A DNA stretch of 46,609 bases from an uncultured Lachnospiraceae bacterium. GTDB taxonomy: Bacteria > Bacillota > Clostridia > Lachnospirales > Lachnospiraceae. The stretch lies in NCBI GenBank assembly GCA_934418125.1, contig CAKRWT010000020.1:1-46609 (forward strand). The letters are read 5' to 3'. A program made the translations under genes and the position numbers. Below, piece after piece: positions 1-46,609 of this stretch (within the stretch, counting starts at the first letter, position 1; each line of letters opens with the position of its first letter). The notes beneath the pieces are model-generated. The model was given only the letters and a program-made list of their open reading frames with translations. It searched no databases and was not told the DNA's origin.

Positions 1-2
1 AA

Positions 3-359
3 TGCAGACAGGAACAAAAGCAGATTCGGGCAGAAAAGGATAATTTGTATGAACAGTATGCTTTGAAAGCAATCAGTAGTGAGGAGTATCAGAAACGTTC
101 AAACGAGCTGACAGAGCGCTTATCTTCATTATCCGTAAAGGAATCTGATACAGTGGGAAAGCTTTCTGGATTGGAAAGCGAATACCAGAAAGCAGAGGCT
201 GATATGAAGCAGATTATCCGGTATTCGCATATTGAAGAATTGACGCAGGAAGTGGTTGATACTTTTATTAGAAGAGTTTATGCTTATAAAGACAAAAGGA
301 TAGAGATTGAGTGGAATTTCAGTATGGATTGCGGAGTAAGTCAGGCAAATGGAACTTAG
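3..359 (+). CDS. Large serine recombinase, C-terminal part (partial, cut by window edge)
   Basis: The frame is open from the first bases of the window to the TAG at 357-359, so only the C-terminal ~118 residues are present. The visible part is a charged coiled-coil (repeated E/K/Q heptads, e.g. YEQYALKAISSEEYQKRSNEL) followed by the segment IEELTQEVVDTFIRRVYAYKDKRIEIEW. That pattern is typical of the C-terminal DUF4368 region of large serine recombinases from Firmicute integrative elements. The catalytic N-terminus lies outside the window, so integrity cannot be judged. Such recombinases usually sit at one end of the element, so its boundary probably falls between this stop and lspA. Family assignment is by motif resemblance only. 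Confidence 0.8.
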   Translation, partial: CRQEQKQIRAEKDNLYEQYALKAISSEEYQKRSNELTERLSSLSVKESDTVGKLSGLESEYQKAEADMKQIIRYSHIEELTQEVVDTFIRRVYAYKDKRIEIEWNFSMDCGVSQANGT

Positions 360-450
360 CAATAACTTGACATCAACGGGATTTGGCAGAATCAATATCA
401 ATCATACCTTTGAAACACTGGCAAGGTTATAGAACGGATGGAGAAAAAAT
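360..450. other. Probable mobile-element/chromosome junction region
   Basis: These 91 bases separate the recombinase stop from the lspA start. They hold no ORF and no clear terminator. Because DUF4368-type recombinases are commonly encoded at the very end of their element, an attachment-site remnant is expected about here, but the partner repeat would lie outside the window and cannot be seen. The lspA ribosome binding site (GGAG, 439-442) lies at the right end. This is inference from gene position. Confidence 0.3.
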
Positions 451-915
451 ATGACAATCATAGGCTATGGACTGTTAGCAGCTATTATTTTTACGGCAGA
501 CTATTTTATTAAAAATTATATTGAGAAAACCGGAAAGGAAGGCGTTACAGAGGAAATCTGTGGAAAGAAGTTTCTTTTACGCAGATACCACAATAAAGGA
601 GCCTTCCTCGACTGGGGAGAGAAGAAAAGTAAGCTGGTGGCAATATTATCTCTGGCATTGACCATAATGGCAACGGTTATTTTTCTGCTGACGTTCAGCA
701 TCAAAGGAAATGGTATGCTGAAAGCAGGGCTTGCTTTTCTGCTGGGTGGAGCCTACAGCAATACTTATGACAGGCTTGTCAGAAAATATGTAGTAGATTA
801 TGTGAGTTTTCCGGTTAAGAATAAGAAGCTGCGGAGCATTGTATTTAATATATCCGATTTCTGCATTATGATAGGCGCACTTCTGATGGTGCTTGGCAGT
901 GTAAAAGAAGGATAG
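451..915 (+). CDS. lspA: Lipoprotein signal peptidase (signal peptidase II)
   Basis: This 154-residue protein has four predicted membrane segments and would cleave the signal peptide of prolipoproteins at the lipid-modified Cys. The family signature is visible: HNKGAF (47-52), GGAYSNTYDR (99-108), VVDYVSF with the first catalytic Asp (D116), and FNISDF with the second (D136). The length matches LspA. The start is set by GGAG seven bases upstream. It stands alone between a mobile-element end and a terminator shared with the convergent carbamate kinase gene. Several lipoproteins later in the window are plausible substrates. It could be a second copy in the genome, since an isolated lspA beside an element is not the usual context; this cannot be checked here. 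Confidence 0.9.
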   Translation: MTIIGYGLLAAIIFTADYFIKNYIEKTGKEGVTEEICGKKFLLRRYHNKGAFLDWGEKKSKLVAILSLALTIMATVIFLLTFSIKGNGMLKAGLAFLLGGAYSNTYDRLVRKYVVDYVSFPVKNKKLRSIVFNISDFCIMIGALLMVLGSVKEG

Positions 916-961
916 GGACAGAGACTGGAAACAGAATACAGAAAAGGAATATTGGAAAAGA

Positions 962-1000
962 AAAATGTCAGAAGATAAATATCCTCTGACATTTTGTTTT
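962..1000. terminator. Bidirectional Rho-independent terminator between lspA and the carbamate kinase gene
   Basis: An 11-bp perfect stem (962-972 with 985-995, core ATGTCAGA/TCTGACAT) encloses a 12-nt loop. A T-rich tail follows on the plus strand (TTTTGTTTT). On the minus strand the same hairpin is followed by TTTTTCTTTTCC, so it can end both convergent genes. Confidence 0.85.
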
Positions 1001-1027
1001 ATCTTTCTTTCGGTTGGTAATACATCG

Positions 1028-1966
1028 TTACTGCGCAGTAATGATGGTGCCGCTTTTACCCTTGATGGCATCTGCCACGGAGTCAAGGGAAGTAATCAGT
1101 ACGCTGCCGGAAGGCTTCTTCTCTAAGTAGGCAATGGAGGCCTCAATCTTAGGAAGCATGGTGCCTTCTTCAAACTGTCCCTGGGCAATATATTCCTTTG
1201 CCTGTGCAATGTTCATGGTGGAGATAGCTTCCTGGTCTTCCTTGCCGTAATTCTTGTAAACAGCAGGAACACTGGTTACGATAATCAGCTGGTCTGCCTG
1301 TAAATCCACAGCCAGTTTGCCGGCAATAGAGTCTTTCTCAATAACGGCAGAAGCCCCTTTTAAGATATGGTTCTGTTCGATTACCGGGATACCGCCACCA
1401 CCACAGGCAATAACCACCTGGTCGGCATCTGCAAGGGTACGGATGGCGTCAATTTCTACAATATCAATCGGGTGGGGAGCTGCTACCACGCGGCGGAAGC
1501 CCTTGCCTGGCTCTTCCACAACGTAATTTCCCTTTTTAATCTCTATTTCAGCATCTTCCTTTGACATATAACGTCCGATTACCTTGGTGGGCTCATAAAA
1601 TGCTTCGTCATAAGGGTCAACGGTTACCTGGGTCAGGATAGTGCTGACAGCCTTGGAAATACCACGGCTTAACAGTTCGGAACGGAGGGCGTTCTGGATA
1701 TCGTAACCAACATAACCCTGGCTCATGGCAGAGCAGACACACATAGGTGCCGGTGTATAATCAATATAAACGCGGCGGAGTTCTGTCATGGCTTTATGAA
1801 TCATGCTGACCTGCGGACCATTACTGTGTGTGATGGTCAACTGATAGTCTGCTTCTACCAGGTCAGCCAGTGCTCTGGCAGTTACCTTAACAGCATCCCA
1901 CTGTTCTGTCGTTGTGTAACCGAGTGCTTCGTGTCCAAGCGAAACAACCGCTTTCTTTTTAGTCAT
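1028..1966 (-). CDS. arcC: Carbamate kinase, divergent nucleotide-binding motif
   Basis: The 312-residue protein aligns by eye over its whole length with carbamate kinases, which make ATP and carbamate from carbamoyl phosphate at the end of arginine, agmatine or ureide fermentation. Visible markers are AMSQGYVGYDIQNAL (80-94), the Lys in PTKVIG (128), ACGGGGIPV (187-195), EKD (210-212) and TMLPKIEASI (269-278). Two canonical motifs differ. The N-terminal LGGNAL is LGHEAL (10-15), and the usual HGNGPQVG is HSNGPQVS (47-54). Both segments surround the phosphate-binding site. The ATG follows GAGG by seven bases. No transcarbamoylase or deiminase gene is nearby, so its partner enzymes are encoded elsewhere. 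It may belong to a distinct clostridial subfamily. Confidence 0.88.
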   Translation of the reverse strand: MTKKKAVVSLGHEALGYTTTEQWDAVKVTARALADLVEADYQLTITHSNGPQVSMIHKAMTELRRVYIDYTPAPMCVCSAMSQGYVGYDIQNALRSELLSRGISKAVSTILTQVTVDPYDEAFYEPTKVIGRYMSKEDAEIEIKKGNYVVEEPGKGFRRVVAAPHPIDIVEIDAIRTLADADQVVIACGGGGIPVIEQNHILKGASAVIEKDSIAGKLAVDLQADQLIIVTSVPAVYKNYGKEDQEAISTMNIAQAKEYIAQGQFEEGTMLPKIEASIAYLEKKPSGSVLITSLDSVADAIKGKSGTIITAQ

Positions 1967-2000
1967 ATAGCATACCTCACTCTGTGAAAATTCTGTAATG

Positions 2001-2020
2001 AAAAGGAACAGTTCCCTTTT
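2001..2020. promoter_or_regulatory. Inverted repeat in the carbamate kinase upstream region
   Basis: AAAAGGAAC and GTTCCCTTTT form an imperfect dyad (one extra C) 35 bases upstream of the carbamate kinase ATG. It lies just downstream of a TATACT box (minus strand, 2034-2039), so it sits where an operator or leader hairpin would. No regulator can be assigned. Confidence 0.35.
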
Positions 2021-2096
2021 GTAACATGTTTTCAGTATAGCAAAAAGAGAGGATTTTGTATAGGCGATAGAAACAAATAATTTAGCGATAAAAAAT

Positions 2097-2125
2097 TTGA
2101 CAGTACGTGGAAATAAATCTATAAT
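2097..2125 (+). promoter_or_regulatory. SigA promoter for the GGDEF/EAL gene
   Basis: TTGACA (2097-2102) and TATAAT (2120-2125) are both exact consensus and are separated by the optimal 17 bases. The start codon of the next gene lies about 75 bases downstream. It is among the best promoters in the window. Confidence 0.85.
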
Positions 2126-2200
2126 TTAAATAAGTATATCGGGTTTGGAAGAGTATAGATAATAATGACATGACAGTGTGGGAAAGACTAGGGTGATAGA

Positions 2201-3874
2201 TTGGATATATTGCAGAAAATGACACTGGACCAGATCAGAGCGGTTGTAGATGTGCTCCAGAAATCGACAGACTCCTATTTGTATATATTGGACTTTGATG
2301 CGGATATTTATATGATATCCGAACGGCTGAAGGAGCGTTTTCCTTTTGCAACAACGATAATGCATAATGCGACATTAAATCTGAAACGGGTAATTTACCC
2401 CGCAGATTTTGCGAAGGTCGATAAAAATATCAAACAGTGTGCATCTGGAGAATTGGATATACACAGTATGGAATATCGATGGCTTGACCGCAAGAATAAG
2501 GTGGTTTGGATTGATTGCAGAGGTGCGATGGTAACAGGACCGGATAATCACAGGATGCTCATTGGCAGAATCATGGAGCTGGGCAGAAAAGCCAAGGCGG
2601 ATAATGTAACCGGACTGCGCAAGGAAGAACGGCTTCGGCTGGATCTGGAAGCAGTGCTGCGGGATGCTCCGGAATCCATCAACTACATTATGCGGATTGG
2701 GATTGATAACTTTAAGGAAATCAACGAAAAAGAAGGTGTGGGGGCCGGTGATGCGGTTCTGATAGAGCTGTCCGAGTGTATGATGGATATTGTGGACAAG
2801 GAAGTCGATATTTACCGGCTGGTGGCAGATGAATTTATCATTGTAGATACTACACCGGATTTTGATAAGAATGCAGAGACAGTCTATGAGCAGCTGCGCA
2901 AAGAGATAGAGAGTACCCTGAAGAAGAAGGAATACAACCGGTTTTATACGGTTTCGGCAGGAATCATTACCAACGGCTTTGCGGGCAGGACAGCAGACGA
3001 GATTCTCAGACTGTCTGAGTTTGCTTTAAATGAGGCAAAACGTAATGGTAAGAACCAGATGATAGTTTTTGATGAAGAAGCGTATGCCCAGTATCTGAAA
3101 CATCTGGATATCCGTAAGATGTTACGAAAAGATGTCAATAATCGGTTTGAAGGCTTTCAGGTATTCTATCAGCCTATTGTATCTACCAAGGACTATTCCA
3201 TCATAGGTGCAGAAGCGCTGCTGCGCTGGAAGAGTGAAAAATACGGAAATGTGTCCCCGGCAGAATTTATTCCGATTCTGGAGGAGAGTGGACTGATTAT
3301 CCCGGTTGGCAGATATGTTATGTGGGAGGCCGCCACAGCCTGCAGGGAATGGCAGAAGCTGTTGCCACAGTTCCATGTGAATATAAACCTTTCCTACATC
3401 CAGATTCATAAAAGTGACCTGATGCAGGACGTGGAACGATGCATCCAGGAAGTGGGGATTTCTCCACAGAGTCTGGTGTTAGAGCTGACAGAGAGCGGTT
3501 ACATAGAGACGGATACCAGAATCCGGGAACTGTTCAAGGAATTGAAGTCCAAGAAGGTTGACCTGGCACTGGACGATTTCGGAACAGGTTACTCCAATAT
3601 GCGTTATCTGAAAGAAATAGAAGCGGATACGGTCAAGATTGACAGGAGCTTTGTGGTACAGGCACTGCAGAACGACCACGATTACAGCATTATCAATTAT
3701 ATTATCAAGATGGTTCACAGCCTTGGCTATTCCGTCTGTATGGAAGGAATTGAGAAAAAAGAAGAGCTGGACAAGATGATGAAGACGAATCCGGATATGA
3801 TTCAGGGCTATTATTTTGGTAAACCATCACCGAAGGAAGTTTTTGAAAAGGAATACATTCATAAAGAAGTGTAA
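2201..3874 (+). CDS. PAS - degenerate GGDEF - EAL cyclic-di-GMP phosphodiesterase
   Basis: The 557-residue soluble protein has a PAS-like sensor (about 25-130), a GGDEF domain (about 135-295) and an EAL domain (about 305-550). The GGDEF motif has degenerated to LVADEF (207-212), so cyclase activity is unlikely and the domain may be regulatory. The EAL domain keeps the catalytic set: EALLRW (338-343), NINLS (394-398), LELTES (427-432), DDFGTGYS (458-465), VKID (478-481), MEGIE (514-518) and IQGYYFGKP (534-542). It should therefore hydrolyse c-di-GMP. The start is TTG at 2201, supported by AGGGTG eight bases upstream; the next in-frame ATG (2219) has no ribosome binding site. It is monocistronic, with its own consensus promoter and a terminator. 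No membrane segment is seen, so any signal sensed by the PAS domain is cytoplasmic. Confidence 0.92.
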   Translation: MDILQKMTLDQIRAVVDVLQKSTDSYLYILDFDADIYMISERLKERFPFATTIMHNATLNLKRVIYPADFAKVDKNIKQCASGELDIHSMEYRWLDRKNKVVWIDCRGAMVTGPDNHRMLIGRIMELGRKAKADNVTGLRKEERLRLDLEAVLRDAPESINYIMRIGIDNFKEINEKEGVGAGDAVLIELSECMMDIVDKEVDIYRLVADEFIIVDTTPDFDKNAETVYEQLRKEIESTLKKKEYNRFYTVSAGIITNGFAGRTADEILRLSEFALNEAKRNGKNQMIVFDEEAYAQYLKHLDIRKMLRKDVNNRFEGFQVFYQPIVSTKDYSIIGAEALLRWKSEKYGNVSPAEFIPILEESGLIIPVGRYVMWEAATACREWQKLLPQFHVNINLSYIQIHKSDLMQDVERCIQEVGISPQSLVLELTESGYIETDTRIRELFKELKSKKVDLALDDFGTGYSNMRYLKEIEADTVKIDRSFVVQALQNDHDYSIINYIIKMVHSLGYSVCMEGIEKKEELDKMMKTNPDMIQGYYFGKPSPKEVFEKEYIHKEV

Positions 3875-3915
3875 AAAATTCCGGAAGCGGGAAACCATCC
3901 GGAAAGAAAAAAGAG

Positions 3916-3954
3916 CGACAGGGTAGAAGAAATAGAAACCCTGTCGTTTTTGAT
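3916..3954. terminator. Bidirectional terminator between the EAL gene and the LacI-type regulator
   Basis: A 9-bp stem, CGACAGGGT (3916-3924) with ACCCTGTCG (3938-3946), is followed by TTTTTGATTTT. On the minus strand the hairpin is followed by CTCTTTTTTC, so it can also end the regulator gene that stops at 3992. Confidence 0.88.
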
Positions 3955-3991
3955 TTTACCCGGAATGTTAACGTGTGGAATGATAAAGCGT

Positions 3992-5008
3992 CTAGAGATT
4001 TTCCCTGATGCGGATATCCACATCCACATAATTGTATTCAGAAGCCGGTAACTCTCCGGTGGTCAGGTAACTGAATAAAATAGCAAGCGGCTTGCTGCCC
4101 TGGATATAAGGCTGCTGACAGATGGTTGCTGCAATCAGCCCATTTTCCATATATTCCCTGGTGGTATCCACAATATCGTTACAAATGACAGTCATGTCAT
4201 GAGCGCGTTCTGCTGCCAGGACAGCACGACAGCCGCCATAGACACCGCCTGCGGTAAAGTAAAGGGCGTTAATTTCCGGATGCCTGTTTAAAAGGGCACC
4301 GGTTACCTCGTAGCTTTCAAACTCATCATCATTGTTGGTATAGACATCTGCCACCTGGATATGGGGGTAGTCCTGGAGAACGTTTTCAAAACCGGCAATA
4401 CGTTCCGTATGACACAGGATATCCTGGGAACCGGAAATGATACCCACAGAAACCTTTCCCTTGGTCATCAGGTGCATCAGACCGGCAGCCGTCTGCCCGG
4501 AACGATAGAAGTTACAGCCTACATAGGCGATTCTTCTGGAATTCTCAATATCGGTATTTAAGGTCACGACAGGAATCCCCTGTTCGTAGAGGGTGTTGAT
4601 TTTCTCCCGGATAACCGGGTCGTTGTAGGGGGAGATGGCAAGCCCGCAGATGCCTTCCGCCAGGAGCATGTCGATGGTTTCCAGCTGTCTGGTAAGGCTG
4701 TAGTCAATCTGTTCCACGATAACAGTACAGTTGTAGCTTTCCAGTTCGGCTGCCTTTTCCCGGATGCCGGAGAGAACATCATCATAGAAAGGATTTCCCA
4801 GTCCGAACAGGATGACGCCCAGCTTCAGATTCTTCTTCTGGGCGGCAAGGACGATGCCGGCTTTATTTGGTTTATAATCTAATGCCTGGATAATATCCAG
4901 AATCTTCTGCTCGGTCTGTGGATTGACGGAACCGCGGTGGTTCAGAACCCGGTCCACCGTTCCGCGGGACACACCTGCAAGAGTTGCGATTTCTTTAATG
5001 GTTGCCAC
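3992..5008 (-). CDS. LacI/PurR-family sugar-responsive repressor
   Basis: The 338-residue protein starts with a LacI-type helix-turn-helix (VATIKEIATLAGVSRGTVDRVLNHRGSV). A periplasmic-binding-protein-like sensor follows, with LGVILFGLGNPFYDDVLSGI, AISPYNDP and TLNTDIENSRRIAYVGCNFYRSG visible, as in ribose-binding-type cores. The open frame extends to 5182, but the N-terminus is set at the GTG at 5008. A strong GGGAAGGGG lies eight bases upstream of that codon, and the HTH starts immediately after it; the upstream extension does not look like protein. It is divergent from the kinase/DUF4867/isomerase operon and almost certainly controls it, with the operon's sugar or a phosphorylated intermediate as the likely inducer. 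Confidence 0.9.
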   Translation of the reverse strand: MATIKEIATLAGVSRGTVDRVLNHRGSVNPQTEQKILDIIQALDYKPNKAGIVLAAQKKNLKLGVILFGLGNPFYDDVLSGIREKAAELESYNCTVIVEQIDYSLTRQLETIDMLLAEGICGLAISPYNDPVIREKINTLYEQGIPVVTLNTDIENSRRIAYVGCNFYRSGQTAAGLMHLMTKGKVSVGIISGSQDILCHTERIAGFENVLQDYPHIQVADVYTNNDDEFESYEVTGALLNRHPEINALYFTAGGVYGGCRAVLAAERAHDMTVICNDIVDTTREYMENGLIAATICQQPYIQGSKPLAILFSYLTTGELPASEYNYVDVDIRIRENL

Positions 5009-5135
5009 AAATGGTACCCCTTCCCTGACGGACTTTACGATATCCGTCTGTATGTTCAAAGGGTAGCACAATGCGGCACGTAAGTCAATTTTTACCAAAG
5101 GAAAAACAGACAAAAATGTTACCGCGCAAAACACA

Positions 5136-5150
5136 TTGTAAAATGTAACA
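5136..5150. promoter_or_regulatory. Weak cre-like imperfect dyad upstream of the regulator gene
   Basis: TTGTAAAATGTAACA matches the CcpA cre pattern at the outer positions but lacks the central CG. It could equally be a second, weaker operator. It is recorded because it lies in the 329-base divergent intergenic region between the regulator and the sugar operon. Confidence 0.25.
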
Positions 5151-5218
5151 AAAGAAGAGTCGAATACGACACGAAAACCCATTAAAATTGTACAAATTTA
5201 CGAAAATGAAAAGGGGTA

Positions 5219-5247
5219 TTGATTTTCTGGAAAAAACAGACTATCAT
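5219..5247 (+). promoter_or_regulatory. SigA promoter of the sugar catabolic operon
   Basis: TTGATT (5219-5224) and TATCAT (5242-5247) are separated by 17 bases. Transcription would start near 5254, giving an ~85-base leader before the kinase gene. Confidence 0.7.
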
Positions 5248-5256
5248 GAAATTAAC

Positions 5257-5268
5257 GTGCACGAGCAC
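5257..5268. promoter_or_regulatory. Candidate LacI-family operator
   Basis: GTGCACGAGCAC is a near-perfect dyad with a central CG, as expected for LacI/PurR-family operators. It begins ten bases after the -10 box, across the predicted start site, where a bound repressor would block transcription. The adjacent divergent LacI-type gene makes the assignment plausible. Confidence 0.6.
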
Positions 5269-5337
5269 ACGCGAACCGTGCCATAGAAAAGAGACGACAA
5301 AACAAACACATTATGAAGTAGAATTGGGAGGGTTACA

Positions 5338-6813
5338 ATGCTGTATATTGGTGTAGATTTAGGAACAAGCGCAGTAAAGCTTCTTTTGATGGAAGGAAGC
5401 GGTAAGATTGTAAATATCGTTTCCAAGGAGTATCCATTATATTTTCCGCATCCGGGCTGGTCAGAACAGAAACCGGAGGACTGGTATGAGAAGAGTATGG
5501 AAGGCATCAGGGAACTGATTGCTGATGTGGACAAAAGCCAGATTGCAGGTATCAGCTTTGGTGGACAGATGCACGGACTGGTTATCCTGGATGAGAAGGA
5601 TGAGGTCATAAGACCTGCGATTCTCTGGAATGATGGAAGAACTACAGAGGAATGTGATTATCTGAATAATGTAATCGGTAAGGATAAGCTGTCTGCATAT
5701 ACTGCAAACATTTCCTTTACCGGATTTACGGCACCAAAGATTCTCTGGGTAAAAAACAAAGAGCCGGAGAACTTTGCAAGAATCCGTAAAATTATGCTGC
5801 CAAAGGATTACATTGCTTATAAACTGACCGGTGTCCACTGTACGGACGTATCGGATGCTTCCGGTATGCTGCTGTTCGATGTAAAGAACCGCTGCTGGTC
5901 AAAGGAAATGTGTGAAATATGCGGCGTGAAGGAAGAACAGCTTGCCAGGATATTTGAAAGCTATGAGACGGTAGGAACCGTATTACCGGAAATTGCAAAA
6001 GAGTTAGGTATCCCGGAGACGGTTAAAGTAGCAGCCGGCGGCGGTGACAATGCAGCAGCTGCAGTAGGAACCGGTACGGTAGGAGATGGAAGATGTAATA
6101 TTTCTCTTGGAACAAGCGGAACGATTTTCATTTCCTCTAATAAATTCGGAGTGGATAAATATAACGCACTGCATGCTTTTGCACATGCAGACGGACATTA
6201 TCATCTGATGGGATGTATGTTAAGCGCCGCATCCTGTAACAAGTGGTGGATGGATGAAATCATCGGCACCAAGGATTATGCGGCAGAGCAGAAGGACATC
6301 ACAGAGGATAAGCTGGGCGAGAATCACGTATACTTCCTGCCTTACCTGATGGGTGAGCGTTCCCCTCACAATGACCCGAACGCAAGAGGAACCTTCATTG
6401 GTATGACAATGGATACCACCAGGGCTGATATGACACAGGCGGTATTGGAAGGTGTTGCCTTTGCTTTAAGAGATTCCCTGGAGGTAGCAAAATCACTGGG
6501 TATCAAGATTGAAAGAACCAAAATCTGCGGTGGTGGTGCCAAGAGTCCTCTCTGGAAGAAGATGATTGCCAACATCATGAACCTGAAAGTAGATGTCATT
6601 GAGAGTGAAGAAGGACCGGCTATGGGTGGTGCCATGCTGGCAGCCGTTGCCTGTGGAGAGTATGCAGACGTAGAAGAAGCTGCTGAAAAGATTGTGAAAG
6701 TAGTAGATACCGTGGAGCCTGATGCTGCACTGGTAGAGAAATATGAAGCAAGATACCAGCAATTCAGACAGATTTATCCGACCTGTAAGGAACTGTTTGG
6801 AAAGCTGCAGTAA
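5338..6813 (+). CDS. xylB: Xylulokinase-type FGGY sugar kinase
   Basis: This 491-residue FGGY-family kinase phosphorylates a ketopentose (or related ketose) with ATP. The N-terminal phosphate motif is YIGVDLGTSAVK (3-14). The xylulokinase-type substrate motif GGQMHGLV (75-82) and ILWNDGRT (95-102) follow. The catalytic Asp is D237 in AAGGGDNAAAAVG, and the C-terminal nucleotide motif is CGGGAKSPLW. Length and motif order match xylulokinases. GGGAGGG precedes the ATG. It is first in an operon with a DUF4867 protein and a fucose/arabinose-type isomerase and lacks a xylose isomerase neighbour. Its physiological substrate may therefore be the ketose made by that isomerase (for example ribulose, fuculose or xylulose) and not necessarily D-xylulose. 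Confidence 0.88.
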   Translation: MLYIGVDLGTSAVKLLLMEGSGKIVNIVSKEYPLYFPHPGWSEQKPEDWYEKSMEGIRELIADVDKSQIAGISFGGQMHGLVILDEKDEVIRPAILWNDGRTTEECDYLNNVIGKDKLSAYTANISFTGFTAPKILWVKNKEPENFARIRKIMLPKDYIAYKLTGVHCTDVSDASGMLLFDVKNRCWSKEMCEICGVKEEQLARIFESYETVGTVLPEIAKELGIPETVKVAAGGGDNAAAAVGTGTVGDGRCNISLGTSGTIFISSNKFGVDKYNALHAFAHADGHYHLMGCMLSAASCNKWWMDEIIGTKDYAAEQKDITEDKLGENHVYFLPYLMGERSPHNDPNARGTFIGMTMDTTRADMTQAVLEGVAFALRDSLEVAKSLGIKIERTKICGGGAKSPLWKKMIANIMNLKVDVIESEEGPAMGGAMLAAVACGEYADVEEAAEKIVKVVDTVEPDAALVEKYEARYQQFRQIYPTCKELFGKLQ

Positions 6814-6845
6814 AGCCAAGAGAATAGAAGGGAGAGGGTTATCAA

Positions 6846-7472
6846 ATGGAAATTAAGAAAATCACAGATGCTGCGTTCCGAAAATACGGACGAGTGGTAA
6901 AAGGTGTTGATTTCACAGAACTGGTGGAAGCACTGAAGAAGACACCTGATTATGAAGGTGTGGCTTATGAGCCATCGGTTCCGGAACTGGAAGCAACTGC
7001 TGCCATGAAAGAGCTGCAGAAAGTAACTTATGGAGAACTTCCAATCCAGATTGGTTACTGTAATGGTGTGAACTATAAGCTGAATGCAGTAGAGTATCAC
7101 AGAAGCTCCGAAATCAATGTGGCAGCTACCGATGCGGTACTGATTCTGGGTATGCAGCAGGATATTACCGATGAATATACTTACGAGACTGCTAAAATGG
7201 AGGCATTCTTAGTACCGGCAGGAACGGCTGTGGAAGTATATGCAACCACACTTCATTACGCACCTTGCAGTGCCGGGGCTGACAACCAGCAGTTTAAGGT
7301 AGGAATCGTACTTCCAAAGGGAACGAACTATCCGTTAGAGGGAGCACATGCAGGCTATGAAGATGCCCTGATTACAGCAACCAATAAATGGCTTATCGGT
7401 CATGCAGAGGGCGGGCTCCCGGAAGGAGCACACATTGGTCTGATTGGTAAGAACCTGGATATCCGCGAATAA
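6846..7472 (+). CDS. DUF4867-family cupin-like protein
   Basis: This 208-residue cytoplasmic protein without membrane segments is recognised as DUF4867 from memory of the family. The central part (VEYHRSSEINVAATDAVLILG, about 84-104, then AFLVPAGTAVEVYATTLHYAPC, about 121-142) has the beta-rich, His/Glu-containing look of a cupin fold similar to ureidoglycolate-lyase-like proteins. The motif could bind a metal or a sugar acid. It sits 32 bases after the kinase gene and 73 bases before the isomerase gene, so it is almost certainly co-expressed with them. A role as an epimerase, lactonase or mutarotase-like helper in the same sugar pathway is a guess; no function can be read from the sequence. 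Confidence 0.75.
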   Translation: MEIKKITDAAFRKYGRVVKGVDFTELVEALKKTPDYEGVAYEPSVPELEATAAMKELQKVTYGELPIQIGYCNGVNYKLNAVEYHRSSEINVAATDAVLILGMQQDITDEYTYETAKMEAFLVPAGTAVEVYATTLHYAPCSAGADNQQFKVGIVLPKGTNYPLEGAHAGYEDALITATNKWLIGHAEGGLPEGAHIGLIGKNLDIRE

Positions 7473-7545
7473 TTCCGGACAGGTGGCAACATAAAACAAA
7501 GAGGGAAAATATACCGGTAGAACCGGTTAAAGGAGGATAAGTAAC

Positions 7546-9030
7546 ATGAATAATTTACCTAAAATTAAAATTGGTATTGTAGCAGTCAGCCGTGATTGTT
7601 TCCCGGCATCTTTAGCGGAGAACAGAAGAAAAGCATTAGTGGCAGCTTACAAGGCAAAATATGATGCAGCAGACATTTATGAATGTCCTGTTACCATCAT
7701 TGAGAGCGAAATTGATATGGTAAATGCATTAAAGGATATTAAAGAAAACGGATGTAATGCCCTTTGCGTATACCTTGGAAACTTCGGACCTGAAATTTCT
7801 GAAACATTACTGGCAAAGCACTTTGAAGGACCTAAGATGTTTGTGGCAGCAGCAGAAGAATCTCAGAATGATTTGATTCAGGGACGTGGTGATGCTTATT
7901 GTGGTATGTTAAATGCGAGCTATAACTTAAAGCTTCGTAATGTAAAGGCATATATTCCTGAGTATCCAGTAGGAGATGCAGAAGACTGTGCAGACATGAT
8001 TCATGAGTTTGTACCGATTGCACGTGCTGTTGCAGCGTTATCCAGCCTGAAGATTATTTCTTTTGGTCCAAGACCATTAAACTTCCTTGCATGTAATGCG
8101 CCTATCAAACAGCTTTATAACCTGGGAGTAGAAATTGAAGAAAACTCAGAACTGGATTTATTTGAAGCATTCAATAAGCATGCCGGCGACCCTCGTATTG
8201 CGGATGTTGTAAAAGATATGGAAGAAGAGCTTGGCGATGGCAATAATAAACCTGAAATTTTACCTAAGTTAGCGCAGTATGAGCTGACACTTCTTGATTG
8301 GGTAGAAGAACACAAAGGTTATCGTGAATATGTAGCCATTGCAGGTAAATGCTGGCCGGCATTCCAGACACAGTTTGGATTTGTTCCCTGCTATGTAAAC
8401 AGCCGTCTGACAGGAAGAGGAATTCCGGTATCCTGTGAAGTAGATATTTACGGATGCTTAAGTGAGTTTATTGGTGAAGCTGTCAGTGATGATATTGTAA
8501 CATTGCTGGATATCAATAACTCTGTACCAAAGGATATGTACAAAGAGTCTATTGAAGGAAAATTTGATTATAAGTTTACCGACACATTCATGGGATTCCA
8601 TTGTGGAAACACATGCTCCAAGAAGTTATCCAAGTGCAGCATGGAATATCAGATGATTATGGCAAGAGCACTGCCTGAGGAAGTTACACAGGGAACTTTG
8701 GAAGGCGATATCGTTCCTGGAGATATCACATTCTATCGCTTACAGAGCACCGCAGACAATATCTTACGTGCTTATGTAGCAGAAGGTGAAGTACTTCCTG
8801 TTGCAACCCGTTCCTTCGGAGGTATCGGTGTATTCGCTATTCCTGAGATGGGAAGATTCTATCGCCATGTTCTGATTGAAAAGAACTATCCTCATCATGG
8901 AGCAGTTGCATTTGGACATTTCGGAAAGGCATTATATGAAGTATTCAAATATATTGGTGTAGATGTAAGCGAAATCGGTTATAACCAGCCAAAGAGCTTA
9001 CCATACCCTACAGAGAATCCTTTTGCATAA
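7546..9030 (+). CDS. L-fucose/L-arabinose isomerase-family protein
   Basis: This 494-residue protein belongs to the COG2407 group (L-fucose isomerase and related proteins), which interconverts an aldose and a ketose with a divalent metal. The N-terminal Rossmann-like part starts KIKIGIVAVSRDCFPASLAENRR, and NALCVYLGNFGPE matches the family. The C-terminal half contains GKCWPAFQTQFGFVPCYVNSRLT, the conserved CEVDIYG segment and HCGNTC. It ends the sugar operon, with a very strong AAAGGAGG and a terminator right after it. The substrate cannot be named: together with the xylulokinase-type enzyme, D-arabinose, L-arabinose, L-fucose or another pentose is possible. Codon choice is more A/T-ending than in the kinase gene, consistent with high expression. 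Confidence 0.82.
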   Translation: MNNLPKIKIGIVAVSRDCFPASLAENRRKALVAAYKAKYDAADIYECPVTIIESEIDMVNALKDIKENGCNALCVYLGNFGPEISETLLAKHFEGPKMFVAAAEESQNDLIQGRGDAYCGMLNASYNLKLRNVKAYIPEYPVGDAEDCADMIHEFVPIARAVAALSSLKIISFGPRPLNFLACNAPIKQLYNLGVEIEENSELDLFEAFNKHAGDPRIADVVKDMEEELGDGNNKPEILPKLAQYELTLLDWVEEHKGYREYVAIAGKCWPAFQTQFGFVPCYVNSRLTGRGIPVSCEVDIYGCLSEFIGEAVSDDIVTLLDINNSVPKDMYKESIEGKFDYKFTDTFMGFHCGNTCSKKLSKCSMEYQMIMARALPEEVTQGTLEGDIVPGDITFYRLQSTADNILRAYVAEGEVLPVATRSFGGIGVFAIPEMGRFYRHVLIEKNYPHHGAVAFGHFGKALYEVFKYIGVDVSEIGYNQPKSLPYPTENPFA

Positions 9031-9054
9031 GAAGAACTGGATAAAATACAAAAG

Positions 9055-9090
9055 AAAGAGGACGATGCAGTTATCGTCCTCTTTTGCGGT
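9055..9090. terminator. Bidirectional terminator at the end of the sugar operon and the CLC gene
   Basis: A 12-bp perfect stem (9055-9066 with 9073-9084, core AGAGGACGAT/ATCGTCCTCT) encloses a 6-nt loop and ends in a T-containing tail. It overlaps the stop codon of the minus-strand channel gene (9071-9073), so it serves both directions. Confidence 0.88.
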
Positions 9091-10342
9091 TTTCAGCAGG
9101 TTTTTCGTGCTGTACGCAGAGTTTACTTCCAACCACTGCAGCAATGAAAATCCAGATGAACATTTTGACCGGGAAGCAGAGGAAAAGAAGCATGGTTACT
9201 GCCAGAGGCTTTTTCATGATTCCACCAAGAAGGGTTGCCGTAACAATGGCTGCCCCGAATACCACATGACCTCCGTCCGTGCCACAGGTCAGCATTGCTG
9301 CACCATAGCCCATGCACACGCCGGCAAAGATGACAGGGAAGAAATGTCCACCCTTTAAACCGAACTGGATACAAAGATTGGTCAGCAGGACTTTCAAAAA
9401 GGCGATTCCAACTAGCGCGAGCGGCAGATAGGAGGAATATGTCTCCATCAGGGTTCCCATTTGTTCTTCGCCGGAGAACATAAGGGCAGGAAGAAAAATA
9501 CCTGTGATGCCAAGACACAGCCCGGCAAAGGTTTCCCTCACAATAGCCGGGAATTTCCGGGAAATCTTTCCGGTCAGTTTGTGGGTTGCCTGATAGAAGT
9601 ATGCCAGGGCAAGACCACACAGCATATACAGAATCATAAGTACATAGTCTTTTCTCTGGATTTCCACCATGTCAAAAGAGGGAAATCCCGAAAGCCCTGC
9701 ACCGAAAAGTGCAGATAAACCTGCATAAGCACCGGTACCTGCAACAAGTGCAATACCATAGATGAACAGTTTGGAGCCCTTTGTCAAGGAAGACAAATCT
9801 TCCTCCGGGGTTTCCTCCACTTCAAAAATACCAAATAATGGCGCATGAAACAGGACACTCATGGAGACAGCCACACCAACCTGTGAATAATTTTTGGTAT
9901 GCTGTTTGGCGAATTTCAGATTATCTCCCGCCCAGTAACATAAGCCTACCATAATTCCGGTAAGACCGGCTTCCGGACCGACACTGCTTCCAATCAGCAG
10001 CGGCAGCAGGGCGGCTACCATCATCACAAGCATATTTTTATATTCATATCTTTTTTCTGTTTTGACTTTTCCCATAACCGTTTCCATATCTTCGGGATAG
10101 TCACCAAACAGTTTGCGGAAAATACCTATTATTATGGCACCGACTGTGCAGACGAGGAGTGGATAGTATGGAGTAACCAGTTTCGTTGGAAGCCATTCCC
10201 ACAGAAAGTCTGTTCCAACGGTCATTACTTTCAACAATACCCAGACCAGTGCCCCAGCCACAGCACCAATCAGTGCACAGAACAGCCATAGGGCAAGCTG
10301 GTTTTTTATCGATACGTTTTTTTCAACTTTATTTTCAGTCAT
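9071..10342 (-). CDS. CLC-family chloride channel/antiporter
   Basis: The 423-residue integral membrane protein has about ten to twelve hydrophobic helices. Family marks are GSSVGPEAGL (118-127), with the Glu that gates or couples transport (E124), and GLKGGHFFPVIFAG in the C-terminal half, equivalent to the GGIFAP-type anion site. It moves chloride or fluoride, by channel or H+ antiport; the subtype is not decidable. There are no CBS domains. It follows the DUF308 gene by 18 bases, and both proteins begin MTENK, so the two form an operon. The start codon follows AAAAGGG. Confidence 0.88.
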   Translation of the reverse strand: MTENKVEKNVSIKNQLALWLFCALIGAVAGALVWVLLKVMTVGTDFLWEWLPTKLVTPYYPLLVCTVGAIIIGIFRKLFGDYPEDMETVMGKVKTEKRYEYKNMLVMMVAALLPLLIGSSVGPEAGLTGIMVGLCYWAGDNLKFAKQHTKNYSQVGVAVSMSVLFHAPLFGIFEVEETPEEDLSSLTKGSKLFIYGIALVAGTGAYAGLSALFGAGLSGFPSFDMVEIQRKDYVLMILYMLCGLALAYFYQATHKLTGKISRKFPAIVRETFAGLCLGITGIFLPALMFSGEEQMGTLMETYSSYLPLALVGIAFLKVLLTNLCIQFGLKGGHFFPVIFAGVCMGYGAAMLTCGTDGGHVVFGAAIVTATLLGGIMKKPLAVTMLLFLCFPVKMFIWIFIAAVVGSKLCVQHEKPAENRKRGR

Positions 10343-10360
10343 AGAATTATAACCCTTTTA

Positions 10361-10897
10361 TTATCTTTCTGTTTTTCCAAAGTTAAGTCCAAGGACAACC
10401 ATGTTGATGCCCTGCATTAAGATAGAAAATGCAATCATGTATCCGGTAGAAATCATGGTAAGTAACGGGTGGGCGATGGCTATCATACTGATAAGAATGG
10501 ATAAAACACCACAGACAATGCTAAGGATTCCTTTTCCCTTGGAAAATTTACATATCTTGACACCGGCAATAATATGGAAGATACCGTAAATCAGGACGAT
10601 TGCGCCAACGAGATAAGCTGCCATTACATCTGTAATGAATCTCTGGATGCCGCTGGATAATAAAATAATACCGGCAAGTGCTTCCAGAACACCGAGAATA
10701 CAGGCAGCGACATCTTTTTTCTCTTTGGATAAAGAAAGAATGACAAGTTCAATACCATTTACCAGCAGAAAGATTCCAAAAATCCAGCCAATGGAAAGAA
10801 AGGTCATCAAAGGTCTTACCAGGGTATAGAAACCTAATAATACGGTTAAAATTCCGGTAATGATAACAACGATTTTCAGTGTTTTGTTCTCAGTCAT
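10361..10897 (-). CDS. DUF308/HdeD-like membrane protein
   Basis: This 178-residue protein has about six membrane helices in three similar pairs, as in the DUF308 (HdeD acid-resistance) family: VVIITGILTVLLGFYTLVRP, SIGWIFGIFLLVNGIELVILSL, CILGVLEALAGIILLSSGI, YLVGAIVLIYGIFHIIAG and others. The start is at 10897, where AGGAGA lies seven bases upstream; the longer frame to 10936 has no ribosome binding site. It precedes the CLC gene in the same operon. Together they suggest an acid or osmotic stress function by analogy with enterobacterial HdeD and CLC, which is inference. An 18-bp dyad lies in its leader. Confidence 0.85.
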   Translation of the reverse strand: MTENKTLKIVVIITGILTVLLGFYTLVRPLMTFLSIGWIFGIFLLVNGIELVILSLSKEKKDVAACILGVLEALAGIILLSSGIQRFITDVMAAYLVGAIVLIYGIFHIIAGVKICKFSKGKGILSIVCGVLSILISMIAIAHPLLTMISTGYMIAFSILMQGINMVVLGLNFGKTER

Positions 10898-10927
10898 AGT
10901 GAATTCTCCTTTTGTTTTCGTAAAATG

Positions 10928-10945
10928 CTGTAACATGTGTTACAG
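10928..10945. promoter_or_regulatory. Candidate operator: perfect 8-bp-arm dyad upstream of the DUF308-CLC operon
   Basis: CTGTAACATGTGTTACAG has 8-bp perfect arms around a 2-bp centre. It lies 30 bases upstream of the DUF308 start codon and 9 bases upstream of the -35 box of the divergent potassium channel promoter, so one bound factor could control both sides. No regulator gene is adjacent. Confidence 0.55.
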
Positions 10946-10953
10946 AGGGTGTC

Positions 10954-10982
10954 TTGCAAGTAGGAACGTTTTATACTATACT
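10954..10982 (+). promoter_or_regulatory. SigA promoter for the potassium channel gene
   Basis: TTGCAA (10954-10959) and TATACT (10977-10982) have 17-base spacing. The leader to the ATG at 11073 is about 85 bases. Confidence 0.65.
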
Positions 10983-11072
10983 TCAATTAATTTAACCGCC
11001 TGACCTGATTAGGGAAACAGATAACGGTATCCGGTACAGGATGGCAGCAGTATTTTATTGGAGGATAGAAGC

Positions 11073-11486
11073 ATGAGAAGACTAAAAGTATTAGCCGGCA
11101 TTTTAAAACGAACCCGGGCAGACAAGATTCTTGTTGGTTTTATTGTGTTTCTATTTGCAGTAGCAGCAGTAATTGAACTGGCTGAACCGGATATTAACCG
11201 TTACGGCGATGCGTTGTGGTATTGTTATGCGGTAATTTCTACTGCCGGTTTTGGCGACGTGGTCGCGGTAACCTTCATTGGAAAAATATGTTCGGTTCTT
11301 CTTACGGTCTATGCGATTTTTGTAACTGCCATTGTCACCGGGGTAGTCGTTAATTTTTATACCCAGATGGTGGAGATGCAGCGAAAAGAAACGCTTGCCA
11401 TGTTTATGGACCAGTTGGAAAGACTTCCTGAACTTTCCAGGGAAGAACTGGAAGGTATTTCCCAAAAAGTACGGAAGCTTCGGTAG
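11073..11486 (+). CDS. Two-TM potassium channel family protein
   Basis: The 137-residue protein has the KcsA-like layout: TM1 (about 13-34), a pore helix with selectivity filter, TM2 (about 73-95), then a short charged cytoplasmic tail. The filter reads STAGFGDVV, a variant of TVGYGD, and the GK pair after it is conserved. ATG at 11073 is preferred because GGAGG (11060-11064) lies eight bases upstream; the TTG at 11058 would overlap that site. It lacks an RCK domain. It is divergent from the DUF308-CLC operon, so anion and cation flux genes face each other across a shared control region. Confidence 0.85.
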   Translation: MRRLKVLAGILKRTRADKILVGFIVFLFAVAAVIELAEPDINRYGDALWYCYAVISTAGFGDVVAVTFIGKICSVLLTVYAIFVTAIVTGVVVNFYTQMVEMQRKETLAMFMDQLERLPELSREELEGISQKVRKLR

Positions 11487-11674
11487 CAGGAGACAGGAAT
11501 TCCCTTTTGAATCAGACCTGACTTCCGGTTGTCTTTGCCTCCTTTCTGTTTCTTTAGTATGTTTACTATTGTCATAATAACAGATTTCTTCCCGAATGGA
11601 AAGTAAAGTTTGGGGTGGAGAGAGGATGGCGGATGTAGGATTACTTAAACTCATAGTTATATGGAACCATAAAA
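11487..11674. other. Intergenic region without a gene
   Basis: Between the potassium channel stop and the terminator at 11675 I see only short frames without ribosome binding sites or recognisable domains. No clear terminator for the channel gene is visible besides the long hairpin at 11675. Confidence 0.5.
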
Positions 11675-11729
11675 ATACCGACCTCCAATGGTTAGATTTT
11701 GGTCTGACTTTCGGAGGTCGGTATATTTT
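11675..11729. terminator. Terminator after the FliD-like gene (usable on both strands)
   Basis: A 12-bp perfect stem, ATACCGACCTCC (11675-11686) with GGAGGTCGGTAT (11713-11724), encloses a 26-nt loop. On the minus strand the stem is followed by TTTTTATGG and ends the gene that stops at 11748. On the plus strand it is followed by ATTTTC. Confidence 0.75.
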
Positions 11730-11747
11730 CTGTTGGTGTTTTCTTTA

Positions 11748-12473
11748 TCAGGTGGTACTATCAATAGAAGAATCGGTTGTATTTGTCTTGGTGTAAGAGC
11801 CTGTGCTGGTGTAGGTCTTAGCGGTTACAGAGCCGCCGCCGTTTGCCGCACGATATATCTGGCTGGACTTTGCGGAAACCTTATCGGCAAAGGAATTGAC
11901 ACCATGAAACAGAGTCTTTAAAGTTCCGATATCTGCCTTCTTCAAGGTATCTTCATGGATGGATAAGGTTCTGTCCTCGTTCAGGGTAATTCCCACATTT
12001 CCAAACAGCTTAAAGCTGTTATACATGGCATCATTCAGATAATCGGCCTGTTTCTGTACCGATGCTATATCACTTTTGGAGGCAGCTTTGATAAGGGTAT
12101 TATAGCTGTCCACAAAAGATTTGATGGTGGAAGCTGCCTCATCCCGGTTCTCTTCGGAGATATCCATACTGCTGAGCTTTTCGGCTGCCTTGTAAGCGGC
12201 ACTTGCTGCGGAAGCAGAAGAGGCATCCTTTTTCGTAGTCTTATCGGCAGAAGCGGTGGAGGAAGCAGAAGAACTGTCCTCAGTACTCTTAGCGTAATAA
12301 GATTTTACCAGTTTTCCGTAGCTGCCATTTTTGATAGCGGCGTAATCGGTCAGAAGACTGGAATTTAACAAACCTGCATTGCCGGAAACCGAATTTCCGG
12401 AAGATGCACTGCTTAACAGACTGGAATAGGTATCCCCCAGTCCGGAACTTAAACCATTCAAACTGATTCCCAT
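11748..12473 (-). CDS. Orphan FliD-like (hook-associated protein 2 C-terminal-like) protein
   Basis: The 241-residue protein has no signal peptide and no membrane segment and is very rich in Ser, Ala, Thr and Lys. The C-terminal part resembles the FliD C-terminal domain: a Phe-Val-x-Ser-Tyr-Asn-Thr-Leu segment (about 123-131), then GITLNEDRTLSIHEDTL and TLFHGVNSFADKVSAK, which follow the 'simple model of the hook cap' pattern of filament-capping proteins. The N-terminus is a low-complexity SSGLGDTYSSLLSSASSGN region. Full FliD is usually 400 or more residues, so this is a shortened relative. The start at 12473 is chosen because GGAGGG lies six bases upstream; an ATG at 12479 would abut the site. 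No other flagellar gene is in the window. The export route is unknown. Confidence 0.6.
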   Translation of the reverse strand: MGISLNGLSSGLGDTYSSLLSSASSGNSVSGNAGLLNSSLLTDYAAIKNGSYGKLVKSYYAKSTEDSSSASSTASADKTTKKDASSASAASAAYKAAEKLSSMDISEENRDEAASTIKSFVDSYNTLIKAASKSDIASVQKQADYLNDAMYNSFKLFGNVGITLNEDRTLSIHEDTLKKADIGTLKTLFHGVNSFADKVSAKSSQIYRAANGGGSVTAKTYTSTGSYTKTNTTDSSIDSTT

Positions 12474-12535
12474 AATCATCCCTCCGTGTTCTATTTTATA
12501 AAATCGACATCCTTGTCTGGTTACTTCTTATATGT

Positions 12536-12565
12536 ATTATCTCGGATTTTTATGGTGTTTGTAAA
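12536..12565 (-). promoter_or_regulatory. SigA-type promoter for the FliD-like gene
   Basis: Read on the minus strand, TTTACA (12565-12560) and GATAAT (12541-12536) are separated by 18 bases. The leader is about 55 bases. It does not look like a SigD (flagellar) promoter. Confidence 0.5.
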
Positions 12566-12581
12566 GAGCAAAACACAAAAT

Positions 12582-13631
12582 TTAATCTAATTTTAAATCA
12601 TTTTCTTTAATCCAGCCGATTTTACGGAGCAGATTTCCTACCAGCAGAGAAATCAGGGCAGGCAGGATGAAGCTAATCATGATTAATCCAATCCAGTCAA
12701 AGGCTGTGATGGCGGTTTTCGTACCGGCAGCGATGTCATTTACCCATCCGGTGTAAACACCAATCTGTCCTACCAGACCACAGGTGCCCATACCGGAAGA
12801 AACGGGAGTGCCGTTCATCTGTAAATGGAACAGACAGGTTGCCAGAGGACCGGTAATAGCAGAAGCCACAATCGGTGGAATCCAGATTTTGGGATTTTTC
12901 ACAATATTGCCCATCTGTAACATGGACGTGCCGATACCCTGGGAAATCAGTCCACCCCATTTATTTTCCTTAAAGCTCATTACGGCAAAGCCTACCATAT
13001 TGGCACAGCAGCCGGCAACGGCAGCACCACCGGCAAGTCCGGTTAAGGACAGGGCAGCACAGATGGCGGCAGAGGAAATCGGAAGGGTTAAGGCAATTCC
13101 CACCAGGACGGAAACCAGAATACCCATTAAGAAAGGCTGTAAATCGGTAGCCCACATAATCAGGTTACCAAGGCTGCTGGCAGCCATGCCGATGCCGGGG
13201 GCAAGTAAGGAAGATAATGCCACACCTGCGAAGATGGTAACAAAAGGGGTAACCAGAATATCCACTTTGGTTTCCTTGGATACCAGTTTACCGAATTCAG
13301 CAGCGATGATGGCAATGACCAGCACTGCCAGAGGACCGCCGGCACCACCAAGCTCGTTGGCAGCACCACCTACGGCAGCCAGGGAAAAAAGAACTAACGG
13401 CGGAGCCTGCAGGGCAAAGCCAATGGAGATTGCCATAGCGGGACCGGCCATAGCAGCGGCATAGGAGCCGATGGTTACGAGAAATTCCATACCAAGCTGC
13501 TGCCCCAGTGTTTTAATAATCGTTCCAATCAGTAAGGAGCAGAAGAGTCCCTGTGCCATGGCACCGAGACATTCCACACCATATCGTTTCATGGAAAAAA
13601 TGATGTTTTTTCGTTTCAAAAATTCTTTCAT
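12582..13631 (-). CDS. PfoR/PTS-IIC-like membrane transporter
   Basis: The 349-residue integral membrane protein has about nine hydrophobic helices and several Gly/Ala-rich re-entrant-looking loops (GGAANELGGAGGPLAVL, TGLAGGAAVAGCCANMVGF). It belongs to the group annotated as PfoR or PTS sugar transporter subunit IIC type 2 (COG3641), whose members lack attached IIA/IIB domains. Substrate and phosphorylation partner are unknown, and no PTS gene is nearby, so it may act independently of the PTS. The family name comes from a proposed perfringolysin regulator, which is not good evidence of function. The ATG at 13631 follows AAAGGA. The promoter and a dyad are visible upstream. Confidence 0.78.
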   Translation of the reverse strand: MKEFLKRKNIIFSMKRYGVECLGAMAQGLFCSLLIGTIIKTLGQQLGMEFLVTIGSYAAAMAGPAMAISIGFALQAPPLVLFSLAAVGGAANELGGAGGPLAVLVIAIIAAEFGKLVSKETKVDILVTPFVTIFAGVALSSLLAPGIGMAASSLGNLIMWATDLQPFLMGILVSVLVGIALTLPISSAAICAALSLTGLAGGAAVAGCCANMVGFAVMSFKENKWGGLISQGIGTSMLQMGNIVKNPKIWIPPIVASAITGPLATCLFHLQMNGTPVSSGMGTCGLVGQIGVYTGWVNDIAAGTKTAITAFDWIGLIMISFILPALISLLVGNLLRKIGWIKENDLKLD

Positions 13632-13659
13632 GGAAATTTTTGTCCTTTCAAATGTAATG

Positions 13660-13679
13660 TCTACTGTCTTGTCAGTAGA
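13660..13679. promoter_or_regulatory. Dyad at the start site of the PfoR-like gene
   Basis: TCTACTG (13660-13666) and CAGTAGA (13673-13679) are perfect inverted repeats around 6 bases. They begin one base downstream of the minus-strand -10 box, so they overlap the transcription start. This could be an operator or a 5'-leader hairpin. Confidence 0.5.
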
Positions 13680-13680
13680 T

Positions 13681-13708
13681 ATTTTACAGAATTTCGGGGG
13701 AAAGTCAA
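13681..13708 (-). promoter_or_regulatory. SigA promoter of the PfoR-like gene
   Basis: On the minus strand, TTGACT (13708-13703) and TAAAAT (13686-13681) have 16-base spacing. Confidence 0.65.
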
Positions 13709-13719
13709 GGATAATCTAC

Positions 13720-13748
13720 TTGACGCGTCCATTTTTACTCATTAAACT
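13720..13748 (+). promoter_or_regulatory. SigA promoter for the membrane protein/deacetylase/ABC operon
   Basis: TTGACG (13720-13725) and TAAACT (13743-13748) have 17-base spacing, 41 bases before the first start codon. It lies back to back with the promoter of the PfoR-like gene. Confidence 0.6.
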
Positions 13749-13789
13749 GATAAAAGGATAATTCAAATTACAGACAGGGGAAATAAGTA

Positions 13790-14272
13790 ATGAAAAAAGC
13801 AAAGAATGAATTATTACAGTTCCTGGCAGGACTGGCAATGTTAGTGGCAGGACTTTTTATCTTTTCACAGAAGGTTATGGTAACTTCCGGCTTCTTCGGA
13901 AGAGGATTTGCCTTTGGTGGTTTTTATCTGAATAACGGACTGGTGGTTGTGCCGCTTATTATCGGGATTGTCTGGATGTTTGCATCAGGCGGGCAGTTCC
14001 TGTCCAAGGTATTTACCGGTATCGGCGTATTGATTATTATCGTGGCGATTATTATGACAACGAACCTGTCTTTGGTACATACAACGCTGTATGAGTGGGT
14101 ATTGATTCTGGTATTGATTTTCGGCGGTGCAGGTCTGCTGGCAAAGGTACTGCTGGCATCCGGCAGGGAAACGGCTTCCAGAGAAGAGGAAACGCAGGCG
14201 CAGCTTCGGCAGACAGACAGGAAAATACGGGAAATCGAAGAAGAGATTGAACGGATAAAGCGGGATAAGTAA
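13790..14272 (+). CDS. Small membrane protein with C-terminal coiled coil
   Basis: I do not recognise this 160-residue protein. It has about four hydrophobic segments (LLQFLAGLAMLVAGLFIF, GLVVVPLIIGIVWMF, VFTGIGVLIIIVAIIM and YEWVLILVLIFGGAGLLAKVL). A charged C-terminal helix (about 123-160, ending DRKIREIEEEIERIKRDK) is a likely cytoplasmic coiled coil. It is the first gene of a run that continues with a polysaccharide deacetylase 45 bases downstream and then a sugar ABC transporter. A stress or envelope-scaffold role is possible, but nothing in the sequence fixes it. Confidence 0.8.
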   Translation: MKKAKNELLQFLAGLAMLVAGLFIFSQKVMVTSGFFGRGFAFGGFYLNNGLVVVPLIIGIVWMFASGGQFLSKVFTGIGVLIIIVAIIMTTNLSLVHTTLYEWVLILVLIFGGAGLLAKVLLASGRETASREEETQAQLRQTDRKIREIEEEIERIKRDK

Positions 14273-14317
14273 AAGTGTAGCGGCATATACTTTACTAAAA
14301 AAGTGTAAGGTATCGCC

Positions 14318-15274
14318 ATGGGTAAAAAGCAAGGCTCCTGGGACGACACGATGAAAAAGATTCTGGGAGAGTTAGAACAGAAAATGCAGCAGGAAAAGGA
14401 AACGGAAACCACTCCGGTTTCCTGCGCAGGCAGTTTCTGTGGAGACGGAAAACAGGCGGAACGGAAGGAAACAAAAAAGGAACGCAGACAGAAGGCTTTC
14501 CGGCGGGATTTCCTCATGCAGGCAGCAAAGTCGGCAGCGTTTCTTCTGGCGACTGTGGCACTGATTCAGGGCATTGTCAGGGTGCTGCCGGATTCCATTA
14601 CGGCAAGCAGTTCCGTAGGGGGAAGAGAACTTCCGATTTATTGTGTGGAGACAGATAAGAAGCAGGTGGCATTAAGCTTTGATGCAGCCTGGGGCAATGA
14701 AGATACTGCCCGGATTCTGGAAATACTGCGAAAGCATAATGTGAAGGTAACCTTTTTCATGACAGGCGGATGGGTGGAATCCTATCCGGAGGATGTGAAA
14801 GCGATTCTGGCAGACGGGCATGATTTGGGCAATCACAGCGAGAACCATAAGAATATGTCCCAGTTGTCAGATGCAGAATGTCAGGAAGAGCTGTTAAAGG
14901 TACATACGAAGGTGCAGGAGCTGACCGGGTATGAAATGTGTCTGTTCCGGCCTCCTTATGGAGATTATGACAATCATGTCATAACTAATGCAAAGAAGTG
15001 CGGCTATTATGCCATCCAATGGTCGATTGATTCGCTGGACTGGAAGGACTATGGCGTGGATAATATCGTAGAGCGGGTATGCAATTCGGATAAGCTGGGG
15101 AATGGTGCCATCATTCTGATGCACAATGGCGCGAAGTATACGGCAGATGCACTCGATACGGTCATTACCACGCTGCAGGAGAAAGGATATGAACTGGTGC
15201 CTATTTCCCAGTTGATTTATAAAGACAATTATCACATGAAGGCGGACGGCACTCAGGTTTCAGGTGAGAGCTGA
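14318..15274 (+). CDS. Membrane-anchored polysaccharide deacetylase (NodB homology domain)
   Basis: The 318-residue protein has a cytoplasmic N-terminal tail rich in K/E/Q, one membrane anchor (about 68-90) and an extracellular NodB domain (about 115-300). The metal-site pattern is visible: LSFDAAWG with D122, NHSENH with H173 and H177, RPPYGDYD (211-218) and ILMHNG with H269. Spacing is closest to the PdaA/PdaB-type peptidoglycan deacetylases, so it probably removes acetyl groups from peptidoglycan or a surface N-acetylated glycan. In SFDAAWG the usual second Asp of the FDD motif is replaced by Ala, as also occurs in PdaB-like proteins. It lies between the membrane protein and the ABC ATPase in one apparent operon. 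Confidence 0.88.
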   Translation: MGKKQGSWDDTMKKILGELEQKMQQEKETETTPVSCAGSFCGDGKQAERKETKKERRQKAFRRDFLMQAAKSAAFLLATVALIQGIVRVLPDSITASSSVGGRELPIYCVETDKKQVALSFDAAWGNEDTARILEILRKHNVKVTFFMTGGWVESYPEDVKAILADGHDLGNHSENHKNMSQLSDAECQEELLKVHTKVQELTGYEMCLFRPPYGDYDNHVITNAKKCGYYAIQWSIDSLDWKDYGVDNIVERVCNSDKLGNGAIILMHNGAKYTADALDTVITTLQEKGYELVPISQLIYKDNYHMKADGTQVSGES

Positions 15275-15301
15275 TGCCGTTTTGTCAAGGAGAACCACAG
15301 C

Positions 15302-16405
15302 ATGAAAATTACATTACAGCATGTAACGAAAAAATTCCCGGGCCGGAACAGAAAAGAGGCAAAAGAGGTAGTTGCCGTAGATGATTTCGATTTTGAAATC
15401 CCGGACAGTAAGCTGGTAGGACTGCTGGGTCCTTCCGGCTGCGGCAAGAGTACAACTTTAAATCTGTTATGTGGACTGCTGGCACCCACCGAAGGAAAGA
15501 TTTATTTTGGGGAAGAAGACGTTACCAGTCTGCCGCCGGAACGCCGGGGCGTGGGCATGGTATTTCAGAATTATGCCTTATATCCGCACCTGACCGTGCA
15601 GAAGAATATTATGTTTCCCCTGGAGAATTTAAAGGGAAAGGACAAGCTTTCCAAACAGGAAATGCAGGACAAAGTACGGGAAGCTGCCAGACTGGTGCAG
15701 ATAGAAGAATTGCTGGAGCGAAAACCCAGTGAACTTTCCGGCGGACAGCAGCAGCGTGTAGCCATTGCCAGGGCACTGGTCAAGATGCCGAAGGTGCTAT
15801 TGTTGGACGAGCCTCTTTCCAATCTGGATGCCAGACTGCGTCTCCAGACCAGGGAGGAAATCCGGCGAATCCAGACTGAGACACAGATAACAACGGTTTT
15901 TGTAACCCATGACCAGGATGAGGCAATGAGCATTTCAGACAGTATCGTGGTAATGAAGGAAGGAAAGGTGCAGCAGATAGGGGCACCCCAGCAGGTATAT
16001 GACGACCCGGACAACCTGTTTGTGGCAAAATTTCTGGGAACACCGCCGATTAATGTATTTGCCGGAAAAGTGCAGCAGGGCATGCTGTATCTGGGAGACC
16101 AGAAGGTACTTCCGGTAAAGGGGGTATCCGACAGGGAAGTTATGGTGGGAATCCGTCCGGAAGGATTTCGGATAAAAGAGGATGGGGCAATGTGCTGTCC
16201 ACTAAGCCGCCTAGAAGTAATGGGAAGGGATTTCAGTGTTATCTGTACCCACGAAGCCAGCGAGAATCCTTTTGTGCGGGCAATCATCAGTCAGGAACAG
16301 CCGGTTAACACAGCACAGAAAGAACTCCGGTTTGCTTTAAAGCCAGGTAAGGTTTTCCTGTTTGAAAAGGAAACCGGACAGAGAATCCGCTATACGCAAG
16401 ACTAA
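15302..16405 (+). CDS. Sugar ABC transporter ATP-binding protein (MsmK/UgpC type)
   Basis: This 367-residue CUT1-type ATPase shows Walker A GPSGCGKST (43-51), Q-loop Q89, signature LSGGQQQR (145-152), Walker B VLLLDEP (165-171) and switch His H203 in VTHDQDEA. A C-terminal regulatory TOBE-like domain (about 245-360) follows, as in MalK/MsmK. AAGGAG precedes the ATG. Many Firmicutes share one MsmK among several transporters. Here the ATPase is encoded with its own two permeases and binding protein, so the set is complete. The substrate is an oligosaccharide or glycoside of unknown identity. Confidence 0.93.
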   Translation: MKITLQHVTKKFPGRNRKEAKEVVAVDDFDFEIPDSKLVGLLGPSGCGKSTTLNLLCGLLAPTEGKIYFGEEDVTSLPPERRGVGMVFQNYALYPHLTVQKNIMFPLENLKGKDKLSKQEMQDKVREAARLVQIEELLERKPSELSGGQQQRVAIARALVKMPKVLLLDEPLSNLDARLRLQTREEIRRIQTETQITTVFVTHDQDEAMSISDSIVVMKEGKVQQIGAPQQVYDDPDNLFVAKFLGTPPINVFAGKVQQGMLYLGDQKVLPVKGVSDREVMVGIRPEGFRIKEDGAMCCPLSRLEVMGRDFSVICTHEASENPFVRAIISQEQPVNTAQKELRFALKPGKVFLFEKETGQRIRYTQD

Positions 16406-16423
16406 AAGACGGGAGAGAATGTG

Positions 16424-17314
16424 ATGAAAAAGCAAAATCTGAAGGGATGGCTTTATCTGTTACCGGCATTTCTTTTTCTGGTTGTTTTTATGATATATCC
16501 CCTGATAGACGTATTTGTATATTCCTTTGAGGAAGGCTATAACTTTGCTTCCCAGTCCTACTATGATGTGGGACTTTATAATTATTCTTATGTGCTGCAT
16601 GATACCTATTTCCTGCAGGCACTGAAGAATACTTTTATTCTGGTAATTATTACAGTGCCCCTGTCTACGGCGTTTGCACTGTTCATTTCGGTGGCTTTAA
16701 GTTCCATCAAGCCCTTAAAAGATTTGTTTCAGACGATTTATTTCCTGCCTTATGTGACGAACACATTGGCAGTAGGACTGGTTTTTATGATTTTGTTCAA
16801 AAAGACACCTTATTCGGATGGTATGGTAAATCTGCTGCTGAACTGGTTTGGCCGTCCGTCTGTAGATTTTATGGACGGACCTTACTGGGCGAAAATGTTC
16901 GTGCTGTGTTTTTATACCATCTGGATTGTTATGCCTTTTAAGATTCTCATACTGACCAGTGCGCTGGCATCGGTCAGCCAGACCTATTACAATGCGGCGA
17001 GGGTGGATGGAACTTCAAAGTGGCGTATGTTCTGGAAGATTACGCTGCCCATGATTTCCCCCATGGTATTTTATCTGGTAATTACCGGATTTATCGGCGC
17101 GTTTAAGGCATACAGTGATTCGGTGGCTCTGTTTGGAACCGACCTGAATGCGGCAGGAATGAATACAATAGTAGGTTATGTTTACGATATGCTTTATGGA
17201 AACAGCGGCGGTTATCCATCCTATGCTGCAGCTGCAGCCATTATCCTGTTCGTGATAGTGCTTACCATTACCTGTATCAATTTGTTAGTCAGTAAGAAGC
17301 ATGTGAATTACTAA
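16424..17314 (+). CDS. Sugar ABC transporter permease (MalF/UgpA type)
   Basis: The 296-residue protein has six predicted membrane helices, beginning GWLYLLPAFLFLVVFMIYPL as in most CUT1 first permeases. The EAA-type coupling loop is YYNAARVDGTSKWRMFWKITLPMISP. Start choice: GTG at 16421 and ATG at 16424 are adjacent; the ATG has better spacing (eight bases) from GGGAGA. It lies 18 bases after the ATPase gene and 31 bases before the second permease gene. Confidence 0.93.
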   Translation: MKKQNLKGWLYLLPAFLFLVVFMIYPLIDVFVYSFEEGYNFASQSYYDVGLYNYSYVLHDTYFLQALKNTFILVIITVPLSTAFALFISVALSSIKPLKDLFQTIYFLPYVTNTLAVGLVFMILFKKTPYSDGMVNLLLNWFGRPSVDFMDGPYWAKMFVLCFYTIWIVMPFKILILTSALASVSQTYYNAARVDGTSKWRMFWKITLPMISPMVFYLVITGFIGAFKAYSDSVALFGTDLNAAGMNTIVGYVYDMLYGNSGGYPSYAAAAAIILFVIVLTITCINLLVSKKHVNY

Positions 17315-17345
17315 ATCGTATTTATCTTACAGAAAGGCAACCCAC

Positions 17346-18221
17346 ATGGAAACAGAAACGGATTATCGGAAAATACAAAAGCGTGACAAAACCGGAAAAA
17401 TAGCAGGAAAAACACTGGTGTATTTCCTGCTTGTGCTATGGGCAGTTATTGTTCTGTTCCCTTTTTACTGGATGGTACTGACCTCGGTAAAAAGCTACAG
17501 CTCCTACAATGCGGAATATATCCCGAAGTTTTATACCTTATCGCCTACATTGCAAAATTACCGGGAGGCTTTTACGGCAGTGCCCCTGGGGCGTTATCTT
17601 TTGAATACTCTGTTCTTTGCGGTGGTAACAACCGCCCTGATGTTGGTAGTTATTACTCTGGCGGCGTTTGCGTTTGCCAGACTGGAATTCAAGGGGAAGA
17701 ACCTGGCATTTACCTTTTTACTGTCCCTGATGATGATACCGAACGAATTAGTCGTTATCACGAATTTTACAACCATAACCAATCTGAATCTGCGCAATAC
17801 CTTTACGGGACTGATACTGCCTTCTGTGACAGCGGTTTTCTATATTTATCTGCTGCGGGAGAATTTTGCACAGGTGCCGGATGAGCTGTATTACGCAGCC
17901 AAAGTGGATGGTACTTCGGATTTGCGGTATCTGTATAAGGTAATGATACCGATTTGCAAGCCGACCCTGGTAACGGTTGGTATCCTTAAAATGATTGAGT
18001 GCTGGAATTCTTATGTGTGGCCAAGACTGATTACGGATGAAGAAAACTACTATCTGGTATCCAATGGGATTCAGGAAATCCGGGAGAATGGTTTTGGGCG
18101 GGAAAATGTACCGGCGATGATGGCAACGGTGGTTACGGTGTCCATACCATTGATTCTGCTGTTTTTATTCCTGCATAAGAAGATTATGGCAGGCGTGGCA
18201 AGAGGAGGCAGCAAGGGATGA
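17346..18221 (+). CDS. Sugar ABC transporter permease (MalG/UgpE type)
   Basis: The 291-residue protein has six predicted membrane helices, with the CUT1 second-permease marks LFPFYWMVLTSVKS near the N-terminus and the coupling loop YYAAKVDGTSDLRYLYKVMIPICKP. AAAGG precedes the ATG. Its last four bases overlap the start of the binding-protein gene (ATGA), showing translational coupling. Confidence 0.93.
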   Translation: METETDYRKIQKRDKTGKIAGKTLVYFLLVLWAVIVLFPFYWMVLTSVKSYSSYNAEYIPKFYTLSPTLQNYREAFTAVPLGRYLLNTLFFAVVTTALMLVVITLAAFAFARLEFKGKNLAFTFLLSLMMIPNELVVITNFTTITNLNLRNTFTGLILPSVTAVFYIYLLRENFAQVPDELYYAAKVDGTSDLRYLYKVMIPICKPTLVTVGILKMIECWNSYVWPRLITDEENYYLVSNGIQEIRENGFGRENVPAMMATVVTVSIPLILLFLFLHKKIMAGVARGGSKG

Positions 18222-19819
18222 GAAAAAATGTCAGAAGAAGGCTGTGTGTGTTCCTGCTTTCGGTATGCACCTTTGTGTTGACAGCATGCCATGGCTCCAA
18301 GGGGCTGCAGGACTTTGTGATGCCGCAGGAGTTTGATACCGGCAGGGAATATGAAATTACGTTCTGGGCCAAAAATGATACCAATATCAACCAGACCGGG
18401 ATTTATAAGAAGGCAATCGCAGATTTTGAAACCTTGTATCCCAATATTACGGTCAAGTTAAAGCTGTATACGGACTATGGACAGATATACAATGATGTGA
18501 TTACGAATATTTCCACAGGGACAACACCGAATGTGTGTATTACTTACCCGGACCATATTGCCACCTACCAGACCGGTGTCAATGCGGTGGTTCCTTTAGA
18601 GGGGCTTTTTGCAGATAGCCGTTATGGACTGGGCGGCAGCGAACTGCGGTATGAGGGACCCAAACAGGAAGAAATGATACCGGAGTTTTTGCAGGAGTGC
18701 TATTTTGCAGGACATTACTATGCCATTCCTTATATGCGTTCTACAGAAGTGTGTTATGTAAACAAAACCTATCTGGAGGCGATGGGTTATACCCTGCCGG
18801 AAACTTTGACCTGGGATTTTGTGTGGGAGGTATCGGAGGCAGCCTTACAGAAGGATAATAACGACAATTATGTGGTAAACGGACAGAAGGTAATGATTCC
18901 CTTTATCTATAAATCCACGGATAACATGATGATTACCATGTTAAAGCAGGAAAATGCAGGCTATTCCAATGAGGAAGGGCAGATAGAGCTTTTTAACGAT
19001 ACCACCAGTGAGATATTAAAGACGGTTGCAGCCCATGCGCAGACAGGGGCTTTCTCTACTTTCAAAATATCCGGTTATCCGGCGAACTTTTTTAATGCGG
19101 GACAGTGCATTTTTGCGGTGGATTCCACGGCGGGAGCCACCTGGATGGGAAGCCGGGCACCGCTGTCCGATATCAGTGAAGATGCTTTCGTGGATTTTGA
19201 AACAGAAGTGATGACAATTCCCCAGACAGACCCGGTGCATCCGAAAATGATATCACAGGGTCCCTCTGTCTGTATTTTCAATAAGACGGATTCCCAGGAG
19301 GTGCTGGCATCCTGGTTGTTTGCACAGTATTTGCTGACGGATGAGGTGCAGATGGCATACGCCGAAACGGAAGGATATGTGCCGGTCACGGCAAGGGCAC
19401 AGCAGACACCTGCTTATCAGGATTATCTGGCAAGAGGCGGCGAGGATGATACAGAACACTATGAGGTAAAGATAAAGGCAACCAGGCTGTTGCTGGAAAA
19501 CGAAGAAAATACCTTCGTCACACCGGTTTTCAATGGCTCTGCTTCCCTGCGTGACGGGGCAGGACAGTTAATTGAGAATGTAACCAAGTCTGTGCGCAGA
19601 AAACAGGTGGTAGATGACGCTTATCTTGAAAAGTTATATCAGGACATAACAACGCTGTACCGGCTGGGCGAATCCGGGGTAGCGGTAAGCGGGAAAAAAG
19701 ATTTGGGAAAACTGCCAACGGCTTCGGTGGTTCTTCTGATGGTGCTTGGCGTTACCTGGGTAATGATTCTAGCCTGCGTTGTCTGGAATTGGTGGAAAAT
19801 GAGAAAAAATGCACAATAG
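18218..19819 (+). CDS. Sugar-binding lipoprotein with an additional C-terminal membrane anchor
   Basis: The 533-residue extracellular solute-binding protein (family 1 type) has a signal peptide and lipobox LTAC, with the lipidated Cys at 24. The core has the usual start YEITFWAKNDTN and LYPNITVKLKLYTDYGQIYNDVITNISTGTTPNVCITY. The C-terminus is unusual. After the binding domain there is a hydrophobic helix (ASVVLLMVLGVTWVMILACVVW, about 503-524) and a basic tail WWKMRKNAQ. The protein would thus be held at both ends, by lipid and by a helix. The gene is last in the operon and overlaps the permease by four bases. A CACAAT/ATTGTG hairpin covers its stop codon. Confidence 0.9.
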   Translation: MRKNVRRRLCVFLLSVCTFVLTACHGSKGLQDFVMPQEFDTGREYEITFWAKNDTNINQTGIYKKAIADFETLYPNITVKLKLYTDYGQIYNDVITNISTGTTPNVCITYPDHIATYQTGVNAVVPLEGLFADSRYGLGGSELRYEGPKQEEMIPEFLQECYFAGHYYAIPYMRSTEVCYVNKTYLEAMGYTLPETLTWDFVWEVSEAALQKDNNDNYVVNGQKVMIPFIYKSTDNMMITMLKQENAGYSNEEGQIELFNDTTSEILKTVAAHAQTGAFSTFKISGYPANFFNAGQCIFAVDSTAGATWMGSRAPLSDISEDAFVDFETEVMTIPQTDPVHPKMISQGPSVCIFNKTDSQEVLASWLFAQYLLTDEVQMAYAETEGYVPVTARAQQTPAYQDYLARGGEDDTEHYEVKIKATRLLLENEENTFVTPVFNGSASLRDGAGQLIENVTKSVRRKQVVDDAYLEKLYQDITTLYRLGESGVAVSGKKDLGKLPTASVVLLMVLGVTWVMILACVVWNWWKMRKNAQ

Positions 19820-19821
19820 CA

Positions 19822-19849
19822 TTGTGTAATTGGAAAATTTATGTATAAT
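19822..19849 (+). promoter_or_regulatory. SigA promoter of the OB-fold lipoprotein gene
   Basis: TTGTGT (19822-19827) and a perfect TATAAT (19844-19849) have 16-base spacing, about 65 bases before the start codon. Confidence 0.6.
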
Positions 19850-19913
19850 ATAGTTCGACATTTAAATATTTTAAATAGCGTGAGATACTCACAGAAAAGG
19901 AATGGAGAAAGTT

Positions 19914-20666
19914 ATGAAAAAATCATTATCACTCGTATTGGTGCTTTCCATGATGCTGGCACTTGCCGGTTGTGGAAGCAGTACAGATGGCGCATCTGCG
20001 CAGGCAGATGAGAAGTCGGAAGGCGTTATGACTTATGAAGAGTTTGTAGCGGCAGATGTGGATTCAGAGGTTGTTATCGAGACGTATGTGCAGGCAAAGC
20101 AGTCCTGGTGGGATAATGCGGCAACTCTTTATACCCAGGATAAAGATGGTGCATACTTCGTATACAACATGGCATGCTCTGAGGAAGATTATGCAAAGTT
20201 AGAGCAGGGAACTAAGATTAAAGTTACCGGGTATAAGGCTGAGTGGGCTGGCGAAGTGGAAGTTATCGATGCCACTTTTGAAATTGAGGATGGCAGCTAT
20301 GTCGCACCAATCGAAGATGTAACTTCCTTACTGGGAAGCGATGAGTTAATCAACCACCAGAATGAGTATGTTGCTTTTAAGGGAATGACTGTAGAAGCAG
20401 CAGGACAGGATGCAGATGGCAATGATGTGGCATTCCTTTATAACTGGGATGGTTCCGGAGAGGACGGAAATGACCTGTATTTCAACGTTTCTTTAGATGG
20501 CAATACTTATACTTTTACGGTAGAATCCAATCTCTGCGATAACACAACCGATGTCTATAATGCGGTAAAGAACTTACAGATTGGCGATGTTATCGACATG
20601 GAAGGCTTCTTATACTGGTATGAGGGCGTAAACCCACACATTACTTCCGTAACAGCTGCAAAATAA
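19914..20666 (+). CDS. Lipoprotein with two OB-fold-like repeats
   Basis: This 250-residue lipoprotein has lipobox LAGC (Cys20). After a short acidic linker, two related beta-rich modules follow: about 45-120 (SEVVIETYVQAKQSWWDNAATLYTQDKDG...GTKIKVTGYKAEWAGEVEV) and about 145-248 (NEYVAFKGMTVEAAG...LQIGDVIDMEGFLYWYEGVNPHITSV). Each has the 'V.. .G.V.. ...L.. .D..G' flow of an OB fold. The start is at 19914, where GGAG lies six bases upstream; the ATG at 19902 has no spaced site. It is probably monocistronic or co-transcribed with the next gene, 87 bases away. Function is not known; binding of a surface glycan or small ligand is a guess. Confidence 0.75.
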   Translation: MKKSLSLVLVLSMMLALAGCGSSTDGASAQADEKSEGVMTYEEFVAADVDSEVVIETYVQAKQSWWDNAATLYTQDKDGAYFVYNMACSEEDYAKLEQGTKIKVTGYKAEWAGEVEVIDATFEIEDGSYVAPIEDVTSLLGSDELINHQNEYVAFKGMTVEAAGQDADGNDVAFLYNWDGSGEDGNDLYFNVSLDGNTYTFTVESNLCDNTTDVYNAVKNLQIGDVIDMEGFLYWYEGVNPHITSVTAAK

Positions 20667-20753
20667 AGCTGGTAGAAGGATAGTCACAAAATAGCTGTAT
20701 TGGAAATGAAAATATGTTAAAATAGGAATAGCAGAGGTAAGGAGGGAGCACTT

Positions 20754-21380
20754 ATGGACAATTATGTAATTACGATTGCAAGAGGCTTTGGCAGCGGTGG
20801 CAAGGAAATCGGTACCCGGCTGGCAAAGGAACTGGGAATCCCCTGTTACGAAAGACAGTTGCTGGATATGGCTTCGGAGTACAGCGGAATCAATAAAAGA
20901 CTGTTTGCTGAGGTGGATGAAAAGCTGCGGGGCAGTTATGCCATGAAACACTTGATGAAGATTCCTTACACGTATGTGGTGGAACCAAGTGATAAGGACT
21001 TTACTTCCGATATCAACCTGTTTAACATTCAGTCAGAAATCATTAAGGAACTTGCGAAGACAGAATCTTTCGTGGTAATCGGTAAGTGTGCAGATTATGT
21101 GCTGCGGGATATGCCGAATGTCATCAGTGTGTATGTAGAAGCACCCTATGAGGACTGTGTACAGACCGTCATGGACAGAATGCAGGTAACCGAGAGCCGT
21201 GCGAAAGAACTGGTACGTAAGACCGATAAATACCGTTCTGACTATTATAAATATTACACCAGAGGAATTGACTGGAAGAATCCTTGTAACTATGACATTA
21301 CCCTGAACAGCTCTAAGGTTGGCTGGGATAATTGTGTGAAGCTGATACAGGATTATGTGAAATTGAAATTAGGAAATTAG
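20754..21380 (+). CDS. Cytidylate-kinase-like (Cytidylate_kin2) P-loop protein
   Basis: This 208-residue cytoplasmic protein has an N-terminal P-loop, ITIARGFGSGGKEIG (6-20), typical of the cytidylate kinase-like family, and a later SRAKELVRKTDKYRSDYYKYYTRGIDWKNP, the expected lid-type Arg-rich segment. It probably transfers phosphate between nucleotides or to an unknown nucleoside-like substrate. It is not the housekeeping Cmk, which differs in motif and context. GGAGGG precedes the ATG. It is followed by a terminator. Confidence 0.85.
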   Translation: MDNYVITIARGFGSGGKEIGTRLAKELGIPCYERQLLDMASEYSGINKRLFAEVDEKLRGSYAMKHLMKIPYTYVVEPSDKDFTSDINLFNIQSEIIKELAKTESFVVIGKCADYVLRDMPNVISVYVEAPYEDCVQTVMDRMQVTESRAKELVRKTDKYRSDYYKYYTRGIDWKNPCNYDITLNSSKVGWDNCVKLIQDYVKLKLGN

Positions 21381-21383
21381 AGA

Positions 21384-21417
21384 GAAGCAGGGGCTTTGAT
21401 GCTCCTGCTTCCTTTGT
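21384..21417. terminator. Terminator between the cytidylate-kinase-like gene and the propeller lipoprotein gene
   Basis: GAAGCAGGGGC (21384-21394) pairs with GCTCCTGCTTC (21401-21411) with one wobble and a 6-nt loop; CTTTGTTG follows. It lies between two convergent genes, so it may serve both, though the T-tract is modest. Confidence 0.65.
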
Positions 21418-21456
21418 TGTATTAGGAAACAGGAGCAGACTTTTTAATGACGACTG

Positions 21457-22539
21457 CTAATAAATGGTCTCTTCATTGCAGATTTCGTTGTCTTTTACCT
21501 GGAATCGCCAGATGGAATGTCCCGGCAGTCTGTGTTCTGTCAGATAATAGGAATCTCCAAGTGCGGTGATGTAATAGGGCGTCCCACCACCGATAAAGTG
21601 GCTGTATACGTCTTCATAACTGCCGGTTTCCAGATTCTCTAAATCCTGGGTGCGAATCATGGTCGCGTAATCCTGGCTGCCTGTAATATCCGTGGAAATG
21701 GTCAGGTAATAGTAGTCCTGGATTTTCGTTAACTGAATCATACCTGCCAGTTCATCGGGAACCGGATAAGCTTTTTTTATAGTAAAGCTTTCCAAATCAG
21801 CACAAAGAATGGTATTATTAGGAATACCGGATACAAAATAAATTTCATCTCCGATAATGGTAAAGGAACGGACATAGGTTTCTTCCAGTCCATCCACCTT
21901 TCTGATTTCTGTCAGATACATGCGCGTATCCTCCGGATTGTGGCGCATCAGGTACATTTCCCCGTTCATGGAACTCCATACATAGAAGGTGTTATCTGCT
22001 TCCCGATAGACAATGTAATGGGGTCTGTTTCCGATTCCTTCAAAGGTCTGGGTGTGGTAGAAAATACCATCCTTTTTCTCGAAAACAAGAACCCGGTTAT
22101 TTTCCGTATCGTCTATCAGGTATACCAGTCCATCACTGACGATGGTGTGTCCCATATTGATGTCAGAGGTCATGACCTGCCATTGATTGAGCGGGTCTGT
22201 CAGATTATCGTGATAGATGACCTGGTTGTGGTAGCAGTCTACAATAAAATAAGTATCGTCTATCTGGGTAAAATAGGTTGGAACACTCAGATCCTCATAG
22301 GGATTTTGGGGAATTTCGTCCTCGGAAAGCGGGGTAAAATCCGCTGAGGTAAGGTCTAAAACCAGGTCGGAAGCCTTACCGGAGGGTGTTGTGGCTGTAT
22401 TCGTAATAACCTTGGTATCCGAAGCCGTATCGGAAGCTTCTGCAGCATCTGCGCCGGTGTCACTGCCACAGGCGGTAAACAGACAGAAAGACAAAAGAAG
22501 TCCGGAAAGCAAGGTTTTTTTATGGGATAATAAATGCAT
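21457..22539 (-). CDS. Secreted lipoprotein, beta-propeller-like
   Basis: The 360-residue protein has a signal peptide and lipobox FTAC (Cys24). A Ser/Thr/Ala/Asp-rich linker (26-55) is followed by a beta-rich body made of repeats of the type 'Y-F-hydrophobic-D ... V-L-V-F-E-K-K-D-G' (DDTYFIVDCYHNQVIY, DGLVYLIDDTENNRVLVF, DNTFYVWSSMNGEMYLM, GDEIYFVSGIPNNTILC). These have the look of propeller blades. The ATG follows AAAAGGA by seven bases. It is monocistronic and convergent with the cytidylate-kinase-like gene. The family is not recognised; cell-surface ligand binding is likely but unproven. Confidence 0.7.
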   Translation of the reverse strand: MHLLSHKKTLLSGLLLSFCLFTACGSDTGADAAEASDTASDTKVITNTATTPSGKASDLVLDLTSADFTPLSEDEIPQNPYEDLSVPTYFTQIDDTYFIVDCYHNQVIYHDNLTDPLNQWQVMTSDINMGHTIVSDGLVYLIDDTENNRVLVFEKKDGIFYHTQTFEGIGNRPHYIVYREADNTFYVWSSMNGEMYLMRHNPEDTRMYLTEIRKVDGLEETYVRSFTIIGDEIYFVSGIPNNTILCADLESFTIKKAYPVPDELAGMIQLTKIQDYYYLTISTDITGSQDYATMIRTQDLENLETGSYEDVYSHFIGGGTPYYITALGDSYYLTEHRLPGHSIWRFQVKDNEICNEETIY

Positions 22540-22659
22540 GATTCAATCCTTTTCCTGTTACAGCAGGGTACTTCCCGGCAGAAAATGGCTTTGCAGGGAA
22601 TCCTGACTGTTCTTTTTCCTGAAAATATTTTATACTAAATTATATTTTATCCTAAAATA

Positions 22660-23790
22660 ATGAATAAGAACAGAAAGAAATTACGAATGGAACAATTTAT
22701 GGAAGAAAAAAGACAATATCAGGCAACCTTTGGCATATTATCTGCCTTGGGTATTTTCATGATGGTAGCTGGACATGTGGGCTATAATATCGCAACTGTG
22801 GGAGATTTGTTCCCCTATTATTCTTTTCACGTAGCCCTGTTTATGTTTATATCGGGCTATTTCTACCGGGAAAAAGAGGAGGAGCATCCCCTGTTGTATC
22901 TGAAGAAGAAAGCAAAAAGGCTTCTGGTGCCTTATTTTATCTGGAATCTTATCTATGGGCTGCTGGCATGGGGACTGCGAACCTTTGGCGGATTTTCCCT
23001 GGGGGAAGGGATTTCCCTCAGAACCTTATTTCTGGAGCCGTTCTTAAATGGATACCAGTTTTTGTACAACTATGCTGCCTGGTTTGTGCCGGTGCTGTTT
23101 GTGGTAGAAGGTATGAATCTGGTGATGCGTCTTTTGTTAAAAAAGCTGCATCTGTGCTACGAATGGCTTATTCTGGCAGGAAGCCTGCTGGTGGGTATGC
23201 TGGTGGTCTGGCTTGCCATTGGCGGTCATGTGTGGGGACTCTATAAGACACCGGGCAGAATCCTGTTTCTGTACCCTTGCTTCCAGATGGGACAGTTCTA
23301 TTACCGGAAACTGGAGCAGAAGGACACCCTTGGAAACCTGCCTTATTTTGGAATCCTTCTGACCATACAGATGATATTGACTCTGTGCTGCAATGGGCTG
23401 GCATACAGTACGGTGTGGTGTACGGGATTTGCCAATGGACCGGTGATTCCCTATGTGACGGTGGTGACAGGAATTGCCTTCTGGCTGCGGGTGGCAAAGA
23501 TAATGACACCTGTGTTGGAAAAAAGCCGGGCGGTGCTCTATCTTGGAAAAAACACCTATGCAGTCATGCTGCATCATGTGATGGCATTTATGCTGGTAAA
23601 AGTGGCACTGGCGGTGGTGGCAGCCCATACTTCTTATCTGGCAGATTTTGACTGGGAACAATTCCGTGGTAATATTGATTATTTCTATCTGCTAAAAGGA
23701 GCAGAACCATTTAAAATGGTATATCTGGCAGCAGGCATTGTACTGCCGTTACTGTTACAGAAAGGTATTGACTGGTGTAAAAGGAGGTAG
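22660..23790 (+). CDS. Acyltransferase family 3 membrane protein
   Basis: This 376-residue protein has about ten membrane helices. The family signature near the N-terminus is FGILSALGIFMMVAGHVGY, with the catalytic-type His in AGH, followed by FHVALFMFISGYFYR. Such enzymes O-acetylate (or otherwise acylate) sugars of surface polysaccharide or peptidoglycan from the membrane. The start is uncertain. ATG 22660 lies only ~24 bases after a TATACT box and has no ribosome binding site, while in-frame ATGs at 22687 and 22699 are also poorly served. The next gene starts two bases after its stop, and a glycosyltransferase follows, which suggests joint work on a surface glycan. Confidence 0.85.
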   Translation: MNKNRKKLRMEQFMEEKRQYQATFGILSALGIFMMVAGHVGYNIATVGDLFPYYSFHVALFMFISGYFYREKEEEHPLLYLKKKAKRLLVPYFIWNLIYGLLAWGLRTFGGFSLGEGISLRTLFLEPFLNGYQFLYNYAAWFVPVLFVVEGMNLVMRLLLKKLHLCYEWLILAGSLLVGMLVVWLAIGGHVWGLYKTPGRILFLYPCFQMGQFYYRKLEQKDTLGNLPYFGILLTIQMILTLCCNGLAYSTVWCTGFANGPVIPYVTVVTGIAFWLRVAKIMTPVLEKSRAVLYLGKNTYAVMLHHVMAFMLVKVALAVVAAHTSYLADFDWEQFRGNIDYFYLLKGAEPFKMVYLAAGIVLPLLLQKGIDWCKRR

Positions 23791-23792
23791 GT

Positions 23793-24152
23793 ATGACAGA
23801 AGCAAATGTGTGGCTTGTGGGAATCGCCTTGCTGGGACTGCTGGCAATGGGCTTGTGGCTGATAAACCGGATATGTCGGCTGCATTTTCTGCGGGTGTAT
23901 AACTGGAATGGGAGCCGTTATTGTTATCTTGGAAGAAGCTGTATCCACAAAAGAAATGACACTTATGTCATTAAACTGCGGGAAAGGGTAGCAGATATAT
24001 CCTATACCACCGATTACCGGTTCCTGGCAGATAAGGCGTTTGTGAGGAAAAACCGGTATCGGAATCTCTATGTATATGCGGGGACAACGAGGGTGTGGAT
24101 GCCCATAGAAGAGCAGATGGAGCAAAATCTATATTACCGCTTTCCCTTTTAG
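23793..24152 (+). CDS. Small membrane-anchored protein, unknown
   Basis: The 119-residue protein has one N-terminal membrane segment (VWLVGIALLGLLAMGLWLI), a basic stretch and a soluble C-terminal part rich in Tyr and Arg (RERVADISYTTDYRFLADKAFVRKNRYRNLYVYAGTTRVW). I do not recognise it. AAAAGGAGG overlaps the end of the acyltransferase gene, so the two are coupled. It is plausibly an accessory factor of the acyltransferase or of the following glycosyltransferase. Confidence 0.7.
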   Translation: MTEANVWLVGIALLGLLAMGLWLINRICRLHFLRVYNWNGSRYCYLGRSCIHKRNDTYVIKLRERVADISYTTDYRFLADKAFVRKNRYRNLYVYAGTTRVWMPIEEQMEQNLYYRFPF

Positions 24153-24195
24153 GAAACTTTTGGTATGATGGAGTTTGATAAATGGAGACGGACGG

Positions 24196-25218
24196 ATGAT
24201 TACAGTAAGCCTTTGTATGATTGTAAAAAATGAAGAGAGAGTTCTGCAAAGATGCCTGGACAGCGTTGCAGGGCTGATGGATGAAATCATCATTGTGGAT
24301 ACTGGCTCTACGGATGCCACGAAGGAAATTGCAGCAAGGTATACGGATAAGATATATGACTTTGTCTGGATAAATGATTTTGCAGCGGCAAGAAATTTTG
24401 CTTTTTCCAAGGCAGCCATGGAGTATATTTACTCTGCTGATGCGGATGAAGTGCTGGATGAGGAGAACCGGCAGGCGTTCCGTACATTAAAAGAGACTCT
24501 TTTGCCGGAAATAGACATCGTGCAGATGTATTATACGAATCAGTTATCCTTCGGAACCATCTATAATTATGATAAAGAATTAAGACCGAAGCTTTACAAA
24601 CGGAACCGGAACTTCCGCTGGGAAGGAGCCATTCACGAGCAGGTAGTGCTGCAGCCGGTGATTTATGACTGTGAGATTGCCATTACCCATCTGCCGGAGA
24701 ACCAGCATAAGGACAGGGATTTTGCGGCCTTCGAGAGAATGGTAAGCATGGGAAAGCCTCTGGATAAGAGACTTCACAATATCTATGCCAGGGAATTGTT
24801 TATTTCCGGGGAGAAAAAGGATTTCCTGGCGGCAAGGGAATTTTTTGAAAAGTCCTGTCAGGATACCGCAAGGGAAGCGGAGGAAATCAAGGAAGCAGCC
24901 TGCGTTGTGGCACGGGCGGCAAGACTGGCAGGGGATGACCAGGCCTTTTTCAAATATGCCATGAAGGTCATTGCAGACCAGGGCTGTGCAGAGATATGCT
25001 GTGAACTGGGCAATTACTATGCAGACCGGCAGGACTGGGATGAGGCGGTTGTCTGGTATTATAATGCCGCCTATGAGACCGGAAGTATTCTGAACCTGCA
25101 CAGCAGCGGTGATGTCCCGCTTATGGGACTGTCCAGATGTTATGATGCACTGAAGAATGAAGAACAGGCGAAAGGTTACCGGCAGCTCGCAGAGGAATGG
25201 AAGCAGGAGAACCGATAG
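24196..25218 (+). CDS. Glycosyltransferase family 2 with C-terminal helical repeats
   Basis: The 340-residue protein starts with a GT2 domain: ITVSLCMIVKNEERVLQRCLDSV, IIIVDTGSTDAT and the DxD-type YSADADEVL. The C-terminal third (about 190-335) is made of helical pairs resembling TPR repeats (FAAFERMVSMGKPLDKRLHNIYAREL, DWDEAVVWYYNAAYETG). This architecture is common in Firmicute GT2 proteins that glycosylate peptides or cell-surface glycans. The start is ATG 24196, with GGAG nine bases upstream; the frame extends to a TTG at 24175. No membrane anchor is seen. Confidence 0.87.
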   Translation: MITVSLCMIVKNEERVLQRCLDSVAGLMDEIIIVDTGSTDATKEIAARYTDKIYDFVWINDFAAARNFAFSKAAMEYIYSADADEVLDEENRQAFRTLKETLLPEIDIVQMYYTNQLSFGTIYNYDKELRPKLYKRNRNFRWEGAIHEQVVLQPVIYDCEIAITHLPENQHKDRDFAAFERMVSMGKPLDKRLHNIYARELFISGEKKDFLAAREFFEKSCQDTAREAEEIKEAACVVARAARLAGDDQAFFKYAMKVIADQGCAEICCELGNYYADRQDWDEAVVWYYNAAYETGSILNLHSSGDVPLMGLSRCYDALKNEEQAKGYRQLAEEWKQENR

Positions 25219-25251
25219 ACGGTCAGCATACGGATTCGCGGAGGAAATGTG

Positions 25252-26307
25252 ATGAAATGGGAAGAAAATGTGCGTAAGGTAGTTCCCTATACGCCAGGCG
25301 AACAGCCTAAGGAAGAAAATGTGATTAAGTTAAATACCAACGAGTGCCCTTATCCACCGGCACCGGGGATTGTACGGAAGATAGAGCAGCTGGACGTGGA
25401 TAAGATGCGTCTGTATCCGGCATTCCCGGAGCAGACCGATCTGGCACAGGAACTGGCAGATTATTATCATCTGTCAAAGGACCAGATTTTTATCGGCGTT
25501 GGCTCGGACGATGTGTTGTCTATGGCATTCCTGACCTTTTTCCAGTCGGAAAAGCCGATTTTATTTCCGGACATTACCTATTCTTTCTATGATGTCTGGG
25601 CACAGGTGTACCGGATTCCCTATGAGACAAAGGCCCTGGATGAAAATTTCCGGATTCGCCCGGAGGACTATCGGCAGCCTAATGGTGGTGTGATATTCCC
25701 GAATCCCAATGCACCTACCGGTATTTTCATGGAAACAGAACAGGTAGAGGAAATCATTGCCAATAATCGTGATGTGGTCGTCATTGTGGACGAGGCATAT
25801 ATTGATTTTGGCGGAGTCAGCGTGTTGCCTTTGATTGAAAAGTATGACAATCTGCTGGTGGTACAGACTTTTTCCAAGTCCAGGGCTATGGCAGGCATGC
25901 GGATTGGGTATGCTATGGGTAACCCGAAGCTGATAAAGTATATGAATGATGTAAAATATTCGGTCAATTCCTATACCATGAATTATGCTGCCCTGCAGCT
26001 TGGTGCGGAATCTGTGAAAGATGTGGCATATTTTAAAGAGTGCTGCAATAAGATTGTGAAGACCCGTAACCGGGCAGAGCAGGAACTGACCAGGCTGGGC
26101 TTTACGTTTCCGAAATCCAGTGCCAACTTTATCTTCGCATCCCACAGGGAAGTGCCGGCAGGGGAGATTTTCCGGAAGCTGAAAGAAAAAGGCATTTATG
26201 TAAGACACTGGGACAAAGACCGGATTGGGAATTATCTGCGGATTACTATCGGAACCGATGAGCAGATGGAAACGTTTTATCAGGCATTGGAGACAATTCT
26301 TCAATAA
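25252..26307 (+). CDS. hisC: Histidinol-phosphate aminotransferase
   Basis: This 351-residue PLP enzyme of fold type I transfers the amino group from glutamate to imidazole-acetol phosphate in histidine synthesis. VIKLNTNECPYPPAPG near the N-terminus, FPNPNAPTGIF, VDEAYIDFGG and the Lys motif TFSKSRAMAGMRIGYA are all present. ATG at 25252 is chosen because GGAGG lies seven bases upstream; a GTG precedes it at 25249. No other his genes are adjacent, so it is an orphan copy. HisC-like enzymes can also act on aromatic amino acids. Confidence 0.9.
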   Translation: MKWEENVRKVVPYTPGEQPKEENVIKLNTNECPYPPAPGIVRKIEQLDVDKMRLYPAFPEQTDLAQELADYYHLSKDQIFIGVGSDDVLSMAFLTFFQSEKPILFPDITYSFYDVWAQVYRIPYETKALDENFRIRPEDYRQPNGGVIFPNPNAPTGIFMETEQVEEIIANNRDVVVIVDEAYIDFGGVSVLPLIEKYDNLLVVQTFSKSRAMAGMRIGYAMGNPKLIKYMNDVKYSVNSYTMNYAALQLGAESVKDVAYFKECCNKIVKTRNRAEQELTRLGFTFPKSSANFIFASHREVPAGEIFRKLKEKGIYVRHWDKDRIGNYLRITIGTDEQMETFYQALETILQ

Positions 26308-26349
26308 GAGATTCATATCTATATATAGAGAAAAAGAAAAGAGGTCGTT

Positions 26350-26850
26350 ATGGAAACATTAGCAGTAGCATTTGCAAATTCATTAGGAAAATATGTGGCG
26401 AAGGAAGTCGTGGTATTTATTATCTCCATGATTCCCATTCTGGAGCTTCGTGGTGGTCTGATTGTGGCATCCCTGTTACAGGTGCCGATTACCACAGCAG
26501 TTCCCCTTTGTATTCTGGGAAATATTATTCCGATTCCCTTTATTTTATTATTCATTAAACAGGTATTTAAATGGTTAAAGAAGGTAAAAGTATTCCGTGG
26601 TCTGATTGAGAAAATTGAAAACCGTGCCATGAATAAGAGCGACAGTATTAAGCAGTATGAATTCTGGGGTCTGGTATTATTCGTGGGAATTCCTCTTCCA
26701 GGTACGGGCGCATGGACCGGTTCCCTGATTGCTGCTTTGCTGGAAATTGATATGAAGAAAGCGATTCTGGCAGAACTGCTGGGTATCATTATTGCAACCG
26801 TGATTATGGCTCTTTTCTCTTATGGACTGTTGGGAACATTACTGGGATAA
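26350..26850 (+). CDS. Small multidrug-export-type membrane protein
   Basis: The 166-residue protein has four or five hydrophobic segments. It matches the family called 'small multi-drug export protein' (COG2426): VVVFIISMIPILELRGGLIVA, ILGNIIPIPFILLFIKQVF and GLVLFVGIPLPGTGAWTGSLIAALL are its hallmarks. The transported substrate is not established for the family and the name is historical. GAGG precedes the ATG. Confidence 0.82.
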   Translation: METLAVAFANSLGKYVAKEVVVFIISMIPILELRGGLIVASLLQVPITTAVPLCILGNIIPIPFILLFIKQVFKWLKKVKVFRGLIEKIENRAMNKSDSIKQYEFWGLVLFVGIPLPGTGAWTGSLIAALLEIDMKKAILAELLGIIIATVIMALFSYGLLGTLLG

Positions 26851-26922
26851 GCGGTAATTTCCAGCACAGGTCGGAAAGCATAGTGTCTGATGAACGTCAG
26901 GGCTGGCATGGAGAAAACAACA

Positions 26923-29676
26923 ATGAAAATGAAGAAAATTGCAGTCTGTGTGGCAGTATGCCTTATTTTGTGTGGCAGCTGCGCGCTGGTATTCCGGGAG
27001 CAGAGCCATTCTGCCGGGGAAGGAAAGAATCTTGCCCTGCAAAAAGGCGTGACAGCCACCAGTGACAGCAGTGAGAATGACACCTTACTTGCTGCTATGG
27101 CGATTGATGGGAATGACTGGGATTTACAGTCCAGATGGTCGAGTGAGAATAACTGGGAGGATGCCTCCCACTATATAGAACTGGAATTTCCGGAAGAAAT
27201 TTCAGTTTCTTTTGTTGTACTGAAATGGGAGCGGAGAAATGTTATTTCCTATGCCTTAGAGGGCTCCCTGGATGGCGTTACCTATCAGGAACTGGAACGG
27301 TTTGAGACTGCACCGGAGAGCAAACGCCAGGAGATTGCCCTGAAAGAGGCGGTGACAGTGAAATATCTGCGGCTTACCACCTATGCGGTATCCCAGAACA
27401 CAGAAGATTATTCCAATCTGTATCAGAATGTATCCCTATATGAGTTTGAGGTCTATGCAGACAAGCCTGCCGCTTATCAGGTGCAGGCACCGGAGCTGAC
27501 AGTGGGAGAAGACGGCAGCCGGTACCTGGAACTGCCGGAGGCACCAGAGGGTTATACGCTCCAGTTTATCGGGGCAGATTATGAGCAGGTAATCGGTGCA
27601 GATGGCACCATTTATGACACCATAGAAGAGAAAGAGGTAACAGTCGGCTGCCGGGTAGAGGACAAGCAGGGGAAGGAAGAAGCCAGGGAGATTTCATTTA
27701 CCCTGACCATACCTGCCAGCGAGGAAACACAGGACGAGAAGATTGAGGAAAAGACATTAACAGAACAGGAAAAAGGCAATGCATGTCCTCAGGTCATACC
27801 GGCTTTGGAGGAATGGCGGGGAGGAACCGGTACGTTTGCCTTGTCCGAAAACAGCCGGGTGCTGGTAGCCCAGGGAGCAGATGAACGTTTACAGGCGGTG
27901 GCAGAATTGTTCGTACAGCAATATGCAGATGCCAGAAAAGCGGTTCCGGATACTGCCCGGGAGGCAAGGGAGCCTGTCACGCTGGAAGTGGTTACCGGAA
28001 GTCTGGAAGACCTGGAACCTGGCGATATTTATCTGGGCTATGCGGATACGGATAATGGTCTGGGCAAAGAAGGTTATACGGTCACGATAAGTGACACCTG
28101 TGTCATAGAAGCAGAACAGATTACCGGTCTCCGTTGGGGAACGGTAACGTTATTACAGTTATTGGAGAAAGCCACAGAGATTCCCCAGGGGGAAATCCGG
28201 GATTATCCGAAATACGAGGTGCGGGGCTTTGGCATCGATGTGGCAAGAAAAGCAGTGTCTATGGATACACTGTATGCCATGCTGGAAACCATGTCCTATT
28301 ATAAGATGAATGATTTTGCCATTCATCTGAACGATAATACCATTTTAAGCACCAGTGGGCTGACCGGTTCGGTGGAACAGGCTATGACCGCTGACAGTGC
28401 GTTCCGGCTGGAATCCGATATCCGGAATGATGCCGGGGACAGCCTGACCTCCGGAGAGTATGCTTACAGCAAGGAAGAATTTGCCGCTTTTATCGAAAAA
28501 GCCGGTAATTATGGGGTAACCGTGGTGCCGGAAATCGATACCCCGGCCCATTCCCTGTCCATTACGAAGCTGTATCCGGAATATGCGCTGACGACCCGGA
28601 CAGAGGCGGTAGACCAGATTGATTTAAGTAATGAGAAGGCAAAGCAGCTGGTGGAAGCTATCTGGAAGGAAGCACTGGAAGGTGAGGATGCACCTTTCCG
28701 GCAGGCAGAGATTGTCAATATCGGCATGGACGAGTATTATGGGGATGGCGAGCAGTACCGGCAATTCCTTTCCCGGATAAACGAACTGGTACAACAGGAA
28801 GGAAAAACGGTGCGCCTGTGGGGCAGCCTGAGTAATATAGGCGGTACAACCATGCCGGATACGGCGGATTTGCAGATGAATGTCTGGAGTACCCTTTGGG
28901 CAGACCCGGTAGAAATGTACCAGACAGGTTATTCCATTATCAATATGCAGAATAACCATTTATATAGTATTCCCGGTGGTGGATACGATTATCTGGATAC
29001 GGAGGAACTGTACCGGAATTGGGAACCCAACCGGTTTTACGATTATAACCAGTCAGAAACCATACCGGCTTATTCTCAGCAGATGCTGGGGGCAGCCTAT
29101 ATGCTGTGGAATGACATGAGCGGTAACCTGGATTTGGGACTGATAGAATACGATTTGTATGAAAGATTTGAAGCCCCCCTGCCGGTCTTGGCAGAGAAGC
29201 TGTGGGGTGCAGGAAAACTGGCAGATTATGAAACATATAGGAATGAGAAACACAGGCAGGCAGAAGCTGCCACACAGAAACTCTATGACATACAGAAGGG
29301 TATAGAGCCTTCTTATGAAATCACCATGGAGGTATATCTGGAAGAGAACGAGGGAATCAGTCAGGTGTTAGCAGAGAGTGACAGTGCCTATGGAACGTGG
29401 GCATTCTATGCGGTAGAGCCGGAAAGCGGTCAGGTGGGCTTTGCCAGAGAGGGAAAGACATACACCTTCCCATACACCCTGCCAAAGCAGGAATGGACAA
29501 CCCTTACACTGGTGGGAAAACTGGGACAGACCAGTCTGTATGTCAATGGAGAACGGATAGCAACGTTGGGAAATACCCAGGCATTTGAAGAGTATGCCAC
29601 CTTTGTGTTCCCGGTAGAACGTATCGGAGAAGAAACCGGACAGTTCGCCGGGCAGTTGGAGATTAGCTGGGAGTAG
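26923..29676 (+). CDS. Cell-surface family 20 glycoside hydrolase (beta-N-acetylhexosaminidase), multidomain
   Basis: This 917-residue exported enzyme starts with MKMKKIAVCVAVCLILC, a signal peptide or anchor. Next come an F5/8 type C (CBM32-like) domain (about 35-185), a linker with an Ig-like stretch, a GH20b N-terminal domain (about 290-430) and the GH20 TIM barrel (about 435-780). The barrel shows YEVRGFGIDVARKAV, VVPEIDTPAHS and the catalytic Asp-Glu pair in NIGMDEYYGD (D603-E604). The C-terminal ~150 residues (YEITMEVYLEENEG...TSLYVNGERIATLG) look like a laminin-G/concanavalin-type fold. It would release terminal GlcNAc or GalNAc from mucin or other glycans. Start: ATG 26923 has GGAG nine bases upstream; earlier ATGs at 26890 and 26908 remain possible. 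Confidence 0.9.
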   Translation: MKMKKIAVCVAVCLILCGSCALVFREQSHSAGEGKNLALQKGVTATSDSSENDTLLAAMAIDGNDWDLQSRWSSENNWEDASHYIELEFPEEISVSFVVLKWERRNVISYALEGSLDGVTYQELERFETAPESKRQEIALKEAVTVKYLRLTTYAVSQNTEDYSNLYQNVSLYEFEVYADKPAAYQVQAPELTVGEDGSRYLELPEAPEGYTLQFIGADYEQVIGADGTIYDTIEEKEVTVGCRVEDKQGKEEAREISFTLTIPASEETQDEKIEEKTLTEQEKGNACPQVIPALEEWRGGTGTFALSENSRVLVAQGADERLQAVAELFVQQYADARKAVPDTAREAREPVTLEVVTGSLEDLEPGDIYLGYADTDNGLGKEGYTVTISDTCVIEAEQITGLRWGTVTLLQLLEKATEIPQGEIRDYPKYEVRGFGIDVARKAVSMDTLYAMLETMSYYKMNDFAIHLNDNTILSTSGLTGSVEQAMTADSAFRLESDIRNDAGDSLTSGEYAYSKEEFAAFIEKAGNYGVTVVPEIDTPAHSLSITKLYPEYALTTRTEAVDQIDLSNEKAKQLVEAIWKEALEGEDAPFRQAEIVNIGMDEYYGDGEQYRQFLSRINELVQQEGKTVRLWGSLSNIGGTTMPDTADLQMNVWSTLWADPVEMYQTGYSIINMQNNHLYSIPGGGYDYLDTEELYRNWEPNRFYDYNQSETIPAYSQQMLGAAYMLWNDMSGNLDLGLIEYDLYERFEAPLPVLAEKLWGAGKLADYETYRNEKHRQAEAATQKLYDIQKGIEPSYEITMEVYLEENEGISQVLAESDSAYGTWAFYAVEPESGQVGFAREGKTYTFPYTLPKQEWTTLTLVGKLGQTSLYVNGERIATLGNTQAFEEYATFVFPVERIGEETGQFAGQLEISWE

Positions 29677-29691
29677 GAAAGGAGAAAAGCG

Positions 29692-30534
29692 ATGGAAGCC
29701 TATACGGACTTTGCCAAGGTGTATGACACCTTCATGGACGATACGCCATACGAAGAGTGGTGTGAGTATCTGACCATGCTTTTGAAGAAACATCAGATAA
29801 CGCCTGCTCTGGAAGGAGATACCGGAGAAGCGGGAAAAGACCATTTCCTGGTAGAAAAGTTATCCCAGGAGAGGAATACCATTCTGGATTTGGGATGTGG
29901 AACCGGAACCCTTACCGAGCTGATGGCGAAGAAGGGGTATGACATGATTGGCGTAGACAATGCGCCCGAAATGTTACAGATTGCCATGGATAAGCGAGAG
30001 GCTTCCGGGCTGGATATTCTTTACCTGCTACAGGATATGCGGGAACTGGAACTGTACGGCACGGTAGGAGCCGTTATCAGTGTCTGCGATTCCGTAAATT
30101 ATCTGTTAGAAGAAGAGGATATTATCCGTACCTTTCGGCTGGTCAACGATTATCTTTACCCCGAAGGGCTGTTCCTTTTTGATTTTAATACCGTATACAA
30201 ATATGAAACCATAATCGGAGATGCTACCATTGCGGAAAACCGGGATGATTGCAGTTTTATCTGGGAAAACTATTACCATGAAGAGGAAGAAATCAATGAA
30301 TATGATTTAACCATATTTGCAAGAACCGCCCAAGAGGAGCTGTTTCAACGTTTTCAGGAGACCCATTTCCAGAGAGGCTACCGGCTGGAGCAGATGTTAG
30401 ATATGGTGGAACAGGCAGGACTGCGTTTCGTGGAAGCAATCGATGCCGATACCCATGAGGCGGTAACGGAGGAAAGCCAGCGTATTTACATCGTGGCGCG
30501 TAAAGGAAGCCAGGCAAACAGCAGCCTGCAATAG
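29692..30534 (+). CDS. Class I SAM-dependent methyltransferase
   Basis: The 280-residue cytoplasmic protein opens with YTDFAKVYDTFM and contains the SAM motif I LDLGCGTG (65-72), motif II MIGVDNAPEML and a post-I acidic residue, then FDFNTVYKY. The layout is that of a small-molecule methyltransferase common in Firmicutes next to hslO. AAAGGAG precedes the ATG. It follows the GH20 gene by 15 bases and precedes hslO by 48 bases. The substrate is unknown. Confidence 0.88.
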   Translation: MEAYTDFAKVYDTFMDDTPYEEWCEYLTMLLKKHQITPALEGDTGEAGKDHFLVEKLSQERNTILDLGCGTGTLTELMAKKGYDMIGVDNAPEMLQIAMDKREASGLDILYLLQDMRELELYGTVGAVISVCDSVNYLLEEEDIIRTFRLVNDYLYPEGLFLFDFNTVYKYETIIGDATIAENRDDCSFIWENYYHEEEEINEYDLTIFARTAQEELFQRFQETHFQRGYRLEQMLDMVEQAGLRFVEAIDADTHEAVTEESQRIYIVARKGSQANSSLQ

Positions 30535-30582
30535 TCCGGAAAACTGGAAAGCAATAGAGAGTATGCAGAAAAGAGGAAACAG

Positions 30583-31467
30583 ATGAAAGATTACATAGTG
30601 AGAGCAACAGCAGCCAATGCACAGATACGTGCCTTTGCAGTGACATCCAGGGAACTGGTAGAGTATGCCAGAAGTGCCCATGATTTAAGCCCTGTGGTAA
30701 CCGCAGCCCTGGGACGGCTGATGACAGGCGGTGTGATGATGGGCAGTATGTTAAAAGGGGAAAAGGACATCCTTACCTTACAGATAAATGGTTCCGGTCC
30801 GGTGCACGGACTGACGGTAACCGCAGATTCAAAAGGAAATGTCAAAGGGTATGCCGATAACCCACAGGCAATGATGCCGCCCAACAGCGTAGGAAAGCTG
30901 GACGTAGGCGGTGTGATTGGGCTGGGTGTCCTGACCGTTATCAAGGATATGGGGCTGAAAGAGCCCTATTCCTCCACCACGGAATTAAAGACCGGCGAAA
31001 TTGCAGACGATCTGACCTATTATTTTGCCGCATCCGAGCAGGTACCATCCAGCGTAGGACTGGGCGTTCTGATGGAGAAGAACAACACCGTAAAACAGGC
31101 AGGCGGCTTTATCATCCAGCTGATGCCTTTTACCCAGGAAGAGGTCATAGAGAAGCTGGAGCAGAAGCTGGCTGCCATCCCACCGGTTACCACCATGCTG
31201 GAAGAAGGCAATACCCCGGAACAGATTCTGGAAATTATATTGGGAGATATGGGGCTGGAGATAACCGATACCATGCCCATACAGTTCCGGTGTAACTGCA
31301 GCAAAGAGCGGGTGGAGAAGGTCTTAATCAGTCTGGGAAAGAAGGAATTGCAGAGTCTTATTGAGGAAGGAAAAGATGTGGAACTGAACTGCCATTTCTG
31401 CAATACCAATTATTCTTTTACCGTAGAAGAATTAAAGAAAATTAAGGAAAGTGCCAAAAAGAAATAA
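30583..31467 (+). CDS. hslO: Redox-regulated chaperone Hsp33
   Basis: The 294-residue protein is Hsp33, which becomes a holdase when its zinc-bound cysteines are oxidised. The N-terminal domain carries the conserved GRLMTGGVMMGSMLKGE and NGSGPVHGLTVTAD. The C-terminal zinc switch is complete: CNC (C237, C239) and CHFC (C270, C273). GAGG precedes the ATG. It is likely co-transcribed with the methyltransferase gene upstream and nadE downstream. Confidence 0.95.
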   Translation: MKDYIVRATAANAQIRAFAVTSRELVEYARSAHDLSPVVTAALGRLMTGGVMMGSMLKGEKDILTLQINGSGPVHGLTVTADSKGNVKGYADNPQAMMPPNSVGKLDVGGVIGLGVLTVIKDMGLKEPYSSTTELKTGEIADDLTYYFAASEQVPSSVGLGVLMEKNNTVKQAGGFIIQLMPFTQEEVIEKLEQKLAAIPPVTTMLEEGNTPEQILEIILGDMGLEITDTMPIQFRCNCSKERVEKVLISLGKKELQSLIEEGKDVELNCHFCNTNYSFTVEELKKIKESAKKK

Positions 31468-31522
31468 AAACCGCCTTCCGGAGATATAATAGGGAAGAAG
31501 AAAGTGGAGAGAGGCGAAAGAC

Positions 31523-33436
31523 ATGAAGCATGGATTTGTAAAAGTTGCGGCAATGACCCCGAAGATTAAAGTGGCAGACACTGGTGCCAATGCAAAGGAA
31601 ATCTGCAGGCTGCTTGCCGAGGCGACAGAGCAGGAAGCGAAGATTATTGTTTTTCCGGAGCTGTGCCTGACCGGTTATACCTGCAGTGATTTATTCCTAC
31701 AGGAATTATTATTACAGGAGGCAAAAGAGGCACTCCATACGGTGGCAGATGCCACAGAAGGCAGTGATGCCCTGGTTTTTGTCGGGCTGCCCCTGGAAAA
31801 GGATAATAAACTTTACAATGTGGCAGCAGTGCTGCAGGATGGAGAAATCCTGGCTTTCGTGCCTAAGCGGCATATTCCTGCCTATGGAGAATTTTACGAG
31901 GCGAGACATTTTATGCCCGGCAATGAGGAGCCGGATACTATCTGGTTTGATGAAAAGGAAATTCCCTTTGGAACCAATCTTTTATTCCAGGCAGACAGTA
32001 TGGCAGGACTGACCATAGCCTGTGAAATCTGTGAAGATATCTGGGTACCTCAATCCCCCAGCACTTCCCATGCCCTGGCGGGGGCAACGGTGCTTGTGAA
32101 CCTGTCGGCTTCCAATGAGACAGTGGGAAAAGATGCTTACCGGGAAATGCTGGTAAAATCCACCAGTGCCATGCTGGTAGCGGCGTATATCTACTGCTCC
32201 TCCGGAGAAGGGGAGTCTACCCAGGATTTGGTCTTCGGTGGGCATAATATTGTGGCAGAGAACGGAACTGTCCTGAAACAGTCCAAGCGGTTTATTCCGG
32301 AAAATGTATATACCGAAATCGATATCCACAGACTGCGCCATGAGAGACGGCGCATGACCACGTATGAGCCCGAGAAACAGGGAAATTATCAGATAATACC
32401 GGTGCACATGGAACAGGAGGATACGAAACTCACCAGAACCTTCAGCCCACAGCCCTTCGTACCATCCAATCAGGCAGAGCGTGAGAAACGCTGTGATGAA
32501 ATTTTATCCATTCAGTCTTATGGATTAAAGAAACGATATGAACACACTGGCTGCCAGTCAGCGGTTATCGGTATCTCCGGTGGACTGGATTCTACCCTGG
32601 CACTGTTAGTCACAGTGCGCACCTTTGATATGCTGGGTCTGGACAGACAGAAGATAACATCGGTTACCATGCCCTGCTTTGGCACTACTGACAGGACTTA
32701 TGAAAATGCCTGCAAGCTGGCAAAGACACTGGGAACCACCCTGGAAGAAGTGGACATCAAAGAGGCGGTAACCATTCATTTCCGGGATATCAAACAGGAT
32801 ATGGAGAAACAGGATGTTACTTATGAGAATGGGCAGGCAAGGGAACGGACCCAGATACTGATGGACATTGCCAACCGGGAAAATGGTATGGTTATCGGCA
32901 CCGGCGATATGTCGGAGCTGGCACTGGGCTGGGCGACCTATAACGGCGACCACATGTCCATGTACGGAGTGAATGCAGGGGTGCCCAAGACACTGGTGCG
33001 CCATCTGGTGCAGTATTATGCGGATACCTGCGAAAACCGGGAATTACAGGAAGTTTTGTTAGACGTGCTGGATACCCCGGTAAGTCCGGAACTGCTGCCA
33101 CCGGTGGATGGTGTGATTTCCCAGAAAACAGAAGACCTGGTAGGGCCTTACGAATTGCATGATTTCTATTTATATTATATGCTTCGATGCGGCTTTGAGC
33201 CGGTCAAGATATACCGGATTGCCTGTGAGTCTTTCCAGGGCATTTATGACAAGAGCGTCATATTAAAGTGGTTGAAGACCTTTTATAAGAGATTCTTCGC
33301 CCAGCAGTTTAAACGCTCCTGTCTGCCGGATGGTCCAAAAGTTGGTAGTGTGGCGGTATCTCCCCGGGGAGATTTGCGTATGCCGTCAGATGCCTGTGCC
33401 ACAATCTGGCTGCAGCAGTTAGACCAGCTGCATTAG
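31523..33436 (+). CDS. nadE: Glutamine-hydrolysing NAD+ synthetase
   Basis: The 637-residue two-domain enzyme has an N-terminal nitrilase-fold glutaminase with Glu46 (FPELCLTGY), Lys115 (VPKRHIPAYGE) and Cys170 (EICEDIW). The C-terminal synthetase carries the P-loop IGISGGLDSTLALL. It makes NAD+ from deamido-NAD+ with ammonia channelled from glutamine. Full length and all catalytic residues are intact. GAGG precedes the ATG. Convergent with the gene that stops at 33455; no terminator is visible in the 18 bases between. Confidence 0.95.
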   Translation: MKHGFVKVAAMTPKIKVADTGANAKEICRLLAEATEQEAKIIVFPELCLTGYTCSDLFLQELLLQEAKEALHTVADATEGSDALVFVGLPLEKDNKLYNVAAVLQDGEILAFVPKRHIPAYGEFYEARHFMPGNEEPDTIWFDEKEIPFGTNLLFQADSMAGLTIACEICEDIWVPQSPSTSHALAGATVLVNLSASNETVGKDAYREMLVKSTSAMLVAAYIYCSSGEGESTQDLVFGGHNIVAENGTVLKQSKRFIPENVYTEIDIHRLRHERRRMTTYEPEKQGNYQIIPVHMEQEDTKLTRTFSPQPFVPSNQAEREKRCDEILSIQSYGLKKRYEHTGCQSAVIGISGGLDSTLALLVTVRTFDMLGLDRQKITSVTMPCFGTTDRTYENACKLAKTLGTTLEEVDIKEAVTIHFRDIKQDMEKQDVTYENGQARERTQILMDIANRENGMVIGTGDMSELALGWATYNGDHMSMYGVNAGVPKTLVRHLVQYYADTCENRELQEVLLDVLDTPVSPELLPPVDGVISQKTEDLVGPYELHDFYLYYMLRCGFEPVKIYRIACESFQGIYDKSVILKWLKTFYKRFFAQQFKRSCLPDGPKVGSVAVSPRGDLRMPSDACATIWLQQLDQLH

Positions 33437-33454
33437 CGGAAAGTACACCGGATG

Positions 33455-33946
33455 CTACTGGGCGGAGTCTGTGGTTTCATCGCCCACGTTTTCCAGTGCC
33501 TTTTCCAAGGAGTTGGTAATCGCATCTAACAGAATCATGGAAGTATATTTGCTGTCATCGGGATATGTAATGCCCTCAAGGCTCTGGTTCTTGATAATCT
33601 GATTGGAAAGTTCCTCAAAAGATGGCTGAATCAGAGGATACATGGTGGTCACAGCCTCATCAAGATTCACCAGACGGATGGAATTGATATTGTGTTCGTC
33701 CACAGTGACTTCGATTTCCACAACGTTGTCATTGAGAATCAAAGAGGTTGTGTATACACCGGGCACATAAGAGTTGGAGGTCGTCTGTGTCAGGGTGGCA
33801 GCACTTGTTTCTGTTGCCTTTTCCTTGTCCTTGGGCAGGAACATGATAATCAACAGGATGATAAAGAGGATGCCAAGTGCGGCAAAGATACCGGTATATA
33901 TCAATTCTTTTACATGAAGCACGACAATTTTGGTTTTGGAACTCAT
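33455..33946 (-). CDS. Single-span extracytoplasmic protein, FMN_bind-like domain
   Basis: The 163-residue protein has an N-terminal cytoplasmic tail, one membrane helix (about 16-37) and a Thr/Ser-rich linker. A small domain (about 60-150) begins SYVPGVYTTSLILNDNVVEIEVTVDEHNINSIRLVN. That pattern resembles the FMN-binding (RnfG/NqrC-type) fold, which starts 'G.Y...... G..I.V.V.V....I..I', but no flavin-linking Thr motif is evident. GGGGAT precedes the ATG. It is divergent from glnA, separated by 235 bases. The domain assignment is tentative. Confidence 0.6.
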   Translation of the reverse strand: MSSKTKIVVLHVKELIYTGIFAALGILFIILLIIMFLPKDKEKATETSAATLTQTTSNSYVPGVYTTSLILNDNVVEIEVTVDEHNINSIRLVNLDEAVTTMYPLIQPSFEELSNQIIKNQSLEGITYPDDSKYTSMILLDAITNSLEKALENVGDETTDSAQ

Positions 33947-34031
33947 AGAATATCCCCACAGAAAATCTTTTTTATTAGTCTATGACAGGCACAGGAACAA
34001 TATGACTGTGGTATTTTTTGAAAAACAGGAA

Positions 34032-34061
34032 TTGACAAACGCACAAAATAGCTGTTATTAT
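34032..34061 (+). promoter_or_regulatory. SigA promoter of glnA
   Basis: TTGACA (34032-34037, consensus) and TATTAT (34056-34061) are separated by 18 bases. Transcription would start near 34067, exactly at the first leader hairpin, giving a ~115-nt leader. Confidence 0.7.
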
Positions 34062-34066
34062 GGTAC

Positions 34067-34122
34067 AGAACGAGGACGTTCTTATTGCGAAAGTGCAAAT
34101 AAGGATGTCCTTTTGCGCGTTT
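34067..34122 (+). promoter_or_regulatory. Structured glnA leader, candidate ANTAR-controlled attenuator
   Basis: Two exclusive folds are visible. Fold A is one long hairpin, 34074-34088 with 34095-34110 (about 15 pairs, two G-U wobbles, one bulged A, loop GAAAGT), followed by TTTTGCGCGTTT; this resembles a weak intrinsic terminator. Fold B has two small hairpins. P1 is AGAAC (34067-34071)/GTTCT (34078-34082) around GAGGAC. P2 is 34095-34104/34109-34116, with AAGG/CCTT closing ATGT. Both loops fit G-A-N-G-N-C if the closing G-C is counted as loop. Tandem six-base-loop hairpins competing with a terminator are the known target type of ANTAR proteins, and one is encoded after glnA. The first loop base is G where the published consensus has A. 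Confidence 0.55.
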
Positions 34123-34181
34123 ATGGGATAAAAACGATAGTTACGATAAAATAGCATGGATAAACAGAAAGGAAAGAGGCT

Positions 34182-35516
34182 ATGAGAAAGAATTATACGA
34201 AACAGGACATCATACAGTTAGTTGAGGATGAAGACGTAGAATTTATCCGCCTGCAGTTTACAGATATTTTCGGTAATCTGAAAAATGTGGCGATTACAGC
34301 AAGTCAGTTAGAGAAAGCACTGGATAACGAGTGTATGTTTGATGGCTCTTCCATTGAAGGATTTGCAAGAATCGAAGAGTCGGATATGTATCTGTATCCG
34401 GATTTCAGCACTTTGGAGATTTTCCCCTGGAGACCCCAGCAGGGAAAGGTAGCCCGCCTTATCTGTGACGTGTATCGTCCGAATGGGCAGCCCTTTGAAG
34501 GAGATCCACGCTATATTCTGAAACGGGCGATTGCCGAAGCAAAGGAAATGGGTTACACCTTTGAGGTAGGACCGGAATGCGAATTTTTCCTGTTTAATAC
34601 GGATGAAAATGCCATGCCTACCACCATTACCCATGAGAAGGCAGGATACTTCGATTTAGGACCGATGGACTTTGGGGAGAATGCCAGAAGAGATATGGTA
34701 CTTACCCTGGAGGAAATGGGATTTGTCATCGAAGCTTCCCACCATGAGGTAGCACCGGCGCAGCATGAGATAGATTTCCGTTATGACGAAGCCCTGGCAA
34801 CTGCCGACAACATTATGACCTTCAAGCTGGCAGTTAAGACCATTGCCCGCAGACACGGACTGCATGCAACCTTTATGCCGAAGCCGAAGTATGGCGTGAA
34901 TGGCTCCGGTATGCACATCAATATGTCCCTTTCGAAGGACGGAAAAAATATTTTTGCCAAAGAAGGGGATAAACTAGGTCTGAGCGAGGAAGCCTATTAT
35001 TTCATTGGTGGTATTATGAAACACATGAAAGGCATGACTGCCATTACCAATCCACTGGTAAACTCCTATAAAAGACTGGTGCCGGGTTACGAAGCACCTG
35101 TCTACATTGCATGGAGTGCAACCAACAGAAGCCCGCTGATTCGGATTCCGGCTTCCCATGGGGAAGGCACCAGAATCGAACTGCGCTGCCCTGACCCGTC
35201 AGCGAACCCTTATCTGGCACTGGCAGTATGCCTGCGGGCAGGCTTAGACGGCATTAAGAACCGAATCACACCTCCGGACAGTGTAGACTGCAATATTTTC
35301 CAGATGAGCGAGGCAGAGAAACAGGAGCGCGGCATCGAAGAGATTCCGGGCACTCTGATTGAAGCGCTTTATGATATGGAAGCAGACCCGTTTATCCAGG
35401 ACGTATTGGGCGATCATGCTTACGAAAAATATATTTCTGCGAAAAAGGATGAATGGTATCGCTACCGCTGTCAGGTAACGGACTGGGAAGTAAACGAGTA
35501 CCTGAATGTATTTTAA
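34182..35516 (+). CDS. glnA: Glutamine synthetase, type I (GSI-alpha)
   Basis: The 444-residue enzyme forms glutamine from glutamate, ammonia and ATP as a dodecamer. The N-terminal [16 protein letters not shown] and the latch DGSSIEGF (about 51-58) are present. The catalytic core shows [50 protein letters not shown] and [12 protein letters not shown]. The length of ~444 and the lack of the ~25-residue insertion and adenylylation Tyr segment place it in the feedback-regulated GSI-alpha group of Firmicutes. AAAGG/AGAGG precede the ATG. A promoter and structured leader lie upstream and an ANTAR regulator gene 89 bases downstream, pointing to nitrogen control by antitermination. Confidence 0.96.
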
Positions 35517-35605
35517 AGGATACAGGAGCCGGAAAACGTATCAGGCGTTTTCCGGGGAAGGAAACGACAGCGTAAGGGAAGAAAAGCAGCAAAGGAGGTG
35601 AGCGT

Positions 35606-36154
35606 GTGATTAATATCATAGTGGTATTGCCAAAGCTAGAAGATGCCAAGGGAATCCGTGGTGTACTGGTAAGAAGCGGATTCCAGGTAACGGCAGTCTG
35701 TACCACCGGTGCCCAGGCACTCAGCCAGTTGGACGATTTAAACGATGGTATTATTATCTGTGGCTATAAGCTGACGGATATGATATACAGTGAATTACAC
35801 GCCTGCCTGCCCCAGGGATTCGATATGCTCCTGATGGCATCCCAGAATCTGCTCAATGACTGCCTGGGTAATGATATCATGTGTCTTGCCATGCCCTTGA
35901 AAGTGCATGATTTGATTAACACCATAGATATGATGAGCCAGACCATCCTGCGCCGCCGTAAGAGGGCGAAACTGAAACCCAAGGAACGCAATCCGGAAGA
36001 AGTGGCGTTAATCAGAGAAGCCAAGGAACTTCTTATGAACCGTAACAACATGACAGAAGAAGAGGCACATCGTTATATCCAGAAGTGCAGCATGGACAGC
36101 AGTACCAATATGGTGGAAACGGCCCAGATGGTTCTGACCATGATGTGTGGATAG
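35606..36154 (+). CDS. ANTAR-domain RNA-binding antiterminator with pseudo-receiver (GlnR-type)
   Basis: The 182-residue protein has a receiver-like domain (1-115) and a C-terminal ANTAR domain (about 128-182: EEVALIREAKELLMNRNNM, EEEAHRYIQKCSMD, MVETAQMVL), which binds RNA hairpins and prevents termination. The receiver lacks its chemistry. The position of the phosphoacceptor Asp reads IIICGYKLTD, the acidic pair after strand 1 is absent (IIVVLPKLED), and the Lys-Pro near the end is MPLK. It therefore probably responds to a protein or ligand, not phosphate. The start is GTG at 35606 with a strong AGGAGGTG upstream. It lies 89 bases after glnA, as reported for a clostridial glnA-glnR pair, so the glnA leader is its likely target. 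Confidence 0.88.
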   Translation: MINIIVVLPKLEDAKGIRGVLVRSGFQVTAVCTTGAQALSQLDDLNDGIIICGYKLTDMIYSELHACLPQGFDMLLMASQNLLNDCLGNDIMCLAMPLKVHDLINTIDMMSQTILRRRKRAKLKPKERNPEEVALIREAKELLMNRNNMTEEEAHRYIQKCSMDSSTNMVETAQMVLTMMCG

Positions 36155-36328
36155 GAACGTTACAAAGAGCACTTTTTACATATCAGCATGCAGAGATTAC
36201 GCTTTTCTTGTAGCCAGGGTTTTGGTAAACTGGTAAGCAACAGGGAAAAGTAGTGAGCAATCGAAAGAAAGCAAGTAGTGAAAGAAAGTAAGGAAAGCAG
36301 AAAACAAGTGTGCGGAATGGAGGTTCCT
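36155..36328. other. Intergenic region with purine-rich direct repeats
   Basis: No gene or convincing terminator is seen. AAGTAGTGA occurs at 36248-36256 and 36273-36281, and GAAAGAAAG at 36263-36271 and 36280-36288. No lysine riboswitch core is recognisable in front of dapF. Confidence 0.4.
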
Positions 36329-37165
36329 ATGAAGTTTACAAAAATGGAAGGCTGTGGCAATGATTATGTCTATATTGATGGGGCAAGGGAGAGAATTGCG
36401 CCCGAAGAGAAGCCTGATTTCGTGAGAAGAGTCAGCGACAGACATTTTGGAATTGGTTCTGATGGTGTTATCTTTATCAATCCGTCAACGGAAGCGGATT
36501 TCGAGATGGAGATGTACAATGCGGATGGCACCAGGGCAGAGATGTGTGGCAATGGGATTCGGTGTGTGGCAAAATTTGTCTACGATAAAGGCCTGACCGA
36601 CAAATGTGACATTAGTGTCGTAAGTTGTGGTAAGATAAAGTACCTGAAACTTTTTCTCAAAGACGGAAAAGTTGACTGTGTCAAAGTGAACATGGGAGCA
36701 CCTGAGCTGGTGGCAGAGAACGTACCGGTAGTCTGTGAAAAAGAGCAGGCAGTGGACGAACCTATCACAGTGCTTGGAAAAGAATATAAAATGACATGCG
36801 TGTCAATGGGAAACCCCCATGCCGTAGTGTTTATGGATGATGTCGAGCATTTAAAGATAGAGAAAATCGGACCGCACTTCGAGAACCATGAGAGATTTCC
36901 GAAGCGAATCAATACAGAATTTGTAAAAATATTAGACCGTCAGACCGTGCAGATGCGTGTCTGGGAGCGGGGTACCGGAGAGACATTAGCCTGTGGAACG
37001 GGATGTTGTGCCACCGTGGTTGCCTGCGTTTTAAATGGTTTGACGGATGAAACGGTTACTGTTAAACTATTAGGTGGCGAAATTAAGATTACCTGGGACA
37101 GGGAAGAGAATCTTGTCTATATGACAGGACCGGCAACCACTGTCTTCGAGGGTGAGATAAACTAG
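36329..37165 (+). CDS. dapF: Diaminopimelate epimerase
   Basis: The 278-residue PLP-independent racemase converts LL- to meso-diaminopimelate for lysine and peptidoglycan. MKFTKMEGCGNDYVYID is the typical N-terminus. The two active-site Cys motifs are MCGNGIRC and ACGTGCCATVVA. The start is the ATG at 36329, five bases after GGAGG; the frame is open to 36278 but that extension is not conserved in style. The next gene makes its substrate, so dapF-dapL form one functional unit. Confidence 0.95.
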   Translation: MKFTKMEGCGNDYVYIDGARERIAPEEKPDFVRRVSDRHFGIGSDGVIFINPSTEADFEMEMYNADGTRAEMCGNGIRCVAKFVYDKGLTDKCDISVVSCGKIKYLKLFLKDGKVDCVKVNMGAPELVAENVPVVCEKEQAVDEPITVLGKEYKMTCVSMGNPHAVVFMDDVEHLKIEKIGPHFENHERFPKRINTEFVKILDRQTVQMRVWERGTGETLACGTGCCATVVACVLNGLTDETVTVKLLGGEIKITWDREENLVYMTGPATTVFEGEIN

Positions 37166-37212
37166 CATACAGAGGAACCAGAAATGGTATAGAATTGAGG
37201 AGGCAATGAAAC

Positions 37213-38433
37213 ATGGTCAAAGTAAATGACAATTATCTGAAATTACCAGGAAGTTACCTTTTCTCCACCATTGGTAAGAAGGTAAATGCCTATGCAGCAG
37301 CAAATCCTGATAAGAAGATTATCAGACTTGGTATCGGTGATGTTACCCAGCCACTTTCCCCTGCAGTAATCACAGCATTACACAGTGCAGTAGATGAGAT
37401 GGCAGATGCCAAAACATTCCGTGGATACGCACCGGATTTGGGCTATGAGTTTTTGCGCACAGCGATTGCAGAGAATGATTATAAGGCAAGAGGATGCCAG
37501 ATTGAGGCAGACGAGATTTTCGTATCAGATGGGGCGAAGTGTGATTCCGGCAACATCCAGGAAATCTTTGCGTTAGACAATAAGATTGCCGTATGTGATC
37601 CGGTATATCCTGTTTATGTTGACACGAATGTCATGGCAGGCAGGACAGGCACCTATGATGCTGCTACCGGAAACTGGAGTGACGTTATCTATATGCCTTG
37701 TACCGCAGAGAACAACTTCGCACCAGAACTTCCGAAGGAAGTGCCGGATTTAATCTACCTGTGCTTCCCGAACAACCCAACCGGTTCCACTATCACAAAG
37801 GCGCAGTTACAGGAGTGGGTTGACTATGCCAATAAGAACGGCTCTGTCATTATCTATGATGCAGCCTATGAAGCATACATATCGGAGGCAGATGTGCCGC
37901 ATACTATTTATGAGTGTGAGGGTGCCAGAACCTGTGCCATCGAGTTACGTTCTTTCTCCAAGAATGCAGGCTTTACCGGAGTGCGACTTGGCTTTACCGT
38001 CATCCCGAAAGAATTAAAGGTAGGGGACGTATCCCTTCACAGCCTCTGGGCAAGAAGACATGGAACCAAGTACAATGGTGCACCATATATTATCCAGAGA
38101 GCCGGAGAAGCAGTATACAGCGAAGCCGGTAAGAAAGAGACAAAGGAACTGGTAGCTTATTACATGAAAAACGCTGCCTATATTCTGGATGGCTTAAAGA
38201 GTGCCGGATTTACCGTATCCGGTGGTGTCAATGCACCTTATATCTGGCTGAAAGCACCAAACAACATGACCAGCTGGGAATTCTTTGACTATCTGTTGGA
38301 GAATGCCAACGTAGTAGGTACACCAGGCTCCGGATTCGGACCAAGCGGTGAGACATACTTCCGTCTGACAGCGTTTGGCAGCTATGAGAATACCGTAGAA
38401 GCAGTAGACCGTTTAAAGAAACTGTCCTTCTAG
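37213..38433 (+). CDS. dapL: LL-diaminopimelate aminotransferase
   Basis: This 406-residue fold-type I PLP enzyme converts tetrahydrodipicolinate directly to LL-diaminopimelate, bypassing the succinylase or acetylase route. The N-terminus [24 protein letters not shown] and [12 protein letters not shown] are diagnostic of Dap[22 protein letters not shown] and the Lys motif [16 protein letters not shown] complete the active site. GGAGG precedes the ATG. It is found in many Lachnospiraceae, plants and Chlamydia. It follows dapF by 47 bases. Confidence 0.95.
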
Positions 38434-38501
38434 GATAACGGTTCCTGATGGCAAGTTCCGTTACCGGGACAGAAAAAATTGAATTTTTTTTCACACAGAG
38501 G

Positions 38502-38530
38502 TTGTAATTTGAAAGCCAGTGTGGTATATA
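38502..38530 (+). promoter_or_regulatory. SigA promoter of the aspS-gatCAB operon
   Basis: TTGTAA (38502-38507) and TATATA (38525-38530) have 17-base spacing, placing the start near 38537, just before the T-box leader. Confidence 0.6.
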
Positions 38531-38536
38531 AAAAAT

Positions 38537-38836
38537 ATCAAAAAACAAATGCATTGAAAGAGACTCACCTTATGAAAAGCGACAGGAATACGACGTCACC
38601 GACTGAGAGCGTTGTTTGTGGGAAGTAGGGATGGGAACACTCTGGAGCAGATTATCTGAACCGCCGGATGAAACATCCACGCTAGGGTAATACGTTACAC
38701 GCGTTAAGTGTTTGAGTGGGTAGAGCGAGGAAACACCTTGTTGGAGGTGTCGGTTTACCAATGCGGGTGGTACCGCGGATAACATAACTATCCGTCCCGG
38801 AATACATTTTAACCAATGTATTCCGGGACTTTTTTG
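38537..38836 (+). promoter_or_regulatory. T-box riboswitch (tRNA-sensing leader) of aspS-gatCAB
   Basis: The T-box sequence AATGCGGGTGGTACCGCGG is at 38760-38778. The terminator downstream is strong: 15-bp stem 38794-38808 with 38815-38829, then six T (38830-38835). The TATCC that follows the T-box forms the antiterminator base. Further hairpins upstream fit the long leader: GGATG/CATCC (about 38664-38676) and ACACCT/AGGTGT. The specifier codon could not be fixed by reading; an AAC (Asn) within CTGAACCGCC near 38655 is a candidate, and GAC also occurs. Uncharged tRNA-Asp or tRNA-Asn would be expected to turn on the operon. Variable base after TGG is T. Confidence 0.93.
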
Positions 38837-38904
38837 TTATAGCGGAGAGGAAAGTGCACGTACTTGTGCAGGGGTATCTCATCTCTGTAAAAAAAGTCCC
38901 GGGA
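38821..38904 (+). repeat. Terminator arm and its downstream complementary copy
   Basis: CCGGGACTTTTTT (38823-38835, the 3' arm plus U-tract of the T-box terminator) is perfectly complementary over 13 bases to AAAAAAGTCCCGG at 38890-38902. Two further positions extend it (one wobble). The 53-nt loop between contains a TGCAC/GTGCA hairpin. The copy lies 35 bases upstream of the aspS start. Confidence 0.75.
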
Positions 38905-38936
38905 TGCGCACAAAATGAATGGATAGGAGAAGAAAA

Positions 38937-40688
38937 ATGACAACAAAGAACATCTACAGAGACGTAACCTTACAGGCAGTCAGCGAAAGCGACATCGGCA
39001 AAGAAATCCGCGTGGCCGGATGGATAGAGAATATCCGTGACCATGGCGGCGTATCCTTCGTGGATTTACGTGACATGTACGGCGTATTACAGGTTGTTAT
39101 GCGTGACACTTCCCTTCTGGATGGCTTATCCAAAGAGATGAGCGTATCCATTGAGGGACTGATTGAGAAAAGAGATGAGGATACTTACAATCCAAGAATC
39201 CCTACCGGTACCATCGAATTAGAGGCGCACAAGGTAGATATTTTAGGAAAAGTATATAAGCAGCTTCCTTTCGAGGTAATGACCTCTAAGGAGACGAGGG
39301 AAGATTTACGGTTGAAATACCGTTATCTGGATTTGCGGAACCAGAAAGTAAAGGACAACATCATTTTCCGTTCCAAGGTAATCGCTTTCTTACGGGAAAA
39401 GATGACCGAGATGGGCTTTCTGGAAATCCAGACCCCGATTCTGTGTGCATCTTCCCCGGAGGGTGCAAGAGACTATATCGTACCGTCCAGAAAATACAAA
39501 GGCAAGTTCTATGCCTTACCACAGGCACCACAGCAGTATAAGCAGCTTCTGATGGTATCCGGTTTTGACAAATATTTCCAGATTGCACCGTGCTTCCGTG
39601 ATGAGGATGCCAGGGCAGACCGTTCCCCTGGAGAGTTCTATCAGTTAGATTTCGAGATGAGCTTTGCCACCCAGGAGGATGTATTCCGGGTAGGCGAGGA
39701 AGTGCTTTCTGCTACTTTTGAGAAATTTGCACCGGAAGGCTTTGAAGTAACCAAAGCACCTTATCCGATTATCAGTTATAAACAGGCAATGTTAGAGTTT
39801 GGTTCCGACAAGCCGGATTTAAGAAACCCGTTGCGCATCATTGATTTGACAGAGTTTTTCCAGGCATGTACCTTCAAGCCATTCCATGGAAGAACGGTTC
39901 GTGCCATTAAGGTTCATGCAGAGATGTCCAAGGGCTTCCATGAGAAGCTGTTGAAGTTTGCTACCGACATGGGTATGGGCGGACTTGGCTATCTGGAAGT
40001 GGCAGAGGATATGAGCTACAAGGGACCAATCGACAAGTTCATTCCGGAGGAGAAAAAGAGTGAACTGGCACAGCTGGCAGGTCTGGAAGCAGGGGACACC
40101 ATTTTCTTTATTGCAGACAAAGAAGAGAGGGCAGCTTACTATGCAGGACAGCTTCGTACCGAGTTAGGACAGAAACTGGATTTGATGGAAAAGAACGCAT
40201 ACCGGTTCTGCTATGTGAACGATTTCCCGATGTTCGAGTTAGACCCGGATACGAAGCAGATTGGATTTACCCATAATCCGTTTTCCATGCCGCAGGGTGG
40301 TCTGGAGGCACTGAACACGATGAATCCGTTAGATATTCTGGCATACCAGTATGATATCGTATGCAATGGTGTGGAGCTATCCTCCGGTGCAGTCCGTAAC
40401 CATGACATGGAGATTATGGTAAAAGCCTTCGAGATTGCAGGCTATGATGAAGAGACCTTAAAGAGCAAATTCGGGGCACTTTACAATGCCTTCCAGTTCG
40501 GAGCACCACCACACGCAGGTATGGCACCTGGTGTAGACCGTATGCTGATGTTGCTGCGGAATGAAGAAAACATCCGGGAGGTTATTGCATTCCCGATGAG
40601 TGGAACGGCACAGGATTTGATGTGCGGTGCGCCAAACGATGTAACAGAGCAGCAGCTTAGAGAAGTGCATATCAAGATTCGGGCATAG
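38937..40688 (+). CDS. aspS: Aspartyl-tRNA synthetase, bacterial type, probably non-discriminating
   Basis: The 583-residue class II synthetase has an OB-fold anticodon domain (1-110), motifs 2 and 3 (FRDEDARADRSPGEFYQLDFEMSF; PGVDRMLML) and the bacterial GAD insertion (about 290-420). In the anticodon domain the motif reads RDHGGVSF, with His where discriminating enzymes such as that of E. coli have Leu. That His is a known mark of AspRSs that also charge tRNA-Asn. The start is ATG 38937, six bases after AGGAGA; ATG 38919 has no site. It heads the operon with gatCAB, whose product would amidate Asp-tRNA(Asn). Confidence 0.95.
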   Translation: MTTKNIYRDVTLQAVSESDIGKEIRVAGWIENIRDHGGVSFVDLRDMYGVLQVVMRDTSLLDGLSKEMSVSIEGLIEKRDEDTYNPRIPTGTIELEAHKVDILGKVYKQLPFEVMTSKETREDLRLKYRYLDLRNQKVKDNIIFRSKVIAFLREKMTEMGFLEIQTPILCASSPEGARDYIVPSRKYKGKFYALPQAPQQYKQLLMVSGFDKYFQIAPCFRDEDARADRSPGEFYQLDFEMSFATQEDVFRVGEEVLSATFEKFAPEGFEVTKAPYPIISYKQAMLEFGSDKPDLRNPLRIIDLTEFFQACTFKPFHGRTVRAIKVHAEMSKGFHEKLLKFATDMGMGGLGYLEVAEDMSYKGPIDKFIPEEKKSELAQLAGLEAGDTIFFIADKEERAAYYAGQLRTELGQKLDLMEKNAYRFCYVNDFPMFELDPDTKQIGFTHNPFSMPQGGLEALNTMNPLDILAYQYDIVCNGVELSSGAVRNHDMEIMVKAFEIAGYDEETLKSKFGALYNAFQFGAPPHAGMAPGVDRMLMLLRNEENIREVIAFPMSGTAQDLMCGAPNDVTEQQLREVHIKIRA

Positions 40689-40706
40689 ACCAGAAAGGAC
40701 ACAGCA

Positions 40707-41003
40707 ATGGCAAATGTAATCAGTGACGAGACAATCGAATATGTTGGTATTCTGGCGAAGCTGGAACTGTCAGAGAAAGAAAAGGAACAGGCAAAGTCCG
40801 ACATGGGCAGGATGCTTGACTATATTGACAAACTGGGAGAGCTGGACACCGCAGGGGTAGAACCTATGTCCCATGTTTTCCCGGTACAGAATGTATTCCG
40901 TGAGGACGTTGTGACCAACGAAGATACAAGAGAGCAGCTTATGACGAATGCACCGGAGCAAAAGGACGGCATGTTCATGGTTCCGAGAACATTTGAAGCG
41001 TAA
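40707..41003 (+). CDS. gatC: Asp/Glu-tRNA amidotransferase subunit C
   Basis: The 98-residue protein has the GatC pattern: [60 protein letters not shown]. It is the small belt subunit that stabilises the GatA-GatB complex. AAAGGA precedes the ATG. It lies 18 bases after aspS and 12 before gatA. Confidence 0.95.
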
Positions 41004-41015
41004 TGGAGGTGTCCC

Positions 41016-42467
41016 ATGAGTGTAATAGATATGACAGCGGTAGAGCTGGCAGCGGCAATCAAGGCTGGTAAGACAACGGCAGTGGAAGCTGCGCAGGCTA
41101 TGCTTGCCCGCATTGAGGAAAAGGATAAAGAATTAAACTGCTATGTGACCATCGATGCCGAAGGGGCACTGGCGCAGGCAAAAGAAATTCAGGCAAAAAT
41201 AGAAGCCGGGGAACTGGATGGGCCACTGGCAGGTGTCCCGGTAGCCATCAAAGACAATATGTGTACCGAAGGACTGCTGACAACCTGTTCTTCCAAAATC
41301 TTATATAATTTCGTGCCAACCTATTCAGCGGAAGCAGTACGGAACCTGCAGAAGGCAGGGGCAGTGATTCTGGGCAAAACCAATATGGATGAGTTTGCCA
41401 TGGGTTCCACAACAGAAACTTCTGCTTACGGCGTTACCAGAAATCCCTGGAACACAGAGCACGTACCGGGAGGTTCTTCCGGTGGCTCGGCAGCAGCCGT
41501 AGCGGCGAAGGAATGTTTCTATGCGCTGGGTTCCGATACCGGCGGCTCCATCAGACAGCCGGCATCCTACTGCGGTATGGTCGGCATGAAGCCAACCTAC
41601 GGAACCGTATCCCGTTACGGACTGATTGCCTATGGCTCCTCCTTAGACCAGATAGGACCACTGACAAAGGACGTGACCGACTGTGCTACTGTGCTGGAGG
41701 TTATTGCTTCCCATGATGAAAAGGATTCCACTTCCATTCCGAGGGAGGATACGGATTTTACAAAAGCCCTGAAAGAAGACGTGAAGGGAATGCGAATCGG
41801 AATCCCCAATGACTACTTTGGCGAAGGTCTGGACGGGGAAGTAAAAGAGGCAGTATTGCAGGCTGCCCGTGTCCTGGAAGAAAAGGGTGCCATCGTAGAG
41901 CACTTTGATTTAAGCCTGGTAGAATATGCGATTCCCACTTATTATACGATTGCGGCAGCCGAGGCAAGCTCCAACCTGGAGCGTTTCGATGGCATCAAAT
42001 ACGGCTATCGCACCCCGGAGTACAATGGGCTTCATAACATGTATAAGAAATCCCGTTCCGAAGGCTTCGGCGAGGAGGTAAAACGGCGTATTATGTTAGG
42101 TTCCTTCGTATTAAGTTCCGGTTATTACGATGCCTATTATCTGAAAGCCCTTCGGGTAAAGGCACTGATTAAGAAAGCTTTCGATGAAGCCTTTGCCAGA
42201 TATGATGTGATTTTAGGACCGGTGGCACCGACTACCGCACCAAAGCTTGGGAAAAGTCTGGCAGACCCGATTAAAATGTATCTGGGAGATATTTATACCA
42301 TCGCCGTGAATCTGGCAGGACTGCCGGGAATCAGTTTACCCTGCGGCAAAGACAGCAAGGGACTGCCGATAGGATTGCAGTTAATCGGCGACTGCTTCCA
42401 GGAGAAGAAACTGATACAGACTGCCTATACGTATGAGCAGGCAAGAGGTTGGTTTGGTTTAGCGTAG
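41016..42467 (+). CDS. gatA: Asp/Glu-tRNA amidotransferase subunit A
   Basis: The 483-residue amidase-signature subunit releases ammonia from glutamine. The catalytic Lys is in PVAIKDNMC (about 78-86), and the Ser-rich loop VPGGSSGGSAAAVAA with the downstream GSDTGGSIRQPA supplies the Ser-cisSer-Lys triad. Length is typical. GGAGG precedes the ATG. Ammonia is passed to GatB through the complex. Confidence 0.96.
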   Translation: MSVIDMTAVELAAAIKAGKTTAVEAAQAMLARIEEKDKELNCYVTIDAEGALAQAKEIQAKIEAGELDGPLAGVPVAIKDNMCTEGLLTTCSSKILYNFVPTYSAEAVRNLQKAGAVILGKTNMDEFAMGSTTETSAYGVTRNPWNTEHVPGGSSGGSAAAVAAKECFYALGSDTGGSIRQPASYCGMVGMKPTYGTVSRYGLIAYGSSLDQIGPLTKDVTDCATVLEVIASHDEKDSTSIPREDTDFTKALKEDVKGMRIGIPNDYFGEGLDGEVKEAVLQAARVLEEKGAIVEHFDLSLVEYAIPTYYTIAAAEASSNLERFDGIKYGYRTPEYNGLHNMYKKSRSEGFGEEVKRRIMLGSFVLSSGYYDAYYLKALRVKALIKKAFDEAFARYDVILGPVAPTTAPKLGKSLADPIKMYLGDIYTIAVNLAGLPGISLPCGKDSKGLPIGLQLIGDCFQEKKLIQTAYTYEQARGWFGLA

Positions 42468-42498
42468 AGCGCAGACGAGCGCGGAAATGAGGATGAGC

Positions 42499-43932
42499 AT
42501 GAGTAAACAATATGAAACAGTGATTGGTCTGGAGGTTCACGTAGAACTCGCCACCAGGACCAAGATTTTCTGCGGCTGCTCCACCGCTTTTGGGGCAAAG
42601 CCCAATACACAGACCTGTCCGGTGTGTACCGGTATGCCGGGTTCTCTGCCGGTGTTGAATAAACAGGTGTTAGAATATGCCATTGCAGTCGGTCTTGCCA
42701 CCAACTGCGATATTACCAGATATGCCAAGTTTGACAGAAAGAATTATTTCTATCCGGATAACCCACAGAACTACCAGATTTCCCAGTTGTATCTGCCTAT
42801 CTGCCGGAACGGCGGTGTGGAAATTGAGACAGAAGAAGGTGGCGTAAAGACGGTGGGGATTCACGAAATCCACATGGAAGAGGATGCCGGAAAATTGATT
42901 CACGATGACTGGGAGGACTGTTCCCTGGTGGATTACAACCGTTCCGGTGTTCCCCTGATTGAGATTGTATCGGAACCGGATATGCGCAGCGCGGAGGAAG
43001 TCATTGCCTATCTGGAGAAGTTACGGCTTATTATCCAGTATCTTGGTGCATCGGACTGTAAATTACAGGAAGGCTCCATGCGGGCAGATGTAAACCTGTC
43101 TGTCAGGGAGGTGGGGACTGAGGCTTTCGGAACCAGGACAGAGATGAAGAACTTAAACTCTTTTAAAGCGATTTCCAGAGCCATTGCCGGAGAGACCGAG
43201 AGACAGATTGATTTAATCGAATCCGGGGAAAAGGTAGTACAGGAGACCAGAAGATGGGATGATACCAAAGGCGAATCCTACGCCATGCGAAGTAAGGAAG
43301 ATGCCCAGGATTACCGTTATTTCCCAGACCCTGACTTAGTGCCGATTCAGGTCAGCGATGAAATGCTGGAGGAAATCAGGAACAAACAGCCGGAATTCCG
43401 TACCGAGAAAAGGAAACGGTATAAGGAAGAGTTCGATATTCCGGATTATGATATCGAAATCATCACGGCTTCCAAACACATGGCAGATATTTTTGAAGCC
43501 ACAGTGGCTATCTGCAACCAGCCGAAAAAGGTATCCAACTGGCTGATGGTAGAAACCATGCGCCTGATGAAGGAAAAGGAAGTGGAGGCAGAGAATCTGC
43601 TGTTTTCACCGGAAAATCTGGCAAAGCTGATTCAGCTTGCAGACAGCAAGGCAATCAACAGCTCCGTTGCCAAAGAAGTCTTTGAGGTTATGTTTGAACA
43701 GAATGTAGACCCGGAGCAGTATGTGGAAGAAAAGGGCCTTAAGACGGTCAATGATGAAGGGGCACTGCGCAAGAAAGTAGAAGAAGTGATTGCAGCCAAT
43801 CCCCAGTCTGTTGCCGATTACCACAGTGGTAAGGAGAAAGCCATCGGCTTCTTGGTAGGACAGACGATGAAAGCCATGAAGGGCAAAGCAGACCCGGGAA
43901 TGGTCAATAAAATGTTAAAAGAACTGTTATAA
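42499..43932 (+). CDS. gatB: Asp/Glu-tRNA amidotransferase subunit B
   Basis: The 477-residue kinase/tRNA-binding subunit activates the Asp or Glu on the misacylated tRNA. YETVIGLEVHVEL at the N-terminus, the zinc Cys cluster CGCSTAFGAKPNTQTCPVC and the RADVNLSVR segment are characteristic. A YqeY-like tail domain (from about 400) ends in KGKADPGMVNKMLKELL. ATG at 42499 is preferred (GAGG six bases upstream); ATGs at 42487 and 42493 are in frame. The last six bases overlap the convergent gene at 43927, with no terminator between. Confidence 0.95.
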   Translation: MSKQYETVIGLEVHVELATRTKIFCGCSTAFGAKPNTQTCPVCTGMPGSLPVLNKQVLEYAIAVGLATNCDITRYAKFDRKNYFYPDNPQNYQISQLYLPICRNGGVEIETEEGGVKTVGIHEIHMEEDAGKLIHDDWEDCSLVDYNRSGVPLIEIVSEPDMRSAEEVIAYLEKLRLIIQYLGASDCKLQEGSMRADVNLSVREVGTEAFGTRTEMKNLNSFKAISRAIAGETERQIDLIESGEKVVQETRRWDDTKGESYAMRSKEDAQDYRYFPDPDLVPIQVSDEMLEEIRNKQPEFRTEKRKRYKEEFDIPDYDIEIITASKHMADIFEATVAICNQPKKVSNWLMVETMRLMKEKEVEAENLLFSPENLAKLIQLADSKAINSSVAKEVFEVMFEQNVDPEQYVEEKGLKTVNDEGALRKKVEEVIAANPQSVADYHSGKEKAIGFLVGQTMKAMKGKADPGMVNKMLKELL

Positions 43933-44724
43933 TCCAAGATATTCCAGAAAAGCAATTGCCGTATTGGTGTCCTCGTAAGTAACGGGGATACCAAGAATGG
44001 CTTCGGAAGGATAGCCCTGGAAGGAATAATCATTCTCTGCAAGATAGTCATAACAGCCGGAGGACTGCATCTTATCAGTATCCCCGACATAGAAACCAAC
44101 GGCAATGGGCTGCTCCATGGTGGAGGGGTCATTGTGGTTGATAACCTTGGCGTAAATGGCATTCTGGGCTTCTTCCGACATTAAAGTATCCTCGTCGCTG
44201 TCAAAGGCAGCGGCATCTGTATAATAGAAGTAATCTTTATATTTCTCAATCTGTTCCGGTGTCAGGATATCCTCCAGATTCGCAAAATACTGAAACTGTG
44301 CATAACTTTCAAAGGTCTCCGTGTCAGCAACAAAAGCTCCCACAGAACCAGCCTGCATCAGAGCTACCAGCTTCTCCTGATTGGCGATAGCGTACTGGGA
44401 AGATGACATTTCCGACAACTGGATAGAGTTATCGATATAGACAGAGTACTCATCGGTATCAATACCGGCATATTCCGCAAATTCTTCGCTCCAGGTATCG
44501 CTCAGAGTATAATCATTATAGGCAGCATTGACGAAGGTTGCATAGAAAGCATAGTCCTTGTGATTCCGGTACTGGTTCACAAAAGTTACAATCAGCACAA
44601 TCACAGCCACAGCCACCAAAAGATGCACCTTATAATAATACCAGAAATAAGAAAGCTTTTCCTTCAGGGTCATTTCGTTTAATGCCTTTTTCTGCTGCTC
44701 GCGAATATCTTCGATTACTGACAT
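43927..44724 (-). CDS. Single-span membrane protein with large extracytoplasmic domain, unknown
   Basis: The 265-residue protein has a cytoplasmic tail (EDIREQQKKALNEMTLKEKLSYFWYYYKVH), one membrane helix (about 35-52) and a ~210-residue acidic outer domain rich in Asp, Glu, Tyr and Ala. The outer domain includes SGCYDYLAENDYSFQGYPSEAILGIPVTYEDTNTAIAFLEYLG. The tail resembles that of many uncharacterised Lachnospiraceae envelope proteins, and the outer part has the flow of a solute-binding-like fold. I cannot name a family. AGAGGA precedes the ATG. It overlaps gatB by six bases at the 3' ends. Confidence 0.75.
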   Translation of the reverse strand: MSVIEDIREQQKKALNEMTLKEKLSYFWYYYKVHLLVAVAVIVLIVTFVNQYRNHKDYAFYATFVNAAYNDYTLSDTWSEEFAEYAGIDTDEYSVYIDNSIQLSEMSSSQYAIANQEKLVALMQAGSVGAFVADTETFESYAQFQYFANLEDILTPEQIEKYKDYFYYTDAAAFDSDEDTLMSEEAQNAIYAKVINHNDPSTMEQPIAVGFYVGDTDKMQSSGCYDYLAENDYSFQGYPSEAILGIPVTYEDTNTAIAFLEYLGL

Positions 44725-45022
44725 GATTTATCCTCTTATTGTTATATTTTAGCCACTTATGCACCATTGTGTCCGGAGCGGAGCGAAAGCGTCTCCTGGA
44801 TGGCTGTTTATTTGCACATAATCCATATCGCTATCGATTATCTATGGTGCAAAATCTTACCATAGGGATATGATATATAGAAGAAAAAACAATGTCAATG
44901 AAACATCTGTGAATTAAATATGAAATTTTATTTATTTTTATTTTCAGGGTGCTATGCTTGCAAGTTTTTTTGATTTGTTATATGATATTTTTATATTTTC
45001 GGAAACCATGGAGGAAAACAGG
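44725..45022. other. Intergenic region with dyad-rich sequence
   Basis: It contains TTGCAC...CCATA (44811-44826) facing TATGGTGCAA (44842-44851), and a CGGAG...CTCC hairpin with an inner GCGAAAGC (about 44775-44799). No ORF with a ribosome binding site and no known riboswitch core is seen. Confidence 0.4.
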
Positions 45023-45517
45023 ATGAGTGAAACTTATGTAGAATGTCTGGTGGCTAGAAAGCCTTCTACATTACTTAGTTTTATCAAGGTACTGTTAATT
45101 ATGCTGACAATTGTATTTGTGATATTGGGAATCGCTTTCATACCGATGCTTCTGGCTGCCATTATTACAGGCGCAGGTGCTTATTTCGCATATATGAGTG
45201 CAGATGTAGAGTATGAATACCTGTATCTGGACAAGGAAATCAGTGTGGATAAGGTTATGGCAAAGAGCAAGAGAAAGAAAGCCGGTAACTACGAGGTGGA
45301 GAAGATAGAAGTTCTCGCACCGTTTAATTCCCACAGACTGGATTCCTATAAGAATCGTAATTTAAAGACTGTTGACTACAGTTCTGGGATTGTTAATCAG
45401 CCGGAGCGCAGATATATGATGATTTGCAATGGTGACACGAGGGTGATTTTTGAACCCAATGAGGCAATGATTAAGGCAATACAGAGCGTAGCTCCCCGTA
45501 AAGTTTTTACGGATTGA
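45023..45517 (+). CDS. DUF6106-type membrane protein
   Basis: The 164-residue protein starts MSETYVECLVARKPS, which I recall as DUF6106 in Clostridia. Two close hydrophobic segments (about 20-56) form a hairpin. A cytoplasmic domain follows with YEYLYLDKEISVDKVMAKSKRKKAGNYEV and RRYMMICNGDTRVIFEPNEAMIKAIQ, a pattern reminiscent of PH-like membrane-associated domains. ATG 45023 is chosen because GGAGG lies eight bases upstream; the open frame goes back to 44954. Function is unknown. Confidence 0.75.
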   Translation: MSETYVECLVARKPSTLLSFIKVLLIMLTIVFVILGIAFIPMLLAAIITGAGAYFAYMSADVEYEYLYLDKEISVDKVMAKSKRKKAGNYEVEKIEVLAPFNSHRLDSYKNRNLKTVDYSSGIVNQPERRYMMICNGDTRVIFEPNEAMIKAIQSVAPRKVFTD

Positions 45518-45526
45518 TGAATAATC

Positions 45527-45556
45527 AGCGCAAACCAGCTATGTTTTGCGCTTTTT
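45527..45556 (+). terminator. Terminator after the DUF6106-type gene
   Basis: AGCGCAAA (45527-45534) pairs with TTTGCGCT (45545-45552) around a 10-nt loop, followed by TTTTATTA. Confidence 0.8.
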
Positions 45557-45559
45557 ATT

Positions 45560-45624
45560 ACTTCATAGGAATTCCTGTGAAGTAAAAATATGAATGTGCC
45601 GAGGCACATTCTTTTTCATATTTT
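45560..45624 (+). promoter_or_regulatory. Tandem hairpins in front of guaB, possible attenuator
   Basis: A 24-base near-perfect palindrome (45560-45583, ACTTCA..TGAAGT around AGGAATTCCT) is followed by a hairpin GAATGTGC/GCACATTC (45592-45611, loop CGAG) with five T (45612-45616). An outer pairing AAAATATGAA (45585-45594) with TTCATATTTT (45615-45624) competes with or extends that stem. No promoter is evident between this T-tract and the guaB start 46 bases on. The structure may therefore be a transcribed leader terminator, unless it merely ends the upstream gene. Confidence 0.5.
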
Positions 45625-45661
45625 TCATATATAGAAGAAATAGAAATCAGGAGGACAGAAG

Positions 45662-46609
45662 ATGGGTCAGATTATTGGCGAAGGAATTACTTTTGATGAT
45701 GTACTGTTAGTTCCCAGTTATTCACAGGTAATCCCGAATCAGGTAGACTTAACAACTTGGCTTACGAAGAAAATCAAGCTGAACATTCCTATGATGAGTG
45801 CGGGAATGGATACGGTAACCGAACACAGGATGGCAATTGCCATGGCAAGACAGGGTGGTATCGGTATTATCCATAAAAATATGTCAATTGAGGCGCAGGC
45901 TGAAGAGGTAGATAAAGTAAAACGTTCCGAGAACGGTGTTATTACCGATCCATTTTCATTAACTCCGGACCATACATTGGCGGATGCAGATGCATTGATG
46001 GCCAAGTTCAGAATTTCCGGTGTACCGATTACCGAAGGAAGAAAATTAGTCGGTATCATTACAAACCGTGACCTTAAATTTGAAACCGATTTTACAAAGA
46101 AAATCAAAGAATCCATGACATCAGAAGGACTGATTACGGCAAAAGCCGGCATCAATCTGGAAGAGGCAAAGCAGATTCTTGCAAAGGCAAGAAAAGAGAA
46201 GCTGCCTATCGTGGATGATGATTATAATCTGGTAGGATTGATTACCATTAAGGATATTGAGAAGACTATCAAATATCCTTTGGCTGCAAAGGATAGCCAG
46301 GGCAGATTGCTCTGTGGTGCCGGTGTAGGTATTACTGCTAACGTATTAGACCGTGTAGGTGCGCTGGTAGATGCCAAGGTAGATGTCATTGTTCTGGATT
46401 CCGCCCACGGACATTCTGAGAACGTACTTCGCTGCCTGAGAATGATTAAAGAGAAATTTCCGGATGTACAGGTCATCGCAGGAAATGTAGCAACCGGAGA
46501 AGGAACCAAAGCTCTGATTGAAGCCGGGGCAGATGCTGTAAAAGTTGGTATCGGACCTGGTTCTATCTGTACCACCCGTGTGGTTGCTGGTATCGGTGTA
46601 CCACAGATT
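45662..46609 (+). CDS. guaB: IMP dehydrogenase (partial, runs off the window)
   Basis: The first 316 residues are visible with no stop before the window end. The enzyme oxidises IMP to XMP, the first step to [20 protein letters not shown] is the classic N-terminus. Two CBS modules occupy about 90-205 ([40 protein letters not shown]). The IMP-binding and NAD regions [12 protein letters not shown] and [24 protein letters not shown] lead to [11 protein letters not shown], which holds the catalytic Cys. AGGAGG precedes the ATG. Two hairpins lie immediately upstream. Confidence 0.96.

Follow-up and report, generated by a model that had tools for sequence, protein, structure and literature searches.

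Comparison of leader sequences gives good support for an ANTAR-linked nitrogen attenuator before glnA in the window, as we call the whole stretch of 46,609 nucleotides from an uncultured Lachnospiraceae bacterium analyzed here, but not for the two-hairpin form in which it was originally predicted. The leader is probably a one-hairpin transcription attenuator controlled by an ANTAR protein, in which the recognition hairpin, P1, would itself supply the 5′ arm of the terminator. As read from the aligned leaders, this one-hairpin layout differs from that of published two-hairpin ANTAR leaders and is found before many nitrogen genes of relatives. The evidence in hand consists of the sequences, their conservation, the covariation of terminator and P1, the co-occurrence of the element with ANTAR genes, and the gene contexts; from these we infer binding, antitermination, the order of strand displacement, the transcription start, and the signal. 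Papers are cited by accession.

Two mutually exclusive folds in the glnA leader

The type I glutamine synthetase gene glnA (34182–35516, + strand; Pfam PF00120, 2.8e-139; PF03951, 8.4e-34) is followed by the gene for a NitR-like ANTAR protein of 182 aa (35606–36154, + strand; PF03861, 2.1e-15) and then, according to Pfam, by genes for a diaminopimelate epimerase and an aminotransferase. The promoter expected before glnA was found as a promoter-like site, TTGACA-N18-TATTAT (34032–34061, + strand), with TTGACA beginning at 34032, TATTAT ending at 34061, a TG before the −10, and 11/12 matches. Adjoining it is a divergent gene for a 163-aa protein (33455–33946, − strand) that gave no Pfam match at 1e-3 and no NCBIfam match at 1e-5. 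Between glnA and the ANTAR gene lies an 11-bp hairpin (35529–35555) with no T run after it. The intergenic MFE is −19.2 kcal/mol, and strong folds of different sequence were also seen in this intergenic region in some of 30 relatives. The ratio of GlnA to ANTAR protein may be set by this hairpin.

Folding of the leader recovered the long hairpin of the original prediction: the MFE structure pairs 34072–34088 with 34095–34112 in 17 pairs with one bulge. This terminator hairpin (34072–34112, + strand), to which covariation and a covariance model match also point, carries at its stem end a short U-rich tail, UUUUGCGCGUUU (34111–34122, + strand), read from the sequence. The U-tract is weak (of the 8 nt that follow loop 2, 4 are T) and places the window among the 12 of 203 collected sites (see below) that have 4 or fewer. 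None of 200 shuffled sequences folded as well as the leader (z −3.71 for 34067–34181 and −4.00 for 34067–34122).

Of the two small hairpins proposed as the competing fold, the first, P1 (AGAAC-GAGGAC-GTTCT, 34067–34082, + strand; loop GAGGAC at 34072–34077), occurs at the predicted 5′ end of the mRNA and cannot coexist with the long hairpin, so the two folds are mutually exclusive as claimed. The second, P2 (AAG-GATGTC-CTT, 34101–34112, + strand; first drawn over 34095–34116), is drawable, and the loop motif G-A-N-G-N-C does occur in both GAGGAC and GATGTC, but P2 could not be confirmed as more than chance and is unsupported as a conserved hairpin. The 5′ arm of the terminator takes in the loop and 3′ strand of P1 and continues into the bases that directly follow, and the 3′ arm contains the proposed P2; because P1 contributes its loop and 3′ strand in this way, keeping it closed would directly block termination. 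By itself, P1 of the window has an energy of −3.3 kcal/mol and the long hairpin one of −21.1 kcal/mol. The 3-bp P2 (34101–34112) is unfavorable alone (+1.4 kcal/mol) and together with P1 gives −2.4 kcal/mol, which is worse than P1 alone; its extended form (34095–34116) with P1 reaches −6.5 kcal/mol versus −21.1 for the long hairpin.

Collection of related leaders

Relatives of the leader were gathered from a protein scan for glnA relatives, of which the best 80 loci of a larger set were used. The element from 41 of these loci plus the window, cut by coordinates, made up the 42 leaders of alignment A3. The seed scan admitted only leaders with G at position 4 (G4) of each loop, a P1 of at least 3 pairs, and a paired terminator, so the conservation of these features among the seeds is partly built in. 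A covariance model, R1, was made with the terminator pairs only, the P1 region entering as sequence without P1 pairs; its training set was mainly Lachnospiraceae and comprised 42 seeds, among them the window, which scored 38.9 bits (E 1.8e-7) against it. Within the window, the R1 scan detected no second copy of the element (next best E 1.1). Outside it, R1 matched 32/32 genomes behind the chosen loci at E 0.1 (mostly seeds), 159/397 genomes of one relative's family at 1e-3, 30/291 genomes of that relative's class at 5e-4, 3/3 genomes of the genus of the L064 genome at 0.02, and 26/194 genomes of the Clostridiaceae, the family of that same genome, at 0.005. The Clostridiaceae matches are few, and several precede genes without a nitrogen tie and are perhaps due to chance. 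By eye, elements in L299, L303, L306, L308, and L319 of this family stand before apparent ammonium transporter, asparagine synthase, and adenylosuccinate synthase genes.

Stricter filters were applied in the family scan. From among the matches listed (about 150 places), 141 loci were taken, which over-represents strong matches. Sites were admitted at E up to 0.01, 0.05, and 0.1, and a few weak ones (such as L027 and L048) may be chance matches. Removal of 19 rows overlapping a better opposite-strand match from 231 aligned rows left 212 sites, including 47 glnA sites from the window itself and from loci selected as relatives of glnA, and removal of 9 identical ones left 203. The register-energy test covers 176 of the 203 sites and the GlnA tree 103 of 104 glnA sites; the other site statistics ignore the tree. 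Many glnA leaders share TTGACA..TATNNT, then GAAC-AARGGC-GTTC, which is P1, and further downstream a reverse complement with T's at its end.

At glnA, the position of the element relative to the promoter is regular. A promoter-like site with at least 9/12 matches precedes 103 of the 109 glnA sites that have 60 nt upstream (window included), and its −10 ends 4–12 nt before the element in 97 of these 103, both counts being without a shuffle control. P1 would therefore lie at or near the mRNA start, as judged from the promoter. At GSIII sites a promoter of 9/12 was found in only 15/43, 7–29 nt before the element, so this arrangement does not extend to the whole regulon.

Covariation of the terminator and P1

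Covariation among homologous glnA leaders, which the original prediction implied for all of the proposed stems, was observed for the terminator and P1 but did not exceed that of shuffles for the P2 pairs. On A3, the terminator has 94.2% of cells paired and a covariation of 0.387 versus 0.275 in shuffled alignments (0/500 as high), and on the larger site set 95.5% and 0.381 versus 0.214. For one terminator pair, the GlnA tree has 17 branches with changes on both sides, 13 of them A-U/G-C exchanges, and 35 with a change on one side. The 4-bp stem of P1 is paired in 41/41 distinct A3 rows, with a G-C to A-U exchange, and in 188/203 sites, with at least 3 bp in 203/203 (at least 3 pairs being required in the seed scan). 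On the larger site set, P1 has 96.9% of cells paired and a covariation of 0.232 versus 0.187 shuffled. Its outer pair goes from GC to AU. On the GlnA tree this pair changed on both sides on 3 branches and on one side on 5; the number of P1 pairs with a two-sided change, which is 2, lies within that of shuffles (82/500). Both terminator and P1 exceed their shuffled and slid versions in paired cells as well as in covariation, and the terminator pairs just 3′ of P1 (columns 20–22 with 73–75) are 96.8% paired and covary.

Forced into a hairpin with a six-base loop, the P1 register was favorable in 174/176 sites, with a median of −3.7 kcal/mol, and eight registers neighboring it (shifts of 1–4 bases) were favorable in 0 to 7%. 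The P1 loop has G4 in 203/203 sites (G4 being required in the seed scan) and A at position 1 (A1) in 178/203, and its closing C-G pair is present in 203/203. Most relatives thus have a P1 that fits the published ANTAR rule of a C:G closing pair, A1, and G4. Twelve Clostridiaceae glnA leaders, several of them from close relatives, have P1 with 4 pairs and A1/G4 in 12/12.

In the glnA leaders, positions 2/3 of the loop in the P2 region, tabulated against the P1 strand, gave AT 21 and GC 52 versus AC 23 and GT 4 (Fisher 4e-6, ignoring the tree). Exactly one G-U wobble is favored, as if terminator strength were tuned; this preference is absent from GSIII sites (p 0.53).

The proposed second hairpin

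A published-type dual-hairpin antiterminator, in which P1 and P2 both fold, are both recognized by the ANTAR protein, and together exclude the terminator, is an unlikely description of these leaders, even though it is the best of the alternatives to the one-hairpin attenuator. In its favor, the window allows a P2 to be drawn whose loop matches that of P1, the published definition, with stems of 3 bp or more and loops with A1 and G4 in both hairpins, holds for 64/203 sites, and the P2 loop has G4 in 199/203. The covariation of P2 (0.330) is also above that of slid versions (0.04–0.23), the closing G on its 5′ side is retained against U in 25/38 sites, which is above neighboring stem positions, and both hairpins matter for eutP of E. 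faecalis (PMC3369931). In shuffles, however, pairing and covariation are no lower: P2 pairs 86.7% of cells versus 87.0% shuffled (86.2% on A3), its covariation is 0.330 versus 0.336, and P2 slid 1–3 columns 3′-ward still has 85–87% of cells paired. Nor is its stability special. A P2 of at least 3 bp is drawable in 106/203 sites, in which the 3-bp form never falls below 0 kcal/mol, and with extensions of 10 nt allowed on either side the P2 register is favorable in 37/176 sites (21%; median +1.8), while for eight neighboring registers the share is 0.6 to 24%, and one exceeds P2. On the GlnA tree, the first P2 pair changed on both sides on 0 branches and on one side on 33, and the second changed jointly on 1 branch without the pair being restored. 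Among the Clostridiaceae glnA leaders, P2 has at most 1 pair in 11/12, is drawable with at least 3 bp in 1/12, and has A1 in 2/12. That a P2 stem can be drawn at all probably reflects the makeup of the terminator 3′ arm, the reverse complement of a segment in which pyrimidines follow a purine-rich loop.

At one stage, A1 of P2 appeared to be conserved beyond the needs of terminator pairing, with an A:G ratio of 79:5 at position 1 versus 44:53 at position 2 in glnA leaders. This was dropped because A is in similar excess elsewhere in the stem where the partner is U (137:14, 82:16), position 2 being the odd one; A at position 1 of P2 is no more favored than at those positions. Since P2 does not go beyond shuffles, has no special stability, and is nearly absent in the 12 Clostridiaceae leaders, the paired-hairpin ANTAR site first envisaged was not borne out, and one conserved recognition hairpin rather than two is favored on balance.

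Variation at loop position 1

The window has G at position 1 in both loops and keeps G4, while most relatives have A at position 1, and a differing recognition rule had been suggested on this basis. Across the 203 sites, position 1 is A in 178 and G in 25 for loop 1, and A in 153, G in 27, and T in 23 for loop 2, with G in both loops in 7. On the GlnA tree there are 10 changes at this position in loop 1 and 14 in loop 2; they coincide on 1 branch and occur in a single loop on 9 and 13, respectively. A coupled change of rule is thus not supported, and G1 in P1 is, from its distribution over the leaders, a scattered minority variant. A concerted switch from A1 to G1 with a matching protein change had been hinted at by 4 G/G leaders among 42 (Fisher p 0.003 for glnA counts; p 0.053 for all 203 sites). 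It was discarded on three counts: G/G occurs in 0/42 GSIII sites, genome G001 carries A1 and G1 elements (L001, L113), and the tree has the 1 joint change. Replacement by His of the residue corresponding to Tyr164 of EutV was likewise rejected as the cause of G1, because His is present in 52/63 proteins, most of which have A1 leaders.

Pairing of G1 with C6 would be possible in the window; it would shrink the loop to four bases with a gain of ~1.8 kcal/mol and may weaken ANTAR binding there. Tolerance of change at position 1 is consistent with the EutV-RNA structure, in which A1 makes no specific contact (PMC8934654). On the other hand, mutation of A1 reduced eutP induction (PMC3369931), which speaks against such tolerance.

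The ANTAR protein

The protein encoded downstream of glnA consists of a receiver-like domain without the phosphoryl-accepting Asp, a helix, and an ANTAR domain that passes the family cut-off (PF03861, 56.7 bits versus 27.3). Its AlphaFold model has a mean pLDDT of 89.6 and a pTM of 0.64. In a fold search with this model, EutV was the best match (E 3.7e-10, query TM 0.49; 0.61 for the RNA-bound form), followed by Rv1626, with AmiR (1qo0) at rank 7 (E 6.3e-6). The EutV-type phosphorylation site (D54) is missing, the aligned stretch reading IIICGYKL; among 63 aligned proteins, Asp at position 53 occurs in 2, and a conserved C-G-Y (residues 52–54) replaces the site. Given a receiver-like domain without Asp, a partner protein or ligand, as in AmiR-AmiC, is more likely than a kinase. 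Tyr164 of EutV, which stacks on G4 of the RNA loop, aligns with His155 (His in 52, Phe in 8, and Tyr in 3 of the 63), and Met172 of EutV aligns with Met163, which is invariant (63/63). ANTAR proteins with Phe at 155 follow a glnA without an R1 element in L032, L034, L039, L059, and L065; L062 and L064 have Phe at this position, yet the element is present.

Co-occurrence with ANTAR genes and the candidate regulon

Co-occurrence and regulon were examined in relatives, with counts that ignore kinship and with family and class samples that overlap. Among the 397 family genomes, an ANTAR protein (E 1e-10) is found in 145/159 genomes with the element versus 136/238 without it at an element threshold of 1e-3, in 114/119 versus 167/278 at 1e-4, in 86/87 versus 195/310 at 1e-5, and in 63/63 versus 218/334 at 1e-6. 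At class level, PF03861 is present in 28/30 genomes with and 115/261 without the element (Fisher 9e-8), and it was found in 0/14 control genomes. The converse case, an element without an ANTAR gene, occurs in 5/119 family genomes at 1e-4, in 14/159 at 1e-3, and in 2/30 genomes at class level. The element tracks the ANTAR gene, and the prediction that the leader is a target of a NitR-like ANTAR protein is well supported by comparison.

Adjacency is part of this linkage. An ANTAR gene lies within 2.6 kb downstream at 85/85 glnA sites that have at least 2.3 kb downstream, and an ANTAR-like frame was found on the glnA strand at 69/80 loci (the best 80 of the larger set, some of which end too early). 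NitR of Clostridium saccharobutylicum is also said to be linked to glnA. The autogenous layout originally proposed agrees with the 85 sites, but ANTAR genes also follow glnA genes without the element. The linkage is not only one of adjacency, since 54/58 genomes whose sites, among the matches listed, all precede non-glnA genes carry an ANTAR gene. The corresponding count for GSIII sites with an ANTAR gene downstream is 0/43, so control there would be in trans.

The nitrogen theme of the original prediction recurs in the gene contexts: 102 of 143 family-scan sites, among the matches listed, precede glutamine synthetase genes (type I in 63, type III in 37, and further glutamine synthetases in 2). 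The rest of these 143 precede ammonium transporter/PII (5), glutamate synthase (5), circularly permuted ATP-grasp (5), ABC ATPase (4), tRNA-synthetase-like (3), diaminopimelate epimerase (2), and binding-protein-like (2) genes, or other genes or none (15). Pfam agrees for ten representatives, some of them from outside these 143, namely DAP epimerase, class II tRNA synthetase, Peptidase_C26, GATase_2 with Glu_syn_central, CP_ATPgrasp, GSIII, Ammonium_transp with P-II, P-II alone, ABC_tran, and CTP synthase; gene classes beyond these ten were assigned by clustering with them or by reading residues. In L243 (G286), tandem copies of the element (89–132 and 201–246) stand before an apparent solute-binding protein gene. 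A circularly permuted ATP-grasp gene follows the element at 10/212 sites (for example L111 2918–2958; PF14403/PF04174), which suggests a nitrogen-linked role for this enzyme.

These data also bear on the idea that the attenuator is run by some other factor, such as an RNA-binding protein, polymerase speed, or a small RNA, with the ANTAR gene a mere neighbor. Some genomes do carry the element or the ANTAR gene alone, and ANTAR binding here is a prediction, but an ANTAR gene is present in the 54/58 genomes with only non-glnA sites among the matches listed versus 167/278 without the element, the P1 loop obeys the published ANTAR rule, and no Rfam 15 family reaches its gathering score anywhere in the window; we regard this idea as quite improbable. 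Least credible is an unregulated 5′ hairpin that stabilizes the mRNA or limits expression without any switch, which would suit P1 at the predicted 5′ end and the weak U-tract of the window but not two mutually exclusive folds that each show compensatory changes, an element that recurs before related genes, or T-rich tails with at least 5 T in 8 at 191/203 sites.

A model for attenuation by a single hairpin

In the one-hairpin attenuator that we favor, the glnA mRNA would start with P1, whose six-base loop is closed by C-G and carries G4. The terminator would form by strand displacement: RNA made later would pair first with toehold bases just 3′ of P1, then take the P1 3′ strand and finally the loop, so that P1 opens. 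When active, the NitR-like ANTAR protein would keep P1 closed and let polymerase enter glnA and the ANTAR gene, which would create a positive loop. A glutamine/nitrogen regulon would be under the same element and presumably the same ANTAR protein.

Such a site may be weak unless this ANTAR protein differs from those described, since loss of either hairpin lowered in vivo induction by EutV (PMC3369931) and NasR bound a single hairpin at about 12 µM and the pair at about 1 µM (PMC7496416). The chances are roughly even that the model holds in its broadest form, in which Clostridia have a large glutamine/nitrogen regulon on single-hexaloop ANTAR attenuators, with one hairpin, which at glnA would be the first part of the mRNA, serving as ANTAR site and terminator 5′ arm, toehold displacement bringing about termination, and the dimer needing only that loop. 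The leader family suggests what controls glutamine synthetases, and nitrogen genes connected with them, across many Lachnospiraceae and in some Clostridiaceae.

Comparison with known ANTAR systems

Among the papers listed in a literature search, which did not extend to the first study of C. saccharobutylicum or to the supplementary tables of Ramesh 2012 (PMC3369931), no title or abstract describes this leader form. Some of the sites may be in those tables, because the text of that paper names synthase enzymes for glutamine among the predicted ANTAR targets. NitR of C. saccharobutylicum is an ANTAR regulator reported to antiterminate and induce genes of the GS/GOGAT cycle on nitrogen limitation (PMC6316151), and no description of its RNA site was found in the searchable literature. 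The present system resembles it in having an ANTAR gene downstream of glnA. The element also stands before glutamate synthase genes at 5/143 family-scan sites among the matches listed. The 12 Clostridiaceae glnA leaders collected here have mostly the P1-only form.

For the nasF leader of Klebsiella oxytoca, the SELEX rule obtained with NasR (C:G closing pair, A1, and G4; PMC7496416) fits P1 of most relatives, but NasR is a NIT-domain protein and its full affinity needs both hairpins (PMC7496416). In AmiR-AmiC, the receiver-like domain of AmiR also lacks the phosphorylation residues (PMC8934654). The EutV/eut leaders of E. faecalis and the general ANTAR motif (Ramesh 2012, PMC3369931; Walshe 2022, PMC8934654) are alike in the combination of receiver-like and ANTAR domains, in a loop of six bases that has G4 and, in most relatives, A1, in a hairpin that is exclusive with an intrinsic terminator, and in the nitrogen genes that follow. 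In EutV/eut and published ANTAR leaders, as far as the available texts go, P2 overlaps the 5′ side of the terminator (PMC3369936, PMC3369931) and P1 lies outside it (PMC8934654), whereas here the 5′ arm is made up of the loop and 3′ strand of P1, and the P2 region, unsupported as conserved, falls in the 3′ arm. Set against the dual-hairpin definition, the window has a six-base-loop P1 of at least 3 bp with G4, but not A1 in both loops, a conserved P2, or a P2 placed over the 5′ arm.

In the EutV-RNA structure, the dimer contacts one loop at a time and cannot hold both, and its authors ask how widely single-hexaloop sites are used (PMC8934654). If the reading proposed here is true, single-hexaloop attenuators would be a natural answer to that question, and this leader family a natural, testable case. 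It would also widen searches for ANTAR targets that demand two hairpins, which 64 of the 203 sites collected here would pass.
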